From Candidatus Poribacteria bacterium (GTDB taxonomy: Bacteria > Poribacteria > WGA-4E > WGA-3G), in assembly GCA_026702755.1 (NCBI GenBank), contig JAPPBX010000068.1, forward strand, positions 1 to 64,000: a stretch of DNA of 64,000 nt, written 5' to 3'. Below the pieces are notes generated by a model, which was not told the origin of the DNA, did not search any database, and saw only the letters and a list, made by a program, of their open reading frames with translations. The position numbers were made by a program, and so were the translations under genes. This document shows, in pieces, positions 1-64,000 of the stretch (its first letter is position 1; every line of letters starts with the position of its first letter).

Positions 1-2250
1 ATTGTCGACGGCTTCAACAAAATGAAATATGATCTTGTTTTTGCCGATCACGATATTGATCCACGTACCGTTCAATCGGTCGTTTTTGATATAATTGTAG
101 CCGGTGATTATAACATTGCTGTCATCGGATTCAGTGATGCGAACAAAGCCGAATCAGATCCGGAAATCCAAGAGTGGATTAAGACCGAAGATGGTCACAT
201 CCAGATGCCATATCGTGATGTTATTCAAGCACCTGGCAACTACGGTCAATCCTCAGATTACACCAGTAACCGCTCAAGTCTCCTTGACAATCCGAGCGAT
301 TGGGAAGGCGAAGGCAGGCCCCGCAAAATCAGTTATCGCTATGGTGCGGGACGCGCAGCACTCCTCTATGGTCTTGATTTAGAAGGTACTGTCGGCAATG
401 TTTTCGTCCGTGCTCACTACTCTATTAATGGTAAATATAAGCAATATCCGACGATCCCCAAAGATCAGATTGGATTTAGTAGACTTAAGCCGACTATCAT
501 AGGTGAAGATGGTGAGGAAGAAACCGGCATTTCCATTGATCCGGCGACAGGTTTGCCGTTAGATGGCAATGGCGTACCCACCTATTCGGAAACCGAAGGT
601 GAGCGCTTTGAAGCCAGATTGGGCGGTGGTGGAACTGATGAAAGCGGTGACGGAGAAATGGGAAGAGAGACCGCATGGTTCGTCCAACTCAAATCTCGTT
701 TCGGGAAGTTGTACCTTGAAGGTGTCTACTACCACATCGATCCGGGTTACACGACAACCTACCTCAACTTTGGTTCTAACACCGATAGAGACCAGCCCTA
801 CTCACTGGAGCGTACCCCCGAATCTCAGTCTGAACAAGATCCGTGGGATGAAGTTAATTACGCCCTCATTGAAGATGATGATGATGATGACGATTGGCCG
901 GATGACATTGATTTTGATGGAGTCTTACCGCGCGCCGATGACAGAGACCAGAACGGTGTTTTGGACTTCCAAGAAGACTTCCTCATCTTCGATGCTGATC
1001 CACCAGTGTTTACCGATCTCGTCGATCTGAACAACAACGGTACGATTGATTCTCTTGAGGATGATTTTGAACCACAATATGAGTATGGAGTAGACAGGGA
1101 AGGCTACCACGTTTTCGCCGAATATGACCTTCTTGATAACCTTTCACTCAAAGTTGGGTGGCTCAACGAAAATGAAGTTTCCAGCCGCCGGCAGAACGAC
1201 TCCAAATACCTACACGTTACTTATCAACGTGACATTCCGGACTTTGGAACTGTACTTTTCCAAAACCGCTTCGTCCGAGTTCGCGACGATATTCCAGATT
1301 ACACCATTACCCTTCGTGTTGGCGAGTTAGAGCCTGTTCAAATTTCTGACGAACTTGACTTCTATAATGCTCGTGTGAACACGACAACGCTGCAGTTCCT
1401 CTATACTGCTGTTCCCAACCTCACGCTTGAAGCGAAGTTCCTCGTCGTGCTCCAAAAACAGTTTGAACAAGATGAGGCAGACGCGATTTTCTTGGATGTT
1501 GAGGGCTCAGGAGACGAAGATGATCCGCTGAATGCTGATCAGCGCGTTGACTTTATGGTACCCGTTGAGCAAGTTCGAGCCGCCGGTGAAAGGCGTGAAT
1601 TTCCGTTCTATCCAGACCACGGAATTAACGCTCTTGACCCCGAGGACCCGGGCTTAATTTATGATTCTGAAAACTGGAAGAAGCGTCGTTATCCAGAACG
1701 GGATATTCGTAACCAGCAGACGATTCTCAAGGCAAGATACGAGATTCCGCTCGGTGACCTCCCCTTCGTTGACAGAATCGGTGAAGATTTGACGCTGACA
1801 CCGATGGTCAAATATATCTGGGATCGTGCTTTCGATCGCAGTGCGGAAGAAATTGGGGATGCCCTTAACCCACGTCTGTTTGTTCCGACTGATGACGAAC
1901 CCGTCGAATACTTACGCTTCAACCGTAGAAGTCGTGAGGATGTGCTCGGCGTACGGCTTGACTATCAGTTCACGCAACGAATGAACATTCTCGGTGGTTT
2001 CCAATATAGGAAGTTCACTAACCGTGATAATAATTTCAAGAACTATTTGACAAACTTCCCAGAAGATGAGGATGTCCCAGTCCTCTTCCGACCGGACCTG
2101 CGAACACGGATATTTGAGGTCCAAGCAATCAACCGCGGTGAATGGCTTGGGTTTAACATTGTTATCCTCGCTGGTTACCGGCGAACCACCATCCTGCTTG
2201 ACCATACGACGAGTAATACGACGTTTGTCCGAGCAATGATGGGTTTCTAG
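1..2250 (+). CDS. Outer-membrane beta-barrel protein with two EF-hand loops, 5' end outside the window
   Basis: The frame is open from base 1, before the first ATG at 22, so the N-terminus and any signal peptide lie outside the window. The visible part is about 749 residues. Its second half has many alternating aromatic/polar stretches typical of barrel strands, and it ends in Phe (RAMMGF), as outer-membrane barrels often do. Counting from the ATG at 22, residues about 288-294 are an acidic run (seven Asp). Two canonical 12-residue EF-hand calcium loops follow: DRDQNGVLDFQE (about 307-318) and DLNNNGTIDSLE (about 335-346). I infer an outer-membrane protein with a calcium-binding loop or plug. 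No TonB box can be judged because the start is missing. Substrate unknown. The exbB-exbD genes downstream are compatible with an energised receptor, but that link is only positional. Confidence 0.6.
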   Translation: MVDGFNKMKYDLVFADHDIDPRTVQSVVFDIIVAGDYNIAVIGFSDANKAESDPEIQEWIKTEDGHIQMPYRDVIQAPGNYGQSSDYTSNRSSLLDNPSDWEGEGRPRKISYRYGAGRAALLYGLDLEGTVGNVFVRAHYSINGKYKQYPTIPKDQIGFSRLKPTIIGEDGEEETGISIDPATGLPLDGNGVPTYSETEGERFEARLGGGGTDESGDGEMGRETAWFVQLKSRFGKLYLEGVYYHIDPGYTTTYLNFGSNTDRDQPYSLERTPESQSEQDPWDEVNYALIEDDDDDDDWPDDIDFDGVLPRADDRDQNGVLDFQEDFLIFDADPPVFTDLVDLNNNGTIDSLEDDFEPQYEYGVDREGYHVFAEYDLLDNLSLKVGWLNENEVSSRRQNDSKYLHVTYQRDIPDFGTVLFQNRFVRVRDDIPDYTITLRVGELEPVQISDELDFYNARVNTTTLQFLYTAVPNLTLEAKFLVVLQKQFEQDEADAIFLDVEGSGDEDDPLNADQRVDFMVPVEQVRAAGERREFPFYPDHGINALDPEDPGLIYDSENWKKRRYPERDIRNQQTILKARYEIPLGDLPFVDRIGEDLTLTPMVKYIWDRAFDRSAEEIGDALNPRLFVPTDDEPVEYLRFNRRSREDVLGVRLDYQFTQRMNILGGFQYRKFTNRDNNFKNYLTNFPEDEDVPVLFRPDLRTRIFEVQAINRGEWLGFNIVILAGYRRTTILLDHTTSNTTFVRAMMGF

Positions 2251-2260
2251 ATGATATTTG

Positions 2261-2295
2261 GATCACTGGACACGAAGAGATCGTGTCCAGTGATC
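2261..2295 (+). terminator. Strong hairpin after the outer-membrane gene
   Basis: A perfect 15-bp stem (2261-2275 with 2281-2295, loop AGAGA) starts 10 bases after the stop codon. It lacks a clear T-run, so it may be a transcript-end stabiliser rather than a classical intrinsic terminator. Confidence 0.55.
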
Positions 2296-2338
2296 TTATG
2301 TCTCGCAATATTACCCCTGCTGCCATTTTCTGTAATGC

Positions 2339-2575
2339 CTGAACAAAACGCGTAACTTCTTAAGCACTCAGGTGTTTTTTAATGAAAATGGCGTTGTAAG
2401 TGGAAGGAACAGTCCCGAGACCGGACCTATCCAACCTGAAAATTTGTGTAGTTTTGAAACACTCAAATGTTAGCCAAATTGAGTTGTTGGGCGAGGTTCC
2501 CACAACACTTTATGAGATGATTTTGAGAGACTTGCCAACGCGCTCGGCAAGTTACCCTAAGGAGGATCAGAACGA
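2339..2575 (+). promoter_or_regulatory. Leader region of the exbB operon
   Basis: About 240 bases without a gene. A 40-base block at 2339-2378 recurs at 4675-4714 upstream of the decayed exbD copy (33 of 40 matching by hand alignment). Just before the ribosome binding site, ACTTGCC (2530-2536) can pair with GGCAAGT (2546-2552), and AAGGAGG follows at about 2559. I see no convincing -35/-10 pair. The hairpin could affect translation, but that is inference. Confidence 0.35.
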
Positions 2576-3571
2576 ATGACTCGTTTAAGTTTGGTGTTAA
2601 TTTTAATTGCTTGTGTCAGCATGTCTGTCGGCGTTGCCTACGCCCAAGACGCAAGCGGTGGAACTGTCCGAGGTCAAATCGTTGATACAACCACGGCACA
2701 GAGCCCAATCGAAGGCGTTCAAGTCAAGATTGTTGCCCAAGGTGGCGAGGAATATGAAGCGACAACGGATGCGAACGGTGATTATGAACGCTCCGGTGTT
2801 CCAGCAGGTCGTTACCTCATCAGTATCTATAGAGAAGGATACGGTGATCGGCTTGGTAAACCCGTTACAGTTGTTAATGGTGGTGACCACTTCGTGCCAC
2901 TGAAGATGACCAAGAAAGACAATATCATTACTTTCTTCCAGAAGTTCGGATTTGTGTTCTGGCCGCTCGCGCTTTGTTCCATTACGGCATTGACTTTCAT
3001 TATTGAAAGGCTTTTCACCTTTGTCCGGAACCGCTCTCGAATTGGAACCGAACAGTTTATCGCCAGTATTGCTGATTCACTACGTAAAGAGAACATTATG
3101 GAAGCCGTTTCCACTTGCGAAGAAGCTGGTGGACCGCTTGCGAATGTCCTTAAAGCAGGATTGCTGCGATACAGCCAAGCCCAAATTGAGGAACGCGATA
3201 TTAGCAAAGAAGAAATTCAGGAAGCCATTGAGGAGGCAAGCCTCCTTGAAATTCCTGAGCTGGAAAGGAACCTACCGGTTCTTGGTACAGTTGCAGTCGT
3301 TTCTCCGCTGTTTGGTTTGCTCGGAACAGTTACAGGTATGATTAGTGCGTTTACAACAATCGCGCTTGAGGGTACTGGTGACCCGCAGCAGCTCGCCGGT
3401 GGTATCTCACAGGCACTTCTCACAACTGCTGCTGGCTTGACAGTTGCTATTCCTTGCCTGATTTTCTTCCAACTCTTCGATAGCTGGGTTAACAGACACA
3501 TGGTTGAGATCTCTCAGGTTTCTACCGAGATCGTGAACCAGCTGATTGTTGGTGAAGGCGGCGACGCTTAG
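2576..3571 (+). CDS. exbB: MotA/TolQ/ExbB proton channel protein with N-terminal carboxypeptidase-regulatory-like domain
   Basis: 331 residues with a strong AAGGAGG site before the ATG. Residues 1-23 are a signal peptide (cut after AYA). About 30-112 form a Ig-like CarboxypepD_reg fold (GTVRGQIVD...GDYERSGVPAGRYLISIYREGY). From about 118 on is a TolQ/ExbB core: a membrane segment near 127-147, a cytoplasmic helical stretch, then ELERNLPVLGTVAVVSPLFG and GLLGTVTGMISAF, and a last membrane helix near 275-297. The family forms the inner-membrane proton channel that powers TonB- or Tol-type work across the envelope. Two exbD genes follow directly, so this is a complete channel operon. The extra periplasmic domain may contact peptidoglycan or a TonB partner; that part is inference. 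Confidence 0.9.
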   Translation: MTRLSLVLILIACVSMSVGVAYAQDASGGTVRGQIVDTTTAQSPIEGVQVKIVAQGGEEYEATTDANGDYERSGVPAGRYLISIYREGYGDRLGKPVTVVNGGDHFVPLKMTKKDNIITFFQKFGFVFWPLALCSITALTFIIERLFTFVRNRSRIGTEQFIASIADSLRKENIMEAVSTCEEAGGPLANVLKAGLLRYSQAQIEERDISKEEIQEAIEEASLLEIPELERNLPVLGTVAVVSPLFGLLGTVTGMISAFTTIALEGTGDPQQLAGGISQALLTTAAGLTVAIPCLIFFQLFDSWVNRHMVEISQVSTEIVNQLIVGEGGDA

Positions 3572-3646
3572 TCTATTCTTGGAATGGAACGGGTGGGTGT
3601 TTCACTCGCCCCTTCTAATTCTTATTAATGAGAAAGGAGATTCTGA

Positions 3647-4099
3647 ATGGCACAAGTCAACGGAGACCAGAAATTGAGTCTGCTTGCGACCAAGATTCGG
3701 GAACGCAAACCACCAACGCTCAGTATGGCCCCTATGATTGATTGTGTGTTTTTGCTCTTGATCTTCTTCATGGTCTCAACAACCTTTTCGCCGATTCCAG
3801 GTCTTCGGGTGCAGCTACCCCCACCGGGGAAACCATCGCCCGATAAAACGAAAGGATTGACCGTCCGAATCGCGAACCCGGAACCTGGCGATGACAGAGG
3901 CACTATGGTGCTAAATGATGAGGTTGTCCAGATTGATGAAATGTTCAATAGGTTCATCAACGCTCCTGATGAAGCGACAAGCATGCTGATTATCCAATCC
4001 GAGCGAGACGTGCTTCATGAGCAGATTGTGCAAGTGATGGATATCGCGAAACAGGCAGGTATAGATAAAATCGGGTTCGCTATTGTTGCGAGAGACTGA
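3647..4099 (+). CDS. exbD: ExbD/TolR family biopolymer transport protein (first)
   Basis: 150 residues with an AGAAAGGAG site before the ATG. The short cytoplasmic tail contains PPTLSMAPMIDCVFLLLIFF, the single transmembrane helix with the Asp that in ExbD/TolR carries protons. A periplasmic domain follows (about 55-150), with the usual end pattern (DVLHEQIVQVMDIAKQAGIDKIGFAIV). It is 75 bases after exbB and 53 before the second exbD, so the three are probably co-transcribed. It is clearly different from the second and third copies outside the membrane helix, so the channel may be built from two non-identical ExbD chains. Confidence 0.92.
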   Translation: MAQVNGDQKLSLLATKIRERKPPTLSMAPMIDCVFLLLIFFMVSTTFSPIPGLRVQLPPPGKPSPDKTKGLTVRIANPEPGDDRGTMVLNDEVVQIDEMFNRFINAPDEATSMLIIQSERDVLHEQIVQVMDIAKQAGIDKIGFAIVARD

Positions 4100-4152
4100 C
4101 GTATCTCACGCGATAGTAATAGCCCTTCACTCTCTATAGAAGGAAAATTCAG

Positions 4153-4575
4153 ATGGCTTTGAACATGTCTCGACGGAAGAAAACAGGCGATGATGATGAC
4201 ATTCCGATGGCACCAATGATTGATTGTGTGTTTTTGTTGCTCATCTTCTTCATGGTGTCTGCTGTCATGAAAGCTCAACCGCCTTTCACCATCACCTTAC
4301 CCGATTCCGCAACAAAGCACGAATTTACACGGAAGAAGTTCAATCTCTTCATTAGCCCTGACGGACGGATTTCGATTGATGATCAAGAGATGCTGACCCT
4401 GGAAGATATGGAACTGTTCATTGCAGCCCACGAAAACCAGATCAGCACCTTAATTATCAAGGCAGATAAGCGTGCAAAACACGGTGTTGTCATTGACGTG
4501 GTAGAACGAGCGAAACAGCGCTCCAGTAAAACGGAGGGGCTTGAAATCGCTTTCGCGGTCTCGGAAGAAGACTGA
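4153..4575 (+). CDS. exbD: ExbD/TolR family protein (second)
   Basis: 140 residues. The N-tail is basic (MSRRKKTG), then PMAPMIDCVFLLLIFFMVSA forms the single membrane helix with the conserved Asp. The periplasmic domain runs from about 45 to 140 and ends in GLEIAFAVSEED. The start has GAAGGA about 10 bases upstream. A hairpin terminator with a long T-run follows 25 bases after the stop, closing the exbB-exbD-exbD operon. A near-identical copy of this gene, with its own leader and terminator, lies immediately downstream. Confidence 0.92.
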   Translation: MALNMSRRKKTGDDDDIPMAPMIDCVFLLLIFFMVSAVMKAQPPFTITLPDSATKHEFTRKKFNLFISPDGRISIDDQEMLTLEDMELFIAAHENQISTLIIKADKRAKHGVVIDVVERAKQRSSKTEGLEIAFAVSEED

Positions 4576-4600
4576 GGACTGCACAATGCAGTTAATAAAA

Positions 4601-4627
4601 AAGGCAGCTTCGGCTGCCTTTTTTTTT
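4601..4627 (+). terminator. Intrinsic terminator of the exbBD operon
   Basis: AAGGCAGC-TTCG-GCTGCCTT stem with a stable TTCG tetraloop, followed by nine T. It lies 25 bases after the second exbD. The same structure is repeated after the third copy. Confidence 0.93.
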
Positions 4628-4674
4628 ACCTAATAATCGATATCCCTGTAAAACGTACTAACCAGAAGAATCAT

Positions 4675-4829
4675 CTGAAGAACACGCGTAACCTCATAAA
4701 CTTTCAGGTGTTTTAAGACTAACTATAGTTTGGACAATTTCATCCTGTTAGGCCTTCCGAATAGGTGTTAGCAATAATGTAAATGAAACGTTATTCTTTG
4801 GTACTTGTCTAAGTCTAAGGAGAATTCAG
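4675..4829 (+). promoter_or_regulatory. Leader of the third exbD copy, related to the exbB leader
   Basis: 4675-4714 matches the exbB leader block 2339-2378 (shared CGCGTAAC and TCAGGTGTTTT). TAAGGAGA precedes the ATG at 4830. The copy therefore carries its own upstream region, not only a coding repeat. Confidence 0.35.
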
Positions 4830-5251
4830 ATGGCTTTGAACATGTCTCGACGGAAGAAAACAGGCGACGATGATGGAATTCCGATGGCACCAATGATTGA
4901 TTGTGTCTTCTTGTTGCTTATTTTCTTCATGGTATCTGTTGTCATGCGGGTTCCCCCGCCTTTTACTGCCACTTTACCGAATTCCGCAACTAAGCATGAG
5001 TCCACAGGGCAGAAGTTTAATCTCTTCATTAGCCCTGACGGACGGATTTCGATTGATGATCAGGAGATGTTGACACTGGAAGATATGGAACTTTTCATTG
5101 CAGCCCATGAAAACCAAGTCAGCACCCTAATTATCAAAGCAGGTAAGCGTGCAAAACACGGGGTCGTTATTGATGTCGTAGAATGAGCGAACAATGCTCC
5201 AATAAAACGGAGGGGCTTGAAATCGCTTTCGCGGTCTCGGAAGAAGACTGA
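4830..5251 (+). pseudogene. exbD: Decayed tandem duplicate of exbD (open frame 4830-5186)
   Basis: The first 118 codons are nearly the same as the second exbD, starting with the same MALNMSRRKKTG and the same membrane helix with its Asp. At 5184-5186 a CGA codon of the parent has become TGA, cutting the last 22 residues. Beyond that, the DNA still matches the parent through the GLEIAFAVSEED coding stretch to the old stop at 5249-5251, but with one base missing, so the tail has both a nonsense change and a frameshift. The following terminator is also duplicated. The shortened protein may still be made (ribosome binding site AAGGAGA is intact), since the membrane helix and most of the periplasmic domain remain. 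Confidence 0.8.
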
Positions 5252-5274
5252 AGACTGCAACGCAGTTAACAAAA

Positions 5275-5297
5275 AAGGCAGCTTCGGCTGCTTTTTT
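5275..5297 (+). terminator. Duplicated intrinsic terminator
   Basis: GCAGC-TTCG-GCTGC core with two G-T pairs at its base and a following T-run. It is a slightly eroded copy of the terminator at 4601-4627. Confidence 0.85.
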
Positions 5298-5313
5298 CTC
5301 TCATACGGAAGAG

Positions 5314-5384
5314 CGAGGTTACAAACCTCGCCAGCGGTAGCGGGAAGGATGAGGTTACAAACCTCGCCAGCGGTAGCGGGAAGG
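5314..5384. repeat. Tandem pair of palindromic repeats (GCGAGGTT-ACA-AACCTCGC type)
   Basis: Two 34-base direct copies (5315-5348 and 5351-5384), each opening with an inverted repeat around ACA and followed by CCAGCGGTAGCGGGAAGG. A related family with a compensating base-pair change is at 22505-22604. Confidence 0.75.
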
Positions 5385-5402
5385 GCACTGACATAAAAGG
5401 CT

Positions 5403-8400
5403 TTAACGTTTTCGTGCTCTCCGCGATGCAGCTCTCCGTTTAAGTTTAACTGGTGCGGGAAGAGGTGGCGGTGGCGGTGTCACAACTTTCCAAAAGTGTG
5501 GCAGGAAATCCTCCCAATTGGTGAGGATGTCTTCAGCGTGTTCACTGCCGGTGTATACCGCATGATTCTGTATAAGTGCCAGCAAGTTTTTAATATCAGT
5601 TTCACCGGTCACTTTTTCCAGTTTTACCCAATCGGAGTTGTACTTTTTCTCGAATTGCTCTTCCTTGTCAAGGATATACGCGGTACCGCCCGTCATGCCT
5701 GCTCCAAAGTTCCTACCTGTTTCGCCCAGGATTACAACGGTCCCTGCGGTCATGTACTCGCATCCGTGGTCGCCAACACCTTCCACAACAGCAGTGGCAC
5801 CACTATTTCGGACACAGAAGCGTTCACCGGCTCTGCCTGCTGCATAAAGTGCCCCACTTGTAGCACCGTACAAGACTGTATTTCCAATAATTGCATTTTC
5901 ATAAGTTCGGAACGGTGCAGTTGACGTGGGTTTGATAATAAGTTCTCCACCCGCCAGCCCTTTACCTACATAATCATTGGCTTCTCCGGTCAGCACAAAT
6001 TGCACACCGCTGATACAGAAAGCACCGAAACTTTGCCCTGCGCTGCCCTTAAAGTCGCACTGAATCGTTCTATCAGGCAAGCCAGCATCGCCATAGCACC
6101 CTGCAATTTCACCGGATAACTTCGCTCCCACTGTGCGGTGCGTATTCTGGATAGGATAGGAAAGTTGAATTGATGTTTTTTGCGCGATTGCTTGCTTTGC
6201 ATCCGCCAAAATTTGATCATCGAGAGAAACGCCATCGCGATCATTTCGCTCCTGCAGGTGATAACGTGGTTGTGTTCCAGTTGGATCCGCAGGTGTCAGG
6301 ATTTCACTCAAGTCCAGCGTGTCCGCCTTCGGATAATCTGCTAAATCGGCAGGTTGAAGCAGCTCTGGACGCCCAATAATATCGTTCAAACTTCGGTGTC
6401 CAAGATTAGCAAGAATGGCTCGGACCTCGTTTGCCACACCAAGCATGAAATTTACAACCATTTCAGGGGTGCCGGGATATTTCGCACGGAGAGCTGGATC
6501 TTGGGTAGCGACACCGACTGGACAGGTATTTAAGTGGCACTGACGTGCCATCACACACCCCGTTGCCACCATTGCTATTGTCCCGAAGCCGTATTCTTCT
6601 GCTCCGAGCATCGCAGCGATGACAATATCACGTCCAGAACGCATGCCACCGTCCGCCCGTAATACCACGCGATCCCGCAACTCATTCGTTACAAGCGAGC
6701 GTTGTGTTTCCGCGATTCCAAGTTCCCACGGCGTGCCTGCGTTCTTAATGGAGCTAAGCGGAGAAGCACCGGTGCCTCCTTCATGCCCGCTTACCTGTAT
6801 TACATCAGCATACCCCTTTGCTACGCCTGATGCAATCGTTCCAACCAGAAATTCAGATACCAGTTTCACAGCGACTTTTGCTCGCGGGTTTGCTTGCTTC
6901 AGATCGTAGATGAGTTGTGCCAAATCCTCAATGGAATAGATATCGTGATGCGGCGGTGGTGAGATCAGTGGTACACCGGGTACAGAGTGTCGAATAGAGG
7001 CAATCTCGGCTGTTACTTTATGCCCAGGGATCTGTCCACCCTCTCCGGGTTTCGAGCCTTGCGCCATCTTGATTTCCAATTCCCGTGCCGAGGCGAGGTA
7101 GGTCGGTGTGACACCAAAACGTCCAGATGCGACCTGTTTGATAGCACTGGAGGCAAGGTCTCCGTTGGGTTGTGGTTTGAAGCGCGCGCTACTCTCACCG
7201 CCTTCTCCACTTCCTGATTTCGCCCCGAGGCGATTCATCGCTACTGCTAAGGTCTCATGTGTCTCACGACTTAACGCTCCAAAGGACATACTACCGGTTG
7301 TAAAACGCCGAACAATATCTTCTGCTGGTTCAACCTCCTCAATCGGAATGGGCGTGCTGGGCTTGAAGGCGAGGAGGTCTCGTAGACTGGAGGGTTCTCC
7401 CTCTTCAATAGCGGCAACGTATTTCTCATAATCCTCCGATTCACCGCCCTTGACAAATTTGTGAAGTGATTTAAACACTGCCGGATTGAACGCATGGAAT
7501 TCGCCGTTTCTACGGAATCGGAAATAGCCTGCTTCTTCTAACGATGTGTCGCCATCGCTCCCGGAAAACGCTTTTGTGTGGAAATGGAGCGTCTCAGCGG
7601 CAATTTCATCAAACCCGATGCCGCTTAGGCGCGAAGTGGTCCCTGTAAAGCACTTATCAATGACCGTTGCATTGATCCCGAGTGCCTCAAAAATCTGGGC
7701 ACCGCGGTAACTCGACACCGTCGAGATCCCCATCTTTGCCATAATCTTTAGGATCCCTTTCTCGACAGTTTCTTTATAAGTTTCAATGGCTTTCGGTGCT
7801 GTGAGCTCTTCAAATTCACCATCCTCAGCAAGGTGAGCGATAGTTGAGAACGCGAGATAAGGATTGATTGCAGCTGCCCCGTAACCGAGGAGAACAGCGA
7901 AATGGTGTTCTTCCCTTGCATCACCGGTTTCGGCGATGAGGCTTGCGCGCATCCGCTTGCCTTCTCGAATCAGATGGTGATGGACAGCACCGACAGCAAG
8001 TGCCATCGGAATTGGTGCGGTATCAGGACCGACATCCTTGTCGCTTAGCACAAGCAGGGTTTTCCCAGCATCGACTGCCTCGGAAGCCTGCTGGCACAAT
8101 TCTTCCAACGCGGCTCCTAAGCCTTGTTTGCCAGAGGCTACCGGGAAACAAGCAGGGAGTGTCGCTATTTGAAAATCGGGTATATCAAGATTTCGTAACG
8201 CTTGTAAATCCTCATTTGTCAAGACAGGTGAAGATAACCGGATGAGTCGCGCATGTACGTCTGTCTCTGTGAGTAAACTGTACCGTCGTCCGAGGTAAGT
8301 CGTGAGCGACATCACCAAACGTTCCCGGATTGAATCAATGGGTGGATTTGTAACCTGCGCGAAACGTTGCTTGAAATAACTGTAGAGCGAACGGGGATGC

Positions 8401-9896
8401 CGAGAAATCACAGAAGGAGGTGTGTCATCCCCCATTGAACCGACGGCTTCCTTAGCCTGCGTTACCATTGGCTTGATAAATCGTTCGACATCCTCAATCA
8501 TATAGCCGAAAGCCTTCTGGTATGTCGCCAGTTGCTCAGGAGCGGTATCTATCGTTGTGTTCGGATCAGTCTTTTGCGTTGGGAGCGTCACGATGCCTTT
8601 CTTTACCCATTCGGCATAGGGTTTCCGCTTGGCAATATTATGTTTAATCTCCGAATCTTTTATCAATTTCCCATGTGCTGTGTCAACAGCAATCATCTGC
8701 CCGGGTCCCAAACGCCCTTTCTCGACGACACTATTATCATCAAGTCCAATGATACCAACTTCGGATCCCATAACAACGGTTCCGTCTTCTGTGACTTTAT
8801 AGCGTGCGGGCCGTAGTCCGTTTCTATCCAGACTTGCGCCGACGACAACGCCGTCTGTAAACGCGACCGCTGCTGGTCCGTCCCAAGGTTCACTGACACA
8901 TGAAAGGTACTCATAGCAGTTTTTCAACACGTCCGGCATATCTGGAATCTGCTCATACGCTTCAGGAATTAGACACATCATAGCATGTAGGATATCACGT
9001 CCAGAGTGCGTTAGCAACTCCAAGACGTTATCCAAGCTCATTGAATCACTTCCGTGTTGATTGATAATTGGGACGAGTTTCTGGATATGTTCGTTCCAGA
9101 GAGGGGACTGCAAGTCGGCTTCGCGCGCTCGCATCCAATTGCGATTGCCCATCAAGGTGTTGATTTCACCGTTGTGTGCAAGCGTATGAAAGGGTTGGGC
9201 AAGCATCCACGTAGACGAGGTATTGGTGCTGTAGCGTTGGTGGAAAACAGCAAGTGCTGCCTGAAAATCCGGATCTCTTAGATCTGGATAAAAGTGATCA
9301 AGTTGGGGTGCTACCAGCAATCCTTTATAGACAATGGTTCGATGCGAAAAAGAGGCGATATGGAATTCATCGAGTTCGGTCGCTGAGACACGATGTTCTA
9401 ACTCTTTGCATATCAGATACAAGCGTTGTTCAAAAGCGTCATCGGTAAGTTGCTCTGGCCGTCCGACCAATACCTGTTGAATCTCCGGCAGCGTTTCGAG
9501 CGCCTTAGCACCGAGTGCGGAAAGATCCTGAGGGACTGAACGCCATCCGAGGAGCGGAACACCGTATTGCTGTAGTATGCTTTCAACGATTTCGCGCCCT
9601 TGCGTCTGAGCATCCTGGTCGTGCCTTGGCAGGAAAATCATTCCGATGCCCATGTCATTTATCGAATTCAGGTGTATACCAAGCTTCTCAAGTGCTTTTT
9701 GAAATATTTTCTCCGGAATTTGTGTTAGAATACCTGCGCCATCGCCTGTCTTTGCATCAGCGGCTACGGCACCTCGGTGCGTCAGGTTTGTGACAGCTTG
9801 TGTTGCCATTTTAATAATTTCATGGCTCCGATTTCCGAAACGGTTCGCAACAAAACCAACGCCACAAGCATCTTTTTCTTTTAAATCATTATACAT
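5403..9896 (-). CDS. gltB: Glutamate synthase large subunit
   Basis: 1497 residues, the usual full length. It makes two glutamates from glutamine and 2-oxoglutarate in nitrogen assimilation. Cys11 (KEKDACGVGF) is the N-terminal nucleophile of the glutaminase domain, which becomes the first residue after propeptide removal. The glutaminase domain covers about 11-370, a linker domain follows, the FMN-binding synthase barrel covers about 830-1200, and a Gly-rich beta-helix domain (GKGLAGGELII...GNTVLYGATSGALYAAGRAGERF) ends it. C1114, C1120 and C1125 are the 3Fe-4S ligands (GCVMARQCHLNTCPVGVA). The end is Pro-rich then basic. No gltD small subunit lies beside it, so the electron-donating partner must be encoded elsewhere, or the enzyme is ferredoxin-dependent. 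Confidence 0.97.
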   Translation of the reverse strand: MYNDLKEKDACGVGFVANRFGNRSHEIIKMATQAVTNLTHRGAVAADAKTGDGAGILTQIPEKIFQKALEKLGIHLNSINDMGIGMIFLPRHDQDAQTQGREIVESILQQYGVPLLGWRSVPQDLSALGAKALETLPEIQQVLVGRPEQLTDDAFEQRLYLICKELEHRVSATELDEFHIASFSHRTIVYKGLLVAPQLDHFYPDLRDPDFQAALAVFHQRYSTNTSSTWMLAQPFHTLAHNGEINTLMGNRNWMRAREADLQSPLWNEHIQKLVPIINQHGSDSMSLDNVLELLTHSGRDILHAMMCLIPEAYEQIPDMPDVLKNCYEYLSCVSEPWDGPAAVAFTDGVVVGASLDRNGLRPARYKVTEDGTVVMGSEVGIIGLDDNSVVEKGRLGPGQMIAVDTAHGKLIKDSEIKHNIAKRKPYAEWVKKGIVTLPTQKTDPNTTIDTAPEQLATYQKAFGYMIEDVERFIKPMVTQAKEAVGSMGDDTPPSVISRHPRSLYSYFKQRFAQVTNPPIDSIRERLVMSLTTYLGRRYSLLTETDVHARLIRLSSPVLTNEDLQALRNLDIPDFQIATLPACFPVASGKQGLGAALEELCQQASEAVDAGKTLLVLSDKDVGPDTAPIPMALAVGAVHHHLIREGKRMRASLIAETGDAREEHHFAVLLGYGAAAINPYLAFSTIAHLAEDGEFEELTAPKAIETYKETVEKGILKIMAKMGISTVSSYRGAQIFEALGINATVIDKCFTGTTSRLSGIGFDEIAAETLHFHTKAFSGSDGDTSLEEAGYFRFRRNGEFHAFNPAVFKSLHKFVKGGESEDYEKYVAAIEEGEPSSLRDLLAFKPSTPIPIEEVEPAEDIVRRFTTGSMSFGALSRETHETLAVAMNRLGAKSGSGEGGESSARFKPQPNGDLASSAIKQVASGRFGVTPTYLASARELEIKMAQGSKPGEGGQIPGHKVTAEIASIRHSVPGVPLISPPPHHDIYSIEDLAQLIYDLKQANPRAKVAVKLVSEFLVGTIASGVAKGYADVIQVSGHEGGTGASPLSSIKNAGTPWELGIAETQRSLVTNELRDRVVLRADGGMRSGRDIVIAAMLGAEEYGFGTIAMVATGCVMARQCHLNTCPVGVATQDPALRAKYPGTPEMVVNFMLGVANEVRAILANLGHRSLNDIIGRPELLQPADLADYPKADTLDLSEILTPADPTGTQPRYHLQERNDRDGVSLDDQILADAKQAIAQKTSIQLSYPIQNTHRTVGAKLSGEIAGCYGDAGLPDRTIQCDFKGSAGQSFGAFCISGVQFVLTGEANDYVGKGLAGGELIIKPTSTAPFRTYENAIIGNTVLYGATSGALYAAGRAGERFCVRNSGATAVVEGVGDHGCEYMTAGTVVILGETGRNFGAGMTGGTAYILDKEEQFEKKYNSDWVKLEKVTGETDIKNLLALIQNHAVYTGSEHAEDILTNWEDFLPHFWKVVTPPPPPLPAPVKLKRRAASRRARKR

Positions 9897-10335
9897 TTGT
9901 AAATTGACTCTCCATACATCCTTCTATAATTTCTTTTGCATTGGCATTGTAGAGCGGCCGCTCAATTCCAGATGATTCCATATTTAATCTGCCGAGCGAG
10001 GTTTGCGTGCCTTAGCCCCACCCTTTTCCCAAGGGTACAAACAATCGAAAAACGGACTTCGCTTTCAAGGTTGGATAGGGTGTTTCGCACGGTTTACATC
10101 GGACGCTGACTACTTGTATCCTGCCAGAGGTAGCGCGCCCCAAGGCAAGAGTGCCTTTGGAATCAACGGCGATCAGCGATCGCGTTACTGATGATTCGCG
10201 ACCGGTTTGGCGGGCTTACATGCTTCGGTTCGGTTCTCAATTTTTGAGTCAAAACCGTTTGCGAGTTTTAATATTATACCTTAATTCAAGCCAAAAGTCA
10301 AGAAATTCGCTAAACTGAACCTCCGTATTTTCTCG
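9897..10335. other. Intergenic region between ggt and gltB
   Basis: About 440 bases with no supported gene. It carries the gltB start region (a GGAG about 13 bases before the ATG on the minus strand) and GC-rich stretches with short inverted repeats (for example ATCAG...CTGAT near 10173-10194). I see no clear promoter or RNA gene. Confidence 0.3.
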
Positions 10336-11946
10336 TTAATAGCCGACTGCACACCCATCTCGTCTTGGATCTGAACCGGCGACAAGCGTGTCAAAGGATG
10401 GGTTGACGAAGATCGCTTGCCCGCCGCCAAAAAACGTGTTCCCCGGTATGATATGATGTCCTTTCTGTGCCAACGTGGCTTGTACATTCATCGGAATGCC
10501 TGTCTCCAGCATAATCCGCGAGTCATCCATCACCCGGAATCGAGGTGCGTCTAACGCGTTTTGTACGTCCATATTGAAATCTACGAGATTGGACACAAAT
10601 TGGAGGTGCCCTTGTGCTTGCATTTGTCCACCCATGACCCCGAATGTCACTAAGGGAACGCCGTTTTGCCCGATCATACCGGGGATAATCGTGTGCAGCG
10701 TGCGTTTATGTGGAGCGATACAATTCGCATGGTTAGGGTTGAGTGAAAAACCCGCGCCCCGATTTTGTAACATGATACCTGTATCACCAGCAACTAAACC
10801 TGACCCAAAACCGGCGAAGATACTGTTGATGAAGGAGACAACGTTTCGATCGCTGTCAACCGCGCAGAGATACACCGTATCACTCCCCATTGACGGAACA
10901 CCGGGAGTTGGTGTCATATTCGCCCGTCCCGGCGAGATACGCGCTCGCTGACTCTCCGTATAATCGTTGGAAAGCAGCCCAGCTACCGGTACATCTACAA
11001 ACGTCGGATCTGTCACGTATTGGTAGAGATCGGAGAAGCCTAATTTCATTGCCTCAATTGCGTAGTGTAGATGTTCCGGAGTGTTATGCCCCATCGTTCC
11101 GAATTCAAAGCCTTCAACGATATTGAGTGCGAGTAGTGCAGCGATACCCTGTCCATTTGGTGGAATTTCATAGACATCGTAGCCCCGATAATTCGTAGAA
11201 ATCGGTTCAACCCAATCCGATCTGTGTTCAGCGAAGTCCTGTTTTGTAAACAGCCCGCCGTTTTCATCGGAGAACTTCACAATTTTATCAGCAATCTCGC
11301 CTTCATAAAAGGCATCTCGACCGCCTTCTGCAATCAGTCGAAAGGTCTGTGCGAGATTCGGTTGGTGAAAGATTTCTCCTGGTGCTGGTGCTTTTCCATT
11401 GTTGAGGTATGTCCGCGCCGTATCGGGATGCTGTGCCAACATTGCCGCGCTTTCTTGCCACGCGAGACCAATCTGTGGACTGACTGGGAACCCTTTTTCT
11501 GCATAATCAATAGCAGGTTGCAGTACTTCTGCTAATGGCATGGTTCCACACTCTTTAAGAAGTGTTGACCACCCATCAATTGTGCCCGGCACTGTAACCG
11601 GATACATACTCCCGAAAGAAGGGATACTGGTTAACCCTTGCTTGGTAAAGAATTCCAGTTCTGCTGCGTAGGGTGCCCGACCACTTGCGTTTAAGCCGCG
11701 AAGAACACCGTCTTTGGGTTGGTAAACCAGCATGAAGGCATCCCCACCAATACCGGTTGACATCGGCTCAACGACGTTGAGTATCGCTGCCATCGCGACC
11801 GCAGCGTCAATAGCGTTTCCACCCTCGCGTAGGATTTGTAATCCGCCTTGCGCAGCAAGCGGTTGGCTCGTTGCGACTGCCCCATGTTGGCAGATGACAG
11901 CAGAACGTCCAGGTCCAAATTGGTTTGGGGAGTACCCATCAAACAT
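10336..11946 (-). CDS. ggt: Gamma-glutamyltransferase family protein
   Basis: 536 residues with a GAGGAG site before the ATG. These Ntn hydrolases cut or transfer the gamma-glutamyl group of glutathione and related amides, and self-cleave into two chains at a conserved Thr. The N-terminal pattern is typical (GAVATSQPLAAQGGLQIL, GGNAIDAAVAMAAILNVVEP, GIGGDAFMLVY). Thr357 in GSDTVYLCAVD is the expected processing site and nucleophile. Later come NSIFAGFGSGL and LHTIIPGM. No signal peptide is visible, unlike periplasmic E. coli Ggt, so it may act in the cytoplasm. The family also contains acylases, so the exact substrate is open. A TnpB insertion element ends about 60 bases upstream, inside the likely promoter region. 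Confidence 0.92.
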   Translation of the reverse strand: MFDGYSPNQFGPGRSAVICQHGAVATSQPLAAQGGLQILREGGNAIDAAVAMAAILNVVEPMSTGIGGDAFMLVYQPKDGVLRGLNASGRAPYAAELEFFTKQGLTSIPSFGSMYPVTVPGTIDGWSTLLKECGTMPLAEVLQPAIDYAEKGFPVSPQIGLAWQESAAMLAQHPDTARTYLNNGKAPAPGEIFHQPNLAQTFRLIAEGGRDAFYEGEIADKIVKFSDENGGLFTKQDFAEHRSDWVEPISTNYRGYDVYEIPPNGQGIAALLALNIVEGFEFGTMGHNTPEHLHYAIEAMKLGFSDLYQYVTDPTFVDVPVAGLLSNDYTESQRARISPGRANMTPTPGVPSMGSDTVYLCAVDSDRNVVSFINSIFAGFGSGLVAGDTGIMLQNRGAGFSLNPNHANCIAPHKRTLHTIIPGMIGQNGVPLVTFGVMGGQMQAQGHLQFVSNLVDFNMDVQNALDAPRFRVMDDSRIMLETGIPMNVQATLAQKGHHIIPGNTFFGGGQAIFVNPSFDTLVAGSDPRRDGCAVGY

Positions 11947-12012
11947 GCTTTATCTCCTCGTTTAAAACCGTGCAATCCACTATAGCATAAGCGACTGCTT
12001 TTTTGACATACT

Positions 12013-12032
12013 CCCACAGCTAAAGCAGTGGG
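12013..12032. repeat. Right-end hairpin motif of the TnpB element
   Basis: Plus-strand CCCACAGCTAAAGCAGTGGG. CCCAC pairs with GTGGG. It matches 13409-13428 at the other end. Confidence 0.75.
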
Positions 12033-12037
12033 ATTCT

Positions 12038-13252
12038 CTAAGAATCCGTTGCTTTTCTGTGTGGATCGTGGGGTATAGACTTCGGACGAAGTCTACAAGG
12101 TCCGCTTGCGATCGCAAGTCTTACATCCTCTAACCCAAAGGTTGATGCCCCAACCTTAAGTATATTGATCGCCGCGTTAACATCCCGATGATGTTTGCGC
12201 TTGCAACCTGAACACTGCCACTCACGGATGTCTAACGTTATCAACATATCTATTTGTCCGCAGTCGCTACACGTTTTTGATGTTGGCTCAAATCTATCAA
12301 TGTAGCAGACTTGCTTGCTGTGCTTTTTCGCTTGGTGTCGCAACTTCAGATGAAATGCGTATGGCGCAAGATCGGAGACTTTACGTCCCCAAAGGCGTTT
12401 CATACCTTCAAAGGAAAGCGTCTCAAAAAACAGCACATCGTATTGATGGACAAGCTGCTTCGCAAGTTTCCAATGATGGTTTTCACGCTGTCGTCTGATT
12501 TTACGATGAACACGGGCAAAGTTCTTGCGTTCTCGCTCTCTGTTGTTGCTGCCTTTTTGCTTGCTTGACATCTTCTGTTGAGCAGACTTGAGTTCTGACT
12601 GTGCAGTGCTATAGAATGCTGGGGACTCGCGTTGTGTACTATCAGAACAAGTGAACATCGTTTTGATGCCGAAGTCGTACCCTGCAGCTTTACCCGTCTT
12701 GGGTGTGACTTCGGTTGCGATATGGTCTGTTACAACGGACATATAGAAATCTCCAAGCACATCTGCTTTGACTATGACAGTCTTGATATTTCCGAGTATC
12801 GGGCGACTGAGATTAAAACGGTAGTCGCGTTTCATAATCCGAACGCGATCACCATAGATACCAAACCCTAAATCGCCTTCCTCGGGATCCGCAAACTTGA
12901 AACCCGATTGGCACATCGTGAACGAGTAAGGTTTTCGCCATGACCGAAACTTTGGAGGACGTTTGGCAAGACCTTTAAAGAAACGCACATAACCTTCATT
13001 CAGGCGTTTGAGAATCTCACGCGCTGACCACGTATTGAGTTCTCTCCAATGTGCAAATATTTCAGGATGCGAGTTCTTTAGTACGGTAAACTCACGCGAC
13101 ATCTCCTTGAAAGACATATAGGGCAACCCCAGGGCATGACGGGTGCGTTGCCAACCTAAGAAATAGTTCCATATTGTGTGTGCTATCCACGTCTTGCGTT
13201 TTAAGTTCCGATTGCGTGGCGCACGGAAAAGTTTGTAATTTGTGGTATACAT
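12038..13252 (-). CDS. tnpB: RNA-guided nuclease TnpB (IS605 OrfB family)
   Basis: 404 residues if started at the ATG at 13252 (MYTTNYKLFRAPRNR); the frame is open 37 codons further upstream, but that stretch lies in the left-end structural region. TnpB cuts DNA next to a short target motif, guided by an RNA made from the element's right end. The RuvC catalytic residues are all present: D193 (GYDFGIK), E277 (FFETLSFEG) and D357 (HHRDVNAAINIL). The zinc ribbon is complete: C328-x2-C331 and C347-x2-C350. The gene therefore looks active. The N-terminal DNA-recognition region (about 1-190) is of normal length. The C-terminus is followed directly by the right-end hairpin from which the guide RNA would be made. 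Confidence 0.92.
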   Translation of the reverse strand: MYTTNYKLFRAPRNRNLKRKTWIAHTIWNYFLGWQRTRHALGLPYMSFKEMSREFTVLKNSHPEIFAHWRELNTWSAREILKRLNEGYVRFFKGLAKRPPKFRSWRKPYSFTMCQSGFKFADPEEGDLGFGIYGDRVRIMKRDYRFNLSRPILGNIKTVIVKADVLGDFYMSVVTDHIATEVTPKTGKAAGYDFGIKTMFTCSDSTQRESPAFYSTAQSELKSAQQKMSSKQKGSNNRERERKNFARVHRKIRRQRENHHWKLAKQLVHQYDVLFFETLSFEGMKRLWGRKVSDLAPYAFHLKLRHQAKKHSKQVCYIDRFEPTSKTCSDCGQIDMLITLDIREWQCSGCKRKHHRDVNAAINILKVGASTFGLEDVRLAIASGPCRLRPKSIPHDPHRKATDS

Positions 13253-13408
13253 GGTGCTTCCTTTACATGGTGATACCGCTTCCAAACGGGGCGGTGGCAC
13301 TCCCTCGCAGGAGGTGGAATCCACCGCTACCATGTAGTATAAGTATACCACATTTTTAGGCAAAAATTAAATGTTTTTTGGACTTCTGCCCGGGCGTTAC
13401 CCATTCGA

Positions 13409-13428
13409 CCCAAAGCTAAAGCAGTGGG
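13409..13428. repeat. Left-end hairpin motif of the TnpB element
   Basis: CCCAAAGCTAAAGCAGTGGG, same orientation as the right-end copy at 12013-12032 with two differences. Confidence 0.7.
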
Positions 13429-13582
13429 CTTGTTAGACAATGCCCGTCAAATTTAGCGACACGGAGGGTCAGAATCTGAATCAGGATTTACAAGATTTTA
13501 GGATTTGCAGGATTGAAAGATGGGAAGATTTGTTAGGTGGGCGTGGGTTTATCGCAAAAATTGGACTGCAATAAAAAAATTG

Positions 13583-13611
13583 TTGTATTTTATTTTGTTT
13601 TTTGGTATACT
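13583..13611 (+). promoter_or_regulatory. Sigma-70-like promoter
   Basis: TTGTAT, 17 bases, TATACT. It points into a hairpin-rich stretch with no good ORF for about 490 bases, so it may drive a non-coding or leader transcript. Confidence 0.55.
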
Positions 13612-14004
13612 ATTTTTCGGCATCCGGAAAATCCGTTTATATATGGATTGAATGGTTGGGCGAGAATAGTAGTCTCCCCAACCGCGGCACTGCCAAACGG
13701 AGCTTGTCAGTGCTGGTTTAAGCATATCATATATCTCGTTTGATGTCACTGATATTCTAAACAAGCGTCGTGGTTTTATTTGGTTTTCTTCGGAGGATCG
13801 GGTATCATCGCGAATGGACGTTGGAGACGGATTGCTGGGGTAGTCCCACTACCTCCCGTCTCCGCCCATCTGGCAATATGGGTATGCGTCTGAGAATTCA
13901 CAATCTCCAGACTCTAAAATAATAAATAGTTATCAGAGGAATAGTCGTCAGTTATTAGTACGATTTTTCTGCGAAAAATCTTTCAGTTATCAGAGTTAGG
14001 AGTT

Positions 14005-14027
14005 GCGACTGGGAGGTCGCTCCTACA
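14005..14027. repeat. Hairpin of the CCTACA repeat family
   Basis: GCGAC...GTCGC (14005-14009/14016-14020), with AGGAG/CTCCT extending the stem, followed by CCTACA. Related elements with different stems are at 28280-28305 and 61941-61966. Confidence 0.55.
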
Positions 14028-14104
14028 AAGAAACCTTTTACGGATCGCTGACAACTCTCACTGCGAGACAAACTGATAACCAATCCAAAGGATTTTATTT
14101 TTTT

Positions 14105-14464
14105 ATGTCATCTGTTGACCGATTCAATCCGCGTGAACTTTTGCGGTTTCGGTATGATCTGGATATTCCTGCTTTTGTCCAGACGGCGGTACAGCATAAC
14201 CTCAATAAGGAGGAGGTTTTGCTCTACCTTCATATCATCACCAATACACTCGACGGAACGGAAAAGATGTGGCGATTTGTGCCCGTTGCCAAGCGGGAGG
14301 ATTTAACCCGCAACGAGATTCTCGTCTGGCTTCACCTCTCATACGGCGGACTGCTCGACCCAACGCATCTCAGCCGGAAACTCCGTATCCCACCCGGATT
14401 TGCTGAGAATGCGCTTGCTGCTTTGGAGGAGAAGGGGATTATTGAAGACGGGCACGTGCTTTGA
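14105..14464 (+). CDS. Small protein of unknown function with a possible winged-helix C-terminus
   Basis: 119 residues from the ATG at 14105 (MSSVDRFNPREL). The frame is open up to 14003, but that part lies in a repeat element, so the shorter form is preferred. No ribosome binding site stands out. Residues about 60-119 (DLTRNEILVWLHLSYGG...THLSRKLRIPPGFAENALAA...GIIEDG) have the helix spacing of a winged helix-turn-helix, with a recognition helix near 88-104. That would suit a small DNA-binding regulator. No family was recognised, and the assignment is pattern-based only. Confidence 0.5.
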   Translation: MSSVDRFNPRELLRFRYDLDIPAFVQTAVQHNLNKEEVLLYLHIITNTLDGTEKMWRFVPVAKREDLTRNEILVWLHLSYGGLLDPTHLSRKLRIPPGFAENALAALEEKGIIEDGHVL

Positions 14465-14527
14465 TGATTGTCTAAAGCAGGATTTACAGATTGGTGGTGC
14501 TGAAAACACCCATCAACAGGGAGACAC

Positions 14528-14549
14528 CTGCCATAACTGGACTATGACA
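14528..14549. repeat. 22-base repeat, copy 1
   Basis: Begins CTGCCATAAC and ends CTATGACA. It is identical to 14763-14784. CATA and TATG inside it can pair around the centre. Confidence 0.8.
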
Positions 14550-14659
14550 CTGCTACTTTATTTGTGAACCTGTTACGAGAGCGGCTCATAGGAAAAATCG
14601 CCAAGCACGTTAAGATATGAAAAGACAAAAACATCAATAGAACATGAATAGAAAAAAAC

Positions 14660-14688
14660 TTGACTTTTTTTCGCATTTTTTCTATAAT
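14660..14688 (+). promoter_or_regulatory. Near-consensus sigma-70 promoter
   Basis: TTGACT, exactly 17 bases, TATAAT. Start of transcription is expected near 14695, which gives a leader of about 234 bases before the gene at 14929. Confidence 0.85.
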
Positions 14689-14694
14689 ATCTTT

Positions 14695-14928
14695 CGTACT
14701 TGGTAGTCTCCTCTGTTTTCAGAGGTGCGCCGAGGGTATAACCACTACCCACCGGCGCGGCACTGCCATAACTGGACTATGACAGCGTTAGCCTAATTGT
14801 ATCAAAAAATACTCTATTTTGCGAGACTTTTAGGTTAGCATCTTATACAACAATGGATTGCCAAGAACGCAACACGCCTTACCGTTTGCATTCCAAAAGC
14901 AATCCACGAAAAATAAGGAGATTTCAGA
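14695..14928 (+). ncRNA. Structured leader RNA candidate
   Basis: Lies between a near-consensus promoter and a secreted-protein gene. Hairpins seen in order: CCTCTG-TTTT-CAGAGG (14710-14725); GCGCCG...CGGCGC with inner GGTA...TACC (14728-14759); then CTGcCATA...TATGaCAG inside the 22-base repeat at 14763-14784. It matches no riboswitch class I know. It could be a cis-regulator, an independent small RNA, or a repeat that landed beside a promoter. Confidence 0.45.
14763..14784. repeat. 22-base repeat, copy 2
   Basis: Identical to 14528-14549, 235 bases apart. This copy sits in the leader of the gene at 14929. Confidence 0.8.
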
Positions 14929-15228
14929 ATGAAATTCTCAACACTTCAAATGGTTACCATTATTTCTATCCTCGCCGTCGGATTTATGACAGCTGCACCA
15001 TTCGTTCAAGTGACTGAAGCCGAGGGTGATGCACACTTTTATGTGACAATTATGTTTGAGATGATAGAAATTAAGTGCACCGAGTGTGGCGTCCCTTACG
15101 CAGAGCGTCTCGACAACTGGTATTTTACATTGGCAGGTCATGATGACGGATTGCCCCACATTACTTTTAAGAGAGTTATTGGCTTTGAAGAGGCGGGGAT
15201 GTGCCTTGGTTGTGCTATTTCCTCATGA
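14929..15228 (+). CDS. Small secreted four-cysteine protein of unknown function
   Basis: 99 residues with AAGGAG 9 bases before the ATG. Residues 1-31 are a signal peptide (hydrophobic core MVTIISILAVGFMTAAP, likely cut after TEA). The mature part is about 68 residues with two CxxC pairs: CTEC near residue 50 and CLGC near 93. These could form disulfides or bind a metal in the periplasm. No family recognised. It has the best promoter in the window and a long structured leader, so expression may be controlled at RNA level. Another secreted or membrane-anchored unknown follows 74 bases later. Confidence 0.6.
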   Translation: MKFSTLQMVTIISILAVGFMTAAPFVQVTEAEGDAHFYVTIMFEMIEIKCTECGVPYAERLDNWYFTLAGHDDGLPHITFKRVIGFEEAGMCLGCAISS

Positions 15229-15302
15229 ATTTCTTTGGAGAAACCAATACCTACTACCTGTAAACGCTATAGGTGTTGGTTTCTTCAATAAGGAGAAACC
15301 TT

Positions 15303-15968
15303 ATGAAAAGAGTCATTTTCACTGCTCTATTTTTAATCGTTCTTGGCTCCGCTTGGATGTTGTACTTAGAGTATAGTAACAAACGTTTTGTGGAAAATCT
15401 TCCAAAAGTACGTCCTACCTCCACACTATCCGTTAACACTAATACCGAAAACACAGAATCAGGAAACAGCAATATCACCGATGTAGATTCTGTGCTTTCT
15501 GAAACCGTACCTGACAACTCCCACGCTGAGAGTGAACACGTGCATCCACACACGGATATGCCAGAACTAACAGTCGAAGAAATGAGAGTTCCAATTGAGG
15601 TACCACTCGCAGAATTAGAAGAACTACAAAACGATGACACAACAGAGAATTTTGAATCACCGGAACCCATGGCTGAGGAGTATGTAAGAGCAAGGGAAAC
15701 ACTCGAACGTATTTATATGAATCCTGAAAATTGGCTGAAGGGACGGCGGGGCAAGGTTGGCTCTATACTTGGTTTGACTTATGCAGACGCTCTCGCAGCT
15801 GCCGAAGCATATTACCTCCTGTATCCAACCGAAGAACACAAGATTATGTTAGAGATAACGAGAAAACTTCCAATGTTGCCTAAGAGTGTTACACCGCCTC
15901 CAAATCTTGAAGAGGATTATGAGGCTATACCACTAAAGCGTGGTTACACACTCTACCGCCCTAAATAA
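15303..15968 (+). CDS. Membrane-anchored protein of unknown function
   Basis: 221 residues from the ATG at 15303, which has AAGGAG 7 bases upstream; an earlier in-frame ATG at 15273 lacks this. Residues 4-22 form one hydrophobic helix (VIFTALFLIVLGSAWMLYL), so the rest is probably periplasmic. Residues about 35-130 are acidic, rich in Ser, Thr and Glu, and probably unfolded. About 130-221 look folded and helical (ARETLERIYMNPENW, TYADALAAAEAYYLLYP). No family recognised. It ends 9 bases before the glycosyltransferase gene and is likely co-transcribed with it. Confidence 0.6.
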   Translation: MKRVIFTALFLIVLGSAWMLYLEYSNKRFVENLPKVRPTSTLSVNTNTENTESGNSNITDVDSVLSETVPDNSHAESEHVHPHTDMPELTVEEMRVPIEVPLAELEELQNDDTTENFESPEPMAEEYVRARETLERIYMNPENWLKGRRGKVGSILGLTYADALAAAEAYYLLYPTEEHKIMLEITRKLPMLPKSVTPPPNLEEDYEAIPLKRGYTLYRPK

Positions 15969-15977
15969 TTCCTAAAT

Positions 15978-17711
15978 ATGGAGTTTTTCCAAGACGAAAC
16001 GCAGCCTCGTGTACGAAAGGTTGCCCTCCTTTTTTTAGGTGTGTGCTTCTTCACTCTTGCATGCTTGCCTCGGTTATTCTCTTTAGACGCGCACTGGTCC
16101 AGTGATGAAGCAATGTGGCTTCGTCAAAGTGCGCAGTTCATGTCTGCTGTCAAAAACGGAGAATTCTCCGAAACCGGCATCGCTTATCACCCAGGTGTAA
16201 CAACGATGTGGCTTGCGGGACCCCGTACCTTTTTTACGGATCCACCACATTTAGATGTTAAAGACCTTGTCTTTGCACGATGGTTTATCGGAATTATTGT
16301 ATGGATAGGCATTGGTATTGCATGTCTTTTACTTTATCGACTCTTCGGGCAGTGGATAGCATTCACTAGTTTTGTCTGTCTTGCCTATTCGCCTTTCTTT
16401 TTAGCACAGACCCGGAGAGTCATGACTGATGCACTTGCCACCGTCTTTATTCTGTTACTGGTGTTACTGTTCCTGCTTTATTGTCAAAATCGGCACAGCC
16501 ATCGCTATCTTGTTTTTTCGGGGGTCGCCTTTGGGCTCGCGCTACTTTCCAAAAGTCACACCCTGATTCTGTTGCCATGGATACTGCTATGTTTGTTTCT
16601 ATTTTGGGAGAAACAGACTGGAAACTTTTGGACATCTCTTGCAGAAGGGATCTGTTTTCTCAATTGTGCTGCTCTCACCGTCCTTGGCCTTTGGCCCGTT
16701 TTCTGGACCCCCAGTTTTGGAATCACAGGATTAGGGCTTTTCGGACTCACCTTTGCCGTATTCCGTGGCATGGAAAAGGAACGTTGTTCAATTTGGATCG
16801 TAGGGATAGCAGTAGCAGGACTACTCCTTACCTATGTGCAAGCAATCCCGAAGATATCGAGTGTCCTTGAGAGCATAACTTGGGCTGTCACAACACCACA
16901 CGAAGTGGAACACTTCTTTTTAGGGAAGGTTATCAACGACCCTGGTTGGCTCTTCTACCCCTTCGTGCTGACCATCAAGAGCACACCGTTGATGCTGCCA
17001 CTTGCGATTCTTGGATGTATCCTACTTTGGAAACACCGGAAAGAGTCAGCGGAGACATCCACACATTTCAAAACAGGAATCGCCTTTGTTGCTGGGATAC
17101 TGCTTTTTACTATCTGCCTCTCTGCCACAAGCAAAAAGTTCAACCGTTATCTGTTGCCTGTTTTCCCGATGTTGGAGATACTTGCAGCTATCGGGTTAGT
17201 AGAGGGACTCAAATGGAGTTACACGGCACTTCGTACACGTTTTCGGAACGACAAAATCGCCACATACAAAGAAACACTCACTGTTATTGCCTGTATCGGA
17301 TTCTTTTGTATTCAGGTATTTCCTGTTCTCGCACGCCATCCGTATTACGGCACCTACTATAATCTCTGCTGGAAAACAACGGACATTACAAGAATTATCA
17401 CCGTCGGTGATGCCTCTGGCTTGGATATCGCCGCAAAATATCTTAATAACAAACCAGAAGCACAGGATCTTTTCGTAGAAGTATCACCGTTGGCTGCAGA
17501 GTTTATGTGGTACTACTTCCAAGGATACAGCTATAGTACAGGTAGAAGTATAGGACTTAAACCAAATTATGAAGTCGTCTACATCCGCGATTCACAAGTT
17601 AAACGGGTACCGCAGGAAGGAACGCGGGGCGGACAATTAGAACACATGATAACCCTAAACAGTATTGAACACGTTTGGATATACCGGATTCCACGTAAAG
17701 AAGCCCCTTAA
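15978..17711 (+). CDS. GT39/ArnT-like membrane glycosyltransferase
   Basis: 577 residues with about ten membrane helices and a C-terminal soluble part. The first periplasmic loop contains DAHWSSDEAMW, matching the acidic catalytic motif of the PMT/ArnT superfamily (GT-C fold), which moves a sugar from a polyprenyl-phosphate carrier onto a protein or lipid in the periplasm. HPGVTTMWLAGPRTFF in the same loop is also typical. It is 2 bases upstream of a GT2 enzyme of the kind that makes polyprenyl-phosphate sugars. The pair therefore forms a plausible two-step pathway: the GT2 loads the carrier, and this enzyme delivers the sugar. The acceptor is unknown. Confidence 0.78.
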   Translation: MEFFQDETQPRVRKVALLFLGVCFFTLACLPRLFSLDAHWSSDEAMWLRQSAQFMSAVKNGEFSETGIAYHPGVTTMWLAGPRTFFTDPPHLDVKDLVFARWFIGIIVWIGIGIACLLLYRLFGQWIAFTSFVCLAYSPFFLAQTRRVMTDALATVFILLLVLLFLLYCQNRHSHRYLVFSGVAFGLALLSKSHTLILLPWILLCLFLFWEKQTGNFWTSLAEGICFLNCAALTVLGLWPVFWTPSFGITGLGLFGLTFAVFRGMEKERCSIWIVGIAVAGLLLTYVQAIPKISSVLESITWAVTTPHEVEHFFLGKVINDPGWLFYPFVLTIKSTPLMLPLAILGCILLWKHRKESAETSTHFKTGIAFVAGILLFTICLSATSKKFNRYLLPVFPMLEILAAIGLVEGLKWSYTALRTRFRNDKIATYKETLTVIACIGFFCIQVFPVLARHPYYGTYYNLCWKTTDITRIITVGDASGLDIAAKYLNNKPEAQDLFVEVSPLAAEFMWYYFQGYSYSTGRSIGLKPNYEVVYIRDSQVKRVPQEGTRGGQLEHMITLNSIEHVWIYRIPRKEAP

Positions 17712-17713
17712 CT

Positions 17714-18610
17714 ATGCTTTCGTTTGTTATTCCAGCCTATAATGAAGCCAAGTCCCTGCCGACGCTGCTCGCAAACATACAAGCGACCATAAAAACGCAC
17801 GGATATAGCGCAGAAGTCATTTTTATCAATGATGGCAGCACCGATGCAACCGCAAAAGTTCTAAACAAACTTGCCTCTGAATCGCTCCTATGTGTTCATG
17901 TGATCGACTTCAAGAGCAACCGAGGCAAAGCGGAAGCACTAACTGCCGGTTTTCAGAAAGCCATTGGCGACATCGTGATCACCATGGATGCTGACCTCCA
18001 AGATGACCCTAACGAGATCCCCAAGTTGTTAGAGACACTTCATAACGGGGGTTACGATGTTGTCTCTGGGTGGAAATACCCACGCAAAGATCCACTTGAA
18101 AAACGTTTCATCTCTTTTATCTTCAACCGCGTCACCTCTCTGCTTACAGGTATCAAACTCCATGACATCAATAGTGGATTCAAAGCATACCGTGCGGAGG
18201 TTGCCAAGAAACTAAACCTCTACGGAGACTTAAATCAGTACATCCCCATCTGGGTGAGTGCGGAGGGTTTTTCTGTCGGTGAGGTAAAAGTCAAGCACCA
18301 TCCCCGGCGGTTTGGGAAGTCAAAATACGGATTCAAGCGGATACCAAAAGGCTTTTTTGACTTACTTACGGTGCTGTTTTTAACGAGATACAAAAAACGC
18401 CCGATGCACTTCTTCGCAGGCATTGGCAGTCTCTTTGCTTTCACGGGCTTCGTCCTTCTTGCCGGACGGGAGGCTTTATACTTTTTCCCCATCATTGAAC
18501 GCCACGGCACAACATTCGGGATTGCGGGCGGACTCTGCATCCTCACGGGACTACTGCTTGCTGCGATGGGGTTATTGGGAGAATTGATTATCGCATTGAG
18601 TAAAGAATGA
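17714..18610 (+). CDS. Family 2 glycosyltransferase, polyprenyl-phosphate sugar synthase type
   Basis: 298 residues. The GT-A domain starts at once (LSFVIPAYNEAKSLPTLL), with FINDGSTDAT for nucleotide binding and MDADLQDDP as the metal-binding DxD region; SGWKYPRKDP follows. Two membrane helices lie near 230-255 and 268-292. This layout matches DPM1/GtrB/ArnC-like enzymes that move a sugar from a nucleotide donor onto polyprenyl phosphate on the cytoplasmic face. It starts 2 bases after the GT39-like gene. The sugar cannot be told from sequence. An IS3-type remnant abuts its 3' end. Confidence 0.88.
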   Translation: MLSFVIPAYNEAKSLPTLLANIQATIKTHGYSAEVIFINDGSTDATAKVLNKLASESLLCVHVIDFKSNRGKAEALTAGFQKAIGDIVITMDADLQDDPNEIPKLLETLHNGGYDVVSGWKYPRKDPLEKRFISFIFNRVTSLLTGIKLHDINSGFKAYRAEVAKKLNLYGDLNQYIPIWVSAEGFSVGEVKVKHHPRRFGKSKYGFKRIPKGFFDLLTVLFLTRYKKRPMHFFAGIGSLFAFTGFVLLAGREALYFFPIIERHGTTFGIAGGLCILTGLLLAAMGLLGELIIALSKE

Positions 18611-18624
18611 ACCCTCTGTCAATA

Positions 18625-18885
18625 CATACGCAAAACCGACACCGCCAGCAGTCTCTCCTTGCATGTCTGCCTCACAGGCAACGCGCGTTGCGCTGCTCTG
18701 TCGTGTCTGGATGCTATCCGCTGAGATTCTTTTAGCAGTCATATTATCATACGCTCGAAGACATCTATGAGCAGAGCGACATAGATGAAGTGTCCCTTGA
18801 GACGGACGTAGGTAATATCGCCAACCCAGACCTGATGGCATCGACAGATGTCAAGTGTTTTGAGGCGATTCCCCGAGGTATTCTA
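18625..18885 (-). pseudogene. IS3-type transposase remnant
   Basis: Read leftward from about 18885, one frame gives RLKTLDICRCHQ, then VWVGDITYVRLKGHFIYV, then ALLIDVFERMI. This matches the start of the DDE integrase core of IS3 OrfB transposases, including the first catalytic Asp (GDITY). The frame then hits a stop near 18745. In other frames, weak traces continue (LSG...DTT and a HSDQGV-like IDRGF near 18630). N-terminal and C-terminal parts are missing and no terminal repeats are visible, so this is dead. Confidence 0.7.
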
Positions 18886-19112
18886 TGTTTAAACGTATTA
18901 TGAAATGGCTGTTAAACTACGGTATAGCAGCGATGTGTTTGTGGCTTCCTTATTGGATAACAGGCGACTCAAAGCTGAGTTCAAGACCACTTTTGTTTGT
19001 TATCGTATTTAGGGGTGTTTTATGGATGCTAACTGCCTTCGTAATACAGGGCATTTGGTGGGGTCTAAAAACACTCTATAAATTTGTGTTTAGCACTCCT
19101 GAATCAGAGTAG
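18885..19112 (+). CDS. Small two-helix membrane protein of unknown function
   Basis: 75 residues with GAGG about 7 bases before the ATG. There are two hydrophobic segments: about 8-27 (WLLNYGIAAMCLWLPYWI) and 37-60 (LLFVIVFRGVLWMLTAFVI). The tail is short and charged. No family recognised. The start overlaps the edge of the transposase remnant, so the gene could be a shortened survivor of an older one. Confidence 0.45.
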   Translation: MFKRIMKWLLNYGIAAMCLWLPYWITGDSKLSSRPLLFVIVFRGVLWMLTAFVIQGIWWGLKTLYKFVFSTPESE

Positions 19113-19265
19113 TCTACCTCTGCCGATAGTTATTTAACTGGCATGCTACGAGTTTTTACTTGTAGCATGCTCACTACAATATAACGAATCCAAATATAGA
19201 GGAAACAAATACAATAATGACCAGAATAGATAGGGAGTGGTATCAATTTCAAGGAGAACAGCATT

Positions 19266-20639
19266 ATGTTAAGAGTTACGATGATTGCCTTATTGTGCAT
19301 TGCCGCCATTGTTGGTGCTTTTTTCGTCTTTTCGGCGAAGGATCAAAACGTCCACCGAGAAGCAGAAAGCCCCAGGGATGCATCAATTTCAAGGCCAACT
19401 CCGGCAGGTTCAAACATCCGCCAAGAAGCACAGGGGCATCTCAATAAGCTATATGCACTTTCGGGCAGATTAACTCCCGAAGAAAAAACAGTATATCTTG
19501 ATAACACTTTCGCATTAGAAAAACTTTTCAGGGCGCAACAGGGTCCCTTGCTGCCACAAGCGGAATACGAGCGTTTTGTCGCGCATATCGAGGGACTCCT
19601 GCTTGAGAATCCAGACATCGGCTTAGAAGCACATGCGGAGACAGAAAATCATGAAGTCGTTTATGAACGCCAACAAAAGCGGCAAGAAGAACTTGAAAAT
19701 GTTATCGCTGCTATAGAAGAAGTCAAAGCCTCCGAAGACATGTCCATTGGTGCAAAAGAAGCGTTTCTCTCTATCCTCGAAAACCGGCGCGCCGTGCTGG
19801 AAAGTCATGGGGCGGAAACTCGTGAGATGGCACGTGTTTTTGCTGCGTTAAAAGAGACGGATCCTGACATCGTAGGCTTAGAAAAAAACGATCTCACCGG
19901 GGAATACACAAAAGTCTACCCGAATATGCTGACAATCTATAAAAAAAGGATCCATCACCCCGACGGAACAGTTGAGATAGAGTACGCCGGTTCAAGGGGT
20001 GGAGCGACCGACCCAGATCTTCATCAAGAGATTGAGGCGTATGTGAATCTGTTAGAGAACACGCCCCCTTGGGAAACACCGCCACCGCCCGAACATGAAG
20101 ATTTACGGTTCGCTATAGAATACAACGATGTTTATGTGGATGCGAACGGGAAAGAAACATCTGCTCAGCAGCAGGCGGATGCCACAGTTCGGACACCGCC
20201 AGAACTCCCACAAGAATATCCTCAACCCATCATTACGGAAGAAGAGGTTGATTCGTGGAAGGAGTCGCTGACAGAATTCAAAACGTCTGACCCCGCTGAG
20301 TGGGAAGAGATGCAGAAGTTTTTTCAAGAGGCTATGGGGATCCCGTTGGATCGTTTCTTAGAGATGACAGATGCAGAAATTGAAGCTGAATTGAATCGAC
20401 AACTCTCTCCAAGTCAGAGAGAATTGGTGAGTAGTGCGACAGACACATCCCTTGGATTACCTTCTGAGGAAAGCTTTAAAACCCAACTGCGTCAACGCTT
20501 TTCTCCCGCACGGTTCAATCAAGCTATAGAGATGCTGAGTCGCTACGGTCCCAAAGAAGGCGTTCGCAGATTGAAAGCCGTTGATCCAGAAGTTGGTAGA
20601 CAGGTGGAAGACCTTCTCCAAAAACAGGAGGCGCGTTAA
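19266..20639 (+). CDS. Membrane-anchored or secreted helical protein of unknown function
   Basis: 457 residues with AAGGAG about 9 bases before the ATG. Residues 2-22 are a signal anchor or signal peptide (VTMIALLCIAAIVGAFFVFSA). The rest is strongly charged and mostly helical, with coiled-coil-like stretches (about 128-200: ERQQKRQEELENVIAAIEEV). A Pro-rich break lies near 258-275 (ENTPPWETPPPPEHE), and a second helical region covers 320-457. No Cys residues outside the leader were noticed and no family recognised. The next gene starts 1 base after the stop, with its ribosome binding site inside this gene, so the two are translationally linked. Confidence 0.55.
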   Translation: MLRVTMIALLCIAAIVGAFFVFSAKDQNVHREAESPRDASISRPTPAGSNIRQEAQGHLNKLYALSGRLTPEEKTVYLDNTFALEKLFRAQQGPLLPQAEYERFVAHIEGLLLENPDIGLEAHAETENHEVVYERQQKRQEELENVIAAIEEVKASEDMSIGAKEAFLSILENRRAVLESHGAETREMARVFAALKETDPDIVGLEKNDLTGEYTKVYPNMLTIYKKRIHHPDGTVEIEYAGSRGGATDPDLHQEIEAYVNLLENTPPWETPPPPEHEDLRFAIEYNDVYVDANGKETSAQQQADATVRTPPELPQEYPQPIITEEEVDSWKESLTEFKTSDPAEWEEMQKFFQEAMGIPLDRFLEMTDAEIEAELNRQLSPSQRELVSSATDTSLGLPSEESFKTQLRQRFSPARFNQAIEMLSRYGPKEGVRRLKAVDPEVGRQVEDLLQKQEAR

Positions 20640-20640
20640 G

Positions 20641-21063
20641 ATGAAAACGCCTCAGTTTCTTTACCGATTGGCACGACTTGCAGGGGTTAGTATCCTTGTC
20701 TGCTTTCTCCTGTTTGCGACAGAGTCGTCCCCAGTACGCATCTGGAAACAACGCCCCCCTGTAGAGACGACTCCAGCCGTAAGATCCCCAAAAAAAACGT
20801 GTCTCTGTTGCAAAAAGACAATGGATCGTCTACGAAAACGGATTCAACAGGCAGGCGAACGCAAGCGCAAGGCACAGAAGGGTTCTACCGGACGATTAAC
20901 GCAAGAGGAACCGCCTCAAACGTATCAAAGGCGTTCTAAAATGTCGCCGGAGGAATTCGCGCAACACCTTGCAGATCAGTTCCGAGCGAAACCTACGGTG
21001 TATTCCTCCTCTCTTGAGAGAGTGGGCAGTTGTGACAAAAGAAGCTTTCAATCTTTTTTCTAA
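20641..21063 (+). CDS. Small basic, Cys-containing membrane-anchored protein
   Basis: 140 residues from the ATG at 20641; the earlier start at 20581 lies inside the preceding gene. AGGAGG is about 9 bases upstream, within the end of that gene. Residues about 10-27 are hydrophobic (LARLAGVSILVCFLLFA). Then comes a Lys/Arg-rich segment with KKTCLCCKK near 52-60, and a C-terminal part with an SPEEFAQHLADQF helix. No family recognised. The pairing with the preceding gene suggests they act together in the envelope. Confidence 0.5.
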   Translation: MKTPQFLYRLARLAGVSILVCFLLFATESSPVRIWKQRPPVETTPAVRSPKKTCLCCKKTMDRLRKRIQQAGERKRKAQKGSTGRLTQEEPPQTYQRRSKMSPEEFAQHLADQFRAKPTVYSSSLERVGSCDKRSFQSFF

Positions 21064-21238
21064 TAAAAATGTAAAAAATTTACCATTTACTATTAACTTT
21101 TTCAGTTTGATCCTTATAAGTAATATACTGGATATTTGCCTGTATCATTATGCAAAATCTTATGTCCCGTCTATGAGAAAAACTGAAGGTATATTTTACG
21201 GTTGACCGGCTCCCAAAACAATAATAAAGGAGAAACCC

Positions 21239-21586
21239 ATGAAAATGATGACGCGTCTGAAAGATGGTATTCCGATTTTGGAACCCCACGGTAAAATTGT
21301 CGGTCCTGCGGTATCGGAATTGCGAGAGCAACTCGCGTTAGAGTTATTAGACGCTTCCGATACGCCCTGCTTTCTCATCAATTTCGAGCACGTTCACAAG
21401 ATAGATAGCTCGGGGCTCGGCATGTTGGTAAATGTGCATATTATCGCGGCACAGATGAAAAGTCGTATCGGTATTATCAATGTTGGGCGACACATTAAGA
21501 GTTTCCTCGTCCTAAGTCGGCTGGTGAATATTTTTGAACATTTTGAGAGCGAGGATGTTGCGATTTCGGCACTCACCAACGATTGA
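21239..21586 (+). CDS. STAS-domain anti-sigma factor antagonist
   Basis: 115 residues, one STAS domain, with AAAGGAGA before the ATG. The phosphorylation site region is IDSSGLGMLV (Ser in DSSG), as in SpoIIAA/RsbV. Unphosphorylated proteins of this kind bind an anti-sigma kinase and free its sigma factor. It is clearly paralogous to the STAS gene at 37181-37528 (shared ILEPxGKIxGxxVSELRE, INVGxxIK, RLVxIFEHF and ISAL). A sigma-factor-like gene follows 167 bases downstream on the same strand, which suggests, without proving, a functional pair. Confidence 0.9.
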   Translation: MKMMTRLKDGIPILEPHGKIVGPAVSELREQLALELLDASDTPCFLINFEHVHKIDSSGLGMLVNVHIIAAQMKSRIGIINVGRHIKSFLVLSRLVNIFEHFESEDVAISALTND

Positions 21587-21753
21587 GGCAAAGAAACTAT
21601 TTTGAAAGATTTTGAAATTCACATTGATTTTTCCCGTTAAAAATTATAAAATAGATAAACGGTCAATGGATTTTTTGATAGCGGCACGATAAGTGCCTGC
21701 TGTCAAGATAGCACATCACAAGTTAAGGACTTGTTTTGACGGAGGGCACATTC

Positions 21754-22404
21754 ATGAAATTGAGATGTCAGTTGAAGGGCATAAAATGTCCACGTTATAA
21801 GCATCATGGGGTTTTCCAGCCTGATGACGAAACGGTAAAACGGTTGCTGCCGGACTTGAATTGGTGTGCTAACTGTATGGCGTATGCCACCCCGCGGTGC
21901 CCTGATATCCGGGATGATTTGCTGCAGATTGCCTCCATTGTCCTCGTCGAAAAGGGACCTGGGTTCAATTCGACACATCAGAGTGGCGCGAGTTTCGGTA
22001 CCTTCATCCGCCCACAAATCTGTGGAATTTTGAAGAACGCAAAAGAGAAGGAACTCTTACACAGCAGGCGTGAACTGCCGCATGTTGATGAAGGGTGGAA
22101 TTTGCACGGAGATGTGGATGCTGAAGCCGATCAGGCAGTGGGATGGTTGCACGAGGTTTCAGACTTGAACTCCGAATTTGAGGATGAACTCGTGCAAAAC
22201 ATCAGCTTTCAGGAGACCTTACCGGAACTCCTACAAACGTTGACCGCGCGTGAACGCGAGGTTTTCGCCTGCCTTCGTGAGAATCAGCAGAATCACGAAA
22301 TTGCTGAGGCGTTGAAACTTTCTGAAGCGCGCGTCAGCCAACTGGTGAAACGGGTAACGCTGAAACTGACACAAGCGGGACAAAGGCTCGGTCTATCAGA
22401 ATAA
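21754..22404 (+). CDS. ECF-like RNA polymerase sigma factor with Cys-rich N-terminus
   Basis: 216 residues from the ATG at 21754, preceded by GGAGGG; an in-frame ATG at 21736 has no such site. The C-terminal part (about 150-205) is a sigma region 4 helix-turn-helix: LTAREREVFACLRENQQNHE, then IAEALKLSEARVSQLVKR. The middle (about 60-105) resembles region 2 (VLVEKGPGFNSTHQSGASFGTF, then IRPQICGILKNA). The first 55 residues hold five Cys (near 5, 12, 37, 40 and 49; NWCANCMAY, TPRCPDI), which might bind zinc or an Fe-S cluster as a redox or metal sensor. It follows a STAS gene. Target genes are unknown. Confidence 0.75.
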   Translation: MKLRCQLKGIKCPRYKHHGVFQPDDETVKRLLPDLNWCANCMAYATPRCPDIRDDLLQIASIVLVEKGPGFNSTHQSGASFGTFIRPQICGILKNAKEKELLHSRRELPHVDEGWNLHGDVDAEADQAVGWLHEVSDLNSEFEDELVQNISFQETLPELLQTLTAREREVFACLRENQQNHEIAEALKLSEARVSQLVKRVTLKLTQAGQRLGLSE

Positions 22405-22452
22405 CTATTTTTGGAGGCACTCCCTTGGAAATAATCATACTTCAAAGGTAGC

Positions 22453-22500
22453 GGCGATTGTGGATACCAGTTGTAAGCTGGAACGCAATCGCCTTTTTTA
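22453..22500 (+). terminator. Intrinsic terminator after the sigma-like gene
   Basis: GGCGATTG (22453-22460) pairs with CAATCGCC (22486-22493), with an inner CCAG...CTGG stem, followed by six T. Confidence 0.85.
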
Positions 22501-22504
22501 TTTT

Positions 22505-22604
22505 AAGGCGAGGATACAATCCTCGCCAGCAGCGGGCAGAGCACTACTTACACTTGTGAGAAGGCGAGGATACAATCCTCGCCAGCAGCGGGCAGAGCAC
22601 TACT
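22505..22604. repeat. Tandem pair of palindromic repeats (GCGAGGAT-ACA-ATCCTCGC type)
   Basis: Two identical 44-base copies (22505-22548 and 22561-22604), each starting with an inverted repeat around ACA and followed by CCAGCAGCGGGCAGAGCACTACT. Same architecture as 5314-5384 but with a swapped base pair in the stem. Confidence 0.8.
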
Positions 22605-22620
22605 CACTGGGAATTTGAGT

Positions 22621-22650
22621 TTGACAGCCCTCCGACCTTTGTGATAAAAT
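22621..22650 (+). promoter_or_regulatory. Promoter of lpdA
   Basis: TTGACA, 18 bases, TAAAAT. Transcription would start about 20 bases before the ATG at 22680. Confidence 0.6.
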
Positions 22651-22679
22651 TCAATTCATCTTACAAAACAGGAGCAATC

Positions 22680-24068
22680 ATGTCTATGTATGATGTTGGA
22701 ATTATCGGTGGGGGCCCAGGGGGGTACGTCGCAGCTATTAAAGCGGCGCAACTCGGTGGCAGCGTCTGCCTGATAGAAAAAGGGGAGTGGGGTGGGACCT
22801 GTCTGAACCGAGGGTGCATCCCAACAAAAACGCTTTTTGCGGTTGCTAACCTTGCGACACAGGTTCAGGAAGCATCTGCCTTCGGTATACATATCGGTGG
22901 TGAAGCAACAATTGACTACGCGCAGGTATTAGATCACAAAGCCTCAGTCATCAAGCAATTGACAGGAGGTATTGCACAACTACTGAAGGCAAACGGGGTT
23001 GATACCTTCAATGGAACAGCGACACTTACTGACAGAAATAGCATTGTCGTCAGCAAGTTTGATGGTACAACCGAACAATTGCACGCGAGAAATATTATCA
23101 TTGCTACGGGTTCTGAACCTGCGGAGCCACCGGTTTTTGACATTGACGAGGAACAGGTTTTGACGACGACAGGGATTCTCAACCTTACAGAACTTCCTGA
23201 AAGTCTTTTGATTGTTGGCGGTGGGGTTTCAGGTTGTGAGTTCGCTTCCATTTTTAGTGCTCTCGGATGTCAGGTGACCGTGCTGGAACTCCTTCCGACA
23301 ATTTTAGCAACTGAAGACATCCAAGTTATTCGCCATATCCAACTCTTTATGAAGCGAAAAGGTATCACGATCCACACCGGTGCGAAACTTACCCACGTCA
23401 AAAAATCGGAAGCAGGTGTCACTGCCGTGCTTGAATCTGGCGAAGAACTTGCGGCAGAAAAGATGCTCGTCTCGATTGGGAGACGCTACAATACAGAGAA
23501 CATAGGATTGGAAGCGGTTGGTGTCCATACCGCGGATGGGAAAATCGTTGTGGATGCCCAGATGCAGACGAATGTTCCGGGCATCTATGCGGTTGGAGAT
23601 GTCGCGAGTCGGTACCTGTTGGCACATGTCGCATCAGCAGAGGGAAAGATTGCGGCACAGAATTGCCTCGGTGAGCGTGTTGAGATGGATTATCAGGTTG
23701 TTCCGTGGTGTGTTTTTACCTTACCGGAAATTGGACATGTCGGTATGACAGAAAAAGAGGCAACAGATGAGGGTTATGAAGTAAAGATAGGACGATTCCC
23801 ATACGCTGCAAACGGGAAGGCATTGGGATTAGGTGAAACGGATGGGTTTGTTAAAACTGTTTCCGATGTTGAGAGTGGGGATATTCTGGGGGTTCACATC
23901 GTGGGTGCGCAGGCATCAACCCTCATTCATGAAGCAGCAGTCGCAGTGCGTTTAGGGGCTTCTGCTGAAGATATAGCACACACTATTCACGCGCATCCGA
24001 CTCTTTCAGAAATGGTGATGGAATCTGCTGAAGCAGCGTACGGTAGGGCGATTCACAGTTTACATTAG
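22680..24068 (+). CDS. lpdA: Dihydrolipoyl dehydrogenase
   Basis: 462 residues from the ATG at 22680, which has GGAG 8 bases upstream; the open frame reaches back to 22641 through the promoter. This flavoprotein (E3) reoxidises the lipoyl group of 2-oxoacid dehydrogenase complexes or of the glycine cleavage system, passing electrons to NAD+. FAD motif GIIGGGPGGYVAAI (about 7-20), redox disulfide GGTCLNRGCIPTK (about 39-51), NAD motif IVGGGVSGCEFASI (about 180-193), second FAD motif GIYAVGDV (about 301-308), and the C-terminal active-site HAHPTLSE that completes the partner subunit. No E1 or E2 genes are nearby. Its end overlaps the convergent PfkB gene by 4 bases. Confidence 0.95.
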   Translation: MSMYDVGIIGGGPGGYVAAIKAAQLGGSVCLIEKGEWGGTCLNRGCIPTKTLFAVANLATQVQEASAFGIHIGGEATIDYAQVLDHKASVIKQLTGGIAQLLKANGVDTFNGTATLTDRNSIVVSKFDGTTEQLHARNIIIATGSEPAEPPVFDIDEEQVLTTTGILNLTELPESLLIVGGGVSGCEFASIFSALGCQVTVLELLPTILATEDIQVIRHIQLFMKRKGITIHTGAKLTHVKKSEAGVTAVLESGEELAAEKMLVSIGRRYNTENIGLEAVGVHTADGKIVVDAQMQTNVPGIYAVGDVASRYLLAHVASAEGKIAAQNCLGERVEMDYQVVPWCVFTLPEIGHVGMTEKEATDEGYEVKIGRFPYAANGKALGLGETDGFVKTVSDVESGDILGVHIVGAQASTLIHEAAVAVRLGASAEDIAHTIHAHPTLSEMVMESAEAAYGRAIHSLH

Positions 24069-24970
24069 AAACGGACAGCCTCTTGAAGTTCAAGATAACG
24101 GGATGAGATTTCGGAAAATTGCACATCTTTCTGTCGATTGATGCTGAAATCTTCAATATTAAAAGAGGCGACAACCGCTCCATATACCATAGCACCGCGT
24201 ACCGTTTCTTCAGACGTATCTCCAATAGAGGCGAGGTACCCCATCATCCCACCAGCGAAACTATCGCCTGCTCCTGTAGGATCCGTTACTTGTGTGAGTG
24301 GGTATGCCGGAGCAGTAAAAAAAGATGATTCCGTGACGCTGATTGCGCCATGTTCCCCCTTCTTGATGATCACCCGTTTCGGACCGTAGCGTAAAATTGC
24401 CTGCGCCGCTCGCATTAAATTGGAATCGCCAGTGAACAGGAGTGCCTCGCTATCGTTCAAGATGAGAATATCCACGCGTGCTAAGAGTGCTTCTAACGCT
24501 TCTCGCTCCTCGTTAATCCAAAAGTCCATCGTATCACAGACAATAAGTTTTGGATTCGTCGCTTGTTCAATGATGCTCAAATGTAATACTGGTGAGCTAT
24601 TTGCCAAAAAAAGATAGGGGGCATCTTTGTAAGCTTCAGGCAAAACAGGCTGGAAATCGGCAACGACATTTAATTCTGTAAAAAGTGTATCTCGCACGTT
24701 AAAGTCTTCGGTATAACGACCACCCCATCGGAATGATTTGCCGTTATCAACCCGCTTTAGACCTTGGAGATCAATGCCTTGGGTTTCGAGGAAATCCGTG
24801 TAGGTGCGTGGAAAATCGGCACCAATAACGCCAACTAGTTGGACAGTCCCGTTAAAAAAACTCGCGGCGACAGCAGCATAGACCCCAGAACCCCCAAGCA
24901 CGTCCTCAACCCGTTCGCTTGGCGTTTCTACTGTATCTAAAGTCACTGTGCCAACGACCAAAACTCCCAT
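24065..24970 (-). CDS. PfkB-family sugar kinase
   Basis: 301 residues of the ribokinase/PfkB fold. N-terminal LVVGTVTLDTVETP and GGSGVYAAVAASFF (first family signature); the second signature is DPTGAGDSFAGGMMGY, with the catalytic Asp near residue 236. Members phosphorylate sugars, nucleosides or similar alcohols with ATP. The substrate is not evident, and no catabolic partner lies beside it. The gene is convergent with lpdA and shares 4 bases with it. Confidence 0.88.
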   Translation of the reverse strand: MGVLVVGTVTLDTVETPSERVEDVLGGSGVYAAVAASFFNGTVQLVGVIGADFPRTYTDFLETQGIDLQGLKRVDNGKSFRWGGRYTEDFNVRDTLFTELNVVADFQPVLPEAYKDAPYLFLANSSPVLHLSIIEQATNPKLIVCDTMDFWINEEREALEALLARVDILILNDSEALLFTGDSNLMRAAQAILRYGPKRVIIKKGEHGAISVTESSFFTAPAYPLTQVTDPTGAGDSFAGGMMGYLASIGDTSEETVRGAMVYGAVVASFNIEDFSINRQKDVQFSEISSRYLELQEAVRF

Positions 24971-25050
24971 ATTGTGAACCCTTTTACGACATGCCTCGAA
25001 TTATCAACGCTCTTCGTTTCCCCTCATCATGCCTCTGGATAGAAGATTGG

Positions 25051-25353
25051 CTAACTGTCGGCGTTTGCCTCAATGTATTCCCGAAGGACTGTGTTAATCT
25101 GTGTTTCATAGTCAGGTGCCTGTGTCTTAAACCACTCTAACAGGTCCGGATCAATAGCAACAATATTTTCTGGCATTACCACGGTTGCATCTTTCCAGAA
25201 GGTTGCATCCGTTTTGGGGTCGTCCGCGTCAGACACTACAGCAGTATCAATGTCCGCATCCGTTAGGGCATCAAAGCGATTCCACTTGGTCTCATCCGGC
25301 TGTGTATCTATTTCAGAATGACTGTATTCGACGTATGTATTCCGCTCTTTCAT
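25051..25353 (-). CDS. brnA: BrnA-like antitoxin
   Basis: 100 residues with AAAGGCG about 10 bases before the ATG. The C-terminal half (ATFWKDATVVMPENIVAIDP, then DLLEWFKTQAPDYETQINTV, then LREYIEA) has the pattern of BrnA antitoxins: a short strand followed by two helices of a ribbon-helix-helix dimer that binds its promoter. The N-terminal half is acidic and probably unfolded until it meets a toxin. BrnT toxin is normally encoded just upstream and overlaps slightly. Here only a C-terminal scrap of such a gene is seen, so this looks like an orphan antitoxin. Confidence 0.75.
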   Translation of the reverse strand: MKERNTYVEYSHSEIDTQPDETKWNRFDALTDADIDTAVVSDADDPKTDATFWKDATVVMPENIVAIDPDLLEWFKTQAPDYETQINTVLREYIEANADS

Positions 25354-25440
25354 GGGTGTTCGCCTTTTTCACAAGTTCAACCCGTTGGATCACTCCAATT
25401 CTTGATCTAGTAATTGCGTAGTCGTGACTGCGAAACAAAT
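25313..25440 (-). pseudogene. brnT: Possible remnant of a BrnT toxin gene
   Basis: A frame overlapping the brnA start by 41 bases ends in VELVKKANTHERAEYIRRI. It resembles the C-terminal BrnT pattern (ISARKAT-x-HER-x-Y), with a gene overlap typical for this locus. The N-terminal RNase core is absent: upstream DNA is taken by an unrelated small membrane-protein gene. The evidence is one short match, so this could be coincidence. Confidence 0.4.
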
Positions 25441-25448
25441 AGCACAAA

Positions 25449-25673
25449 TTAAAATAAAAAAGGGCCAGGTTTATTCTTATTTTCGCGAAACGCGCGGATA
25501 ACCCGTCGTAGACGACGAACAAAAATTACGCCGAGCACGATAACTAATAAATAACTCAGTACTTTTACCAACGTCGGCGAGAGTTGTAGCACGTCAGAAG
25601 GCACCATGATTACTAACAATAGCACTGCTGATAGGAGTAATATCACTCCTTCTACAATCTCTGATTTCTTCAT
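25449..25673 (-). CDS. Small two-helix inner-membrane protein
   Basis: 74 residues with GAGGGAA before the ATG. Two hydrophobic segments: about 7-25 (VEGVILLLSAVLLLVIMV) and 37-53 (VLSYLLVIVLGVIFV), followed by a basic stretch (RRLRRVIRAFRENKNK), which should sit in the cytoplasm. No family recognised. It lies between ahcY and the brnA remnant, on the same strand. Confidence 0.55.
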   Translation of the reverse strand: MKKSEIVEGVILLLSAVLLLVIMVPSDVLQLSPTLVKVLSYLLVIVLGVIFVRRLRRVIRAFRENKNKPGPFLF

Positions 25674-25737
25674 AAAGTTCCCTCACACAGGGATGATATC
25701 GAAGAGGATATATGGGATAATTGGTAGAAGAATGGTG

Positions 25738-27000
25738 TTAAGTTCCCATTTCCCACGAGTTGAGATACTTCTCCTGCTCTGCAGTGAGCGTGTCAATTTC
25801 AACACCGAACGCCTGCAGCTTCAACTCTGCCACGGTCTCATCAATGGATTCGGGGACATCATACACCCGATTTTCAAGGTTATCACGGTTTTGGGCGATA
25901 TATTCAAGAGAAAGTGCCTGATTCGCGAAACTCATGTCCATGACACTTGCTGGATGGCCTTCAGCAGCAGCAAGATTTACTAACCTGCCTTCACCGACAA
26001 GATAGAGTTTCCTACCGTCTTCGAGGGTGTACATGTCTACGTAGGGGCGTGCGTTTCCTTTATCGACGCTCAATTTTTCAAGCGCAGGAATATCAATTTC
26101 AACGTTGAAGTGCCCGGAATTCGCGATAATAGCACCATCCTTCATCACTTCAAAATGCTCCTGACGGAGGACATGGATATCTCCCGTGAGCGTCACAAAC
26201 AGATCAGCTTCCTGCGCTGCCTTCTGCATGGGCATAACTCGAAATCCATCCATTACGGCTTCCAACGCTTTCAAGGCGGTGACCTCTGTCACAATAACGT
26301 TCGCGCCTAAGCCGCGTGCTCGGTTAGCAACGCCCCTACCACACCATCCATAGCCCGCGACGACAACCGTTGTTCCTGCGATGAGTAGATTAGTTGCTCT
26401 GATAATACCGTCCAATGTGCTTTGTCCGGTTCCGTATCGGTTATCAAAAAAGTGTTTCGTCCGTGCGTCGTTCACAGCAATAATCGGATATTTCAGTACG
26501 CCTTCATTTGCCATACTTTTGAGTCGGATGACACCAGTTGTTGTTTCTTCCGTTCCTGCCACGACTTGTTCAACTAAAGCTGGATTTGTCTCTTCAGAAT
26601 GGAGTCTTGAGACGAGGTCGGCACCGTCATCCATAGTAATCGTCGGTTGCAAATCAAGAGTGGCATCAATGTGCTTGTAGTAGGTGTCTGTATCTTCTCC
26701 GTTAATCGCAAAGACCCCGATCTGTTCGTCAACAACGAGAGATGCAGCGACATCATCCTGTGTGCTAAGCGGGTTTGACGCACAGACAACCGCTTCCGCA
26801 CCACCCGCCTTTAGTGTTTTCATCAAGTTTGCGGTTTCAGTCGTGACATGCAGACACGCGGCTACCTTTAACCCATCCAATGGACGTTCTTTTTGAAACC
26901 GTACGCGGATAGAATCTAATACGGGCATAAATCGGTTTGCCCAGTCAATCCGTTGTTTGCCATCCGATGCGAGCTCTGTTGCTTTAATATCGTAGTTCAT
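25738..27000 (-). CDS. ahcY: Adenosylhomocysteinase
   Basis: 420 residues from the ATG at 27000; an in-frame TTG is 3 bases earlier. It splits S-adenosylhomocysteine into adenosine and homocysteine using bound NAD+. Substrate-domain pattern near the start ([20 protein letters not shown]), middle region with [21 protein letters not shown]-binding [20 protein letters not shown] (about 215-234), and the C-terminal end NSWEMGT. The shorter form without the eukaryotic/proteobacterial insert is usual in many bacteria. It lies 40 bases after metK and is almost surely co-transcribed, making and clearing the methyl donor together. Confidence 0.96.
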
Positions 27001-27040
27001 CAATTTCCTTTTTATTCACTGGTGTTTTCAGTTTTTTCAA

Positions 27041-28165
27041 CTACCGGAGTTTTTCGACGTAATCGGTTTCTTCCCACGTGAAACCGGGTTCCTCGCGCCC
27101 AAAATGTCCATACGCGGCAGTATTCTGATAGATAGGTTGACGTAGTTTGAGGCGTTCTATAATACCCGCGGGTGTTAGATCAAAGTATGTGTTGACAAGC
27201 TCGGTGAGTGCTTCGTCATCCCCAGTCCCAAACGTATCAACCATAACAGAGAGGGGGTCTTTTCTACCAATTGCATAGGAGATTTGAATTTCACACCGCT
27301 CCGCGAGTCCGGCGGCAACAAGGTTTTTAGCAGCGTGTCGTGCAGCATAAGTTGCACTTCGGTCTACTTTGGTTGGATCTTTCCCAGAGAGTGCCCCACC
27401 GCCGTGCCGTCCCATCCCACCATAAGTATCAACAATAATTTTTCGTCCTGTTAACCCAGCATCACCTTGGGGGCCACCGGTCACAAAACGCCCAGTTGGA
27501 TTAATATGATATTTAATGTCTGGACTTTGGAGATCCTCGGGAATAATTTTTTTGATAACCTCTTCAATAATTGCTTCGCGCAGTTCGGTATCCGCAACAT
27601 CTGGGTTATGTTGTGAGGCAATAACAACTGCGGTGACAGCCTTGGGTTTACTGTCAACATATTCAACGGTTACCTGAGATTTTCCATCCGGTCGGATAAA
27701 GGGAAGGGTATGATCTTTGCGAACTTTTGCCAAACGCCGTGTTAGTTGATGGGCGAGGGTAATCGGTAGCGGCATCAATTCTGGCGTTTCGGTGCATGCG
27801 TATCCAAACATTAATCCTTGGTCGCCCGCGCCTCCCGGATTTACACCCATTGCAATATCAGGTGATTGCTTATCAATAACACTCAGTACAGCACTGCGTT
27901 CAGCATCAAAACCGTATTCAATATCGGTGTAACCGATATCGGCTATTACCTTCCGCGCGATTTGTTGTGCATCGTAATTTGCAGTCGTTGTGATTTCACC
28001 GGTAATGATAGCAAGCCCAGTTGTGACCAATGTTTCACAAGCGACCCTACCCATCGGGTCGGTTCTGAATATGGTATCAAGCACCGCGTCGGAGATCTGG
28101 TCTGCGATTTTGTCTGGATGCCCTTCAGTGACAGATTCGGACGTAAACAAAAAATTTTTGCTCAA
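27041..28165 (-). CDS. metK: S-adenosylmethionine synthetase
   Basis: 374 residues if started at the TTG at 28165 ([20 protein letters not shown]), which has GGGAG 8 bases upstream. The longer frame begins with a TTG at 28180 that overlaps this ribosome binding site. It makes S-adenosylmethionine from methionine and ATP. Motifs: [16 protein letters not shown], the [17 protein letters not shown] loop and [16 protein letters not shown]. Length fits the family. It forms an operon with ahcY. I looked for SAM or SAH riboswitch motifs upstream and did not see one. Confidence 0.95.
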
Positions 28166-28279
28166 TTCAGCGTCTCCCAATCTACGTATCTATTTTTATT
28201 CTGTTTGTAAATCAAGGTTTCCATGAAAGAGAGAATGGATGAACATGCCGCCCACCCGGATATGTGAGATAACGAAAAC

Positions 28280-28305
28280 GGGCGCGCAAAAACGCGCCCC
28301 TACAT
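28280..28305. repeat. Hairpin of the CCTACA repeat family upstream of metK
   Basis: GGGCGCG (28280-28286) pairs with CGCGCCC (28293-28299), followed by CCTACAT. It lies between rpsA and metK and could end or stabilise transcripts. Confidence 0.6.
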
Positions 28306-28403
28306 TTCAAACGTAGACACACCCTGTGGCGAGGTTTTCGTTTTGTATCTCTGCCTCTGTTCCGAAAGTTTAGAGTTGATCTGGAACGAAGATACAAGAA
28401 ACA

Positions 28404-30713
28404 TTATTGTTCAGAGTTCTCTACACTCTCAGGGTTCTCGGAATTTTCTGCATCCTCAACGCTTTTGGAAGTCTCTGCACTCTCAACCTCCGCAGAGCTT
28501 TCTGCATTTTCGACGCTCTCAGAGTTTTTTACACTCTCAACGTTCTCGGCGGTCTCCGCGTTCGACTTACCCATTTCCTCTTTGAGCAAAGCACCCAATG
28601 TAGTGACAGTCTCTTCATGTGCGGTTGCTTGTCGTCGTGGTTCGCGTTCGCGTCGTGGACGAGATGGGCGTTCGGTTCGCGGTCTTGCTGGCCGCTCCTC
28701 TTCAGGTGCCGCGGCGCGTTCCTGTTCGGCAAGGAGTGCTTTCAAGCTCAGTCCGATCCGTCGATCTTTTGGAGACAAGTTAATGACTTTTAAGTCTAAC
28801 TCATCGCCTACAGAGACGATTTCCTCCGGCTTTTCGATTCGCCGGTCTGCGAGTTCAGAAATGTGGATTAAGCCTTCAATGCCTTCCTCAAGTTTGGTGA
28901 ACGCTCCAAAACTGGTGAGATTGACAACTGTGCCTCGAACGACAGAACCAACCTTGTACTTTTCGGGGACTTCTTCCCAAGGGTCAGGCTGTGTCTGCTT
29001 AAGCCCTAATGAGACTCGACGTTCAGAGGCATCAATTTGGAGCACGACGACTTCAATCTCACTACCTTCCTTAAGCGCCTCGTTGGCTGCAGCCCCCCGT
29101 TTGGTCCACGAGAGATCTGAGGTATGAATTAAACCGTCAATCCCTGGTTCGATTTCAACAAACGCGCCAAAACTCGTTAAGTTTCGGATACGTCCAGTGA
29201 TCTTGCTACCGACGGGTGATCTTTCCGCCAAGAGTTCCCAAGGATTTTGTTGCAGCTGCTTCAGTCCGAGCGAAATCCGTTTGTCTTCTCTCGAGATTTC
29301 AAGCACAACAGCTTCAATTTCATCACCCTTATTGACGATTCGCGACGGTGCGACGTTACGGCGAGTCCACGCCATCTCAGAGACATGAATCAAGCCTTCG
29401 ACACCCTCTTCGAGTTGTAAGAACGCCCCATAGTTGACAATATTGACAACAGCACCTCGGACGGTGGCACCGACAGGATATTTCCCTTCAATGTCCGCCC
29501 ATGGATCCGGTGTCTTCTGTTTCAAGCCGAGAGAGATTTTCTCGTTCTCTTGGTTGATGCCGATAACTTGGACTTCAATTTCTTCGCCAACGGAAACGAC
29601 ATCAGAGGGATGATGGATTCGCTTCCATGCCATATCCGTCTTATGAAGTAACCCATCAACACCACCGAGGTCAACAAAAGCACCGAAGGCAGTGATATTT
29701 TTCACTACGCCGGTTATGAGTTGATCGACTTCAAGTGTATTGAGTACCTCTGAGCGCTTTTGGAGAAGTTCGGTTTCCAACCATGCCCGCCGCGATAAGA
29801 CGATGTTATGCCGTCGCTTGCTGAGGCTGATAACCTTCATGTCAAGCGTCTGTCCTACATACTGCTCAAGGTTCTGGATGGGACGCAACTCAACTTGTGA
29901 AGCCGGTAAAAAGCCTCGCAGTGAACCGACATTTACCCTTAATCCGCCTTTAATCCGCTCGGTGATACGGCCCTTCACAGGTGTACCGCTCTCATGCGCA
30001 GTCGCTATCTCATCCCAAATAAGTGTCTGATCGGCAATCTTCTTCGAAAGGACTATTTGCCCTTCTGAATCCTCACGCCGGACGATATAGACATCAATTT
30101 CATCGCCTGCCTGTACAGCAGGTAAATCGCCTTGTCCAACGTCAAATTCTGATGCCGGGATATAGCCTTCCGATTTAAAGCCGATATCGATCATGACTTC
30201 ATCACGGTTGACATCTACGACGACCCCTTTAACAATTTCGCCATCTGTAAACGCTTTGATCGAATTATCATACGCTTCTTCAAGGGATTCTGGGCTCATC
30301 GGCTCCGATGGTTCTTCCGGCACTGCCGCTGCTTCCTCAGAAATGGTTTCATCAGTCGGCGATGCTGCTTCATCTTCATCAGCCTCGCTATCAGTTATTT
30401 CTACCGTTTCTTCTGGTGCAGTTTGGTCGGCTTGCTCAGAATCAGTGTCCGTATGAGCAACTTCTATCGCCGTCTCGGAGGCATTTTCATTGGTAAGCGT
30501 TGCATCTTCAGAATTGGTGTCATCAGCGGCCCCTTCCATCTCGCTGTCTGTGACTTCTTCATGCTGTTCAACGTCTGCGTCGGTTGCCAAAGTTGCCTCT
30601 GCTTCTGTCTCGCTCGCTACTTCCTGATTCACTTCAACTGAGCCTTCAGTTGACTGTTTTTCTTCTTCCACATTAACAGTGGAGACATTTGTATTTGCCT
30701 GTTCGTTGTTCAT
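28404..30713 (-). CDS. rpsA: 30S ribosomal protein S1 with long acidic and low-complexity tails
   Basis: 769 residues; typical S1 has about 400-560. Six S1 RNA-binding domains run from about 150 to 670, for example domain 3 (VKNITAFGAFVDLGGVDGLL), 4 (VVNIVNYGAFLQLEEGVEGL), 5 (IRNLTSFGAFVEIEPGIDGL) and 6 (VVNLTSFGAFTKLEEGIEGL), each ending in a SLGLKQ-like strand. S1 helps mRNA bind the ribosome. The extra parts are a very acidic N-terminal tail of about 150 residues (Glu, Thr, Ala, Asp) and a C-terminal tail with an Arg-rich block (RPRTERPSRPRREREPRR) followed by repeated Glu-Asn-Ser units. A TTGCTT-18-TATACT promoter lies upstream. The ribosome binding site before the ATG is weak. Confidence 0.93.
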   Translation of the reverse strand: MNNEQANTNVSTVNVEEEKQSTEGSVEVNQEVASETEAEATLATDADVEQHEEVTDSEMEGAADDTNSEDATLTNENASETAIEVAHTDTDSEQADQTAPEETVEITDSEADEDEAASPTDETISEEAAAVPEEPSEPMSPESLEEAYDNSIKAFTDGEIVKGVVVDVNRDEVMIDIGFKSEGYIPASEFDVGQGDLPAVQAGDEIDVYIVRREDSEGQIVLSKKIADQTLIWDEIATAHESGTPVKGRITERIKGGLRVNVGSLRGFLPASQVELRPIQNLEQYVGQTLDMKVISLSKRRHNIVLSRRAWLETELLQKRSEVLNTLEVDQLITGVVKNITAFGAFVDLGGVDGLLHKTDMAWKRIHHPSDVVSVGEEIEVQVIGINQENEKISLGLKQKTPDPWADIEGKYPVGATVRGAVVNIVNYGAFLQLEEGVEGLIHVSEMAWTRRNVAPSRIVNKGDEIEAVVLEISREDKRISLGLKQLQQNPWELLAERSPVGSKITGRIRNLTSFGAFVEIEPGIDGLIHTSDLSWTKRGAAANEALKEGSEIEVVVLQIDASERRVSLGLKQTQPDPWEEVPEKYKVGSVVRGTVVNLTSFGAFTKLEEGIEGLIHISELADRRIEKPEEIVSVGDELDLKVINLSPKDRRIGLSLKALLAEQERAAAPEEERPARPRTERPSRPRREREPRRQATAHEETVTTLGALLKEEMGKSNAETAENVESVKNSESVENAESSAEVESAETSKSVEDAENSENPESVENSEQ

Positions 30714-30812
30714 TAAGATACCTGGTCCATTTAAAAACGCGCAACGGCGTTAATCCGCCAGTTCCTCCTTATATTCAAAGTGCTTTTGGCACTTTCAAAT
30801 CGGTTACCTAAT

Positions 30813-30842
30813 AGTATATCACAAATATATAAAGAAAAGCAA
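30813..30842 (-). promoter_or_regulatory. Promoter of rpsA
   Basis: Minus-strand TTGCTT (30837-30842), 18 bases, TATACT (30813-30818), about 100 bases before the start codon. Confidence 0.55.
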
Positions 30843-30936
30843 CAACAATTTTTTATTCCTGCGATTTGAGTCCCGAAAGGATATTCTGTTTTGGAAAACT
30901 CCTCATATAATTTGCGATTCAGGTGCAGAATTTTGT

Positions 30937-30965
30937 TTGATTTTTTTGTTGAGTTAAGATAGAAT
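30937..30965 (+). promoter_or_regulatory. Promoter of the STAS/anti-sigma pair
   Basis: TTGATT, exactly 17 bases, TAGAAT, about 50 bases before the ATG at 31015. Confidence 0.65.
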
Positions 30966-31014
30966 TTAAAAACGGTTCTTAAAGTCCTAATTAATTTATT
31001 TGGAGGTGCTTGCT

Positions 31015-31359
31015 ATGGATTCAACAAAATTAATGAACCTCCGGGAAGAATCCGGTATAAAAATAATTGAAATAAAAACAGACTTGAGTAGTTACGCAGC
31101 ATCTGATTTACGGAAGGTGCTTGAGGGGCTCTTAGCAGAGAAAGTCGAGAAAGTCGTTGTCAACCTGAGTCAGGTGAGTCATATCAACAGTACGGCTGTA
31201 GGTGCGTTGGTGGGTGTTGCGAAACGACTTCGCCAAAACGGTGGTGACCTTAAGATTTGCGCGCTTGCGGACAACTTGACGCGTACCTTTAATCTTATCG
31301 GTGCCTCCAGTGTCGTTGAAATCTATGAGTCAGAAAACAGTGCCCTCGCTGCATTTTAA
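31015..31359 (+). CDS. STAS-domain anti-sigma factor antagonist (RsbV/SpoIIAA type)
   Basis: 114 residues from the ATG at 31015, with GGAGG 8 bases upstream; a TTG at 31000 overlaps that site. One STAS domain. The phospho-acceptor region reads SHINSTAVGALVG, so Ser/Thr in NST is the likely site. It is more distant from the three other STAS proteins in this window. The next gene, 19 bases on, is an RsbW-like kinase, so these two form the standard antagonist/anti-sigma pair of partner switching. In that mechanism the kinase phosphorylates the STAS protein and a PP2C phosphatase resets it. Confidence 0.9.
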   Translation: MDSTKLMNLREESGIKIIEIKTDLSSYAASDLRKVLEGLLAEKVEKVVVNLSQVSHINSTAVGALVGVAKRLRQNGGDLKICALADNLTRTFNLIGASSVVEIYESENSALAAF

Positions 31360-31378
31360 ACAAAACAGATTTTAACAC

Positions 31379-31834
31379 ATGGCGCAAGCAGATATTCAAC
31401 TTCAGATTCCGAGTGCTGTCTTTTACATAGAACCTGTTCGCGCATTTGTTGGGAACCTCGCGCGGAGCCTCGGATTTTCAAGGAAACGTGTGGCAGACAT
31501 CCAACTTGTGCTTGATGAAATCTGTAGCAACGCAGTCCATCATGGCTCGGTGGATCCTACAGATAGCGTTAAATTGCATATCGGTATTGATACACACGCC
31601 CTCGAAATTTTAGTAAAAGATACCGGTACACGGCAGGCGGGAAAAAAGAGTTGGCTGACGGATGAAAGACTTTTAGAGATTGAAACGAATCGTTCCCCAA
31701 GCAATGAGAGGGGACACGGTATTTTTATCGTGAAATCTCTCTCGGATATGCATGAAATGCAACCGAACGAGGCAGGTGGAACGGATGTGCGAGTCGTTTT
31801 TCACTTTCCGAAACCGAGCGATATTAAAATTTAA
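31379..31834 (+). CDS. RsbW-like anti-sigma regulatory kinase (HATPase)
   Basis: 151 residues, a single GHKL ATPase domain. N-box: VLDEICSNAVHHG (Glu and Asn present). G1-like: VKDTG. G2-like: ERGHGIFIVKSL. The family binds a sigma factor, or another target, and phosphorylates the matching STAS protein using ATP. It follows its presumed STAS partner and meets the convergent phosphatase gene with a 4-base overlap. No sigma factor of the sigma-B/F type was found next to it, so the target may be elsewhere. Confidence 0.9.
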   Translation: MAQADIQLQIPSAVFYIEPVRAFVGNLARSLGFSRKRVADIQLVLDEICSNAVHHGSVDPTDSVKLHIGIDTHALEILVKDTGTRQAGKKSWLTDERLLEIETNRSPSNERGHGIFIVKSLSDMHEMQPNEAGGTDVRVVFHFPKPSDIKI

Positions 31835-33021
31835 TCCCCCCCTGAAACTTCAATAGCAATAAGCGTTAGGTCGTCATCTTTTGGGCAGTTATCGGTGAAG
31901 GTGTCAATAGCCTCGGAGACACCGGCGATGAGTTCTGCTGCGGATTGCTCCCTCCACGCGCTGACCAATTGTCCAAGTCGATCTACAGTAAATTCCTCAC
32001 CTTTCGGATTTTTGGCTTCGTAAACACCGTCGGTATAGAGAAACATTCTACCTAACGGGTCAAATGGATAATGCGTCGTTTCATACACCGAATCTCGCCA
32101 AATGCCCAGCCCATTTCCTGTATTTTTGTCACCGACAGGATGGTATGTTTTTTTCTCTGCATTGTACAAAAATGGAAATGAATGTCCGGCATTTGCACAG
32201 ACGAGTTCGCCTTTATCAAGGTCAATGATACCGCAAAAGGCGGTAGCAAACATAAACAGCCTTGAACTAATGAGATCGTTAAAACGAGTATTCAGTATCT
32301 CAAGCAGGTGTCCTGGATTATTCGCGATTTGTTGTTGAAATTCCGCCAAAATTGTTTTAATGAAAACCGTTACAAAAGCAGCTGAAACACCGTGCCCCAT
32401 AACATCAGAGATAAAAACACCGAGTCGGTTCGGGGCAATTTCCCAGACATCAAAAAAATCGCCGCCGACTGCCATCTCAGGACAACAGTGGGAAGCGACA
32501 CGAAACCCTGATAATTCTTGCACGCCATCCTGAGGGATCAGGATCTCCTGAATGCTGCGTGCCATTTGGAGTTCTTCTTGCAAACGGGCGTTGTATTTTG
32601 CGAGGGTATCTTGGTAGTGCTTGATTCGTAAGAGTGAACGAACCCGCGCGAGTACCTCTAAACTATCAAAAGGCTTTTCAATAAAGTCATCGGCACCTGC
32701 TTCAATAGACTTGATTCGATTTTCGCGTGTATCGCGCAGCGCGGTTATCATTACAATCGGGATAAATTCGGTTGCTTCATTCGCTCGGACCTGTTTGACA
32801 ACTTCAAACCCATCCATTTTCGGCATATTAATGTCCAACAAGATGAGATCCGGCATCTCTTCCTTGACGACCTCAAGAGCTTGAAGTCCGTCAGCGGCTG
32901 TATAGACTGTGTATCCCCGTGCGTTGAGTTGAATTTGGAGAATTCTGACATTTCTCGGTTCATCATCAACAACAAGGATCTTCGCGGCTTCTTGCGGTTC
33001 AGGAGTTGCTTCCGTGTTCAT
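31831..33021 (-). CDS. Response regulator with PP2C (SpoIIE/RsbU-type) phosphatase output
   Basis: 396 residues. Receiver domain about 13-135 (ILVVDDEPRNVRILQIQL; phospho-acceptor Asp in LILLDINMPKMDGFE; conserved Lys in EKPFDS). A coiled linker covers about 135-175 (LAKYNARLQEELQMARSIQE). The PP2C-like domain covers about 180-395, with GGDFFDV and FISDVMGHGVSAA giving metal-binding Asp residues, and a late NCPKDDDLTLIAIEV. This class dephosphorylates STAS proteins when the receiver is activated, so it is the natural resetting enzyme for the STAS proteins nearby. It overlaps the upstream receiver gene by 23 bases. Confidence 0.95.
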   Translation of the reverse strand: MNTEATPEPQEAAKILVVDDEPRNVRILQIQLNARGYTVYTAADGLQALEVVKEEMPDLILLDINMPKMDGFEVVKQVRANEATEFIPIVMITALRDTRENRIKSIEAGADDFIEKPFDSLEVLARVRSLLRIKHYQDTLAKYNARLQEELQMARSIQEILIPQDGVQELSGFRVASHCCPEMAVGGDFFDVWEIAPNRLGVFISDVMGHGVSAAFVTVFIKTILAEFQQQIANNPGHLLEILNTRFNDLISSRLFMFATAFCGIIDLDKGELVCANAGHSFPFLYNAEKKTYHPVGDKNTGNGLGIWRDSVYETTHYPFDPLGRMFLYTDGVYEAKNPKGEEFTVDRLGQLVSAWREQSAAELIAGVSEAIDTFTDNCPKDDDLTLIAIEVSGGD

Positions 33022-33436
33022 GTTTCTGTCCTTTGATGTGAGTTTCTACACGCTCCACCAGAACCTTAATATCAATAGGTTTGCTAAGATAATCGTCGCA
33101 GCCTGCCTTGAGGATACGTTCTCTGTCGCCGGACATCGCTGCAGCTGTTAGGGCAATAATCGGTATATGTACCCACGCCAGATTCGCTTTAATCCGTCTC
33201 GTTAAATCTTCACCGCTTTGTCCGGGTAAAGCAATATCCATAAGAATGAGTTGCGGGATTGCTTTTTCTAAACTGGCGATCGCTTCCACAGCGTCAGTCG
33301 CCTCCACCACCGTATACCCCTTTGATTGCAGGACAATCCGAACAACTTTACGGTTCAACTCCTGGTCTTCAATCACCAAGATACGCTTTGGGGTTTCTGC
33401 CTGTTCTTCGAGTGGAAGTGAGTTTTCAGTTTTCAC
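32999..33436 (-). CDS. Single-domain response regulator (CheY-like)
   Basis: 145 residues from a GTG at 33436, which has AGAGGA 6 bases upstream; a TTG at 33454 opens a longer frame without such a site. Receiver domain: ILVIEDQELNRKVVRIVLQS, phospho-acceptor Asp in LILMDIALPGQSGE, Thr in IALTAAAMSG and Lys in YLSKPID. There is no output domain. It lies between the PAS histidine kinase and the receiver-phosphatase, so it could carry phosphate between them or act as a sink. Confidence 0.92.
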   Translation of the reverse strand: MKTENSLPLEEQAETPKRILVIEDQELNRKVVRIVLQSKGYTVVEATDAVEAIASLEKAIPQLILMDIALPGQSGEDLTRRIKANLAWVHIPIIALTAAAMSGDRERILKAGCDDYLSKPIDIKVLVERVETHIKGQKHEHGSNS

Positions 33437-33511
33437 GGGTCGTCCTCTGTTCAAGCCAGCAGTTTTAAAGTGGAACGGAATATACTGTCAGATATCGATG
33501 CTTCGGTTTCT

Positions 33512-35851
33512 CTATGCTGCCTTATCAGATCCGGTACCGACTTTGCTTTTTAAGTGTTGTAAGGGGATTTTCAGAGCGAAATTGCTCCCTTTCCCTTCTT
33601 CGCTTTTCACACTAATTTCGCCGCCATGCAGTTCAATGAGTCTATGTGTCAATGCTAACCCAAGCCCGGTTCCGCCATACCGCCGAGATTTTGACGTATC
33701 AATCTGTGTGAACGGAGCGAAGAGTTTCGCTTGATCTTCTTCAGCGATACCTATACCGGTATCAATAACCTGGGCACGTAGTTCTGTATCGGTCACTTCT
33801 ACTTCCGTTGCCACCTTACCGCCTTCTGGTGTGAATTTCACTGCGTTGGAGAGTAAGTTGTAGAAGATCTGTTTGATTTTAACCCGATCAGCCTCAATCA
33901 TACCGTTCCGATTATAGTTCAAGGTGAGATCCAAATCTTTCTTTACAGCAAGCGCAGTGATAATAGCGTTCACCTCCTCAACAGCTTCAACAATAGAGAA
34001 TATTTCCAGTTGTAGTGCCATTTTTCCAGCCTCGATTTTTGACAGGTCGAGGATGTCGTTAATCATTTCCAGTAGATGTTGACCACTAATATGGATGTCA
34101 TTGACACATTCCCGCTGCTCAGCGTTGATACTCCCGACGAGTTCATCCCGCAGAATCTCAGCGAATCCAATAATTGCATTCAAGGGTGTCCGCAACTCGT
34201 GGCTCATATTTGCGAGGAAGTCACTTTTTGCGCGGCTTGCGTATTCAGCGGTTTCCTTGGCATGTTGCATTACTTCTTGGGTTTTTATTCGCTCTGTAAT
34301 ATCGAGTGCCATACTAATACCCAAGTGTCTTTTACTCGGACCCGGAAGTTCACCAAGCAACGATGAACTAAACTCCCAAATCTGTTTTTTGCCAGACTTG
34401 GTAAAAATTTCGTACTCGCCCTCTGCTACACGCTCCGTAGAACTATACAATTGGGTAAGATGTGCTTTGATCTTCTCAGCTTCCTGATGATTCGCCTGCT
34501 CCAACCATTTTGAGACTGTAGGCATATCTTCAAGAGTGTACCCGGTTAATTCTGTCCACGCCCGGCTAATTTGCAAGACTTCACCATCCTCGGCATGAAT
34601 CATGATAGGTAGGGGTGCGTTCAGTACGGCACGACGAAAACGCTCTTCGCTGTGCTGCAATTCAATTTCCGCTCGCTTCCGATCCGTGATATTCGTTGAT
34701 GCCATCACGAACCCAACCAATTCTCCATCCTGTTGAATTGGACCGATGCAGGATGCGTACCAATATCCACTTATCAGTCCCTGAACTTCATAGGTTGCAA
34801 CTTCGCCAGTTTCGATTACTCGGGCACAGGCTTCCCTGAACCCTTTATGATGTTCTTCAGCGAGAAATTCAAAGACGCTTTTTCCGACGATGTCTTGAGG
34901 TGTTAATCCGAGGGTAGGGGGGAGTCTGTTGATAAATTCAAGGCGATAGTCAAGGGCCATCGTTGAGATGAGGTCGGGTACACTTTCAACAAGAGAACGC
35001 CAGTTTGCTTCCGAATCTCGGACAGCTTGTTGTGCGCGATAGTACTCAGTTATATCTCGTGAAATGCCGCACGTTCCATTTATACGTCCATCTCTATCTC
35101 GAATTGGAACTTTGGTCGTTGAGACCCACGTATCTTGTTCGTTGGGCCAAGTCTCTTTTTCCTGTATACCTTCAATTGGTTTTCCAGATTCGATGACATC
35201 TTGCTCGTCCTGATACGCCTGTTGGGCATGTTCACGGGTAAAGAAATCAAAATCCGTTTTATTGACTGCCTCGGCGGGATTCTTTAGACCGAACCGTTCC
35301 GCCAAAGAGCGATTGATTCGTATGAACCGGCTCTCCAGATCCTTGAAGTAGATGTGGTCGGGTGTATTCTCCATTAGGGTATGCAGCAGATCACCCTCTT
35401 GCGCGCGCTTCGCTGCCAATTGCTGAAAGCGGGTTTCACTCTCTTTCAATTTCGCTTCCAGTCGTTTTCGTGGCGTGATATCTGTTGCGACGACGTAACA
35501 GCCTTGTTTTTTGGGATCTTTTGTTATGCGCCATCTTAACCACTTGTAAGACTCATCTTTGCATTGAAATCGGCTTTCAAAGGTAGCAGTATGGCTTTTA
35601 CCTGTTTTTACCTTCTCAATTTCGGTGAGTGTGCCTTGCCGTTCCTTCGGATGTACAAACACATGCCATTTCGGACTTTGGAGTTCCGATTTAGTAAATC
35701 CGAGAGTTTCTTCCCACGCCAAATTGAAAGCAAGGAAACTACCGTCACAACTGATATATCCGAACATATCCGTGGCAATTTCCAAAAGACAGTTAGGATC
35801 AACAATTTCGTCCGTTAATATATGTTTGCGAACGTCATCCTTAGGTTCCAT
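33512..35851 (-). CDS. Multi-PAS sensor histidine kinase
   Basis: 779 residues from the ATG at 35851, preceded by GGTGGGGGT; a GTG at 35884 gives 11 more residues. Four PAS domains follow one another: about 20-140, 160-285, 290-405 and 415-540. Then come HisKA (phospho-His in NMSHELRTPLNAIIGF) and an HATPase domain (N-box QIFYNLLSNAVKFTPEGG, G-boxes DTGIGI and GGTGLGLALTH). No membrane helix was seen, so it should sense a cytoplasmic signal; no ligand can be named. Its receivers are most likely the two genes downstream. Confidence 0.95.
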   Translation of the reverse strand: MEPKDDVRKHILTDEIVDPNCLLEIATDMFGYISCDGSFLAFNLAWEETLGFTKSELQSPKWHVFVHPKERQGTLTEIEKVKTGKSHTATFESRFQCKDESYKWLRWRITKDPKKQGCYVVATDITPRKRLEAKLKESETRFQQLAAKRAQEGDLLHTLMENTPDHIYFKDLESRFIRINRSLAERFGLKNPAEAVNKTDFDFFTREHAQQAYQDEQDVIESGKPIEGIQEKETWPNEQDTWVSTTKVPIRDRDGRINGTCGISRDITEYYRAQQAVRDSEANWRSLVESVPDLISTMALDYRLEFINRLPPTLGLTPQDIVGKSVFEFLAEEHHKGFREACARVIETGEVATYEVQGLISGYWYASCIGPIQQDGELVGFVMASTNITDRKRAEIELQHSEERFRRAVLNAPLPIMIHAEDGEVLQISRAWTELTGYTLEDMPTVSKWLEQANHQEAEKIKAHLTQLYSSTERVAEGEYEIFTKSGKKQIWEFSSSLLGELPGPSKRHLGISMALDITERIKTQEVMQHAKETAEYASRAKSDFLANMSHELRTPLNAIIGFAEILRDELVGSINAEQRECVNDIHISGQHLLEMINDILDLSKIEAGKMALQLEIFSIVEAVEEVNAIITALAVKKDLDLTLNYNRNGMIEADRVKIKQIFYNLLSNAVKFTPEGGKVATEVEVTDTELRAQVIDTGIGIAEEDQAKLFAPFTQIDTSKSRRYGGTGLGLALTHRLIELHGGEISVKSEEGKGSNFALKIPLQHLKSKVGTGSDKAA

Positions 35852-35903
35852 ATTTACCCCCACCGGGTGCGAGGTAGGAAGCACCTTTGTGAGTTGGGCA
35901 GGT

Positions 35904-36665
35904 TTACTTTGTCACGAGTACTGCACGACTTGCTAATTTTACAACGGTTTGCGTGGTGCTTTGGAAAACGAGTTCATATAATCTTCCGTGATGACTTGCG
36001 CTGAGGGCGATGAGATCACAGTCATTCTCCTCTGCGTTCTCTAAGATATTTGCTACTGTAAAGCCGCGAGCCGTAAGGAAATCGGCTTGAACGTCATAAT
36101 ATTTCAAGTAGGCTTCCATCTGTTGCTGAATCTGTGTTGCTTCAGGCTGCGTGCTTGAAAGGGCGAGTCCAAGAATCCCAGCTTTTGTCAATTCTCCGAT
36201 TTCAGCGACAAGCCCTAAGGCATGGTCAGAATAAGTGTCGCCGTGATGGACGGCGAGAATCTTGCGCAGTAGTGTGCATTGTTCGTGCACCACGATAATA
36301 GGTCTCGTGATATGCAAAAGTACGTCGTCAATTTGGTTCTGAATAAGCTTAAGGCGACGTTTCCTTATATCTTCAGGGAGCCCGACGACAACAAGATCAG
36401 CGGAGTGTGCTTTTTCGCAGATCATCTGTCGTGGGTTGCCAGCGACCGCCTCGACGTGGTAGTCCAAAAAATCGTAGAGTGAACATTCCGCTTCTGTCCG
36501 ACGTAGAACAGTCGCTGCGACATCAGCGTTTCCGCCGTGCTGGCTGTCTTGGAAGAAAACACACGATAGGTGCGTTCCTAAAAGCACCGCCAATTGCCCG
36601 GCATATTCAAAGGCATTTTTTTCATAATCCGTATCGCCGATGGCAACGAGGATATTTTTTATCAT
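35904..36665 (-). CDS. Tandem universal stress protein
   Basis: 253 residues from the ATG at 36665, which has AAGGGG upstream; the frame opens 15 codons earlier. Two UspA-like folds: about 1-130 (NILVAIGDTDYEKNAFEYAG, DLVVVGLPEDIRKRRLKLI, RPIIVVHE) and 135-253 (KILAVHHGDTYSDHALGLV, DLIALSASHHGRLYELVF, RAVLVTK). The usual GxxG-x9-GS ATP motif is not clear in either half, so ATP binding is doubtful. It stands in the same minus-strand signalling block as the kinase and STAS genes. Confidence 0.85.
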   Translation of the reverse strand: MIKNILVAIGDTDYEKNAFEYAGQLAVLLGTHLSCVFFQDSQHGGNADVAATVLRRTEAECSLYDFLDYHVEAVAGNPRQMICEKAHSADLVVVGLPEDIRKRRLKLIQNQIDDVLLHITRPIIVVHEQCTLLRKILAVHHGDTYSDHALGLVAEIGELTKAGILGLALSSTQPEATQIQQQMEAYLKYYDVQADFLTARGFTVANILENAEENDCDLIALSASHHGRLYELVFQSTTQTVVKLASRAVLVTK

Positions 36666-36769
36666 GAGACATCCCCTTATAAGCGCAAGGCAGTAGAACG
36701 TTACCCGCAAGTTTCCGATATTCGTAAGACTGCTTGCGCTACAACAAAACTAAAGTTAGCCTAATCTCA

Positions 36770-37120
36770 TTAGGGGTGCTGTAGCAAGGCAGCAACAGCA
36801 TCATCCTCGCTTTCAAAACTTTTGAAAACGGTGATTAATCGCGCCATGACAATGAGATTTTTGACATGCTTGTTTACATTAATCACTGCTATCTGCCCGC
36901 CACGCGGATGGATATCGGAATAGATTTTCATGAGTGCACCGAGCCCGGAACTATCCATCCCAGTTACTTCTTTAAAGTCAAAGAGTAGTTTGGGAGGTGA
37001 GGTCTCGCCTCCAAGTGCGTCCTCTACAGTTTCCGAAAACTCTTTGACACCTGGGGTGATAATCCTACCGCTCAGCCTGAAAATAACGATCCCTTCCTTC
37101 TCAGACACGGTGATTGGCAT
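36770..37120 (-). CDS. STAS-domain anti-sigma factor antagonist
   Basis: 116 residues with AGGAGT before the ATG. One STAS domain with TGMDSSGLGALMKIYSDIHP as phosphorylation-site region, then GGQIAVINVNKHVKNLIVMA. Similar to its neighbour at 37181-37528, 60 bases upstream. The two may be phosphorylated by one shared kinase or by separate ones. Confidence 0.9.
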   Translation of the reverse strand: MPITVSEKEGIVIFRLSGRIITPGVKEFSETVEDALGGETSPPKLLFDFKEVTGMDSSGLGALMKIYSDIHPRGGQIAVINVNKHVKNLIVMARLITVFKSFESEDDAVAALLQHP

Positions 37121-37180
37121 AGTATACTCCTAACGCTACCGCCCATTTTAATTGTTAGGTGGGTTTCCCCATCACAACAC

Positions 37181-37528
37181 TTAACCTTCGTTTGACAGTG
37201 CCGAAATTGCAGCATCCTCGGTATCAAAATGTTCAAAGATACTGACGAGTCGGCTACGGACTATCAGGTTTTTGATATTTGTTCCGACATTGATGACCCC
37301 GATACGACCTTTCTTTCGCGTTGCAGCGACATGGGCACCCATTAGCGTACCGAGACCAGAACTGTCCATCATATTGACCCGGTCAAAATTAATGAGGATG
37401 CGTGGTGCTTCGGACGCATCTATCTGTGAAGTGATTGCTTCCCGTAATTCGGATACTGAAGCTCCCATTATTTTCCCGCTCGGTTCCAAAATCGCAACGC
37501 CATCTCTCTGGCGAATCGTAGTTGCCAT
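37181..37528 (-). CDS. STAS-domain anti-sigma factor antagonist
   Basis: 115 residues with GGAGAGA before the ATG. STAS fold with NMMDSSGLGTLMGAHVAA as phosphorylation-site region. It is closest to the plus-strand STAS gene at 21239-21586, about 16 kb away, which suggests a fairly recent duplication. It heads the minus-strand signalling series. Confidence 0.92.
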   Translation of the reverse strand: MATTIRQRDGVAILEPSGKIMGASVSELREAITSQIDASEAPRILINFDRVNMMDSSGLGTLMGAHVAATRKKGRIGVINVGTNIKNLIVRSRLVSIFEHFDTEDAAISALSNEG

Positions 37529-37744
37529 GATTCTCTCCTTCTTCGTTTGCTTAGAAACTGAAATGTCAACCCACTTTTTTAAATTCTACACTATTTCAAA
37601 CTATTTGTCAATATCCAATTTAGATGCAAGTGCACGAATATTTTGTCAAGCGTTAGGATTGAGATAGATTATCTTTTTTTGTCTAATTTTCTGATTACAC
37701 GGATTGCACACAAAAACTTTAGACGCTCACACCGTCAGATTTTG

Positions 37745-37773
37745 TTTGTTTTTAACACCGAAACAGAGTATAA
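37745..37773 (+). promoter_or_regulatory. Promoter of radC
   Basis: TTGTTT, 17 bases, TATAAT, about 35 bases before the radC ATG. Confidence 0.7.
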
Positions 37774-37807
37774 TAGTGGCGAATTTATATTGGCAGAAAG
37801 GAAAACA

Positions 37808-38551
37808 ATGTACAAAGCGAACCCTCGAATTAAGGATCTCCCCGAGGATGAACGTCCCCGTGAAAGACTCCGTAAATATGGACCAGAGAGCCTGAGAGAT
37901 TCCGATCTCTTAGCCCTCATTCTCAAAAGTGGCTTCAAAGGGACAACAGCTGTTCAACTTGGCGAACAGATTCTCACGGCGTTTGAAGGTGATCTGAAGC
38001 GGATGGCTGATAACAGACTCAAGCAATTTGAGAAAATTAAAGGCGTTGGTGAAGCGAAAGCGGCACAGATCGTCGCGGCGTTTGAACTCGGAAAACGGTT
38101 GGCACGCTTTCATGCGGATCGCGACAAGATTACGTCTCCAGCTGATGTTGCAGACCTGATGATGTCTAAAATGCGGTACTTACAGAAAGAAGTCGTTTGT
38201 GTCTTGTGCCTTGATACCAAAGGCGGTGTGACAACCAAAGGTGTCGCTGGTGATTTGGGTGGCGATTTGACTTGGGGGAAAAAATTGTCAGAGGGAACAG
38301 TTTTTGAAGGCACTCTAAACGCGAGCGTTTTTCACCCACGCGAAATCTTCCGATTCGCGATTGAGGAGTCAGCGAATTCAATCGTTCTTGTTCATAACCA
38401 CCCATCCGGCGATCCGCAGCCGAGTCAAGAGGACATTCGAGCGACAAAACAGTTAATTGAGGCTGGAAATCAAATCGGGATTAAGGTGCTGGATCACATC
38501 ATCATTGGCGACGGGATATTTGTTAGTCTGAAAGAGGAAAATCTCATTTGA
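37808..38551 (+). CDS. radC: RadC-family JAB/MPN domain protein
   Basis: 247 residues from the ATG at 37808 (MYKANPRIKDLPEDERPRER), with AAAGGAAAA upstream; the open frame reaches 37643, but a promoter lies inside that stretch. A helix-hairpin-helix pair covers about 50-100 (QFEKIKGVGEAKAAQIVAAF). The metal-dependent JAMM domain lies from about 125 on, with the signature HNHPSGDPQPSQED (about 196-209). The family was named after a repair phenotype since questioned; its true role is unsettled. The gene stands alone between convergent clusters. Confidence 0.93.
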   Translation: MYKANPRIKDLPEDERPRERLRKYGPESLRDSDLLALILKSGFKGTTAVQLGEQILTAFEGDLKRMADNRLKQFEKIKGVGEAKAAQIVAAFELGKRLARFHADRDKITSPADVADLMMSKMRYLQKEVVCVLCLDTKGGVTTKGVAGDLGGDLTWGKKLSEGTVFEGTLNASVFHPREIFRFAIEESANSIVLVHNHPSGDPQPSQEDIRATKQLIEAGNQIGIKVLDHIIIGDGIFVSLKEENLI

Positions 38552-38561
38552 GGGCGCGGAT

Positions 38562-39305
38562 TTAGGACGCACTCCGTTGTCGGATCACCTCGTATAACAG
38601 AACACCGGCAGCCACTGACACATTGAGGGATTCAATCTTTCCTAACATCGGTAAATAAACAAGATAGTCGCACTTTTGCTTGACTAACCGCCGAATGCCT
38701 TTACCTTCACTTCCTAAGACAAGGCACAACGGCACCCTAAAATCCGCATCTGTATACGGACAAGAGGCATCCTCGGTAGCAGCACCAGCAACCCAGATAC
38801 CCGCGTTTTTAAGTGTGTCTAAGGTTTGTGCAACGTTTGTTACTCTAACGATAGGGATATGTGTGGATGCACCTGCTGATGCTTTGTGCACAGCGGTTGT
38901 AATACCAGCAGCACGGTTCTTTGGGATGAGAACAGCATCAGCATTCACGGCATCGGCAGTCCGGAGGATCGCGCCAAGGTTCCTTGGGTCTTGAATGTTG
39001 TCTAACATGACTAACAACGCGTTGTGCTTACTGCGTTCTATTTTCGCGAGTATTGATTGTAAGTCATTATAGCGCGTCGGGTTGACAAGGGCGATGACCC
39101 CTTGATGTGGTAAAGAGGGTTCGATCCTATCCAACTCGCGTCGGGTGCAACGTTTTATAGGGACACCTGCTTCTGTTGCCATTGCGACAATACGGCGAAT
39201 ACGGGAATGGGTTGTGCCTTCAGCAATCCAGATTTTTTCTATCTTTTGAGTCCCGTGCTGTAGGTACTCTATAACTGGGTTTCTGCCAACAATGTATTCG
39301 GGCAT
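38562..39305 (-). CDS. rlmB: 23S rRNA 2'-O-ribose methyltransferase, TrmH/SpoU family
   Basis: 247 residues. N-terminal substrate-binding domain about 1-80 (YIVGRNPVIEYLQ, then LPHQGVIALV). SPOUT knot domain follows with motif 1 NIQDPRNLGAILRTADA, motif 2 LVLGSEGKGI and motif 3 IESLNVSVAAGVLLYEVIR. RlmB methylates G2251 of 23S rRNA in E. coli; relatives act on other positions, so the target is inferred. It is the last gene of the leftward series starting with the Ser/Thr kinase. Confidence 0.9.
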   Translation of the reverse strand: MPEYIVGRNPVIEYLQHGTQKIEKIWIAEGTTHSRIRRIVAMATEAGVPIKRCTRRELDRIEPSLPHQGVIALVNPTRYNDLQSILAKIERSKHNALLVMLDNIQDPRNLGAILRTADAVNADAVLIPKNRAAGITTAVHKASAGASTHIPIVRVTNVAQTLDTLKNAGIWVAGAATEDASCPYTDADFRVPLCLVLGSEGKGIRRLVKQKCDYLVYLPMLGKIESLNVSVAAGVLLYEVIRQRSAS

Positions 39306-39344
39306 ATTGGAGTATGGGCGAATAGGGTTATCCGCCCTTACAGG

Positions 39345-39584
39345 TTAGTCCCCACGAATGAATTTAATATCTGGACCGCGCGGCTCAATCTTAATATCTG
39401 GGTCTGCGGTTTGGCATCCGACACAGGTGATGTCACCGATATTTGCATTCTCCATGCGCGGTGCAAGTTTTCCCAACTTAAACACAAACCCTAAGATGTC
39501 ACCTGCCGGAATTTTCTGATCACATGAATCGCAGGGAATAGCTACCCCCGATTTGACTTTCGCTAAAAGTTCTGATGCTTTCAT
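39345..39584 (-). CDS. Small zinc-ribbon-like protein
   Basis: 79 residues from the ATG at 39584, with AAAGGCAA upstream; a longer frame to 39713 runs into iolD and is rejected. Two CxxC pairs (CDSC near residue 18 and CVGC near 54) should bind one zinc. The end is basic and Pro-containing (IKIEPRGPDIKFIRGD). No family recognised. It lies 26 bases after iolD and 39 before rlmB. Confidence 0.6.
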   Translation of the reverse strand: MKASELLAKVKSGVAIPCDSCDQKIPAGDILGFVFKLGKLAPRMENANIGDITCVGCQTADPDIKIEPRGPDIKFIRGD

Positions 39585-39610
39585 GACTTGCCTTTCGTTC
39601 GCAAAATTGA

Positions 39611-41476
39611 TTAGAGAAAGTAACGCTCTTTTTGCTTGTCCGATTCGTACTCTTCGTACGCCTCCTGCGCCGAGTCCACTTCGGAGACTTGGGCAACAGG
39701 CACATCCCACCACGATTCGTAGCGCGGAACCCCTTGGTAGTAATCTACATCAATCTTCACGACGGTTGTATGCGCTGCTTCGCGCGCCTCATGCAGGGCG
39801 GCTTTCAGACTTTGCAAGGTTGTCGCCTCAATTACCTTGGCACCAAGACTGGCGGCATTTGCAGCGAGATCTACCGGTAAAAAATCTCCTTCAAGTTCAC
39901 CGCTTTCTTCGTCCCGATAGCGAAAGCGGGTAGCGAAGCCTTGGACACCGGTCGCCCGAGACAATCCACCGATGCTGCTATGCCCCTCGTTGTTCACGAG
40001 CACGACAATTAGTTTGTAACCTTCCTGAATTGACGTGATGATTTCCTGTGCCAACATCAAGTATGAACCGTCGCCCACCATGACATAGACATCACGACTC
40101 GGATCAGCCATTTTGATGCCTAATCCACCAGCGATTTCGTATCCCATACACGAGTAACCGTATTCCAAGTGGTACTGCTTCGGATTACGGGTTCGCCACA
40201 ACTTATGTAAGTCGCCGGGAAGGCTACCCGCGGCGCAGACCATAACATCCTCAGGACGCGAAAATTCGTTCACCACGCCAATCACTTCACTTTGACTTGG
40301 CAACGGCGTATGTCCAAGGTGATAGAGTCGATCTACCTCTTCTTCCCATTCGTCCCGATATTTCTCAATTTGCGCGGCATAGGTTGCGTCAACGCGGTAG
40401 TCTCCTACAGCAGCGGCAAGCTCCTCAAGCGCGACACGGGCATCTGCAACTAACGGTAAAGCCGCATGTTTATACGCATCAAACTCAGCAACGTTGATAT
40501 TGATGAAACGGACGTTCGGGTTTTGGAAAGCAGTTTTGGAAGCAGTTGTGAAGTCGCTTAAGCGTGTACCGATCGCGATCACTAAATCCGCCTCTCGTGC
40601 GGTAATGTTCGCTCCGGGTGTTCCAGTTGCTCCTATTGCCCCAAGATTCTGTGGATGATTGTATGACAGCGAACCTTTTCCAGCGAAGGTTTCACCGACA
40701 GGAATACCGGTTTGTTCTACAAATTGGGCAAGTTGCGCTGTGGCTTCGCTATAGATAACACCACCACCGGCGATGATTAAGGGACGTTCACTCTCACGAA
40801 TCCATGCGACTGCCCGATTAAACAAATCCGCATCAGCACGGGGGCGGGATATAGTATAAACGCGCTTTTCAAACAGTTGTGCGGGATAATCGAACGCCTC
40901 GGCTTGTACATCTTGCGGAAGTGCTAAAGTTACAGTCCCTGTTTCCGCCTGTGATGTCAGCACCCGCATCGCTTCTGGCAGTGCAGTGATTATCTGTTCT
41001 GGTCGATTAATCCGATCCCAATAGCGTGAGATTGGCTTGAAGCAATCGTTCACCGAGTAATCTTGTGAACTCGGAGACTCCAATTGTTGTAAAACTGGAG
41101 CAACTAAACGGGTGGAGAAAATGTCCCCCGGTAGTAAGAGGACGGGTATCCGGTTAATTGTTGCCCCCGCTGCACCAGTAATCATATTCGTTGCGCCTGG
41201 TCCGATAGACGTTGTGCAGGCAAAGGTTCGCAGGCGGTTGCTCATCTTGGCAAATGCGGCGGCGGTGTGCACCATTGATTGCTCGTTCCGAGTCTGATAG
41301 AAACGGAAGGAATCGGAATACTGATGTAACGCCTGTCCGATACCGGCAACGTTTCCGTGACCGAAGATTCCGAACATACCGGCGAAAAATTGGGTTTCGT
41401 TCCCGTCTCGTTCAACATATTGTTGTTGAAGAAATTGGACGATGGCTTGTCCCATCGTGAGTTTTCGTGTTTCCAT
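39611..41476 (-). CDS. iolD: 3D-(3,5/4)-trihydroxycyclohexane-1,2-dione hydrolase
   Basis: 621 residues from the ATG at 41476, which has AAGGAAA upstream; the open frame runs further into iolC but is rejected. A thiamine-diphosphate enzyme that opens the ring of the inositol breakdown intermediate to 5-deoxyglucuronate. N-terminal FGIFGHGNVAGIGQALHQ and the cofactor Glu region YQTRNEQSMVHTAAAFAK. The C-terminal cofactor motif is VMVGDGSYLML...VVLVNNEGHSS (GDG...NN), and SIGGLSRATGVQGF is typical of IolD. It follows iolC by about 125 bases. iolB, iolE and iolG are not in this window. Confidence 0.93.
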   Translation of the reverse strand: METRKLTMGQAIVQFLQQQYVERDGNETQFFAGMFGIFGHGNVAGIGQALHQYSDSFRFYQTRNEQSMVHTAAAFAKMSNRLRTFACTTSIGPGATNMITGAAGATINRIPVLLLPGDIFSTRLVAPVLQQLESPSSQDYSVNDCFKPISRYWDRINRPEQIITALPEAMRVLTSQAETGTVTLALPQDVQAEAFDYPAQLFEKRVYTISRPRADADLFNRAVAWIRESERPLIIAGGGVIYSEATAQLAQFVEQTGIPVGETFAGKGSLSYNHPQNLGAIGATGTPGANITAREADLVIAIGTRLSDFTTASKTAFQNPNVRFININVAEFDAYKHAALPLVADARVALEELAAAVGDYRVDATYAAQIEKYRDEWEEEVDRLYHLGHTPLPSQSEVIGVVNEFSRPEDVMVCAAGSLPGDLHKLWRTRNPKQYHLEYGYSCMGYEIAGGLGIKMADPSRDVYVMVGDGSYLMLAQEIITSIQEGYKLIVVLVNNEGHSSIGGLSRATGVQGFATRFRYRDEESGELEGDFLPVDLAANAASLGAKVIEATTLQSLKAALHEAREAAHTTVVKIDVDYYQGVPRYESWWDVPVAQVSEVDSAQEAYEEYESDKQKERYFL

Positions 41477-41601
41477 ATCTTTTATTTTCCTTGCGGTTCG
41501 TTGAGGAGGGTTTTCTGAGAACGCTCCTTTCCCTTGAGGAAAATGCTTCTCCTTTACTAAAGTGGTGTATGTCTGCGGTCCGAGGCCCCAGACAAGATAT
41601 G

Positions 41602-42609
41602 TTACCATCCGCCGCGTTCGGCGACAAATTCGTCAACTTCGGACATTGTCGGCATAAAATTGGCACAACCGTGCCGCGTTACGACAATTGCACCGGTTGC
41701 GTTGCCAAGGCGGGCAGATTTTTCCCAATCCCAACCGCTGAGATGACCGTAAATAAAACCGCTCGCGAAGGCATCTCCGGCACCAAGCGTATTGTAGACC
41801 TCAACTGGAAACGGCTCGGCGTGAATGACTTCGCCGTTCGTTAGATAAACATCCGCGCCTTCAATACCACGTTTTACGATGAGTGCCTCTGGACCGGCAC
41901 CTAAAAGCGTCTCAATAGCAACTGCCATATCACCCTCAATCGTTGGATTTGAGATTTGAGAGTGTTCAATTGTCAGTTGTGAAGCATTTGTAAGCGTGGC
42001 TGCTTTGATTTCCTCTTCTGTTCCGATAGCGATATCAATATAGCGCAAGGCAGATCTCATAACAACACCAAACGCTCTTGGATCGTGCCACTGATCTGCT
42101 CGGAAATCAAGGTCGAGGAAGACACGATTGCCGAGTACTTGTGTCTGTTCTGCAGCATAGAGGGTCGCGCTACGGCTCGGTTCTTTGCTCAAGCCTGTCC
42201 CGGATATCAGCACTGCTCGACTTTCAGCGATCGGTGCAGCGAGAACATCGTCAATGGTGAGTTCAATATCCGCGCAGTTGTCGCGGTAATAGATTAATGG
42301 AAACCGATCTGGTGGTTCAATACCCAGCACGACAGCACTCGTTCGGTGTCCCGGTTTCTGTGGAATAAACTGGGTCTCAACGCCTTCGTTTTTCAAAAAT
42401 TTGAGCAGAAACTCCCCGACAGGATCCTCGCCGATGGCGGTAAGGAGCACGGCTTGAAATCCGAGCCGCTGAATACCGACACTGATGTTCGTGGGACATC
42501 CACCGACAAAGGCACCGAAACTTTTAATGTCTGGAAATGCGGCACCGATGTCATTCGCGTAGAGGTCTAAAGAACTTCGTCCGATTGTGAGAATATCGTA
42601 AGTTTTCAT
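41602..42609 (-). CDS. iolC: 5-dehydro-2-deoxygluconokinase
   Basis: 335 residues, PfkB fold. ILTIGRSSLDLYANDIGAAF and GAFVGGCPTNISVGIQRLG at the N-terminus are characteristic of IolC, and YNTLGAGDAFASGFIYGHL carries the catalytic Asp. It phosphorylates 2-deoxy-5-keto-gluconate in inositol breakdown. The start overlaps the end of the HpcH-type aldolase gene by 4 bases (ATGA), so translation is coupled. Confidence 0.93.
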   Translation of the reverse strand: MKTYDILTIGRSSLDLYANDIGAAFPDIKSFGAFVGGCPTNISVGIQRLGFQAVLLTAIGEDPVGEFLLKFLKNEGVETQFIPQKPGHRTSAVVLGIEPPDRFPLIYYRDNCADIELTIDDVLAAPIAESRAVLISGTGLSKEPSRSATLYAAEQTQVLGNRVFLDLDFRADQWHDPRAFGVVMRSALRYIDIAIGTEEEIKAATLTNASQLTIEHSQISNPTIEGDMAVAIETLLGAGPEALIVKRGIEGADVYLTNGEVIHAEPFPVEVYNTLGAGDAFASGFIYGHLSGWDWEKSARLGNATGAIVVTRHGCANFMPTMSEVDEFVAERGGW

Positions 42610-43382
42610 TTTGAAGTTGCTGCGTTTCTGAATTTCTGATGCTCCTCAGCAAATTTACGGGTTAGCAGAAAAGCGTCATTTCCGCATGCGATGAGTTGAA
42701 CCCCCAAGCTCAGCCACTGTTCACCACTCTCAAAGTCGTTGACATAACAACCCAAAGGGACATCGTGGGCTTGTGCGAGCCTGATGATTTGTTTTATAGC
42801 GTCTAAAAGTAGCGGATGGTCCAGCTCACCAGAGATCCCCATAGATGTGGATAGGTCATAAGGACCGATGAATACGACATCTAACTCACCAGTGGTGAGG
42901 ATGTCATTCAGGTTTTCAACGGCTTGAACGGTTTCAATCTGCCCAATGGCGAGGATTTCCTGATTTGCGCTGCGGACGTATTTTCTCGTATCAAGTTTTG
43001 TGAAGTCTCCATAATCGGTGTGTCCGATGCCAAACGCGACACCGCGGTCGCCTTCAGGCGCGTATTTTGTCCATTTTTTAATTTTTTCAATATCTTCACG
43101 AGATTCGACACGAGGAATCATAACACCCGTCGCACCAGCATCAAGTACCCGTGAAACAAAATGGCGTTCAAGTGCGGGTATACGCACAATACACGGGAGA
43201 TTTGAACCTCGCGCGTTCCGAATTATCCGCCCCATAGTTTCTATGGAAAAGGAACTATGTTCTAAGTCTGCAATAATAAAGTCTGCGCCAGCATTCGCAA
43301 GCAGCGTGGCAATCGCGGCACCACCGAATTCAAGTACAAATGTTCCAACGAGCACTTCCCCGCGTTTCAAAGATGCTTTCAC
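42606..43382 (-). CDS. HpcH/HpaI-type class II aldolase
   Basis: 258 residues of the pyruvate/phosphoenolpyruvate aldolase barrel. GADFIIADLEHSSFSIETM carries the base-proximal residues, GATGVMIPRVESREDI the pyruvate-binding Arg, QIETVQAVENL the metal Glu and FIGPYDLSTSMGI the metal Asp. Family members split 2-keto-3-deoxy acids into pyruvate and an aldehyde. Its 4-base overlap with iolC suggests it takes the place of the usual IolJ aldolase, or acts on a related sugar acid. That substitution is inference. Confidence 0.88.
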   Translation of the reverse strand: MKASLKRGEVLVGTFVLEFGGAAIATLLANAGADFIIADLEHSSFSIETMGRIIRNARGSNLPCIVRIPALERHFVSRVLDAGATGVMIPRVESREDIEKIKKWTKYAPEGDRGVAFGIGHTDYGDFTKLDTRKYVRSANQEILAIGQIETVQAVENLNDILTTGELDVVFIGPYDLSTSMGISGELDHPLLLDAIKQIIRLAQAHDVPLGCYVNDFESGEQWLSLGVQLIACGNDAFLLTRKFAEEHQKFRNAATSK

Positions 43383-43395
43383 GGATATAATTCCT

Positions 43396-45333
43396 CTAAT
43401 TTTCGATTGGGATTTCCGACATCAATTTCTGTGCTTCGCTAACCATTTTTGTCGGTACGGACATCTTTTCACCGATTGCGAGGATTAACAAATAGAAATC
43501 ATAAGCGGTTTGTAATTCGCCATTGAGGTGCGCACTTTCAGCAGCGTTGAAATAGCAAACGGTTGCCATTCTGTGACATTCTTCAACAAGAGATGGGATA
43601 TTCGCATAGCCATGGTTATAACCGGCAAGAATATAAGATTTTCCGGCTTCTTCCCATGAACGCTGTAGTTCAAATTGACGTGCGAGGCGCGTGTAATAAA
43701 CCGCGCCCTTTTTGGCATTTTTTCTGGCGAGACGCTGTTTCTCTGCGACTGTGTAAGCGAAGCGGGCGCGCGTATAACAGTTGGCGACGAGCTCTAAATC
43801 GTCTTTCCTGAGAAAGTTGTTCGCCTGTTTTTGGTAGAACCTACCGAGCCTTCTATAAAGCGTATGATACTGTCGGGTCCGTCCCTGTTGTTCATAGATT
43901 TGAATTTGTCGGAAGATGCGAAGGGCTTCCTCTTCGTGAGGGTATTGGATATCGCTATGAACCTGATCAAGTAGGAATTCCGGTGAGGCTTCTTCAATTA
44001 CGAGTCGATAGCTGCCAGATGCCCTGATTCGGGGTTGTATCGGTGTTACATCAATTATTTCTTCTTGTGGGACAGATATTGACTGTTCAAGCCATTCACG
44101 AAGGACCGCATTTTCATTCTCTGGTAATTTCTGAATGAGCGCAGCAATTTCCTCAACGGTTGGACTTACTGGAAGGACAATACCTGCAGTACTAAGTTTT
44201 TTGAACAGGTTATCTACAGTTTTGGTTACGCCTTGGTCGTCAGTAGAAAGGTGGCTTGCTCTGTGAATTTCTGCCAATGCGCTCGGGTAGTCTTGGTTTT
44301 CGATATAGCGTGTGGCGAGTGTATAATGTCTTTGAAGCTCGGCTGCCAGCTTTCCGCGTTTAATACCTTCCTCTTTCTGCCGCCGTTGAAAAAAGAGATT
44401 CTGATTCATCCGTTCTGCATCTGCAAGCGAAAGACGGAACGTTTTTCGGTATCGTTCGAGTGCTTCTATTAACCTTGAGTTATTGGAAGTGACGCTTGCA
44501 TTGATAAGCTGCGAAGCTTGCTTGACGTATTCATCTTGGCGAATCCGATCTAACTCTTCATACATCTCAGACGCACTTTGATGACGTTCTTGGAGTTGTC
44601 GATGGAGCGCCTTCTGTAAGAAATTGCGGAGTACTTCCGGGCATCTGTGGATTTCTTCAATTTCGCCAGCTGCTTTCTTTTTATCAATTTCTTTATTTTC
44701 GCCTGAGAAGGGAAATCGTCCAGTTACCGCTTGATACAAAATTAATGCAGTGGAATAGAGATCAGCCCGGTAATCATAGGCACCATAGTGCTGTTCGGGT
44801 GCCATGTAGCGTCGAGTGCCAGCCATAGTTTCAGCGAACTCGGTTGTCTCACCAAATATACGAGCGATGCTGAAATCGGCGACTTTCGCTTGTTTTTCAG
44901 TTGTGAGTAGTATATTTTGCGGTTTGATGTCGCGGTGCATAATCTTGTGCGTATGCGCTTCTTCGAGTCCACGACAGATGTCCAAACCGATATTGAGTGT
45001 ATCTGTTAAGCTGAGTGCCCCTTCCTGCATGAGGTCGTGAAGACTCTTGCCCTCAACATACTCCATCACTATCCACGCGACATAGTCACCCTCTCCGGGT
45101 TCAACGGTATGAATAGAGACGATATTTGGATGTCCCCAAATCTGTGACATTGCCTGAAACTCGGTTAGCAAAAACTTCATTCTACTGGCAGGATAGGCAG
45201 TTTTTGCCAAGGCTTTAATCGCAACAGTCCGGTTCGTCATCTCTTCGCGGGCGCGAAAGACCGACGAGAACCCACCCGAATTGAGAAACTCAAGCAATCT
45301 ATATTTACCTAAGATTAATTGGTCAATCTGCAT
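43396..45333 (-). CDS. Soluble Hanks-type Ser/Thr protein kinase with helical C-terminal region
   Basis: 645 residues. Kinase domain about 10-265: Gly loop YRLLEFLNSGGFSSVFRA, ATP Lys in VAIKALAK, catalytic loop HRDIKPQNIL, and metal loop ADFSIARIFG, where the usual DFG is DFS. AGTRRYMAPEQ completes the activation segment. About 270-645 is helical and TPR-like (SALAEIHRASHL; TRQYHTLYRRLGRFYQKQAN; LVANCYTRARFAYTVAEKQR). No membrane helix, unlike PknB. A TTGACA-17-TAATTT promoter lies upstream. Its stop is 13 bases before the aldolase start, so it seems to lead the inositol operon. Partner proteins probably bind the C-terminal repeats. Confidence 0.9.
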   Translation of the reverse strand: MQIDQLILGKYRLLEFLNSGGFSSVFRAREEMTNRTVAIKALAKTAYPASRMKFLLTEFQAMSQIWGHPNIVSIHTVEPGEGDYVAWIVMEYVEGKSLHDLMQEGALSLTDTLNIGLDICRGLEEAHTHKIMHRDIKPQNILLTTEKQAKVADFSIARIFGETTEFAETMAGTRRYMAPEQHYGAYDYRADLYSTALILYQAVTGRFPFSGENKEIDKKKAAGEIEEIHRCPEVLRNFLQKALHRQLQERHQSASEMYEELDRIRQDEYVKQASQLINASVTSNNSRLIEALERYRKTFRLSLADAERMNQNLFFQRRQKEEGIKRGKLAAELQRHYTLATRYIENQDYPSALAEIHRASHLSTDDQGVTKTVDNLFKKLSTAGIVLPVSPTVEEIAALIQKLPENENAVLREWLEQSISVPQEEIIDVTPIQPRIRASGSYRLVIEEASPEFLLDQVHSDIQYPHEEEALRIFRQIQIYEQQGRTRQYHTLYRRLGRFYQKQANNFLRKDDLELVANCYTRARFAYTVAEKQRLARKNAKKGAVYYTRLARQFELQRSWEEAGKSYILAGYNHGYANIPSLVEECHRMATVCYFNAAESAHLNGELQTAYDFYLLILAIGEKMSVPTKMVSEAQKLMSEIPIEN

Positions 45334-45375
45334 AATGGTAGCTTGAACGGGACAGGATACGACTTTATAGTAATA

Positions 45376-45404
45376 AAATTAACAAAATTAAGATTAATTG
45401 TCAA
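45376..45404 (-). promoter_or_regulatory. Promoter of the kinase/inositol operon
   Basis: Minus-strand TTGACA (45399-45404), 17 bases, TAATTT (45376-45381), about 45 bases before the kinase start. Confidence 0.6.
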
Positions 45405-45428
45405 TACAAAAAGACATTTTTAACAGGT

Positions 45429-46088
45429 TTAAGCCAGATTATCCGCTGAACGGGCGCGTTGCACCTCTTTGACAAGCCTCTCAGCCCTCTCGGTGAGCGT
45501 TGCAAATTCACCAGCTGCAATGAGTTGATTATTAACAAGCGCACTTCCGACTCCCAATACGGTGGCACCGGCAGTGATGAACTCAGCAGCGTTTTCCGCG
45601 CTGATGCCGCCTGTTGGAACGAGCGGAATCTGAGGCAGAGGTGCTTTCACGTCTTTGATATAGGCAGGACCTACACTGCTTGAAGGGAAGACTTTCACAT
45701 AATCTGCTCCTGTTTCCCATGCGGCTAAAATCTCTGTTGGCGTAAAGGCACCGGGAATAACGACTTTGCCGTAGCGGTTACAGATCTCAATTACGTCTGG
45801 TTTCGTAACTGGACTGACGATGAATTCAGCACCAGCCAGCATCGCCGCCCGCGCTGTTTCTGCATCCAGTACCGATCCTGCACCAACGAGAACGGCCTCT
45901 CCATACGCCGATGAAACATCGTTAATGACTTGTAACGCATCCGGGGTCGTCATCGTCACTTCAATTACGTTAACACCGCCAGCAAGAATTGCTGCTGCCG
46001 TCTCAATTAACTCATTTGCGCTGTTGGCACGAATTATAGCGACAATACCACACGCTTCAATCCGTTGCATTTGTTCTAATTTTGTCAT
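45429..46088 (-). CDS. eda: KDPG/KHG aldolase
   Basis: 219 residues of the class I aldolase family that splits 2-keto-3-deoxy-6-phosphogluconate, or 4-hydroxy-2-oxoglutarate, into pyruvate plus aldehyde. IVAIIRANSANELIETAAAI at the start, the active Glu in VIEVTMTTPDAL, GAGSVLD, FIVSPVTKPDVIEICNRY, PGAFTPTEILAAW, and the Schiff-base Lys in ADYVKVFPSSSVG. It sits just upstream of the kinase gene but is separated from it by a promoter. Together with the HpcH aldolase it points to sugar-acid breakdown. Confidence 0.93.
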   Translation of the reverse strand: MTKLEQMQRIEACGIVAIIRANSANELIETAAAILAGGVNVIEVTMTTPDALQVINDVSSAYGEAVLVGAGSVLDAETARAAMLAGAEFIVSPVTKPDVIEICNRYGKVVIPGAFTPTEILAAWETGADYVKVFPSSSVGPAYIKDVKAPLPQIPLVPTGGISAENAAEFITAGATVLGVGSALVNNQLIAAGEFATLTERAERLVKEVQRARSADNLA

Positions 46089-46172
46089 GGACCTCCTTTT
46101 AATTGCTTGAGGTTACGAGGTACTTCTCAATATCCATCTATAAAGTAATGCTTAAAAAGGTGATATTTTTTC

Positions 46173-46201
46173 TTGCGATTTTTCTGTTAATATGCTATCA
46201 T
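46173..46201 (+). promoter_or_regulatory. Promoter of the CNNM/CorC pair
   Basis: TTGCGA, 17 bases, TATCAT, about 94 bases before the first gene. Confidence 0.55.
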
Positions 46202-46294
46202 TAAACATACAAAGCAAGCCGGATTACAAATTACCGCTAATAATGGCACTTTTCGGCACACGAGCTGCGCTGATAAATTGTCTCCTAAAAAAGA

Positions 46295-47641
46295 ATGGAA
46301 GTTGTTCCACTACTCCCTTATCTGCTCGGTTTAACAGGGTTACTTGTCCTCTCAGGATTTTTCTCCGGATCTGAGACGGCTTTATGTGCACTTACTCAAG
46401 TCCAAATTGAGCGACTCCGTCTTGAAAAAGGCGGTGCATCTGCAATTGTCAATTTTGTTGACAACCCACGCAGATTGTTTATTACCGTTCTGCTTGGTAA
46501 TAACCTTGTCAACGTCTCGTTCGCGATCCTCATGCTATGGCTCGTTAAGCGAGTTCTCCCCAGCTATACAGAGGTTCTCCACTTTGCCACAGCCACAGCC
46601 GCCAGTGTCCTCCTTATGCTCATCTTCGGTGAGATGACTCCGAAGAGCTTCGCAATCAAACACGCGGAATTCTTTGCGAAAATAGCAGCACCCCCGCTAT
46701 GGGTATTTTCCGTTCTTATTTCACCGTTACGTTCTTTATTGCGCAAAATCATCGATTTTCTCATCCCAATATTCGGTGGACATCCATCACCTACAGAACA
46801 CCTCACAGCATCAGATCTTAAAGAAATCCTTGATACTTACCAAGAGGAAGCACTTCCAGCCGATGAACGAGAAATTGTGGGCAATATTCTTCAATTACGC
46901 GACATTGAGGCGAAAGAAATTATGGTGCCACGTACTGAAGTCATCGCAGTTCCAACGTCAAATACCATTCAAGAAACACTAAAGCAGGCAAAGGAACATG
47001 GATTTTCACGCATTCCAGTTTATCAAGAGCAAATTGACAATATCTGTGGTATCTTCTACGTTAAAGATTTTGCACTGTGGCGGCACACTGCAATAGATTC
47101 ACTGACGATTGATGCCTTCCTTGAAAAACGGGACCAGATTTCTGAGGTACCGTCCAGTACCTCTCTCATCCGTGAATGTTTCTTCGTCCTTGAGACCCGT
47201 AAAATTGGGATGTTGTTACTACAACTTACACGTGAAAAAACCAAAATGGCGATTCTTCAAGATGAGTACGGCGGTGTTTCAGGAATTGTCACCACCGAAG
47301 ACATTGTTGAACAGGTCGTCGGGGATATTGTTGACGAACACGACAGAGACGATTCTCCGCCTGATTTTGTCAAACACTCTGAAGAACCGTTGTTACTTGA
47401 AACTTCCGGACGTATGAGCATCCGGGAACTCAATCAGCAATTTGAACTAAAACTCAGTGAAGATGACGCTGACACTATTGGCGGTTATGTCCTTGGTCTC
47501 TTCGGACGAATTCCGTCCGTTGGCGAATCATATACCGATGAGAACGGCATCAAATTTGAAATTACCACTACAGAAGGCAACGCTATTACAGGTTTGTTTA
47601 TCAAAATGCCGGTTACCCACGAAACTAAGGCGGAAGCATAA
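46295..47641 (+). CDS. CNNM/CorC family membrane transporter (DUF21-CBS-CorC_HlyC)
   Basis: 448 residues. DUF21 membrane domain about 1-190: FFSGSETALCALTQVQIERL, then LLGNNLVNVSFAILMLWLV and FGEMTPKSFAIKHAE. Two CBS domains follow, about 205-330 (MVPRTEVIAVPTSNTIQETL; FSRIPVYQEQIDNICGIFYV; ILQDEYGGVSGIVTTEDIVE). A CorC_HlyC domain ends it (LSEDDADTIGGYVLGLFGRI). CNNM relatives export Mg2+ or couple it to Na+, with CBS domains sensing Mg-ATP. No strong ribosome binding site is seen. It pairs with the next gene, 27 bases away. Confidence 0.92.
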   Translation: MEVVPLLPYLLGLTGLLVLSGFFSGSETALCALTQVQIERLRLEKGGASAIVNFVDNPRRLFITVLLGNNLVNVSFAILMLWLVKRVLPSYTEVLHFATATAASVLLMLIFGEMTPKSFAIKHAEFFAKIAAPPLWVFSVLISPLRSLLRKIIDFLIPIFGGHPSPTEHLTASDLKEILDTYQEEALPADEREIVGNILQLRDIEAKEIMVPRTEVIAVPTSNTIQETLKQAKEHGFSRIPVYQEQIDNICGIFYVKDFALWRHTAIDSLTIDAFLEKRDQISEVPSSTSLIRECFFVLETRKIGMLLLQLTREKTKMAILQDEYGGVSGIVTTEDIVEQVVGDIVDEHDRDDSPPDFVKHSEEPLLLETSGRMSIRELNQQFELKLSEDDADTIGGYVLGLFGRIPSVGESYTDENGIKFEITTTEGNAITGLFIKMPVTHETKAEA

Positions 47642-47668
47642 CAACAACAGATACCGGATACAAAGCAA

Positions 47669-49030
47669 TTGAAAATTCTTCTATTATCGCTCTTTTTAAT
47701 CGGTGCGAGTAGCACAGCGCAGATCGCTGTGCTAAGTTCGTTTGTGCTGGCAGTTCTTATCTGTCTTGTCCTGTCAGCTTTCTATTCCGGTTCTGAAACA
47801 GCCTTAGTGTCTGTCAATAAAATCCGGATTAACCAACTTGTTGAATCCGAGAATACCAAAGCGGGTATCATTCACCGTTTAGTAGAATCACCGCAGCGGA
47901 TGCTCGCACTCACACTCGTGGGAACGAACCTTGCAAACGTGCTTATCGCACAATTCGGTGAAGGACTCGTCTCGCGCGGATTCCCAAACCTCACGGTAAG
48001 TCTACAAGGTGCCATTGCGACTGTTGGCATAACGACCTTGCTCCTTATTTTTGGAGAAATTTTACCGAAAACTATCTTCCGTGTCAAGGCAGATGCGTTA
48101 GCACTGCGCTACGCCTACCTCTTACGCCTCTCTGAATGGGTTTTAGCACCGCTTATCTATTTCGTGCAAACTTTGACGCAGTTCATCGTTAAACCTGCAG
48201 ATAAAGGGTCAAGCAGACCAAGCCCTGATGCTCAACGTGAAGAGTTACGCCTCCTCGCAACGATGGGTGAACGTTCCGGTAACTTGTACACAGACCAGCG
48301 ACGGATGATTCATAGCCTGCTCAATCTACAAGATCGGACAGTTGAACAAGTTATGGTCCCACTTGTCGATATCGTTGCGATTGAAAAAAATACAAGATGC
48401 GAAGATTTTTTGCAAATCGCCGCTGACTCCGGCTTTTCAAGAATCCCAGTCTACGAGGAACAGATTTATAATATCGTTGGGATTGTCAACCTCCTTGATG
48501 TTATTTACAATGATGTTGAATCAGAAACTGCCTTAAATTCTCACGACGAATTGGACGCTCTGCCCGAAACGGTTGAACCGTTTATCCGAAAGGTGTTGCA
48601 CGTCCCCGAATCCAAAAATATCAATGCGCTTCTCAAAGAGATCCAGCATACTCGGCATACGATGGTATTTGCTGTTGATGAGTATGGTGGCACCGTTGGT
48701 CTTGTCACTATCGAAGACCTGGTTGAAGAAATTGTCGGCGAATTTGCCGATGAACGCGATGCTCCCGAACTTATCCGTTTAATTGCAACTAACATCCTCG
48801 AGTGCGATGGAAGAACCGAAGTAGATCTTCTTGAAGAACATTATGGGCTCGCAATTCCTGAAGGTGACTATGAGACTGTCGCCGGTTATATTCTGGATCG
48901 GACCGGTACTATTCCGAAAACTGGCACTGAACTTGATTTAGATGATGCTATCATCACAGTCATAGATGCCGATCCACGTGCTATCCGCAAGGTTCGCATC
49001 CGGCGACGACTCGGACGTTTTACCTCTTAA
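47669..49030 (+). CDS. CNNM/CorC family membrane transporter, second of a tandem pair
   Basis: 453 residues from a TTG at 47669; no clear ribosome binding site, so the exact start is uncertain. Same layout as the preceding gene: DUF21 (FYSGSETALVSVNKIRINQL; LVGTNLANVLIAQFGEGLV; FGEILPKTIF), two CBS domains (VMVPLVDIVAIEKN; FSRIPVYEEQIYNIVGIVNL; AVDEYGGTVGLVTIEDLVEE) and CorC_HlyC (YETVAGYILDRTGTIP). Tandem, clearly divergent CNNM genes are common in bacteria and may work as a heterodimer; that is inference here. Confidence 0.92.
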   Translation: MKILLLSLFLIGASSTAQIAVLSSFVLAVLICLVLSAFYSGSETALVSVNKIRINQLVESENTKAGIIHRLVESPQRMLALTLVGTNLANVLIAQFGEGLVSRGFPNLTVSLQGAIATVGITTLLLIFGEILPKTIFRVKADALALRYAYLLRLSEWVLAPLIYFVQTLTQFIVKPADKGSSRPSPDAQREELRLLATMGERSGNLYTDQRRMIHSLLNLQDRTVEQVMVPLVDIVAIEKNTRCEDFLQIAADSGFSRIPVYEEQIYNIVGIVNLLDVIYNDVESETALNSHDELDALPETVEPFIRKVLHVPESKNINALLKEIQHTRHTMVFAVDEYGGTVGLVTIEDLVEEIVGEFADERDAPELIRLIATNILECDGRTEVDLLEEHYGLAIPEGDYETVAGYILDRTGTIPKTGTELDLDDAIITVIDADPRAIRKVRIRRRLGRFTS

Positions 49031-49106
49031 CATTCACAGCTACAGCGGTCTAATTCTTTATACTATTAGGTTATTTGATGTTAGACAGGATTTAGGCACA
49101 TTCCGT

Positions 49107-49871
49107 TTAAAGAATTCCGAGCGGCGGCATTACAACGATTTCCTCGGTCACCATACCGGGCGGCTGCTGACAGATAGAGATAATCGTATCTGCAACATGT
49201 TCGGGTTTTAACATTTGGTCAAAGTCGGGGTGTTGCGGGACATCATCCCAAAATGGTGTATGCACCGAGCCGGGTAGCACTGCAGTAACTCGAACATTCT
49301 GCTGGCGAACCTCACTGGCTAAAACTTTTGTTAGTGCTAACGCCCCTGCCTTTGCGGCGCAATAAGCAGCCGAGGCTTCAAACGCTACCTTTGCTGCGAT
49401 CGAAAGTACGTTGATAATTTGCCCACCACCTTGTGCCAACATGGACGGAAGCGCATACTTCGCGCAGAGGTAAATCGCCTTTAAATTTGAATTAAGGACC
49501 GCGTCCCAGTCGTCCGGAGCGAAATCAACAACTGGTCCGAAATGACCGATTCCGGCGTTGTTGACAAGGATATCCACGTGTTGGTAAACATCCAGGGTCC
49601 GTTCAATCAGTCGCTGCACAGCATCCGCGTCAGTGACATCTGTAGGAACAGCAAGTATGGAATCGGGGTTAGAAACCCCTCCTACGCTAAGCTCGCGTGC
49701 CACCTGTTGGAGTGTTTCGCGTGTTCGGGCAGCGAGCACAACTTTCGCACCTGCTGCTGCGAAAGCGGAAGCGGTTGCTTTACCTATTCCTTTTGATGCC
49801 CCGGTAACCACCACGACCTTTCCGTGAAGTCTTCCTATCTCTGTCGCATTAGGATGACTCGGAGAAACCAT
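49107..49871 (-). CDS. Short-chain dehydrogenase/reductase
   Basis: 254 residues from the ATG at 49871, with GGAGGTGA directly upstream; an upstream GTG at 49883 overlaps this site. Classical SDR: cofactor motif VVVTGASKGIGKATA, NNAGIGHFGP, catalytic Ser in NVLSIAAKVAFEAS, Tyr and Lys in AAYCAAKAGAL, then LPGSVHTPFWDD. An Arg after the first beta-alpha unit (LAARTRET) suggests NADP(H). Substrate unknown. Confidence 0.9.
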   Translation of the reverse strand: MVSPSHPNATEIGRLHGKVVVVTGASKGIGKATASAFAAAGAKVVLAARTRETLQQVARELSVGGVSNPDSILAVPTDVTDADAVQRLIERTLDVYQHVDILVNNAGIGHFGPVVDFAPDDWDAVLNSNLKAIYLCAKYALPSMLAQGGGQIINVLSIAAKVAFEASAAYCAAKAGALALTKVLASEVRQQNVRVTAVLPGSVHTPFWDDVPQHPDFDQMLKPEHVADTIISICQQPPGMVTEEIVVMPPLGIL

Positions 49872-49939
49872 GTTCACCTCCACATTTCCACTACGCGCTT
49901 GAATTCGTTAATGTTGGTGCCCACAACGACAAAAAAGTT

Positions 49940-50033
49940 AGGACTTGCGCATATCCGTTCTGTGTGCTGGCGTGGTTAGAAGCTTCGTCCGATGTAAATA
50001 GACACCAACCAGAGATGCGGGTACGTAAGTCCT
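49940..50033. repeat. Inverted repeat of the AGGACTTRCG family
   Basis: AGGACTTGCG (49940-49949) and CGTAAGTCCT (50024-50033) face each other 74 bases apart. The same word (AGGACTTACGCA) is at 58159-58170, before another gene. Confidence 0.45.
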
Positions 50034-50045
50034 GAGAAAGCATAT

Positions 50046-50624
50046 TTAGGATATTTGGACGCACCTCAAAAACTCTGCCCGCGTTGAACTATCCTCGCGG
50101 AAGGCACCGCGCATGACATTCGTTGCCATCCTCGGTGCTTGTTTTTCGACACCGCGTGCCATCATACACAGGTGTTGCCCCTCCATCACGACCGCGACAC
50201 CTCTCGGATCAAGTGCGGTTTCGAGTGCCTCGGCAATTTCACGTGTGAGACGTTCTTGTACTTGCAAACGTCGAGAAAACATATCCACGATGCGCGGGAT
50301 TTTACTCAGACCGATGATCCGGTTTTTCGGAAGATACCCAACGTGACATTTGCCCCAAAAAGGGAGGATATGATGTTCACAGAGACTGTAAAATTCAATG
50401 TCTCTGACAATCACCATTTCGTCAAAGTCTTCGTCAAAGATAGCACCGTTCAGAATATCATCAACGTTTTGATGGTAGCCGCTTGTCAAAAATTCCATCG
50501 CCTTCGCGGCGCGGTGTGGCGTTTTCACCAAGCCTTCGCGGCTCGGGTCTTCACCTAAAGTCTCAAGAATTTTGGTGAACAGCCCCGTTAATTCTGGGGT
50601 AACGTTAGCCTGATCAAACTCCAT
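50046..50624 (-). CDS. folE: GTP cyclohydrolase I
   Basis: 192 residues from the ATG at 50624 ([20 protein letters not shown]); the open frame goes further but overlaps the next gene in an unlikely sequence. It converts GTP to dihydroneopterin triphosphate, the first step to folate, biopterin and queuosine. Zinc ligands: Cys and His in [12 protein letters not shown], Cys in HLCMMARG. Other motifs: [40 protein letters not shown]. The next gene upstream in the operon makes the following pterin step. Confidence 0.94.
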
Positions 50625-50685
50625 TATATTAAAATATGTCTCCGTCGCGCTCTTTTTTCCTACGCCTACTGCACAGAGAAACAGA

Positions 50686-51513
50686 TCACTCGCCATAGTA
50701 GTCGAAATGATTTTTGGGTGTTTCCCGTAAGCGAAGGCGGTGTAAAACCACCGGGCGCAAGTTCGGTTCCAGCACATCCCAAAGCACTTTGACAAAGTTC
50801 TCCGAGGTTGGATTGAGCATCTCAAACTCAGGCGTATCAAGATTCAGATGCTTGTAATCGAAACGTGCATAGACCTGTTTATGAACGACCTCGTCAAGAA
50901 GATTCAAACCCGCAACCAGACCGGTTCTCGCATCCACGTCACCTTTTACGGTAACTTCAAGCACATAGTTATGCCCATGTCCAGCTGGGTTATTACACTT
51001 TCCGAAGATGTCCAGGTTCTCTTCGTCACTGAGCGCGTGGCTGTGCAAGCGATGGGCTGCACTGAATTCGTAGACTTTGGTAAGATAAACCATCAGTTCT
51101 TCCCCATAGTAGTCTGTAAAATTCGTGGCACTCTCGTAAAGTCGCACTCTGTGCAACATCCGATCTGGTAGAGACAGCACAAACCGTTGCCAAATCTCAA
51201 TAGCGATGTTCTCACATGTCGGTTGCAGGTGCGGTTTCTTCGAGAAAACCGGGTGCTGACGGTTCAGATGCTTGTGATCGTAATTGGCGATTACTTCCGT
51301 CTTCAACAAAGCGTCCAAGGTCACCAAATTGATAACCATACCGTCATCCGCATCCACACTACCTTTGACCATTACTTCAAGCACATAGTTATGCCCGTGG
51401 CTGTTTGGATTTGCGGATGCGCCAAACAACTCAAAGTTCTCAGCATCGCTTAATTCAGGGATACGGTTGTAATGTGATGCCTCAAACGCTGTCTGCCGGG
51501 TTAAGTAGTACAT
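50686..51513 (-). CDS. queD: Double-domain 6-pyruvoyl/6-carboxy-tetrahydropterin synthase
   Basis: 275 residues, two PTPS/QueD folds fused head to tail; normal proteins have one fold of about 120-140. Domain 1 (about 1-135): [47 protein letters not shown]. Domain 2 (about 138-275): [45 protein letters not shown]. The three zinc His are present in both. The catalytic Cys is only in domain 2 (FGKC); domain 1 has FGAS. It follows folE's substrate, dihydroneopterin triphosphate, towards queuosine (QueD) or tetrahydrobiopterin. The folE start is 62 bases downstream. Confidence 0.87.
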
Positions 51514-51548
51514 CGGTTTTTGCACCGTTAACTTGTGTGCTTAGCGAT

Positions 51549-51914
51549 CTACGCATTGTGCCGCGGAGGTACTACGAGTTCGTCACCAACGGACTCATAT
51601 TGGACTGTCATAAGCCATTCGCCTGTTCCACGTATCTGGACATTGCACTTTTTCAGCCACTCGATTAAGGTGACGCTGTCGCGTGCCTCCCATTCGCAAA
51701 CCAATCGTCCTGACAGCGTATCGCACAAGACTCGGATGCTGCTTACGTCGGCGTTTTCTTCTTCTTTGAAACGTTTCAGTAGACGTGCGACATCTTGACG
51801 CGTCATGCAGGCGATTGCATGAGTAGAAATAAATTTAGGCACTTTTAATTTTACCTTGCGGAGGAATAACGGACGCTTCGACTTTGATAGACGTTCCTCA
51901 TATCCGCTCTCCAT
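51549..51914 (-). CDS. Small protein resembling DUF4242 (nickel-binding-like ferredoxin fold)
   Basis: 121 residues. The core (about 27-95: PKFISTHAIACMTRQDVARL, then LVCEWEARDSVTLIEWLKKC) has the order of the DUF4242 fold, in which a Cys and His set may bind a metal. Four Cys lie near 36, 64, 73 and 90. The ATG at 51914 and the next residues lie in a dispersed repeat (51890-51929), so the true start may be a later codon. Function unknown. It is 35 bases upstream of the PTPS gene on the same strand. Confidence 0.5.
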   Translation of the reverse strand: MESGYEERLSKSKRPLFLRKVKLKVPKFISTHAIACMTRQDVARLLKRFKEEENADVSSIRVLCDTLSGRLVCEWEARDSVTLIEWLKKCNVQIRGTGEWLMTVQYESVGDELVVPPRHNA

Positions 51915-51929
51915 TACATTACGAGCTAC
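51890..51929. repeat. Dispersed repeat, copy 1
   Basis: 27 bases at 51903-51929 match 61237-61263 with one difference; an outer GACGTTCC is shared too. The copy overlaps the assumed start of the gene at 51549-51914. Confidence 0.7.
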
Positions 51930-52020
51930 AGATTTTGTGACTATCTCAAGAGGTGACCTCTGTTAGACGAACACCGCTTAAAGGATAACTGAAAACCAAA
52001 AACCGACAACCATTCTTCCT

Positions 52021-52869
52021 TTAGTCGCGTGCGATGGGTGCTCCGACAAGATTACCCCATTCTGTCCAGCTGCCGTCGTAGTTGCGGACCTTCTCATAAC
52101 CGAGTAGATACTTCAGCACAAACCATGTATGCGATGAACGTTCGCCGATACGGCAATAAGCGATTGTTTCTTTACTATCGTCAACACCTTCACCACCGTA
52201 GATGGCTTGCAGTTCGTCGTGAGACTTAAAGGTGCCATCCTCAGCCACCGCTGTCGCCCACGGGATATTCGCGGCACCTGGAATATGGCCGCCACGTTGT
52301 GCAGTTTCGCTCATACCGGGCGGAGCAATGACTTCGCCGATGAATTCAGCAGGTGAACGAACATCAACAAGGTTAACAGTACCTTGCCCGAGTGTGTCTC
52401 GAACGTTACCCGCTGTGGCGCGAACGTTGTCATCAGGAAATTTCGCTTGGTATCCAGTACTGGAATGATCTGGCACATCGGTGACAAGTGCCCTACCTTC
52501 ATCAATCCATTTTTGGCGACCACCGTTCATCACTTTCAGCAGACTTTCATCGTGCCCGTAATAGCGGAATTGCCACAAGGCATAAGTTGCGAACCAGTTG
52601 TTATTGTCGCCATAGAAGATTACTGTCGTATCGGTGGCGATACCACTATCATTACAAAGTGCCTCAAACTGATCTTTCGTGAGAATATCGCGTCGCACTT
52701 GGTCGCACAATTGCGTTTCCCAATTTAAGCCGACTGCGCCAGCGATATGTCCTTCAGCATAAGCCGAGGTATCAACATCAACTTCAAGCAGTCGGATACC
52801 AGCATCACCACCGTGTGCAGCCACCCATTCTGTACTCACCAAAACATCAGGATTTGCGTAATCAGCCAT
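52021..52869 (-). CDS. sseA: Thiosulfate/3-mercaptopyruvate sulfurtransferase (two-domain rhodanese)
   Basis: 282 residues from the ATG at 52869 (MADYANPDVLVSTEWV), with AAGGAGG some 14 bases upstream; the longer frame to 52974 has no family match. Two rhodanese domains: about 8-125 (inactive; GLNWETQLCDQVRRDI) and 155-282, with active-site Cys in IAYCRIGERSSHTW. CRxGxRS-type loops prefer thiosulfate; CG[S/T]GVT loops prefer mercaptopyruvate, so thiosulfate is favoured. It moves sulfane sulfur to cyanide or thiols. No export signal. Confidence 0.93.
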   Translation of the reverse strand: MADYANPDVLVSTEWVAAHGGDAGIRLLEVDVDTSAYAEGHIAGAVGLNWETQLCDQVRRDILTKDQFEALCNDSGIATDTTVIFYGDNNNWFATYALWQFRYYGHDESLLKVMNGGRQKWIDEGRALVTDVPDHSSTGYQAKFPDDNVRATAGNVRDTLGQGTVNLVDVRSPAEFIGEVIAPPGMSETAQRGGHIPGAANIPWATAVAEDGTFKSHDELQAIYGGEGVDDSKETIAYCRIGERSSHTWFVLKYLLGYEKVRNYDGSWTEWGNLVGAPIARD

Positions 52870-53100
52870 TTCTGTTTTCAAGCCTCCTTGTTCTGTCTTT
52901 GCTAAGATTCTCTTAAATATAACAGCCTTGCGAGATGCGCCCTCGTAGAGCGTCTCGCTGCTTATATTATACATTTCTAAGTGCCGTTTGTCAAATAGAA
53001 ATGCGCTTCTGCTATTATCTTGTCCATTTTTAGGGGATTTGTCAAGTTTTTTCTGGTTAGAGAGCGTGCGTCAGTCTACATCCTGCGTGTCGCTGAACTG

Positions 53101-53137
53101 GAAAAAGAAAAGCCGCGTCAATTGTTTGACGCGGCTT
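53101..53137 (-). terminator. Intrinsic terminator of the DUF4159 gene
   Basis: Twelve-base perfect stem AAGCCGCGTCAA/TTGACGCGGCTT (53110-53121/53126-53137), loop TTGT. On the minus strand it is followed by TTTCTTTTTC. Confidence 0.9.
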
Positions 53138-53171
53138 ATTGATAACTCTGTGCTGCTCTTTATCAGGATTT

Positions 53172-53879
53172 CTACAACCGATTTGCAGCAGCGGGTGCCT
53201 TTTTCGGGACGTTTTCCATCCCTTCACCGGCGAGAGCGTCTGCGGGGATATAGTTGCTATAGTCCGAGATACTCCCATGTGTTACCGCATAGATGACAAT
53301 GTTAATGAGTTGCCGTGCGGCAGCCGGTGCAAATTCCTCTAAAATCTTATTCCGGTCCTGATAGTGACCGAAGAAAGGTTTCTGCACTGCCCCATCCATC
53401 ACGTGTATCATTGCCTCTGTATCAACGAGAACAGCGAGCCTGTCGTCGATGAAAACGCCCTGTAACTGCCCGTAGGGACCGTGATGGAGAATGGTACTCC
53501 CCATTTTCCGAACAGGAAATCGGAGGGGTCCGTTCAACTCATAGTAAGTGTTGTAAATCTCGTGATCCTGAGGGATCGTGGTGAGGTGGTATTCAGGAAG
53601 AATTTGACGCAGGACGCGAAGCGCGGGTTGCATTGCCAATTCCGTGTTCCCGTGCGTGGGCATATAGATAAACCCACCGCGATTGATAATATATTCGCGA
53701 ATCCGTTGTGCTTCCCGATCGGTATAACCGAAGGAAGGACGACTCCCTTTCGTTTGCCAGATAGCACTACCACGCAACAATCCATTTTCGAGCTTTCCGC
53801 CAGAAGTGGAAATCGGTTCCATAAAGATAATCGGTGATTCAAAGAACGCCGCGTCCGTGATTTGGACTGCGTCAACCAT
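53172..53879 (-). CDS. DUF4159 domain protein, C-terminal part downstream of an in-frame TGA
   Basis: 235 residues from the ATG at 53879, but the same frame is open 29 codons further, to 53966 (GSGIGHLRFGAGLPYLVKS, then LNTETGIQTQ), which meets the TGA ending the upstream gene. DUF4159 domains normally begin with such a stretch. They resemble glutamine amidotransferase-like flavodoxin folds: PIIFMEP, IREYIINRGGFIYM, HEIYNTYYEL, VQKPFFGHY. No convincing ribosome binding site precedes 53879. So this is most likely the second half of one gene split by a stop. It could be translated separately, read through, or be dead. Confidence 0.75.
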   Translation of the reverse strand: MVDAVQITDAAFFESPIIFMEPISTSGGKLENGLLRGSAIWQTKGSRPSFGYTDREAQRIREYIINRGGFIYMPTHGNTELAMQPALRVLRQILPEYHLTTIPQDHEIYNTYYELNGPLRFPVRKMGSTILHHGPYGQLQGVFIDDRLAVLVDTEAMIHVMDGAVQKPFFGHYQDRNKILEEFAPAAARQLINIVIYAVTHGSISDYSNYIPADALAGEGMENVPKKAPAAANRL

Positions 53880-53966
53880 TTGGGTTTGGATACCTGTTTC
53901 TGTATTCAGCGACTTGACTAAATAGGGCAGACCTGCCCCGAATCGGAGATGTCCGATGCCGCTGCC

Positions 53967-54746
53967 TCAGAAATCGAGGTTCGGATGCAACGGATCATCA
54001 AGGCGGACGAGATGGAGTCTTCCAATAATCTCCTTGCCGCGTCCTTGAATAATAGCACCTGGACTTCCCTTCGGAAGCTGTGGTACACCGTTACCGAGAA
54101 CCATGCTCTGCTCTACATCTGACAACGAGGCATTAATATTCGCAGCACCCGCACCCTCCACGAGTGTGTTTAACCTACCATTGCCTTGTGTCCGTGCTTG
54201 CCCAAGACCGGATCCTGAACCGAAAGCACCGCGCCCAGTGCCGCTACCTAAACCGTCTCCGACACCGGCACTCAGACCATCCGTAATTCCGCCGCTTGAC
54301 AAGCCCGCTGTCGGTAGTGCGTCTGATGTTGTCGGCAGTACTGCGGCAGTTGACAGCGACTGTTCAGTATGTTGGAGCACAGGAGACGTGCTGGGAACTT
54401 TGATTTGCTGTCCCCTGGGTGCGGCTGGTGCGCCAGCCGTTAGTGACGCCACAGGCACTGCAGTTGCCGACGACCTCGCTGCTCGTGCGAGTGTTGTGCG
54501 ACGCGATGTTGTCTCCGTTTGTGGAACGACTCTCAAATCTGGAATAGGGGTTGCTACAACCGCTGGCTTAGCGATGACATCTCTTTTAGCCGCTTGTGGC
54601 GGTGTAACAATGAAAAAACTCACATCAATGGCATCTTGTGCCTTCAATTGTTTAGATGAGATCGCTATGTACCCAATAACGACTGCAAAACAGGCGTGTA
54701 AAAGGAACGATACCATCCATACAAGAGGCATACGGCGCGATTTCAT
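53967..54746 (-). CDS. TonB-like membrane-anchored N-terminal part of the split DUF4159 protein
   Basis: 259 residues from the ATG at 54746, with AGGAGG 8 bases upstream; an earlier GTG overlaps the site. Residues about 8-33 are one membrane helix (VWMVSFLLHACFAVVIGYIA), followed by the Pro/Ala/Ser/Thr-rich, Gly-rich region of a TonB-like periplasmic spacer (to about 225). The last residues (LHLVRLDDPLHPNLDF) look like the first strand of the DUF4159 domain that continues after the TGA. A whole protein would be a membrane-tethered periplasmic DUF4159 protein. Its own C-terminus lacks a TonB domain. Confidence 0.75.
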   Translation of the reverse strand: MKSRRMPLVWMVSFLLHACFAVVIGYIAISSKQLKAQDAIDVSFFIVTPPQAAKRDVIAKPAVVATPIPDLRVVPQTETTSRRTTLARAARSSATAVPVASLTAGAPAAPRGQQIKVPSTSPVLQHTEQSLSTAAVLPTTSDALPTAGLSSGGITDGLSAGVGDGLGSGTGRGAFGSGSGLGQARTQGNGRLNTLVEGAGAANINASLSDVEQSMVLGNGVPQLPKGSPGAIIQGRGKEIIGRLHLVRLDDPLHPNLDF

Positions 54747-54886
54747 GTTACGCACCTCCTATATAGTTAAATATTCACGCTTTAACGTTTGTTACATCTA
54801 ATTTTATGCTTGATGCAATACCTTGCAACATGCCCTCTCGTTCATATTTTGACAAAAACTTTACACACCCGTGCTTGAGTCCAGCC

Positions 54887-55486
54887 CTACCGTTTTTTTA
54901 GCTCCGCCCAAGTTGTCGTTAAGCGATTCCGGGGATGCACAGCAAAACCCTCAATTTCACTCGGTAGTTTGGGGACAGCGTTGGGGTCTATTGCCATGTA
55001 AACGGCATCCAAACGGGTATCGCCTTCCCTAGACCAAAATGTAACGGTATGTTTCCCCAATTTCAGATCAAAGGTCAACGGATTCTTTTCGCGCCATTTT
55101 ACTTTTGCCCACGTCCACTCCTGATGCTGACCTGTATCCCAGATCATGTTGGCATCACCCGGTTGTGGACTTTTCTTCTGATCGACTGTGACATGGAAAG
55201 AGTCCTTCGCCGTATCTTGGGCAATCACCCGCCCCCACATCGTGTACTGACCGGGTGTTCTAACGTTAATCACGAAATCGGCTTTACCGGGGTGGCGACC
55301 ACCGCCGCCCTTTCCCGCGGATATATACATACCGCCTGAAGCTTTCTTATCTTCATAAATTTCCATGATTGCTACAATTTCATCTGCGTCTTCGGCTTCA
55401 AAGCCAATCTCAGTAGCAATGCAATAACCGACCAATCCCAATACAAGCAGTACAAATTGAATCAATAACAACCGCATATATTTCAT
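54887..55486 (-). CDS. Secreted protein with beta-sandwich (CBM-like) domain and a conserved C-terminal tail
   Basis: 199 residues with AGGAGG before the ATG and a TTGACA-17-TAATAT promoter. Signal peptide about 1-24 (LLLIQFVLLVLGLVGYCIA). The body (25-175) is a beta-sandwich like family 6-type carbohydrate-binding modules: FEAEDADEIVAIMEIYEDKK, ASGGMYISAG, PGQYTMWGRV, LKLGKHTVTFWSREGDTRLD. The last 18 residues (AVHPRNRLTTTWAELKKR) match the tail of the LamG protein at 61998, although the two domains are unrelated. I infer a cell-surface or secreted glycan-binding protein. Confidence 0.7.
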   Translation of the reverse strand: MKYMRLLLIQFVLLVLGLVGYCIATEIGFEAEDADEIVAIMEIYEDKKASGGMYISAGKGGGGRHPGKADFVINVRTPGQYTMWGRVIAQDTAKDSFHVTVDQKKSPQPGDANMIWDTGQHQEWTWAKVKWREKNPLTFDLKLGKHTVTFWSREGDTRLDAVYMAIDPNAVPKLPSEIEGFAVHPRNRLTTTWAELKKR

Positions 55487-55551
55487 GCATATATCCTCCT
55501 TTGCTCAACTCAGGCATGGATAAGTTGGCGAAGGTATTGTTGATATTAACA

Positions 55552-55580
55552 ATATTAACAATTCCTGCATTATTTGTCAA
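55552..55580 (-). promoter_or_regulatory. Near-consensus promoter of the secreted CBM-like gene
   Basis: Minus-strand TTGACA (55575-55580), exactly 17 bases, TAATAT (55552-55557), about 65 bases before the start codon. Confidence 0.85.
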
Positions 55581-56042
55581 GAAAAAATTCCATTTTTTCT
55601 TGCGTAATATAGTTATGTCGTAGCAATTTTCATGCCAAAGTTAACTCAAATGTGAAACCGCTCTAAAATAGGGCTTTTCGCTAATTCTACCCGACATATT
55701 ACTTTTGCTGTTCAACTTTTGGACAGCCCCGTTCAAAAGCCAAGAGTTTGTGGCACCCACAAAGGCGGTTCTCTCTACAAGATGTCCACAGCGCATCTCA
55801 TAAATAGTTGAGTTTTATTTAATACAGACGCTGCCCCTAATGAAGTTTAAGAAAATATTTGGGTAATTCTATCAAGGACAGTTCTCAATCAAGACGGTTC
55901 TATTATCCTATAAATCCTGATTCAGACAACGGACACCTATATTACCCGATTAAATTATTAATCTTCATACGGGGCGTGGAAGGGACTGCAAACCTTTTCT
56001 GAAACGTGTGAAATCTGTTAGTAGCAACTTGGGTTATAATTG
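55581..56042. other. Intergenic region
   Basis: About 460 bases without a supported gene. 55905-55925 has a CCTATAAATCCTGATTCAG word related to the repeats near 13475 and 14474. No terminator for the DUF5916 gene with a T-run was found. Confidence 0.3.
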
Positions 56043-58094
56043 TTAAAATGCCCTCAGGACCTTTGCTACCAGACGCTGTTTGAATTCCAAAGCGTTTGGA
56101 TCGCCAAGGATAATGAAAAAGTCCGTGCCGACGTAGCCTGATCGGCGTAATGCGAAGTAGATGTTGATACTCTCGTCTTGCCAGATTAACCGACTGCCAA
56201 GACTCAAGGCGGGGCTGAAGTCATAAGTGAGTGTTAGAATCTGTTGGTAGCGTCTCTCAAAATGCCACTGGATTCGTGAGGAAAGCCCCGCGGTGAAACC
56301 ATAAGCACGAAGATTTAGATTTCCGCTGATGCGATGAATCTTCTCACCTGCCTGTTGACCTGAATTGTAGGTAATACCGATATTATTGAACCTGTCAGAA
56401 GCACGCGCACGTAATCCGATGCTGAAAACACTATCGCTGAATTCTTCAAATTGCCCGCCCCTCCAGCCAGCGGCAAGTGCGTAGTCACTATGTGTTAGGA
56501 TAAGTGAGGATATATAGAAGTCACGCCGGAAGACCTCACCTTCATAAGTGTTAGAGATTTGGCTTTGAACAGAAACGGAGGCTCTGCGGAAGAATCCTTC
56601 ACGCCACTCGTTTTTGACGAAACTACCCAAACCTACGCCGCGGTAGCCAGTGAAGGGAAGGTAACCGAGTCTATTGACGAGATCCGGATCTACAAAAAAC
56701 GCGGACAGGTAGTGTTGGAAGAGCGATCCGTTGTAGCCTATACTGACAAATCCATTCCTTCCATCCGATTCATCTGCCCAAGTTTGGATGAGGTTAGAAC
56801 CCACTGAAAATTTACCGTGTCGCACGTCCCCGGAAAGGTAACCGACATTGTTCGCTCCAGTGTCCCGGTGATGATGCGAAAGGAACGCCGCGCTGATATT
56901 AGATGTTGCTGTGAGCGATTGTGAGACTTGAAGAATAGCGTTCTGGTTGTTCCGGTGATATGTGCCTAAGGTCCCGACTGAGGTGTTTTTCGCAAGTTTG
57001 CCAAAAAGTTTAAGCCCTCCGTCCATATCTGTTATCCGCCGCGAATGGAACAGCCGACCGAGGCGATAGACATTGCCACCTTCCGAAAAGAACGGACGGC
57101 GATCAGGCACGTAGCGTTCACCGTAGGAGAAATCAATGTCTTCTACGGCTTGTTCAATGTTATCAAAATCGGGGTTGGCGGTCCCAATGAGCCGTAGCTG
57201 CGGGGTAACTTCATAACGGAGGTCCGCTCCCGCGCGAGCCGTATACTCTCTGTCATCGGTTTCCGTTTCACTGATACCACCAATCAGATAGGGTAACAAC
57301 TTGAGTTCGCGCGTGCGAGGCGGGGGTAGCACATCAATCCAGTGTCCATCGTTTTCCCGAAATTCCTGAACACCAAGATTACACCACCACGAACGTTCCC
57401 CAGTGCGTTGCTGTTCTCTGTCAAAGTTGATACCCATCCACACCGGTTTAGTTGTGTCAGGATAATCCAGCATCTGCCATGGGATTTCCATCTCTACAAC
57501 CCATCCATCTTCCACAATCTGGGCAGCAGTTTTCCATAGTCCGATCCACTCACTTTTCTCAGCGCGTCCGGTGGCGAGATGTGCGAATTTCGTGCCGAGC
57601 GGATTTACAATAAAGAAGTTTCTGTCGGAAAATTGGTGTGTATGAAACGGGTCAAGACTGAAGGAGACCCAATCTTCTCCGCGAATTCGCGTCTGGTCTT
57701 TGGTTTGACGTGCCACAATTTTATCAGGCATATCGTCGTAGAGGTGAAGCCCGACGTAGATGGCTGTGTCCGTATAAACGAGGTGACCGATGGATTGGTC
57801 TTTCGCTGGTTTTTCGGTGCGTTCGTCGGTGAAGCCAATAGCTTGCGGTGCATCTTGCCAGCAGGCATCATCAAGAACACCATCAATAATAGGCGGTTGA
57901 TCTATTTTGAGTGCCGGAAGTTCTTTCTGAACGGTCTGTATATTTTCTGCAGCCCAGGTTTGTAAGTTGGCGAATAGGCTAAACGACGATATGGTGAATA
58001 TTATTATCGCATAAATTTTCCGTTTTGTGTGTTTACTTGTAGTGCTTTGGCGCGCTATGTCAGTCTTTGCCGTTGTATACTTCGCTTTTTTCAT
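56043..58094 (-). CDS. DUF5916 outer-membrane protein with N-terminal CBM9-like domain
   Basis: 683 residues from the ATG at 58094, with GGAGG upstream. An N-terminal basic stretch precedes a late signal segment (about 28-50: IYAIIIFTISSFSLFANLQ). A CBM9-like sugar-binding domain covers about 65-235 (IDQPPIIDGVLDDACWQDAP; IYVGLHLYDDMP; SFSLDPFHTH). The DUF5916 region follows, a predicted outer-membrane barrel (ATANPDF-like TANPDFDNIEQ; RRPFFSEGGNVY; GGLKLFGK) ending in ...LRAF with terminal Phe. The family is typical of Bacteroidetes and Poribacteria, with no proven function. Surface glycan binding or uptake is plausible. Confidence 0.85.
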   Translation of the reverse strand: MKKAKYTTAKTDIARQSTTSKHTKRKIYAIIIFTISSFSLFANLQTWAAENIQTVQKELPALKIDQPPIIDGVLDDACWQDAPQAIGFTDERTEKPAKDQSIGHLVYTDTAIYVGLHLYDDMPDKIVARQTKDQTRIRGEDWVSFSLDPFHTHQFSDRNFFIVNPLGTKFAHLATGRAEKSEWIGLWKTAAQIVEDGWVVEMEIPWQMLDYPDTTKPVWMGINFDREQQRTGERSWWCNLGVQEFRENDGHWIDVLPPPRTRELKLLPYLIGGISETETDDREYTARAGADLRYEVTPQLRLIGTANPDFDNIEQAVEDIDFSYGERYVPDRRPFFSEGGNVYRLGRLFHSRRITDMDGGLKLFGKLAKNTSVGTLGTYHRNNQNAILQVSQSLTATSNISAAFLSHHHRDTGANNVGYLSGDVRHGKFSVGSNLIQTWADESDGRNGFVSIGYNGSLFQHYLSAFFVDPDLVNRLGYLPFTGYRGVGLGSFVKNEWREGFFRRASVSVQSQISNTYEGEVFRRDFYISSLILTHSDYALAAGWRGGQFEEFSDSVFSIGLRARASDRFNNIGITYNSGQQAGEKIHRISGNLNLRAYGFTAGLSSRIQWHFERRYQQILTLTYDFSPALSLGSRLIWQDESINIYFALRRSGYVGTDFFIILGDPNALEFKQRLVAKVLRAF

Positions 58095-58182
58095 CAATAA
58101 ATTTCCTCCAAATCCGGAAATCTTACCCGATTCTTTAGTGCTTTATATACTTTATAGGACTTACGCATTCCAGGATTTCAAC

Positions 58183-60624
58183 TTACACTCCAAACCAATA
58201 CCGACATTTGATGAGAAAGATGTTTTTTCCTTCATCGGTGAAACTGCTTCGCAATCGGTGAAATGGACGAAACTCAAGATCGTCTGCGCTTACCTCTTCT
58301 AACTCGATCGCACGGGATTGGGACCACACCAAAAACAGGGTACTGCCCGGACGGAATTCCCAGCGGAGGACGGTATTGCCTCTCAGTGAACGCATGTGGA
58401 AATCAGGGTTTCGCTTCAGGGGATAGGGTTTGAACTGATAGGACCTCGGCTCAACTAACTCTTTGAAGTTGGCATAGTCGCCGATGGTAATGAAGGGTTG
58501 TACGTAGAATTGGAGGCTCAGTGTTGGTGTGAAACTAATGTTTGCGCGGGTGGTGAAGTCCAGTGTTTGACTCGTTAGCTCGCCATAGACGTAGTGTTTT
58601 TTGAGTTGTCCATTGATATTTTCTTCAACTAACTCGACCCACTGGGCATCGTCAACCCGATAGCGATACATCGGTCCGATGCTGAATTCAATGTTTGACA
58701 CCGGACGAATGTTCAGGCGGAGACTAACTTCCTTTTCAGAAGTTCTGTTATCATCGTCCCATGCAAAGATCGGATTTAGTTCAATCTGAACCATTTTACG
58801 ACCGTCAGTTCTAAGTTGAGTAAAAATCCACCAACCGGCAGGATTTTTAATTAACGTCCCGCCGCGCCGGACATCTTCGTCGTTAAATGACTCCAAATTC
58901 CGCCCAATCCACAGGTCATAGTCCCAATAGTTTTTGAGTTTACCATCCGTCCATATCTCGGAGTAGCGACCAATGCTAACGCCATCATAATTCCATTCCC
59001 GCCAACCGTAGAGACCGAAGGTAACTTCTCGGAAAACGCTAAAGGGTTGCTCTTTCTTGAGGATGAAGTCATAGAACCATCGCATCATATCGCCGCGTTG
59101 TGCATAACCTATGTCATTTATTTCAAAGTCTGGGGAAAGAATACTAAAACTGGTATCAAGCCGCCACCACCCACCCTGTTTTTCAAATTCAATATTTGCA
59201 AGATAACCGGACTTGCGTGCTTCCAATTCTCCCGCTTGGCTCGCCGCGAGCCTCCCACTTATTTGGTACCGCTCTTTCGCCAGTTTCAAGTCCCAGTCAA
59301 GCCCACCGACATACGCGGCGTTGGAAGTCTGTCGATTGACCGCTGTCGTTATCAGTCCGACGCGAGAATTCCCTTCCAAGATATCTTGTGTCACTCGACC
59401 CACAAAGTAATTTGTTAGTGGCTCAACCAAATGCTTGTCTTTCCCTTTAACCTGCGCATATTCCGGTGCTGTGACAGCCTCCATGATACCGAAGGAGGTG
59501 TTGCTGTTGGTTCTTCCGACGAGCTTGGCAGCACCCAGAATTGTTGTCGCTTCTGGGCGACTGAGTTCAGTGCTCCCCGCCGGAATCTCAAAATGTCTGG
59601 GTTGTCGTCCGATCCGACGGGAATAAAAGAATTGATTTCTCCAATTTCCGAAGTTGAAGATTGAAGCTCCTTTAACAAAAAAGGGTCTACGCTCCTCAAA
59701 AAACTCCTCATAGGCAGAGAGATTTAAAGTAGCAGGGTCCGCCTCTACTTGTCCAAAATCAGGGTTGACTGTTGCATTGAGCGTGACACCAGAAGTAATG
59801 CCGTATTGGACATCGCCGCCAACATTGCCCCACAAATCAGCATCGCTGTTTAGAGTTGTCCTACCCATAGTGTATGGTATCAATTCCAAATGACGAGAAG
59901 GTTTAATATTTTCAATCCCCGTGAGGTCCCCGAAATGTGATAACCACCCCGGTTCACCCTTCTTAATTAAACGCCAGTGGGCACGCTCTTTTCTGCGACT
60001 AATCTCACGCTCTACTTGCAGTCCCCACGTGTATTTATCTTTCGGTGAAAAGCGGAACATGTAAAACGGGATTCTGCATTCTACCGCCCACCCGTTTTTG
60101 TGGATGTGGGTTTTCGCTTCCCAGACCCCATCCCACGCATTGTTCCATTCGTTCCAACCGCTGCCTCCGACAATGCCATCTATTACAGAACCGGAAGGAT
60201 AGACAGTAAACGAAAAACCGCGCTGCCGATTATAGTGCGGATCAAGAATAATCTGGATTTTATCGGATTCAACGTAATCGTCGCGTCTGACGAGGCGGGA
60301 AACAATCTTATCGGGTTCACTGTCATAACATACGATTCCAAAATAGATCGCTTCGTCATCATAAGTAACTTGGAAGGTAGTGCGTTGGGAAGCGGGTTCC
60401 CCTTCATCGGGATCGCGTTGACGGAAACCCTCGTGGAGAGGCGCGGTTTTCCAGATAGCATCATCCAAAATGCCATCTATCTGGGGTGGTGCACCTTTAA
60501 TGCGAACAGCAGTCGCAACTCTGTGAGCGGATTCTGTTTCAGCCTCTACTATGCTTGGGAATTGTAAAGCAAAAAACGCTGTCAACAACGCCAAAGTGCA
60601 CCAAAATTCTGAGTCAGTTTTCAA
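58183..60624 (-). CDS. DUF5916 outer-membrane protein with N-terminal CBM9-like domain (second)
   Basis: 813 residues from a TTG at 60624, with GAGGG 7 bases upstream. Signal peptide about 1-28 (LALLTAFFALQFPSIVEA). CBM9-like domain about 40-215 (IKGAPPQIDGILDDAIWKTA; IYFGIVCYDSEPDKIVSRLV; IQIILDPHYNRQRGFSFTVY). The DUF5916 barrel follows (NATVNPDFGQVEADP; EERRPFFVKGASIFNF; FYSRRIGRQPRH). It ends in RYWFGV, Val rather than the usual Phe. It is a distant paralogue of the next gene, 88 bases on; the two may serve related glycans. Confidence 0.87.
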   Translation of the reverse strand: MKTDSEFWCTLALLTAFFALQFPSIVEAETESAHRVATAVRIKGAPPQIDGILDDAIWKTAPLHEGFRQRDPDEGEPASQRTTFQVTYDDEAIYFGIVCYDSEPDKIVSRLVRRDDYVESDKIQIILDPHYNRQRGFSFTVYPSGSVIDGIVGGSGWNEWNNAWDGVWEAKTHIHKNGWAVECRIPFYMFRFSPKDKYTWGLQVEREISRRKERAHWRLIKKGEPGWLSHFGDLTGIENIKPSRHLELIPYTMGRTTLNSDADLWGNVGGDVQYGITSGVTLNATVNPDFGQVEADPATLNLSAYEEFFEERRPFFVKGASIFNFGNWRNQFFYSRRIGRQPRHFEIPAGSTELSRPEATTILGAAKLVGRTNSNTSFGIMEAVTAPEYAQVKGKDKHLVEPLTNYFVGRVTQDILEGNSRVGLITTAVNRQTSNAAYVGGLDWDLKLAKERYQISGRLAASQAGELEARKSGYLANIEFEKQGGWWRLDTSFSILSPDFEINDIGYAQRGDMMRWFYDFILKKEQPFSVFREVTFGLYGWREWNYDGVSIGRYSEIWTDGKLKNYWDYDLWIGRNLESFNDEDVRRGGTLIKNPAGWWIFTQLRTDGRKMVQIELNPIFAWDDDNRTSEKEVSLRLNIRPVSNIEFSIGPMYRYRVDDAQWVELVEENINGQLKKHYVYGELTSQTLDFTTRANISFTPTLSLQFYVQPFITIGDYANFKELVEPRSYQFKPYPLKRNPDFHMRSLRGNTVLRWEFRPGSTLFLVWSQSRAIELEEVSADDLEFRPFHRLRSSFTDEGKNIFLIKCRYWFGV

Positions 60625-60707
60625 TTGTTTTCCCTCGACTTTTTGTAAGTCTGTTTATTTACTCATTGAAACCCGATTCAGATAAAAAAATTCAGAATTC
60701 TTGAGGA

Positions 60708-61175
60708 TTAATCAGAAATATCCGCTCCGCATTGCGGACAGGTATCGCTCCACGTTGAACGCTTGCCTTCGCCACAAACATCGCAAACACCGAGCGGGTA
60801 TTCATCCGGTTTCGCACGGCTGCCACCCTTCTTGTAGGTGATAATGCGCCATACCGTTTCGCCATCCTCTTCATAGCAGAGCCAAACACCTTCTTTTCTG
60901 CCATCGGCGGAGCTGCCGTCGTGTTTTCGGTAGGGACCGCCCCATTTACGATTGCCGTTCTCGTAATAGCACATATAGTCGCCTTCGTTCTTGCCGTCTC
61001 GGAAGGAGGCTTCGCTCGCCTTGTTCCCATTTTTGTGGTATTGGATCCAACGCCCATCTTTCCTCCCTTCAATATAGCGACCTTCGCTCCGCTTGTGTCC
61101 GTTCGCATAGTAGGTAACCCAATAGCCGTGTTTCTTGCCGTCAACTATTTCACCGGTATCTCGTGAACTTGCCAT
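60708..61175 (-). CDS. MORN-repeat protein with C-terminal zinc ribbon
   Basis: 155 residues from the ATG at 61175, with AAGGAAAA upstream; the longer frame runs through a dispersed repeat. Residues about 8-110 hold five MORN-like repeats (GKKHGYWVTYYANGHKRSEG; GRKDGRWIQYHKNGNKASEA; GKNEGDYMCYYENGNRKWGG; GRKEGVWLCYEEDGE). The tail has a zinc ribbon CDVCGEGK...CPQCGADIS. No signal peptide, so probably cytoplasmic. MORN repeats bind proteins or lipids; role unknown. Confidence 0.8.
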   Translation of the reverse strand: MASSRDTGEIVDGKKHGYWVTYYANGHKRSEGRYIEGRKDGRWIQYHKNGNKASEASFRDGKNEGDYMCYYENGNRKWGGPYRKHDGSSADGRKEGVWLCYEEDGETVWRIITYKKGGSRAKPDEYPLGVCDVCGEGKRSTWSDTCPQCGADISD

Positions 61176-61219
61176 TTTTCTAATTTTCCTTGCGGTTAAA
61201 CAACATGAGTTTGAACCTT

Positions 61220-61263
61220 GACGTTCCATTCTCAAGTCCGCTCTCCATTTCATTACGAGCTAC
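61220..61263. repeat. Dispersed repeat, copy 2
   Basis: 61237-61263 matches 51903-51929 with one difference; outer GACGTTCC is shared. It lies just upstream of the MORN gene start. Confidence 0.7.
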
Positions 61264-61433
61264 GCACTTTGATTTACTTTTTTCCACCAAACCCCTGATG
61301 TCTCGCCCCAATTTCCTCCTATTGGCTTTATTGAAAGCGGAAATTTCCACATAAACGAAATGGATTGTTGTCTTTTCCCGCTCAACCTGCGGGAAACACC
61401 CAAGCAAAAACACCCACATTGACTGTCTGCTTG

Positions 61434-61898
61434 TTACAAATTTTCATTATTAAGGTATGCCTCAAAATTTTCTATCGTTTTCTTACCGATGCCTTTGATC
61501 CCTTTCAGTTTGCCTTCATCAATTGCTGTTCGGAGCGATAAGAGACTGTCAACGCCCACCTCCTGATATAGGAGTTTAATCGTTTTAGCACCGAGTCCTG
61601 GGATAGGCATAAGTTCAACAATTGTCTGCGGGACTTCACTTGCGTACTCCTGCAATTTCGAGCATGTTCCGATTTCGACGTATTCAGTGATGATTGTAGC
61701 GACTATATCTCCAACGCCTGCAATCTCCTCTTTCAACCGTCCTTGAGCGACCAGTTCAGCCACAGATTCCTCCATGCGAGAAATTGTATACGCTAAACGA
61801 GGGTAGCGTGTTGCATGGTCTTCCGGGTAGTCAGCGACAATCAAAATAGTATGAAGTTCCATCAGTTTCTGTGCGATTTCATCGTTGGTCAGTCCCAC
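61434..61898 (-). CDS. Free-standing PolX-like N-terminal helix-hairpin-helix domain
   Basis: 154 residues from a GTG at 61898, with GAGGTGAT directly upstream; the 18 codons before it come from a hairpin repeat. It matches the start of PolX DNA polymerases: DEIAQKLMELHTILIVADYP, AYTISRMEESVAELV, IAGVGDIVATIITEY, IVELMPIPGLGAKTIKLLYQ, LKGIKGIGKKTIENFEAYL (two HhH motifs). Full PolX has about 570 residues with a polymerase palm and PHP nuclease; neither is here. It may bind gapped DNA alone or be a remnant of a larger gene. The good ribosome binding site favours real use. Confidence 0.78.
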   Translation of the reverse strand: MGLTNDEIAQKLMELHTILIVADYPEDHATRYPRLAYTISRMEESVAELVAQGRLKEEIAGVGDIVATIITEYVEIGTCSKLQEYASEVPQTIVELMPIPGLGAKTIKLLYQEVGVDSLLSLRTAIDEGKLKGIKGIGKKTIENFEAYLNNENL

Positions 61899-61940
61899 GG
61901 TATCACCTCGTTTTGCTGTTTCAATTAAAAAAGAATTTTT

Positions 61941-61966
61941 GGGCAGCCACAAGGACTGCCCCTACA
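61941..61966. repeat. Hairpin of the CCTACA repeat family
   Basis: GGGCAG (61941-61946) pairs with CTGCCC (61956-61961), followed by CCTACA. Same plan as 14005-14027 and 28280-28305 with a different stem. Confidence 0.6.
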
Positions 61967-61997
61967 AGATTAGAAAGGCGCGATTTGAAGATCGCTC

Positions 61998-62771
61998 TTA
62001 CTGTTTGATATGCGCCCAAGTTGTTGTTAGTCTGTCAACGGGTGAAACGGCGAGGGCTTTCTCAAGTCCTACTTCCATGATGGTCCCCAAATCGTCTTCG
62101 CTAAGGGGTGCATTGAAGATAGCGACTTCGTCAAGGACTCCCTTGAAATCCCATCCTGCGCCACCCTTCCAGCGGGTTAGCCAGATGGAACCACCATCGT
62201 GTTGCTGACTGAAACTTGGTTTGCCCACCTTCAAATCTGCGACGACTTCGCCATCGACATAGAGGACAAGCGTTTTACCGTCGTGGGTTAAGGCGACAAA
62301 GCTCCACTCGTCCATTTCCCATGTTCCGCCGCGGATTTGGCTGTTATCTATCGCACCATTGAATAGGAAACTTCCGTAGAAGTCGGTTTGCCCAATAAGA
62401 ATATTTGGATTGTGCCAATCCCTCTCTATCAATCGGACATGGGGACCGGAAGGGTTCCCAAGCGGTTTCACCCAGAGCAGATATGTAAATCCGTCAAGGA
62501 AATCATCTGTCGTCTCGCTCGCTGGAATAACCACATGACTGCTCCCGTCAAATTCGATACCCATGCCTTCTTTTCCTTCGACCCGTTTAGCATCAACGAT
62601 TTCACCATCATTACCGTTCGGAGAGGAATCTTTAACCGTATCCCCTTTCCCCTGATCAAAGTGCCACATTCCCATAAGGGACTCTGGATCAATTTCCGAT
62701 GTGCTTTCCTGAACCCATACCGACAAAATAAAGAGCACCGTTATAGGGATCAAAGCCCTGATAATCTTCAT
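61998..62771 (-). CDS. Secreted LamG (concanavalin-like) protein with conserved C-terminal tail
   Basis: 257 residues. Signal peptide about 1-25 (ALIPITVLFILSVWVQES). LamG/laminin-G-like jelly roll about 35-235: LMGMWHFDQGKGDTVKDSSP, GMGIEFDGSSHVVIP, FTYLLWVKP, FVALTHDGKTLVLYVDGEVV, FKGVLDEVAIFNAPLSEDDL. The last 17 residues (AVSPVDRLTTTWAHIKQ) match the tail of the unrelated secreted protein at 54887. LamG domains bind glycans or proteins; surface adhesion or substrate binding is likely. Confidence 0.85.
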   Translation of the reverse strand: MKIIRALIPITVLFILSVWVQESTSEIDPESLMGMWHFDQGKGDTVKDSSPNGNDGEIVDAKRVEGKEGMGIEFDGSSHVVIPASETTDDFLDGFTYLLWVKPLGNPSGPHVRLIERDWHNPNILIGQTDFYGSFLFNGAIDNSQIRGGTWEMDEWSFVALTHDGKTLVLYVDGEVVADLKVGKPSFSQQHDGGSIWLTRWKGGAGWDFKGVLDEVAIFNAPLSEDDLGTIMEVGLEKALAVSPVDRLTTTWAHIKQ

Positions 62772-63561
62772 CGTTTTGAACCTCCGTTTTCAAACCATGC
62801 ATTCAGTTCAGATTTGCCATCTTTTCCGTTGTCAAGATTATACCCTAAATCTATCTACAAAGCAATACTCTCTTTCAAGGTAGTCTGTAATAACCTCAAT
62901 TTCAAAACGATGGGAAACGGACTGTGAAGTGATTGAATTGAGTCCGACGGTACATAAGTCTCATAGATGAGACAGCTGCGCAGCACGGAATGCCAACTTT
63001 GCCATAGCAGGCTGCCCAAAGCCGTTCACAAAGTGAAGCGACCAGAACGCAACGCTGGACGCACGTAGCAGGTTTCCCTTCGTAGCGGTGGGAGTTCTAG
63101 TAACCTTTAGACGAGAAACTGCCAGCGACCAACAGAATTCGCACACTGCCGGTTGTGGGTGCGGATACATAGTGACATTGTGTTTCAAAACACGGTGTTT
63201 TGTGTTATACTGGATAGTAGACCATAACGTGAGTTTGAAAATAAAAATTAAAGCGTCCTGTAGGTTGGGTTGAACGGAAACCTACTAAAAAATCACACAT
63301 AGCATAGAGTTTTCAAGTTTGGGATGTTGGGTTTCGCTACACCTATCTATCGGAACGGTTCATTGAAGAACGAAGTGCTGTGTATAGCAAAAATCCGCTT
63401 GTGGCTTCACAGCTCAACCCAACCTACATCTATATTCGTATTTTATTCTCCAACCCACGTTTAATTATCAAACCCACGTTGTCTATAGCAATTAATTCAA
63501 CAATCACAATGATTAGACTGATTGACGACTCGAACGGCTATTCAACTTTATGAGGTGCTTT
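62772..63561. other. Repeat-rich intergenic region before the last gene
   Basis: About 790 bases. A minus-strand frame at 62961-63188 has no recognisable protein features and was not accepted. CAAAACAC/TGTTTTG hairpin near 63186-63202 and a weak TTTCAA-17-TATACT at 63183-63211 lie upstream of a MITE-like inverted repeat (63259-63428). Confidence 0.35.
63259..63428. repeat. MITE-like element with 15-base perfect terminal inverted repeats
   Basis: TGTAGGTTGGGTTGA (63259-63273) is the exact reverse complement of 63414-63428. The 140 bases inside hold another GTTGGGTTT and no ORF. It could be a non-autonomous transposable element or a mobile hairpin repeat. Confidence 0.6.
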
Positions 63562-64000
63562 ATGAACACGCAACGTGAGGGCAACTATAGCCCCACAGGT
63601 ATGAAAATCATTGAAATTTCCCCACCAATGCAGTATCCCACACCAATACAGCATTGCACTTGGATGCTGCAAGTCCAGTCCTTTAGAGTCCACAAAGAAC
63701 GGAGCTTCACGGATGCACAGGGTGTCTTACAAGAGCGTCAGCCCCTTGAAATTTCGTGTCAAACGATTTACCCACAAGTCATCCAAACTCTCGCTACTCT
63801 TAAGTGCGGCGATAAGGTTGACATTATAGGCTGGCTCGTCCCCTATTGGCAAGGTTATATTGCTGATAACACGCCCGATGGAGATCGGTTTGTTATACCA
63901 GACATCGGGAGCGAACCTATCACAAGCCCGAAAGGTCAAATAATTCAGCCCACTGCTGAACCATGGAGGATTTCAAAGGGCGTGCCGAACTTCTACACCT
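63562..64000 (+). CDS. Unknown protein, 3' end outside the window
   Basis: From the ATG at 63562 the frame stays open for 146 codons to the window edge. GAGGTG lies 6 bases before the start. The visible part contains PTGMKIIEISPPMQYPTP, VQSFRVHKERSFTDAQGVLQ and VDIIGWLVPYWQGYIADNTP. There is no signal peptide or membrane helix. Short Pro-rich and strand-like segments suggest a beta-rich fold. No family recognised. Confidence 0.6.
   Translation, partial: MNTQREGNYSPTGMKIIEISPPMQYPTPIQHCTWMLQVQSFRVHKERSFTDAQGVLQERQPLEISCQTIYPQVIQTLATLKCGDKVDIIGWLVPYWQGYIADNTPDGDRFVIPDIGSEPITSPKGQIIQPTAEPWRISKGVPNFYT

Follow-up and report, generated by a model that had tools for sequence, protein, structure and literature searches.

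We describe a gene from a Poribacteria genome that very probably encodes a new selenoprotein. It carries one in-frame UGA codon, which would be read as selenocysteine (Sec) through SelB and a SECIS hairpin (hairpin 2 below), and its product would be an anchored TonB-like/DUF4159 protein with a single Sec. The gene lies within a 64,000-nucleotide stretch of DNA, which is referred to here as the window. The in-frame TGA is almost certainly not a defect, and on sequence grounds it most likely encodes selenocysteine. We infer Sec insertion from four observations: the conservation of the TGA, its replacement by Cys in some relatives, the presence of Sec machinery in the genome and the conservation of the SECIS element.

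Gene and protein layout

As the first-pass annotation had reported, the minus-strand frame is interrupted by a single TGA and is otherwise free of stop codons from position 54746 to 53172 (table 1). The likely start is the ATG at 54746, because GGAGGT precedes it at 7 nt. Counted from this ATG, the putative Sec codon is codon 260 of 524, which corresponds to residue 263 of P0001 (start GTG 54755). The read-through product would begin with a hydrophobic membrane anchor and continue through a TonB-like linker of low complexity into a DUF4159 domain, whose match to PF13709 exceeds the Pfam gathering score of 25.9. The domain opens with a loop, D-I/F-U-G-S-G-x-G, that holds the Sec position.

Table 1. 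Features of the putative selenoprotein locus and of a second candidate family. Coordinates are those of the window unless a locus is named.
Feature	Position	Strand	Remarks
Putative selenoprotein gene	53172..54746	-	ATG 54746, TAA 53172-53174; 524 aa with Sec read through
UGA, most likely read as selenocysteine	53967..53969	-	TGA in 41 copies and Cys in 3, same column
Hairpin 1, ATCGGA-CATC-TCCGAT	53942..53957	-	+10 to +25 after UGA; 99% of cells paired in 34 distinct sequences
Hairpin 2, GGGCA-GGUC-UGCCC, predicted SECIS apical stem-loop	53925..53938	-	100% of cells paired; loop 33 nt from UGA
DUF4159 (PF13709) match, core	53286..53735	-	Residues 341-490 of P0001; 65.3 bits
Intrinsic terminator-like stem-loop	53110..53137	-	Just 3′ of the gene; one found against 1.8 expected in shuffles, weak alone
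Rhodanese-like sulfurtransferase gene	52021-52974		Adjoins the putative selenoprotein gene
CUGSGK(S/T)LR candidate selenoproteins	L148:1357-3378 and L148:3527-5074 (G000:C102)	-	Neighbouring copies, each with an in-frame TGA and a SECIS-like hairpin

Conservation of the in-frame TGA

In a whole-genome search across the phylum, 41 of 85 genomes contained the subfamily. All named records that carry it are Poribacteria, seven members of the genus lack the gene, and the plasmid records searched gave no match. Alignment to full-length homologues, which the first-pass annotation had proposed as a means of finding the residue that stands at the TGA, places TGA at the identical codon in 41 full-length Poribacteria copies; these span several genera and range in identity from 97% to 48%. 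The same column contains Cys (TGC or TGT) in three further copies (genomes G066, G063 and G067) and TGG in none of the subfamily. On a maximum-likelihood tree, two separate U/C changes are required at the site. Two genomes are uninformative on this codon, namely G034, where an assembly gap covers the site, and G068, where the gene is cut by a contig end; the apparent split gene in G034 was rejected, as the sequence there consists of Ns. In G066 (locus L060, G066:C1:3451500-3460500), the TGA and Cys versions of the DUF4159 gene lie approximately 4 kb apart and resemble a natural Sec/Cys pair.

The first-pass annotation had preferred a nonsense mutation of a Trp codon (TGG to TGA), which would make the gene a recent pseudogene. 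Trp looked plausible because distant DUF4159 paralogues carry this residue (DWW) in the aligned column. However, these paralogues are set apart by a branch of 1.2 changes per column and have no GSGxGxxRFG segment, which makes their alignment in this region uncertain, and the closest relatives with a sense codon have Cys rather than Trp. The pseudogene reading is also at odds with the identical TGA in 41 copies from many species and several genera, and with dN/dS values well under 1 both upstream and downstream of the codon (approximately 0.1-0.2 in most pairs), which point to purifying selection on both halves and therefore to translation of the downstream half. A Trp pseudogene is thus extremely improbable. 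The chance of a sequencing or assembly error, another option raised at first pass, is vanishingly small: a single base separates the codon from a sense codon and the draft genome comprises 126 contigs, but the same TGA recurs in independent assemblies, single-contig chromosomes among them.

It is also highly improbable that the locus comprises two separate genes, or that a programmed stop yields a short TonB-like product alongside an independently started DUF4159 protein. An internal ATG is present at 53879 and would suit such an arrangement, but the Cys homologues are single genes whose frame passes uninterrupted through the site (open frames of 603-764 codons), conserved residues flank the TGA, and the stretch from the TGA to this ATG is among the best conserved. 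The unbroken frame of the Cys relatives shows that the two halves belong to one gene; at first pass, the sequence on both sides of the TGA had looked like one domain.

Selenocysteine machinery and genetic code

Readthrough or recoding had been listed at first pass as an alternative, to be checked by a search for selA, selB and selC, and all three components are present in the source genome: SelA (598 bits; cut-off 268), SelB (351 bits; cut-off 242) and tRNA-Sec (78 bits; cut-off 47), the last two approximately 0.1 kb apart on contig C86. SelB is found in 71 of 78 relatives and tRNA-Sec in 69 of 78; because the Sec machinery is near-universal in the phylum, the presence or absence of the gene gives no co-occurrence test.

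UGA read-through as Trp is known in other bacteria, and this precedent favours a near-cognate or suppressor tRNA that inserts Trp or some other residue at the UGA, or a changed code. We consider these readings very unlikely. Of the 34 window genes, 5 end normally in TGA, and the code is therefore standard; TGG is used 179 times in the same genes. Furthermore, the residue that replaces the TGA is Cys, and the UGA is set in a SECIS context in a genome that has Sec machinery.

Tandem hairpins downstream of the UGA

Hairpin 1, noticed at first pass about 10 bases past the TGA, is confirmed and starts 10 nt after it. By contrast, the outer GGCAG/CTGCC pairing that had been proposed around it fared poorly: pairing holds in 90.6% of cells, 11 of 34 distinct sequences break the middle pair, and a better hairpin competes with it. 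Hairpin 2, absent from the first-pass annotation, is the functionally telling one. The two hairpins together have standard pairs in 99.5% of pair cells over 34 distinct sequences, against 26-52% in slid controls. Variation at the pairs is one-sided only (A-U/G-U and G-C/G-U) and two-sided covariation was not found in the alignment, the element being too highly conserved to show it. The folding energy of the hairpin region is ordinary (z -0.82), and so the structural evidence is one of conservation, not stability. Conservation is equally apparent at the codon level: normalised synonymous codon entropy is 0.27 over codons +1 to +16 after the TGA compared with 0.65 elsewhere (P 8e-5), no other part of the gene is as low among 193 scorable codons, and Arg CGA, Gly GGG, Ala GCA, Gly GGT and Leu CTG after the TGA are identical in 41 of 41 copies. 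This low entropy is explained by the two tandem hairpins encoded there.

The rules for bacterial SECIS elements (bSECIS) specify an apical loop of 3-9 nt, a stem of 4-16 bp, a G in the first two loop positions, a distance of 16-37 nt from the UGA and an MFE <= -7.5 (PMC13188914). Hairpin 2 agrees with them, having a 4-nt GGUC loop, a 5-bp stem, a distance of 33 nt and a 60-nt MFE of -13.6 to -22.2. Rfam gave no meaningful match to the element. The pattern GCAGACCTGC...TCA has two matches in the source genome, the gene itself and a site within an ordinary open reading frame on contig C96; the pattern alone is uninformative, since a reversed-pattern control gave three matches.

The element resembles that of Escherichia coli fdhF, the sequence of which was taken directly from NC_000913. 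Both have an in-frame UGA with a coding-region hairpin directly 3′ of it, an identical ten-base core, GCAGGUCUGC, and a GGUC loop. They differ in the distance from UGA to loop, which is 18 nt in fdhF and 33 nt here, and in the additional conserved 16-nt hairpin that lies here between the UGA and the SECIS loop; the proteins are unrelated. Subtraction of hairpin 1 (16 nt) from the 33-nt distance leaves 17 nt, and hairpin 1 may therefore serve as a spacer that cuts the effective distance to about that of fdhF.

In the proposed mechanism, SelA would make Sec-tRNA-Sec, which SelB would carry. SelB would bind the predicted SECIS hairpin within the coding sequence while hairpin 1 takes up 16 nt of the intervening sequence, bringing the effective distance near that of fdhF, and the ribosome would decode the UGA as Sec. 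The product would carry an inner-membrane anchor, a flexible TonB-like linker, a DUF4159 domain and one Sec in a loop.

A second candidate family

A covariance model (R1) of the SECIS element was run blind on the source genome. It recovered the gene itself at 89.7 bits, followed by a match at 21 bits (E 0.07), a score that by itself is not significant; this match falls exactly on the in-frame TGA of a long open reading frame, ...DDESC-U-GSGKSLR.... The CUGSGK family to which it belongs is strongly expanded, with 17 matches in the source genome and as many as 19 in a related one; most of the matches listed carry one TGA (loci L149-L160 and L164), and TGA follows Cys in 12 of 12 members inspected. 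Both tandem copies (table 1) have the motif and a 6-bp hairpin, GAGGGC-AG(G/U)U-GUCCUC, whose loop lies 23 nt past the UGA, and in member L155 the stem has changed on both sides in a compensatory way (GAGAGC...GCUCUC). The family has no NCBIfam match and in Pfam only a sub-threshold match to SnoaL_2; by eye, its proteins are thioredoxin-like. The blind recovery of a TGA-bearing CUGSGK frame supports the reading of UGA as Sec in both families, and Poribacteria may have a large selenoproteome.

Structure, function and gene neighbourhood

The sole convincing structural match is the DUF4159 protein Hoch_4089 (PDB 4i66), found with the AlphaFold model (E 2e-10; TM 0.71 by target length) and by profile (E 2e-17). 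The model reached pLDDT 76 and pTM 0.81 when built with 52 sequences including paralogues, and pLDDT 51 with 22 sequences. Active-site inference is withheld because the Sec loop (residues 41-54) has a pLDDT below 50. Where the subfamily has the segment HPxxDIUGSGxGxxRFG, other Poribacterial DUF4159 paralogues have Trp-containing DWW or DWY and no Sec; the source genome holds TonB-like/DUF4159 paralogues of the DWW type at loci L002-L006 (contigs C122, C48 and C63 of G000), three of them in tandem on C48. U is the sole invariant Cys/Sec position of the C-terminal region, which leaves no CxxU-type motif. Such a lone Sec suggests nucleophilic or peroxidatic (redox) chemistry, or metal or cofactor ligation, any one of which is rather unlikely when taken singly. 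Given the N-terminal membrane anchor, the Sec would probably be periplasmic.

A rhodanese-like sulfurtransferase gene follows in 25 of 37 related loci, and past it lie PTPS, GTP cyclohydrolase-like and SDR genes. We claim no functional link to these neighbours, because a terminator-like element intervenes and the neighbours differ in another Poribacterial family. At 52966-52994, a perfect sigma-70 consensus, TTGACA-17-TATAAT, overlaps the annotated start of the rhodanese-like reading frame.

Novelty and implications

None of the NCBIfam 20.0 selenoprotein models matches the protein, the UGSC family included, and neither PF13709 nor DUF4159 appears in the main text of a 2026 review of selenoproteins (PMC13188914). 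A literature search, directed mostly at papers outside subscription, found none on DUF4159 and none that links Poribacteria with selenoproteins; the groundwater MAG survey of Deng et al. (2026), to which that review refers, could list the family as one of its unvalidated candidates. Sec/Cys pairs, a bSECIS and Sec machinery are features shared with catalogued prokaryotic selenoprotein families (PMC13188914; NCBIfam 20.0). We regard this as a new selenoprotein family of known kind, with a SECIS layout that is possibly new. The fuller picture, in which a two-hairpin SECIS with a spacer hairpin occurs in a new lone-Sec DUF4159 protein, and Poribacteria have many unrecognised selenoproteins, among them the multi-copy CUGSGK family, is put forward tentatively, as somewhat less than an even prospect.

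If read as proposed, the gene would add a DUF4159 protein to the selenoproteome, one with a lone Sec and no conserved partner Cys. The two-hairpin element poses the question of whether SelB needs a spatial or a linear distance between the UGA and the SECIS loop. For Poribacteria, the use of Sec would mean that selenoprotein genes appear split or truncated in standard annotation.
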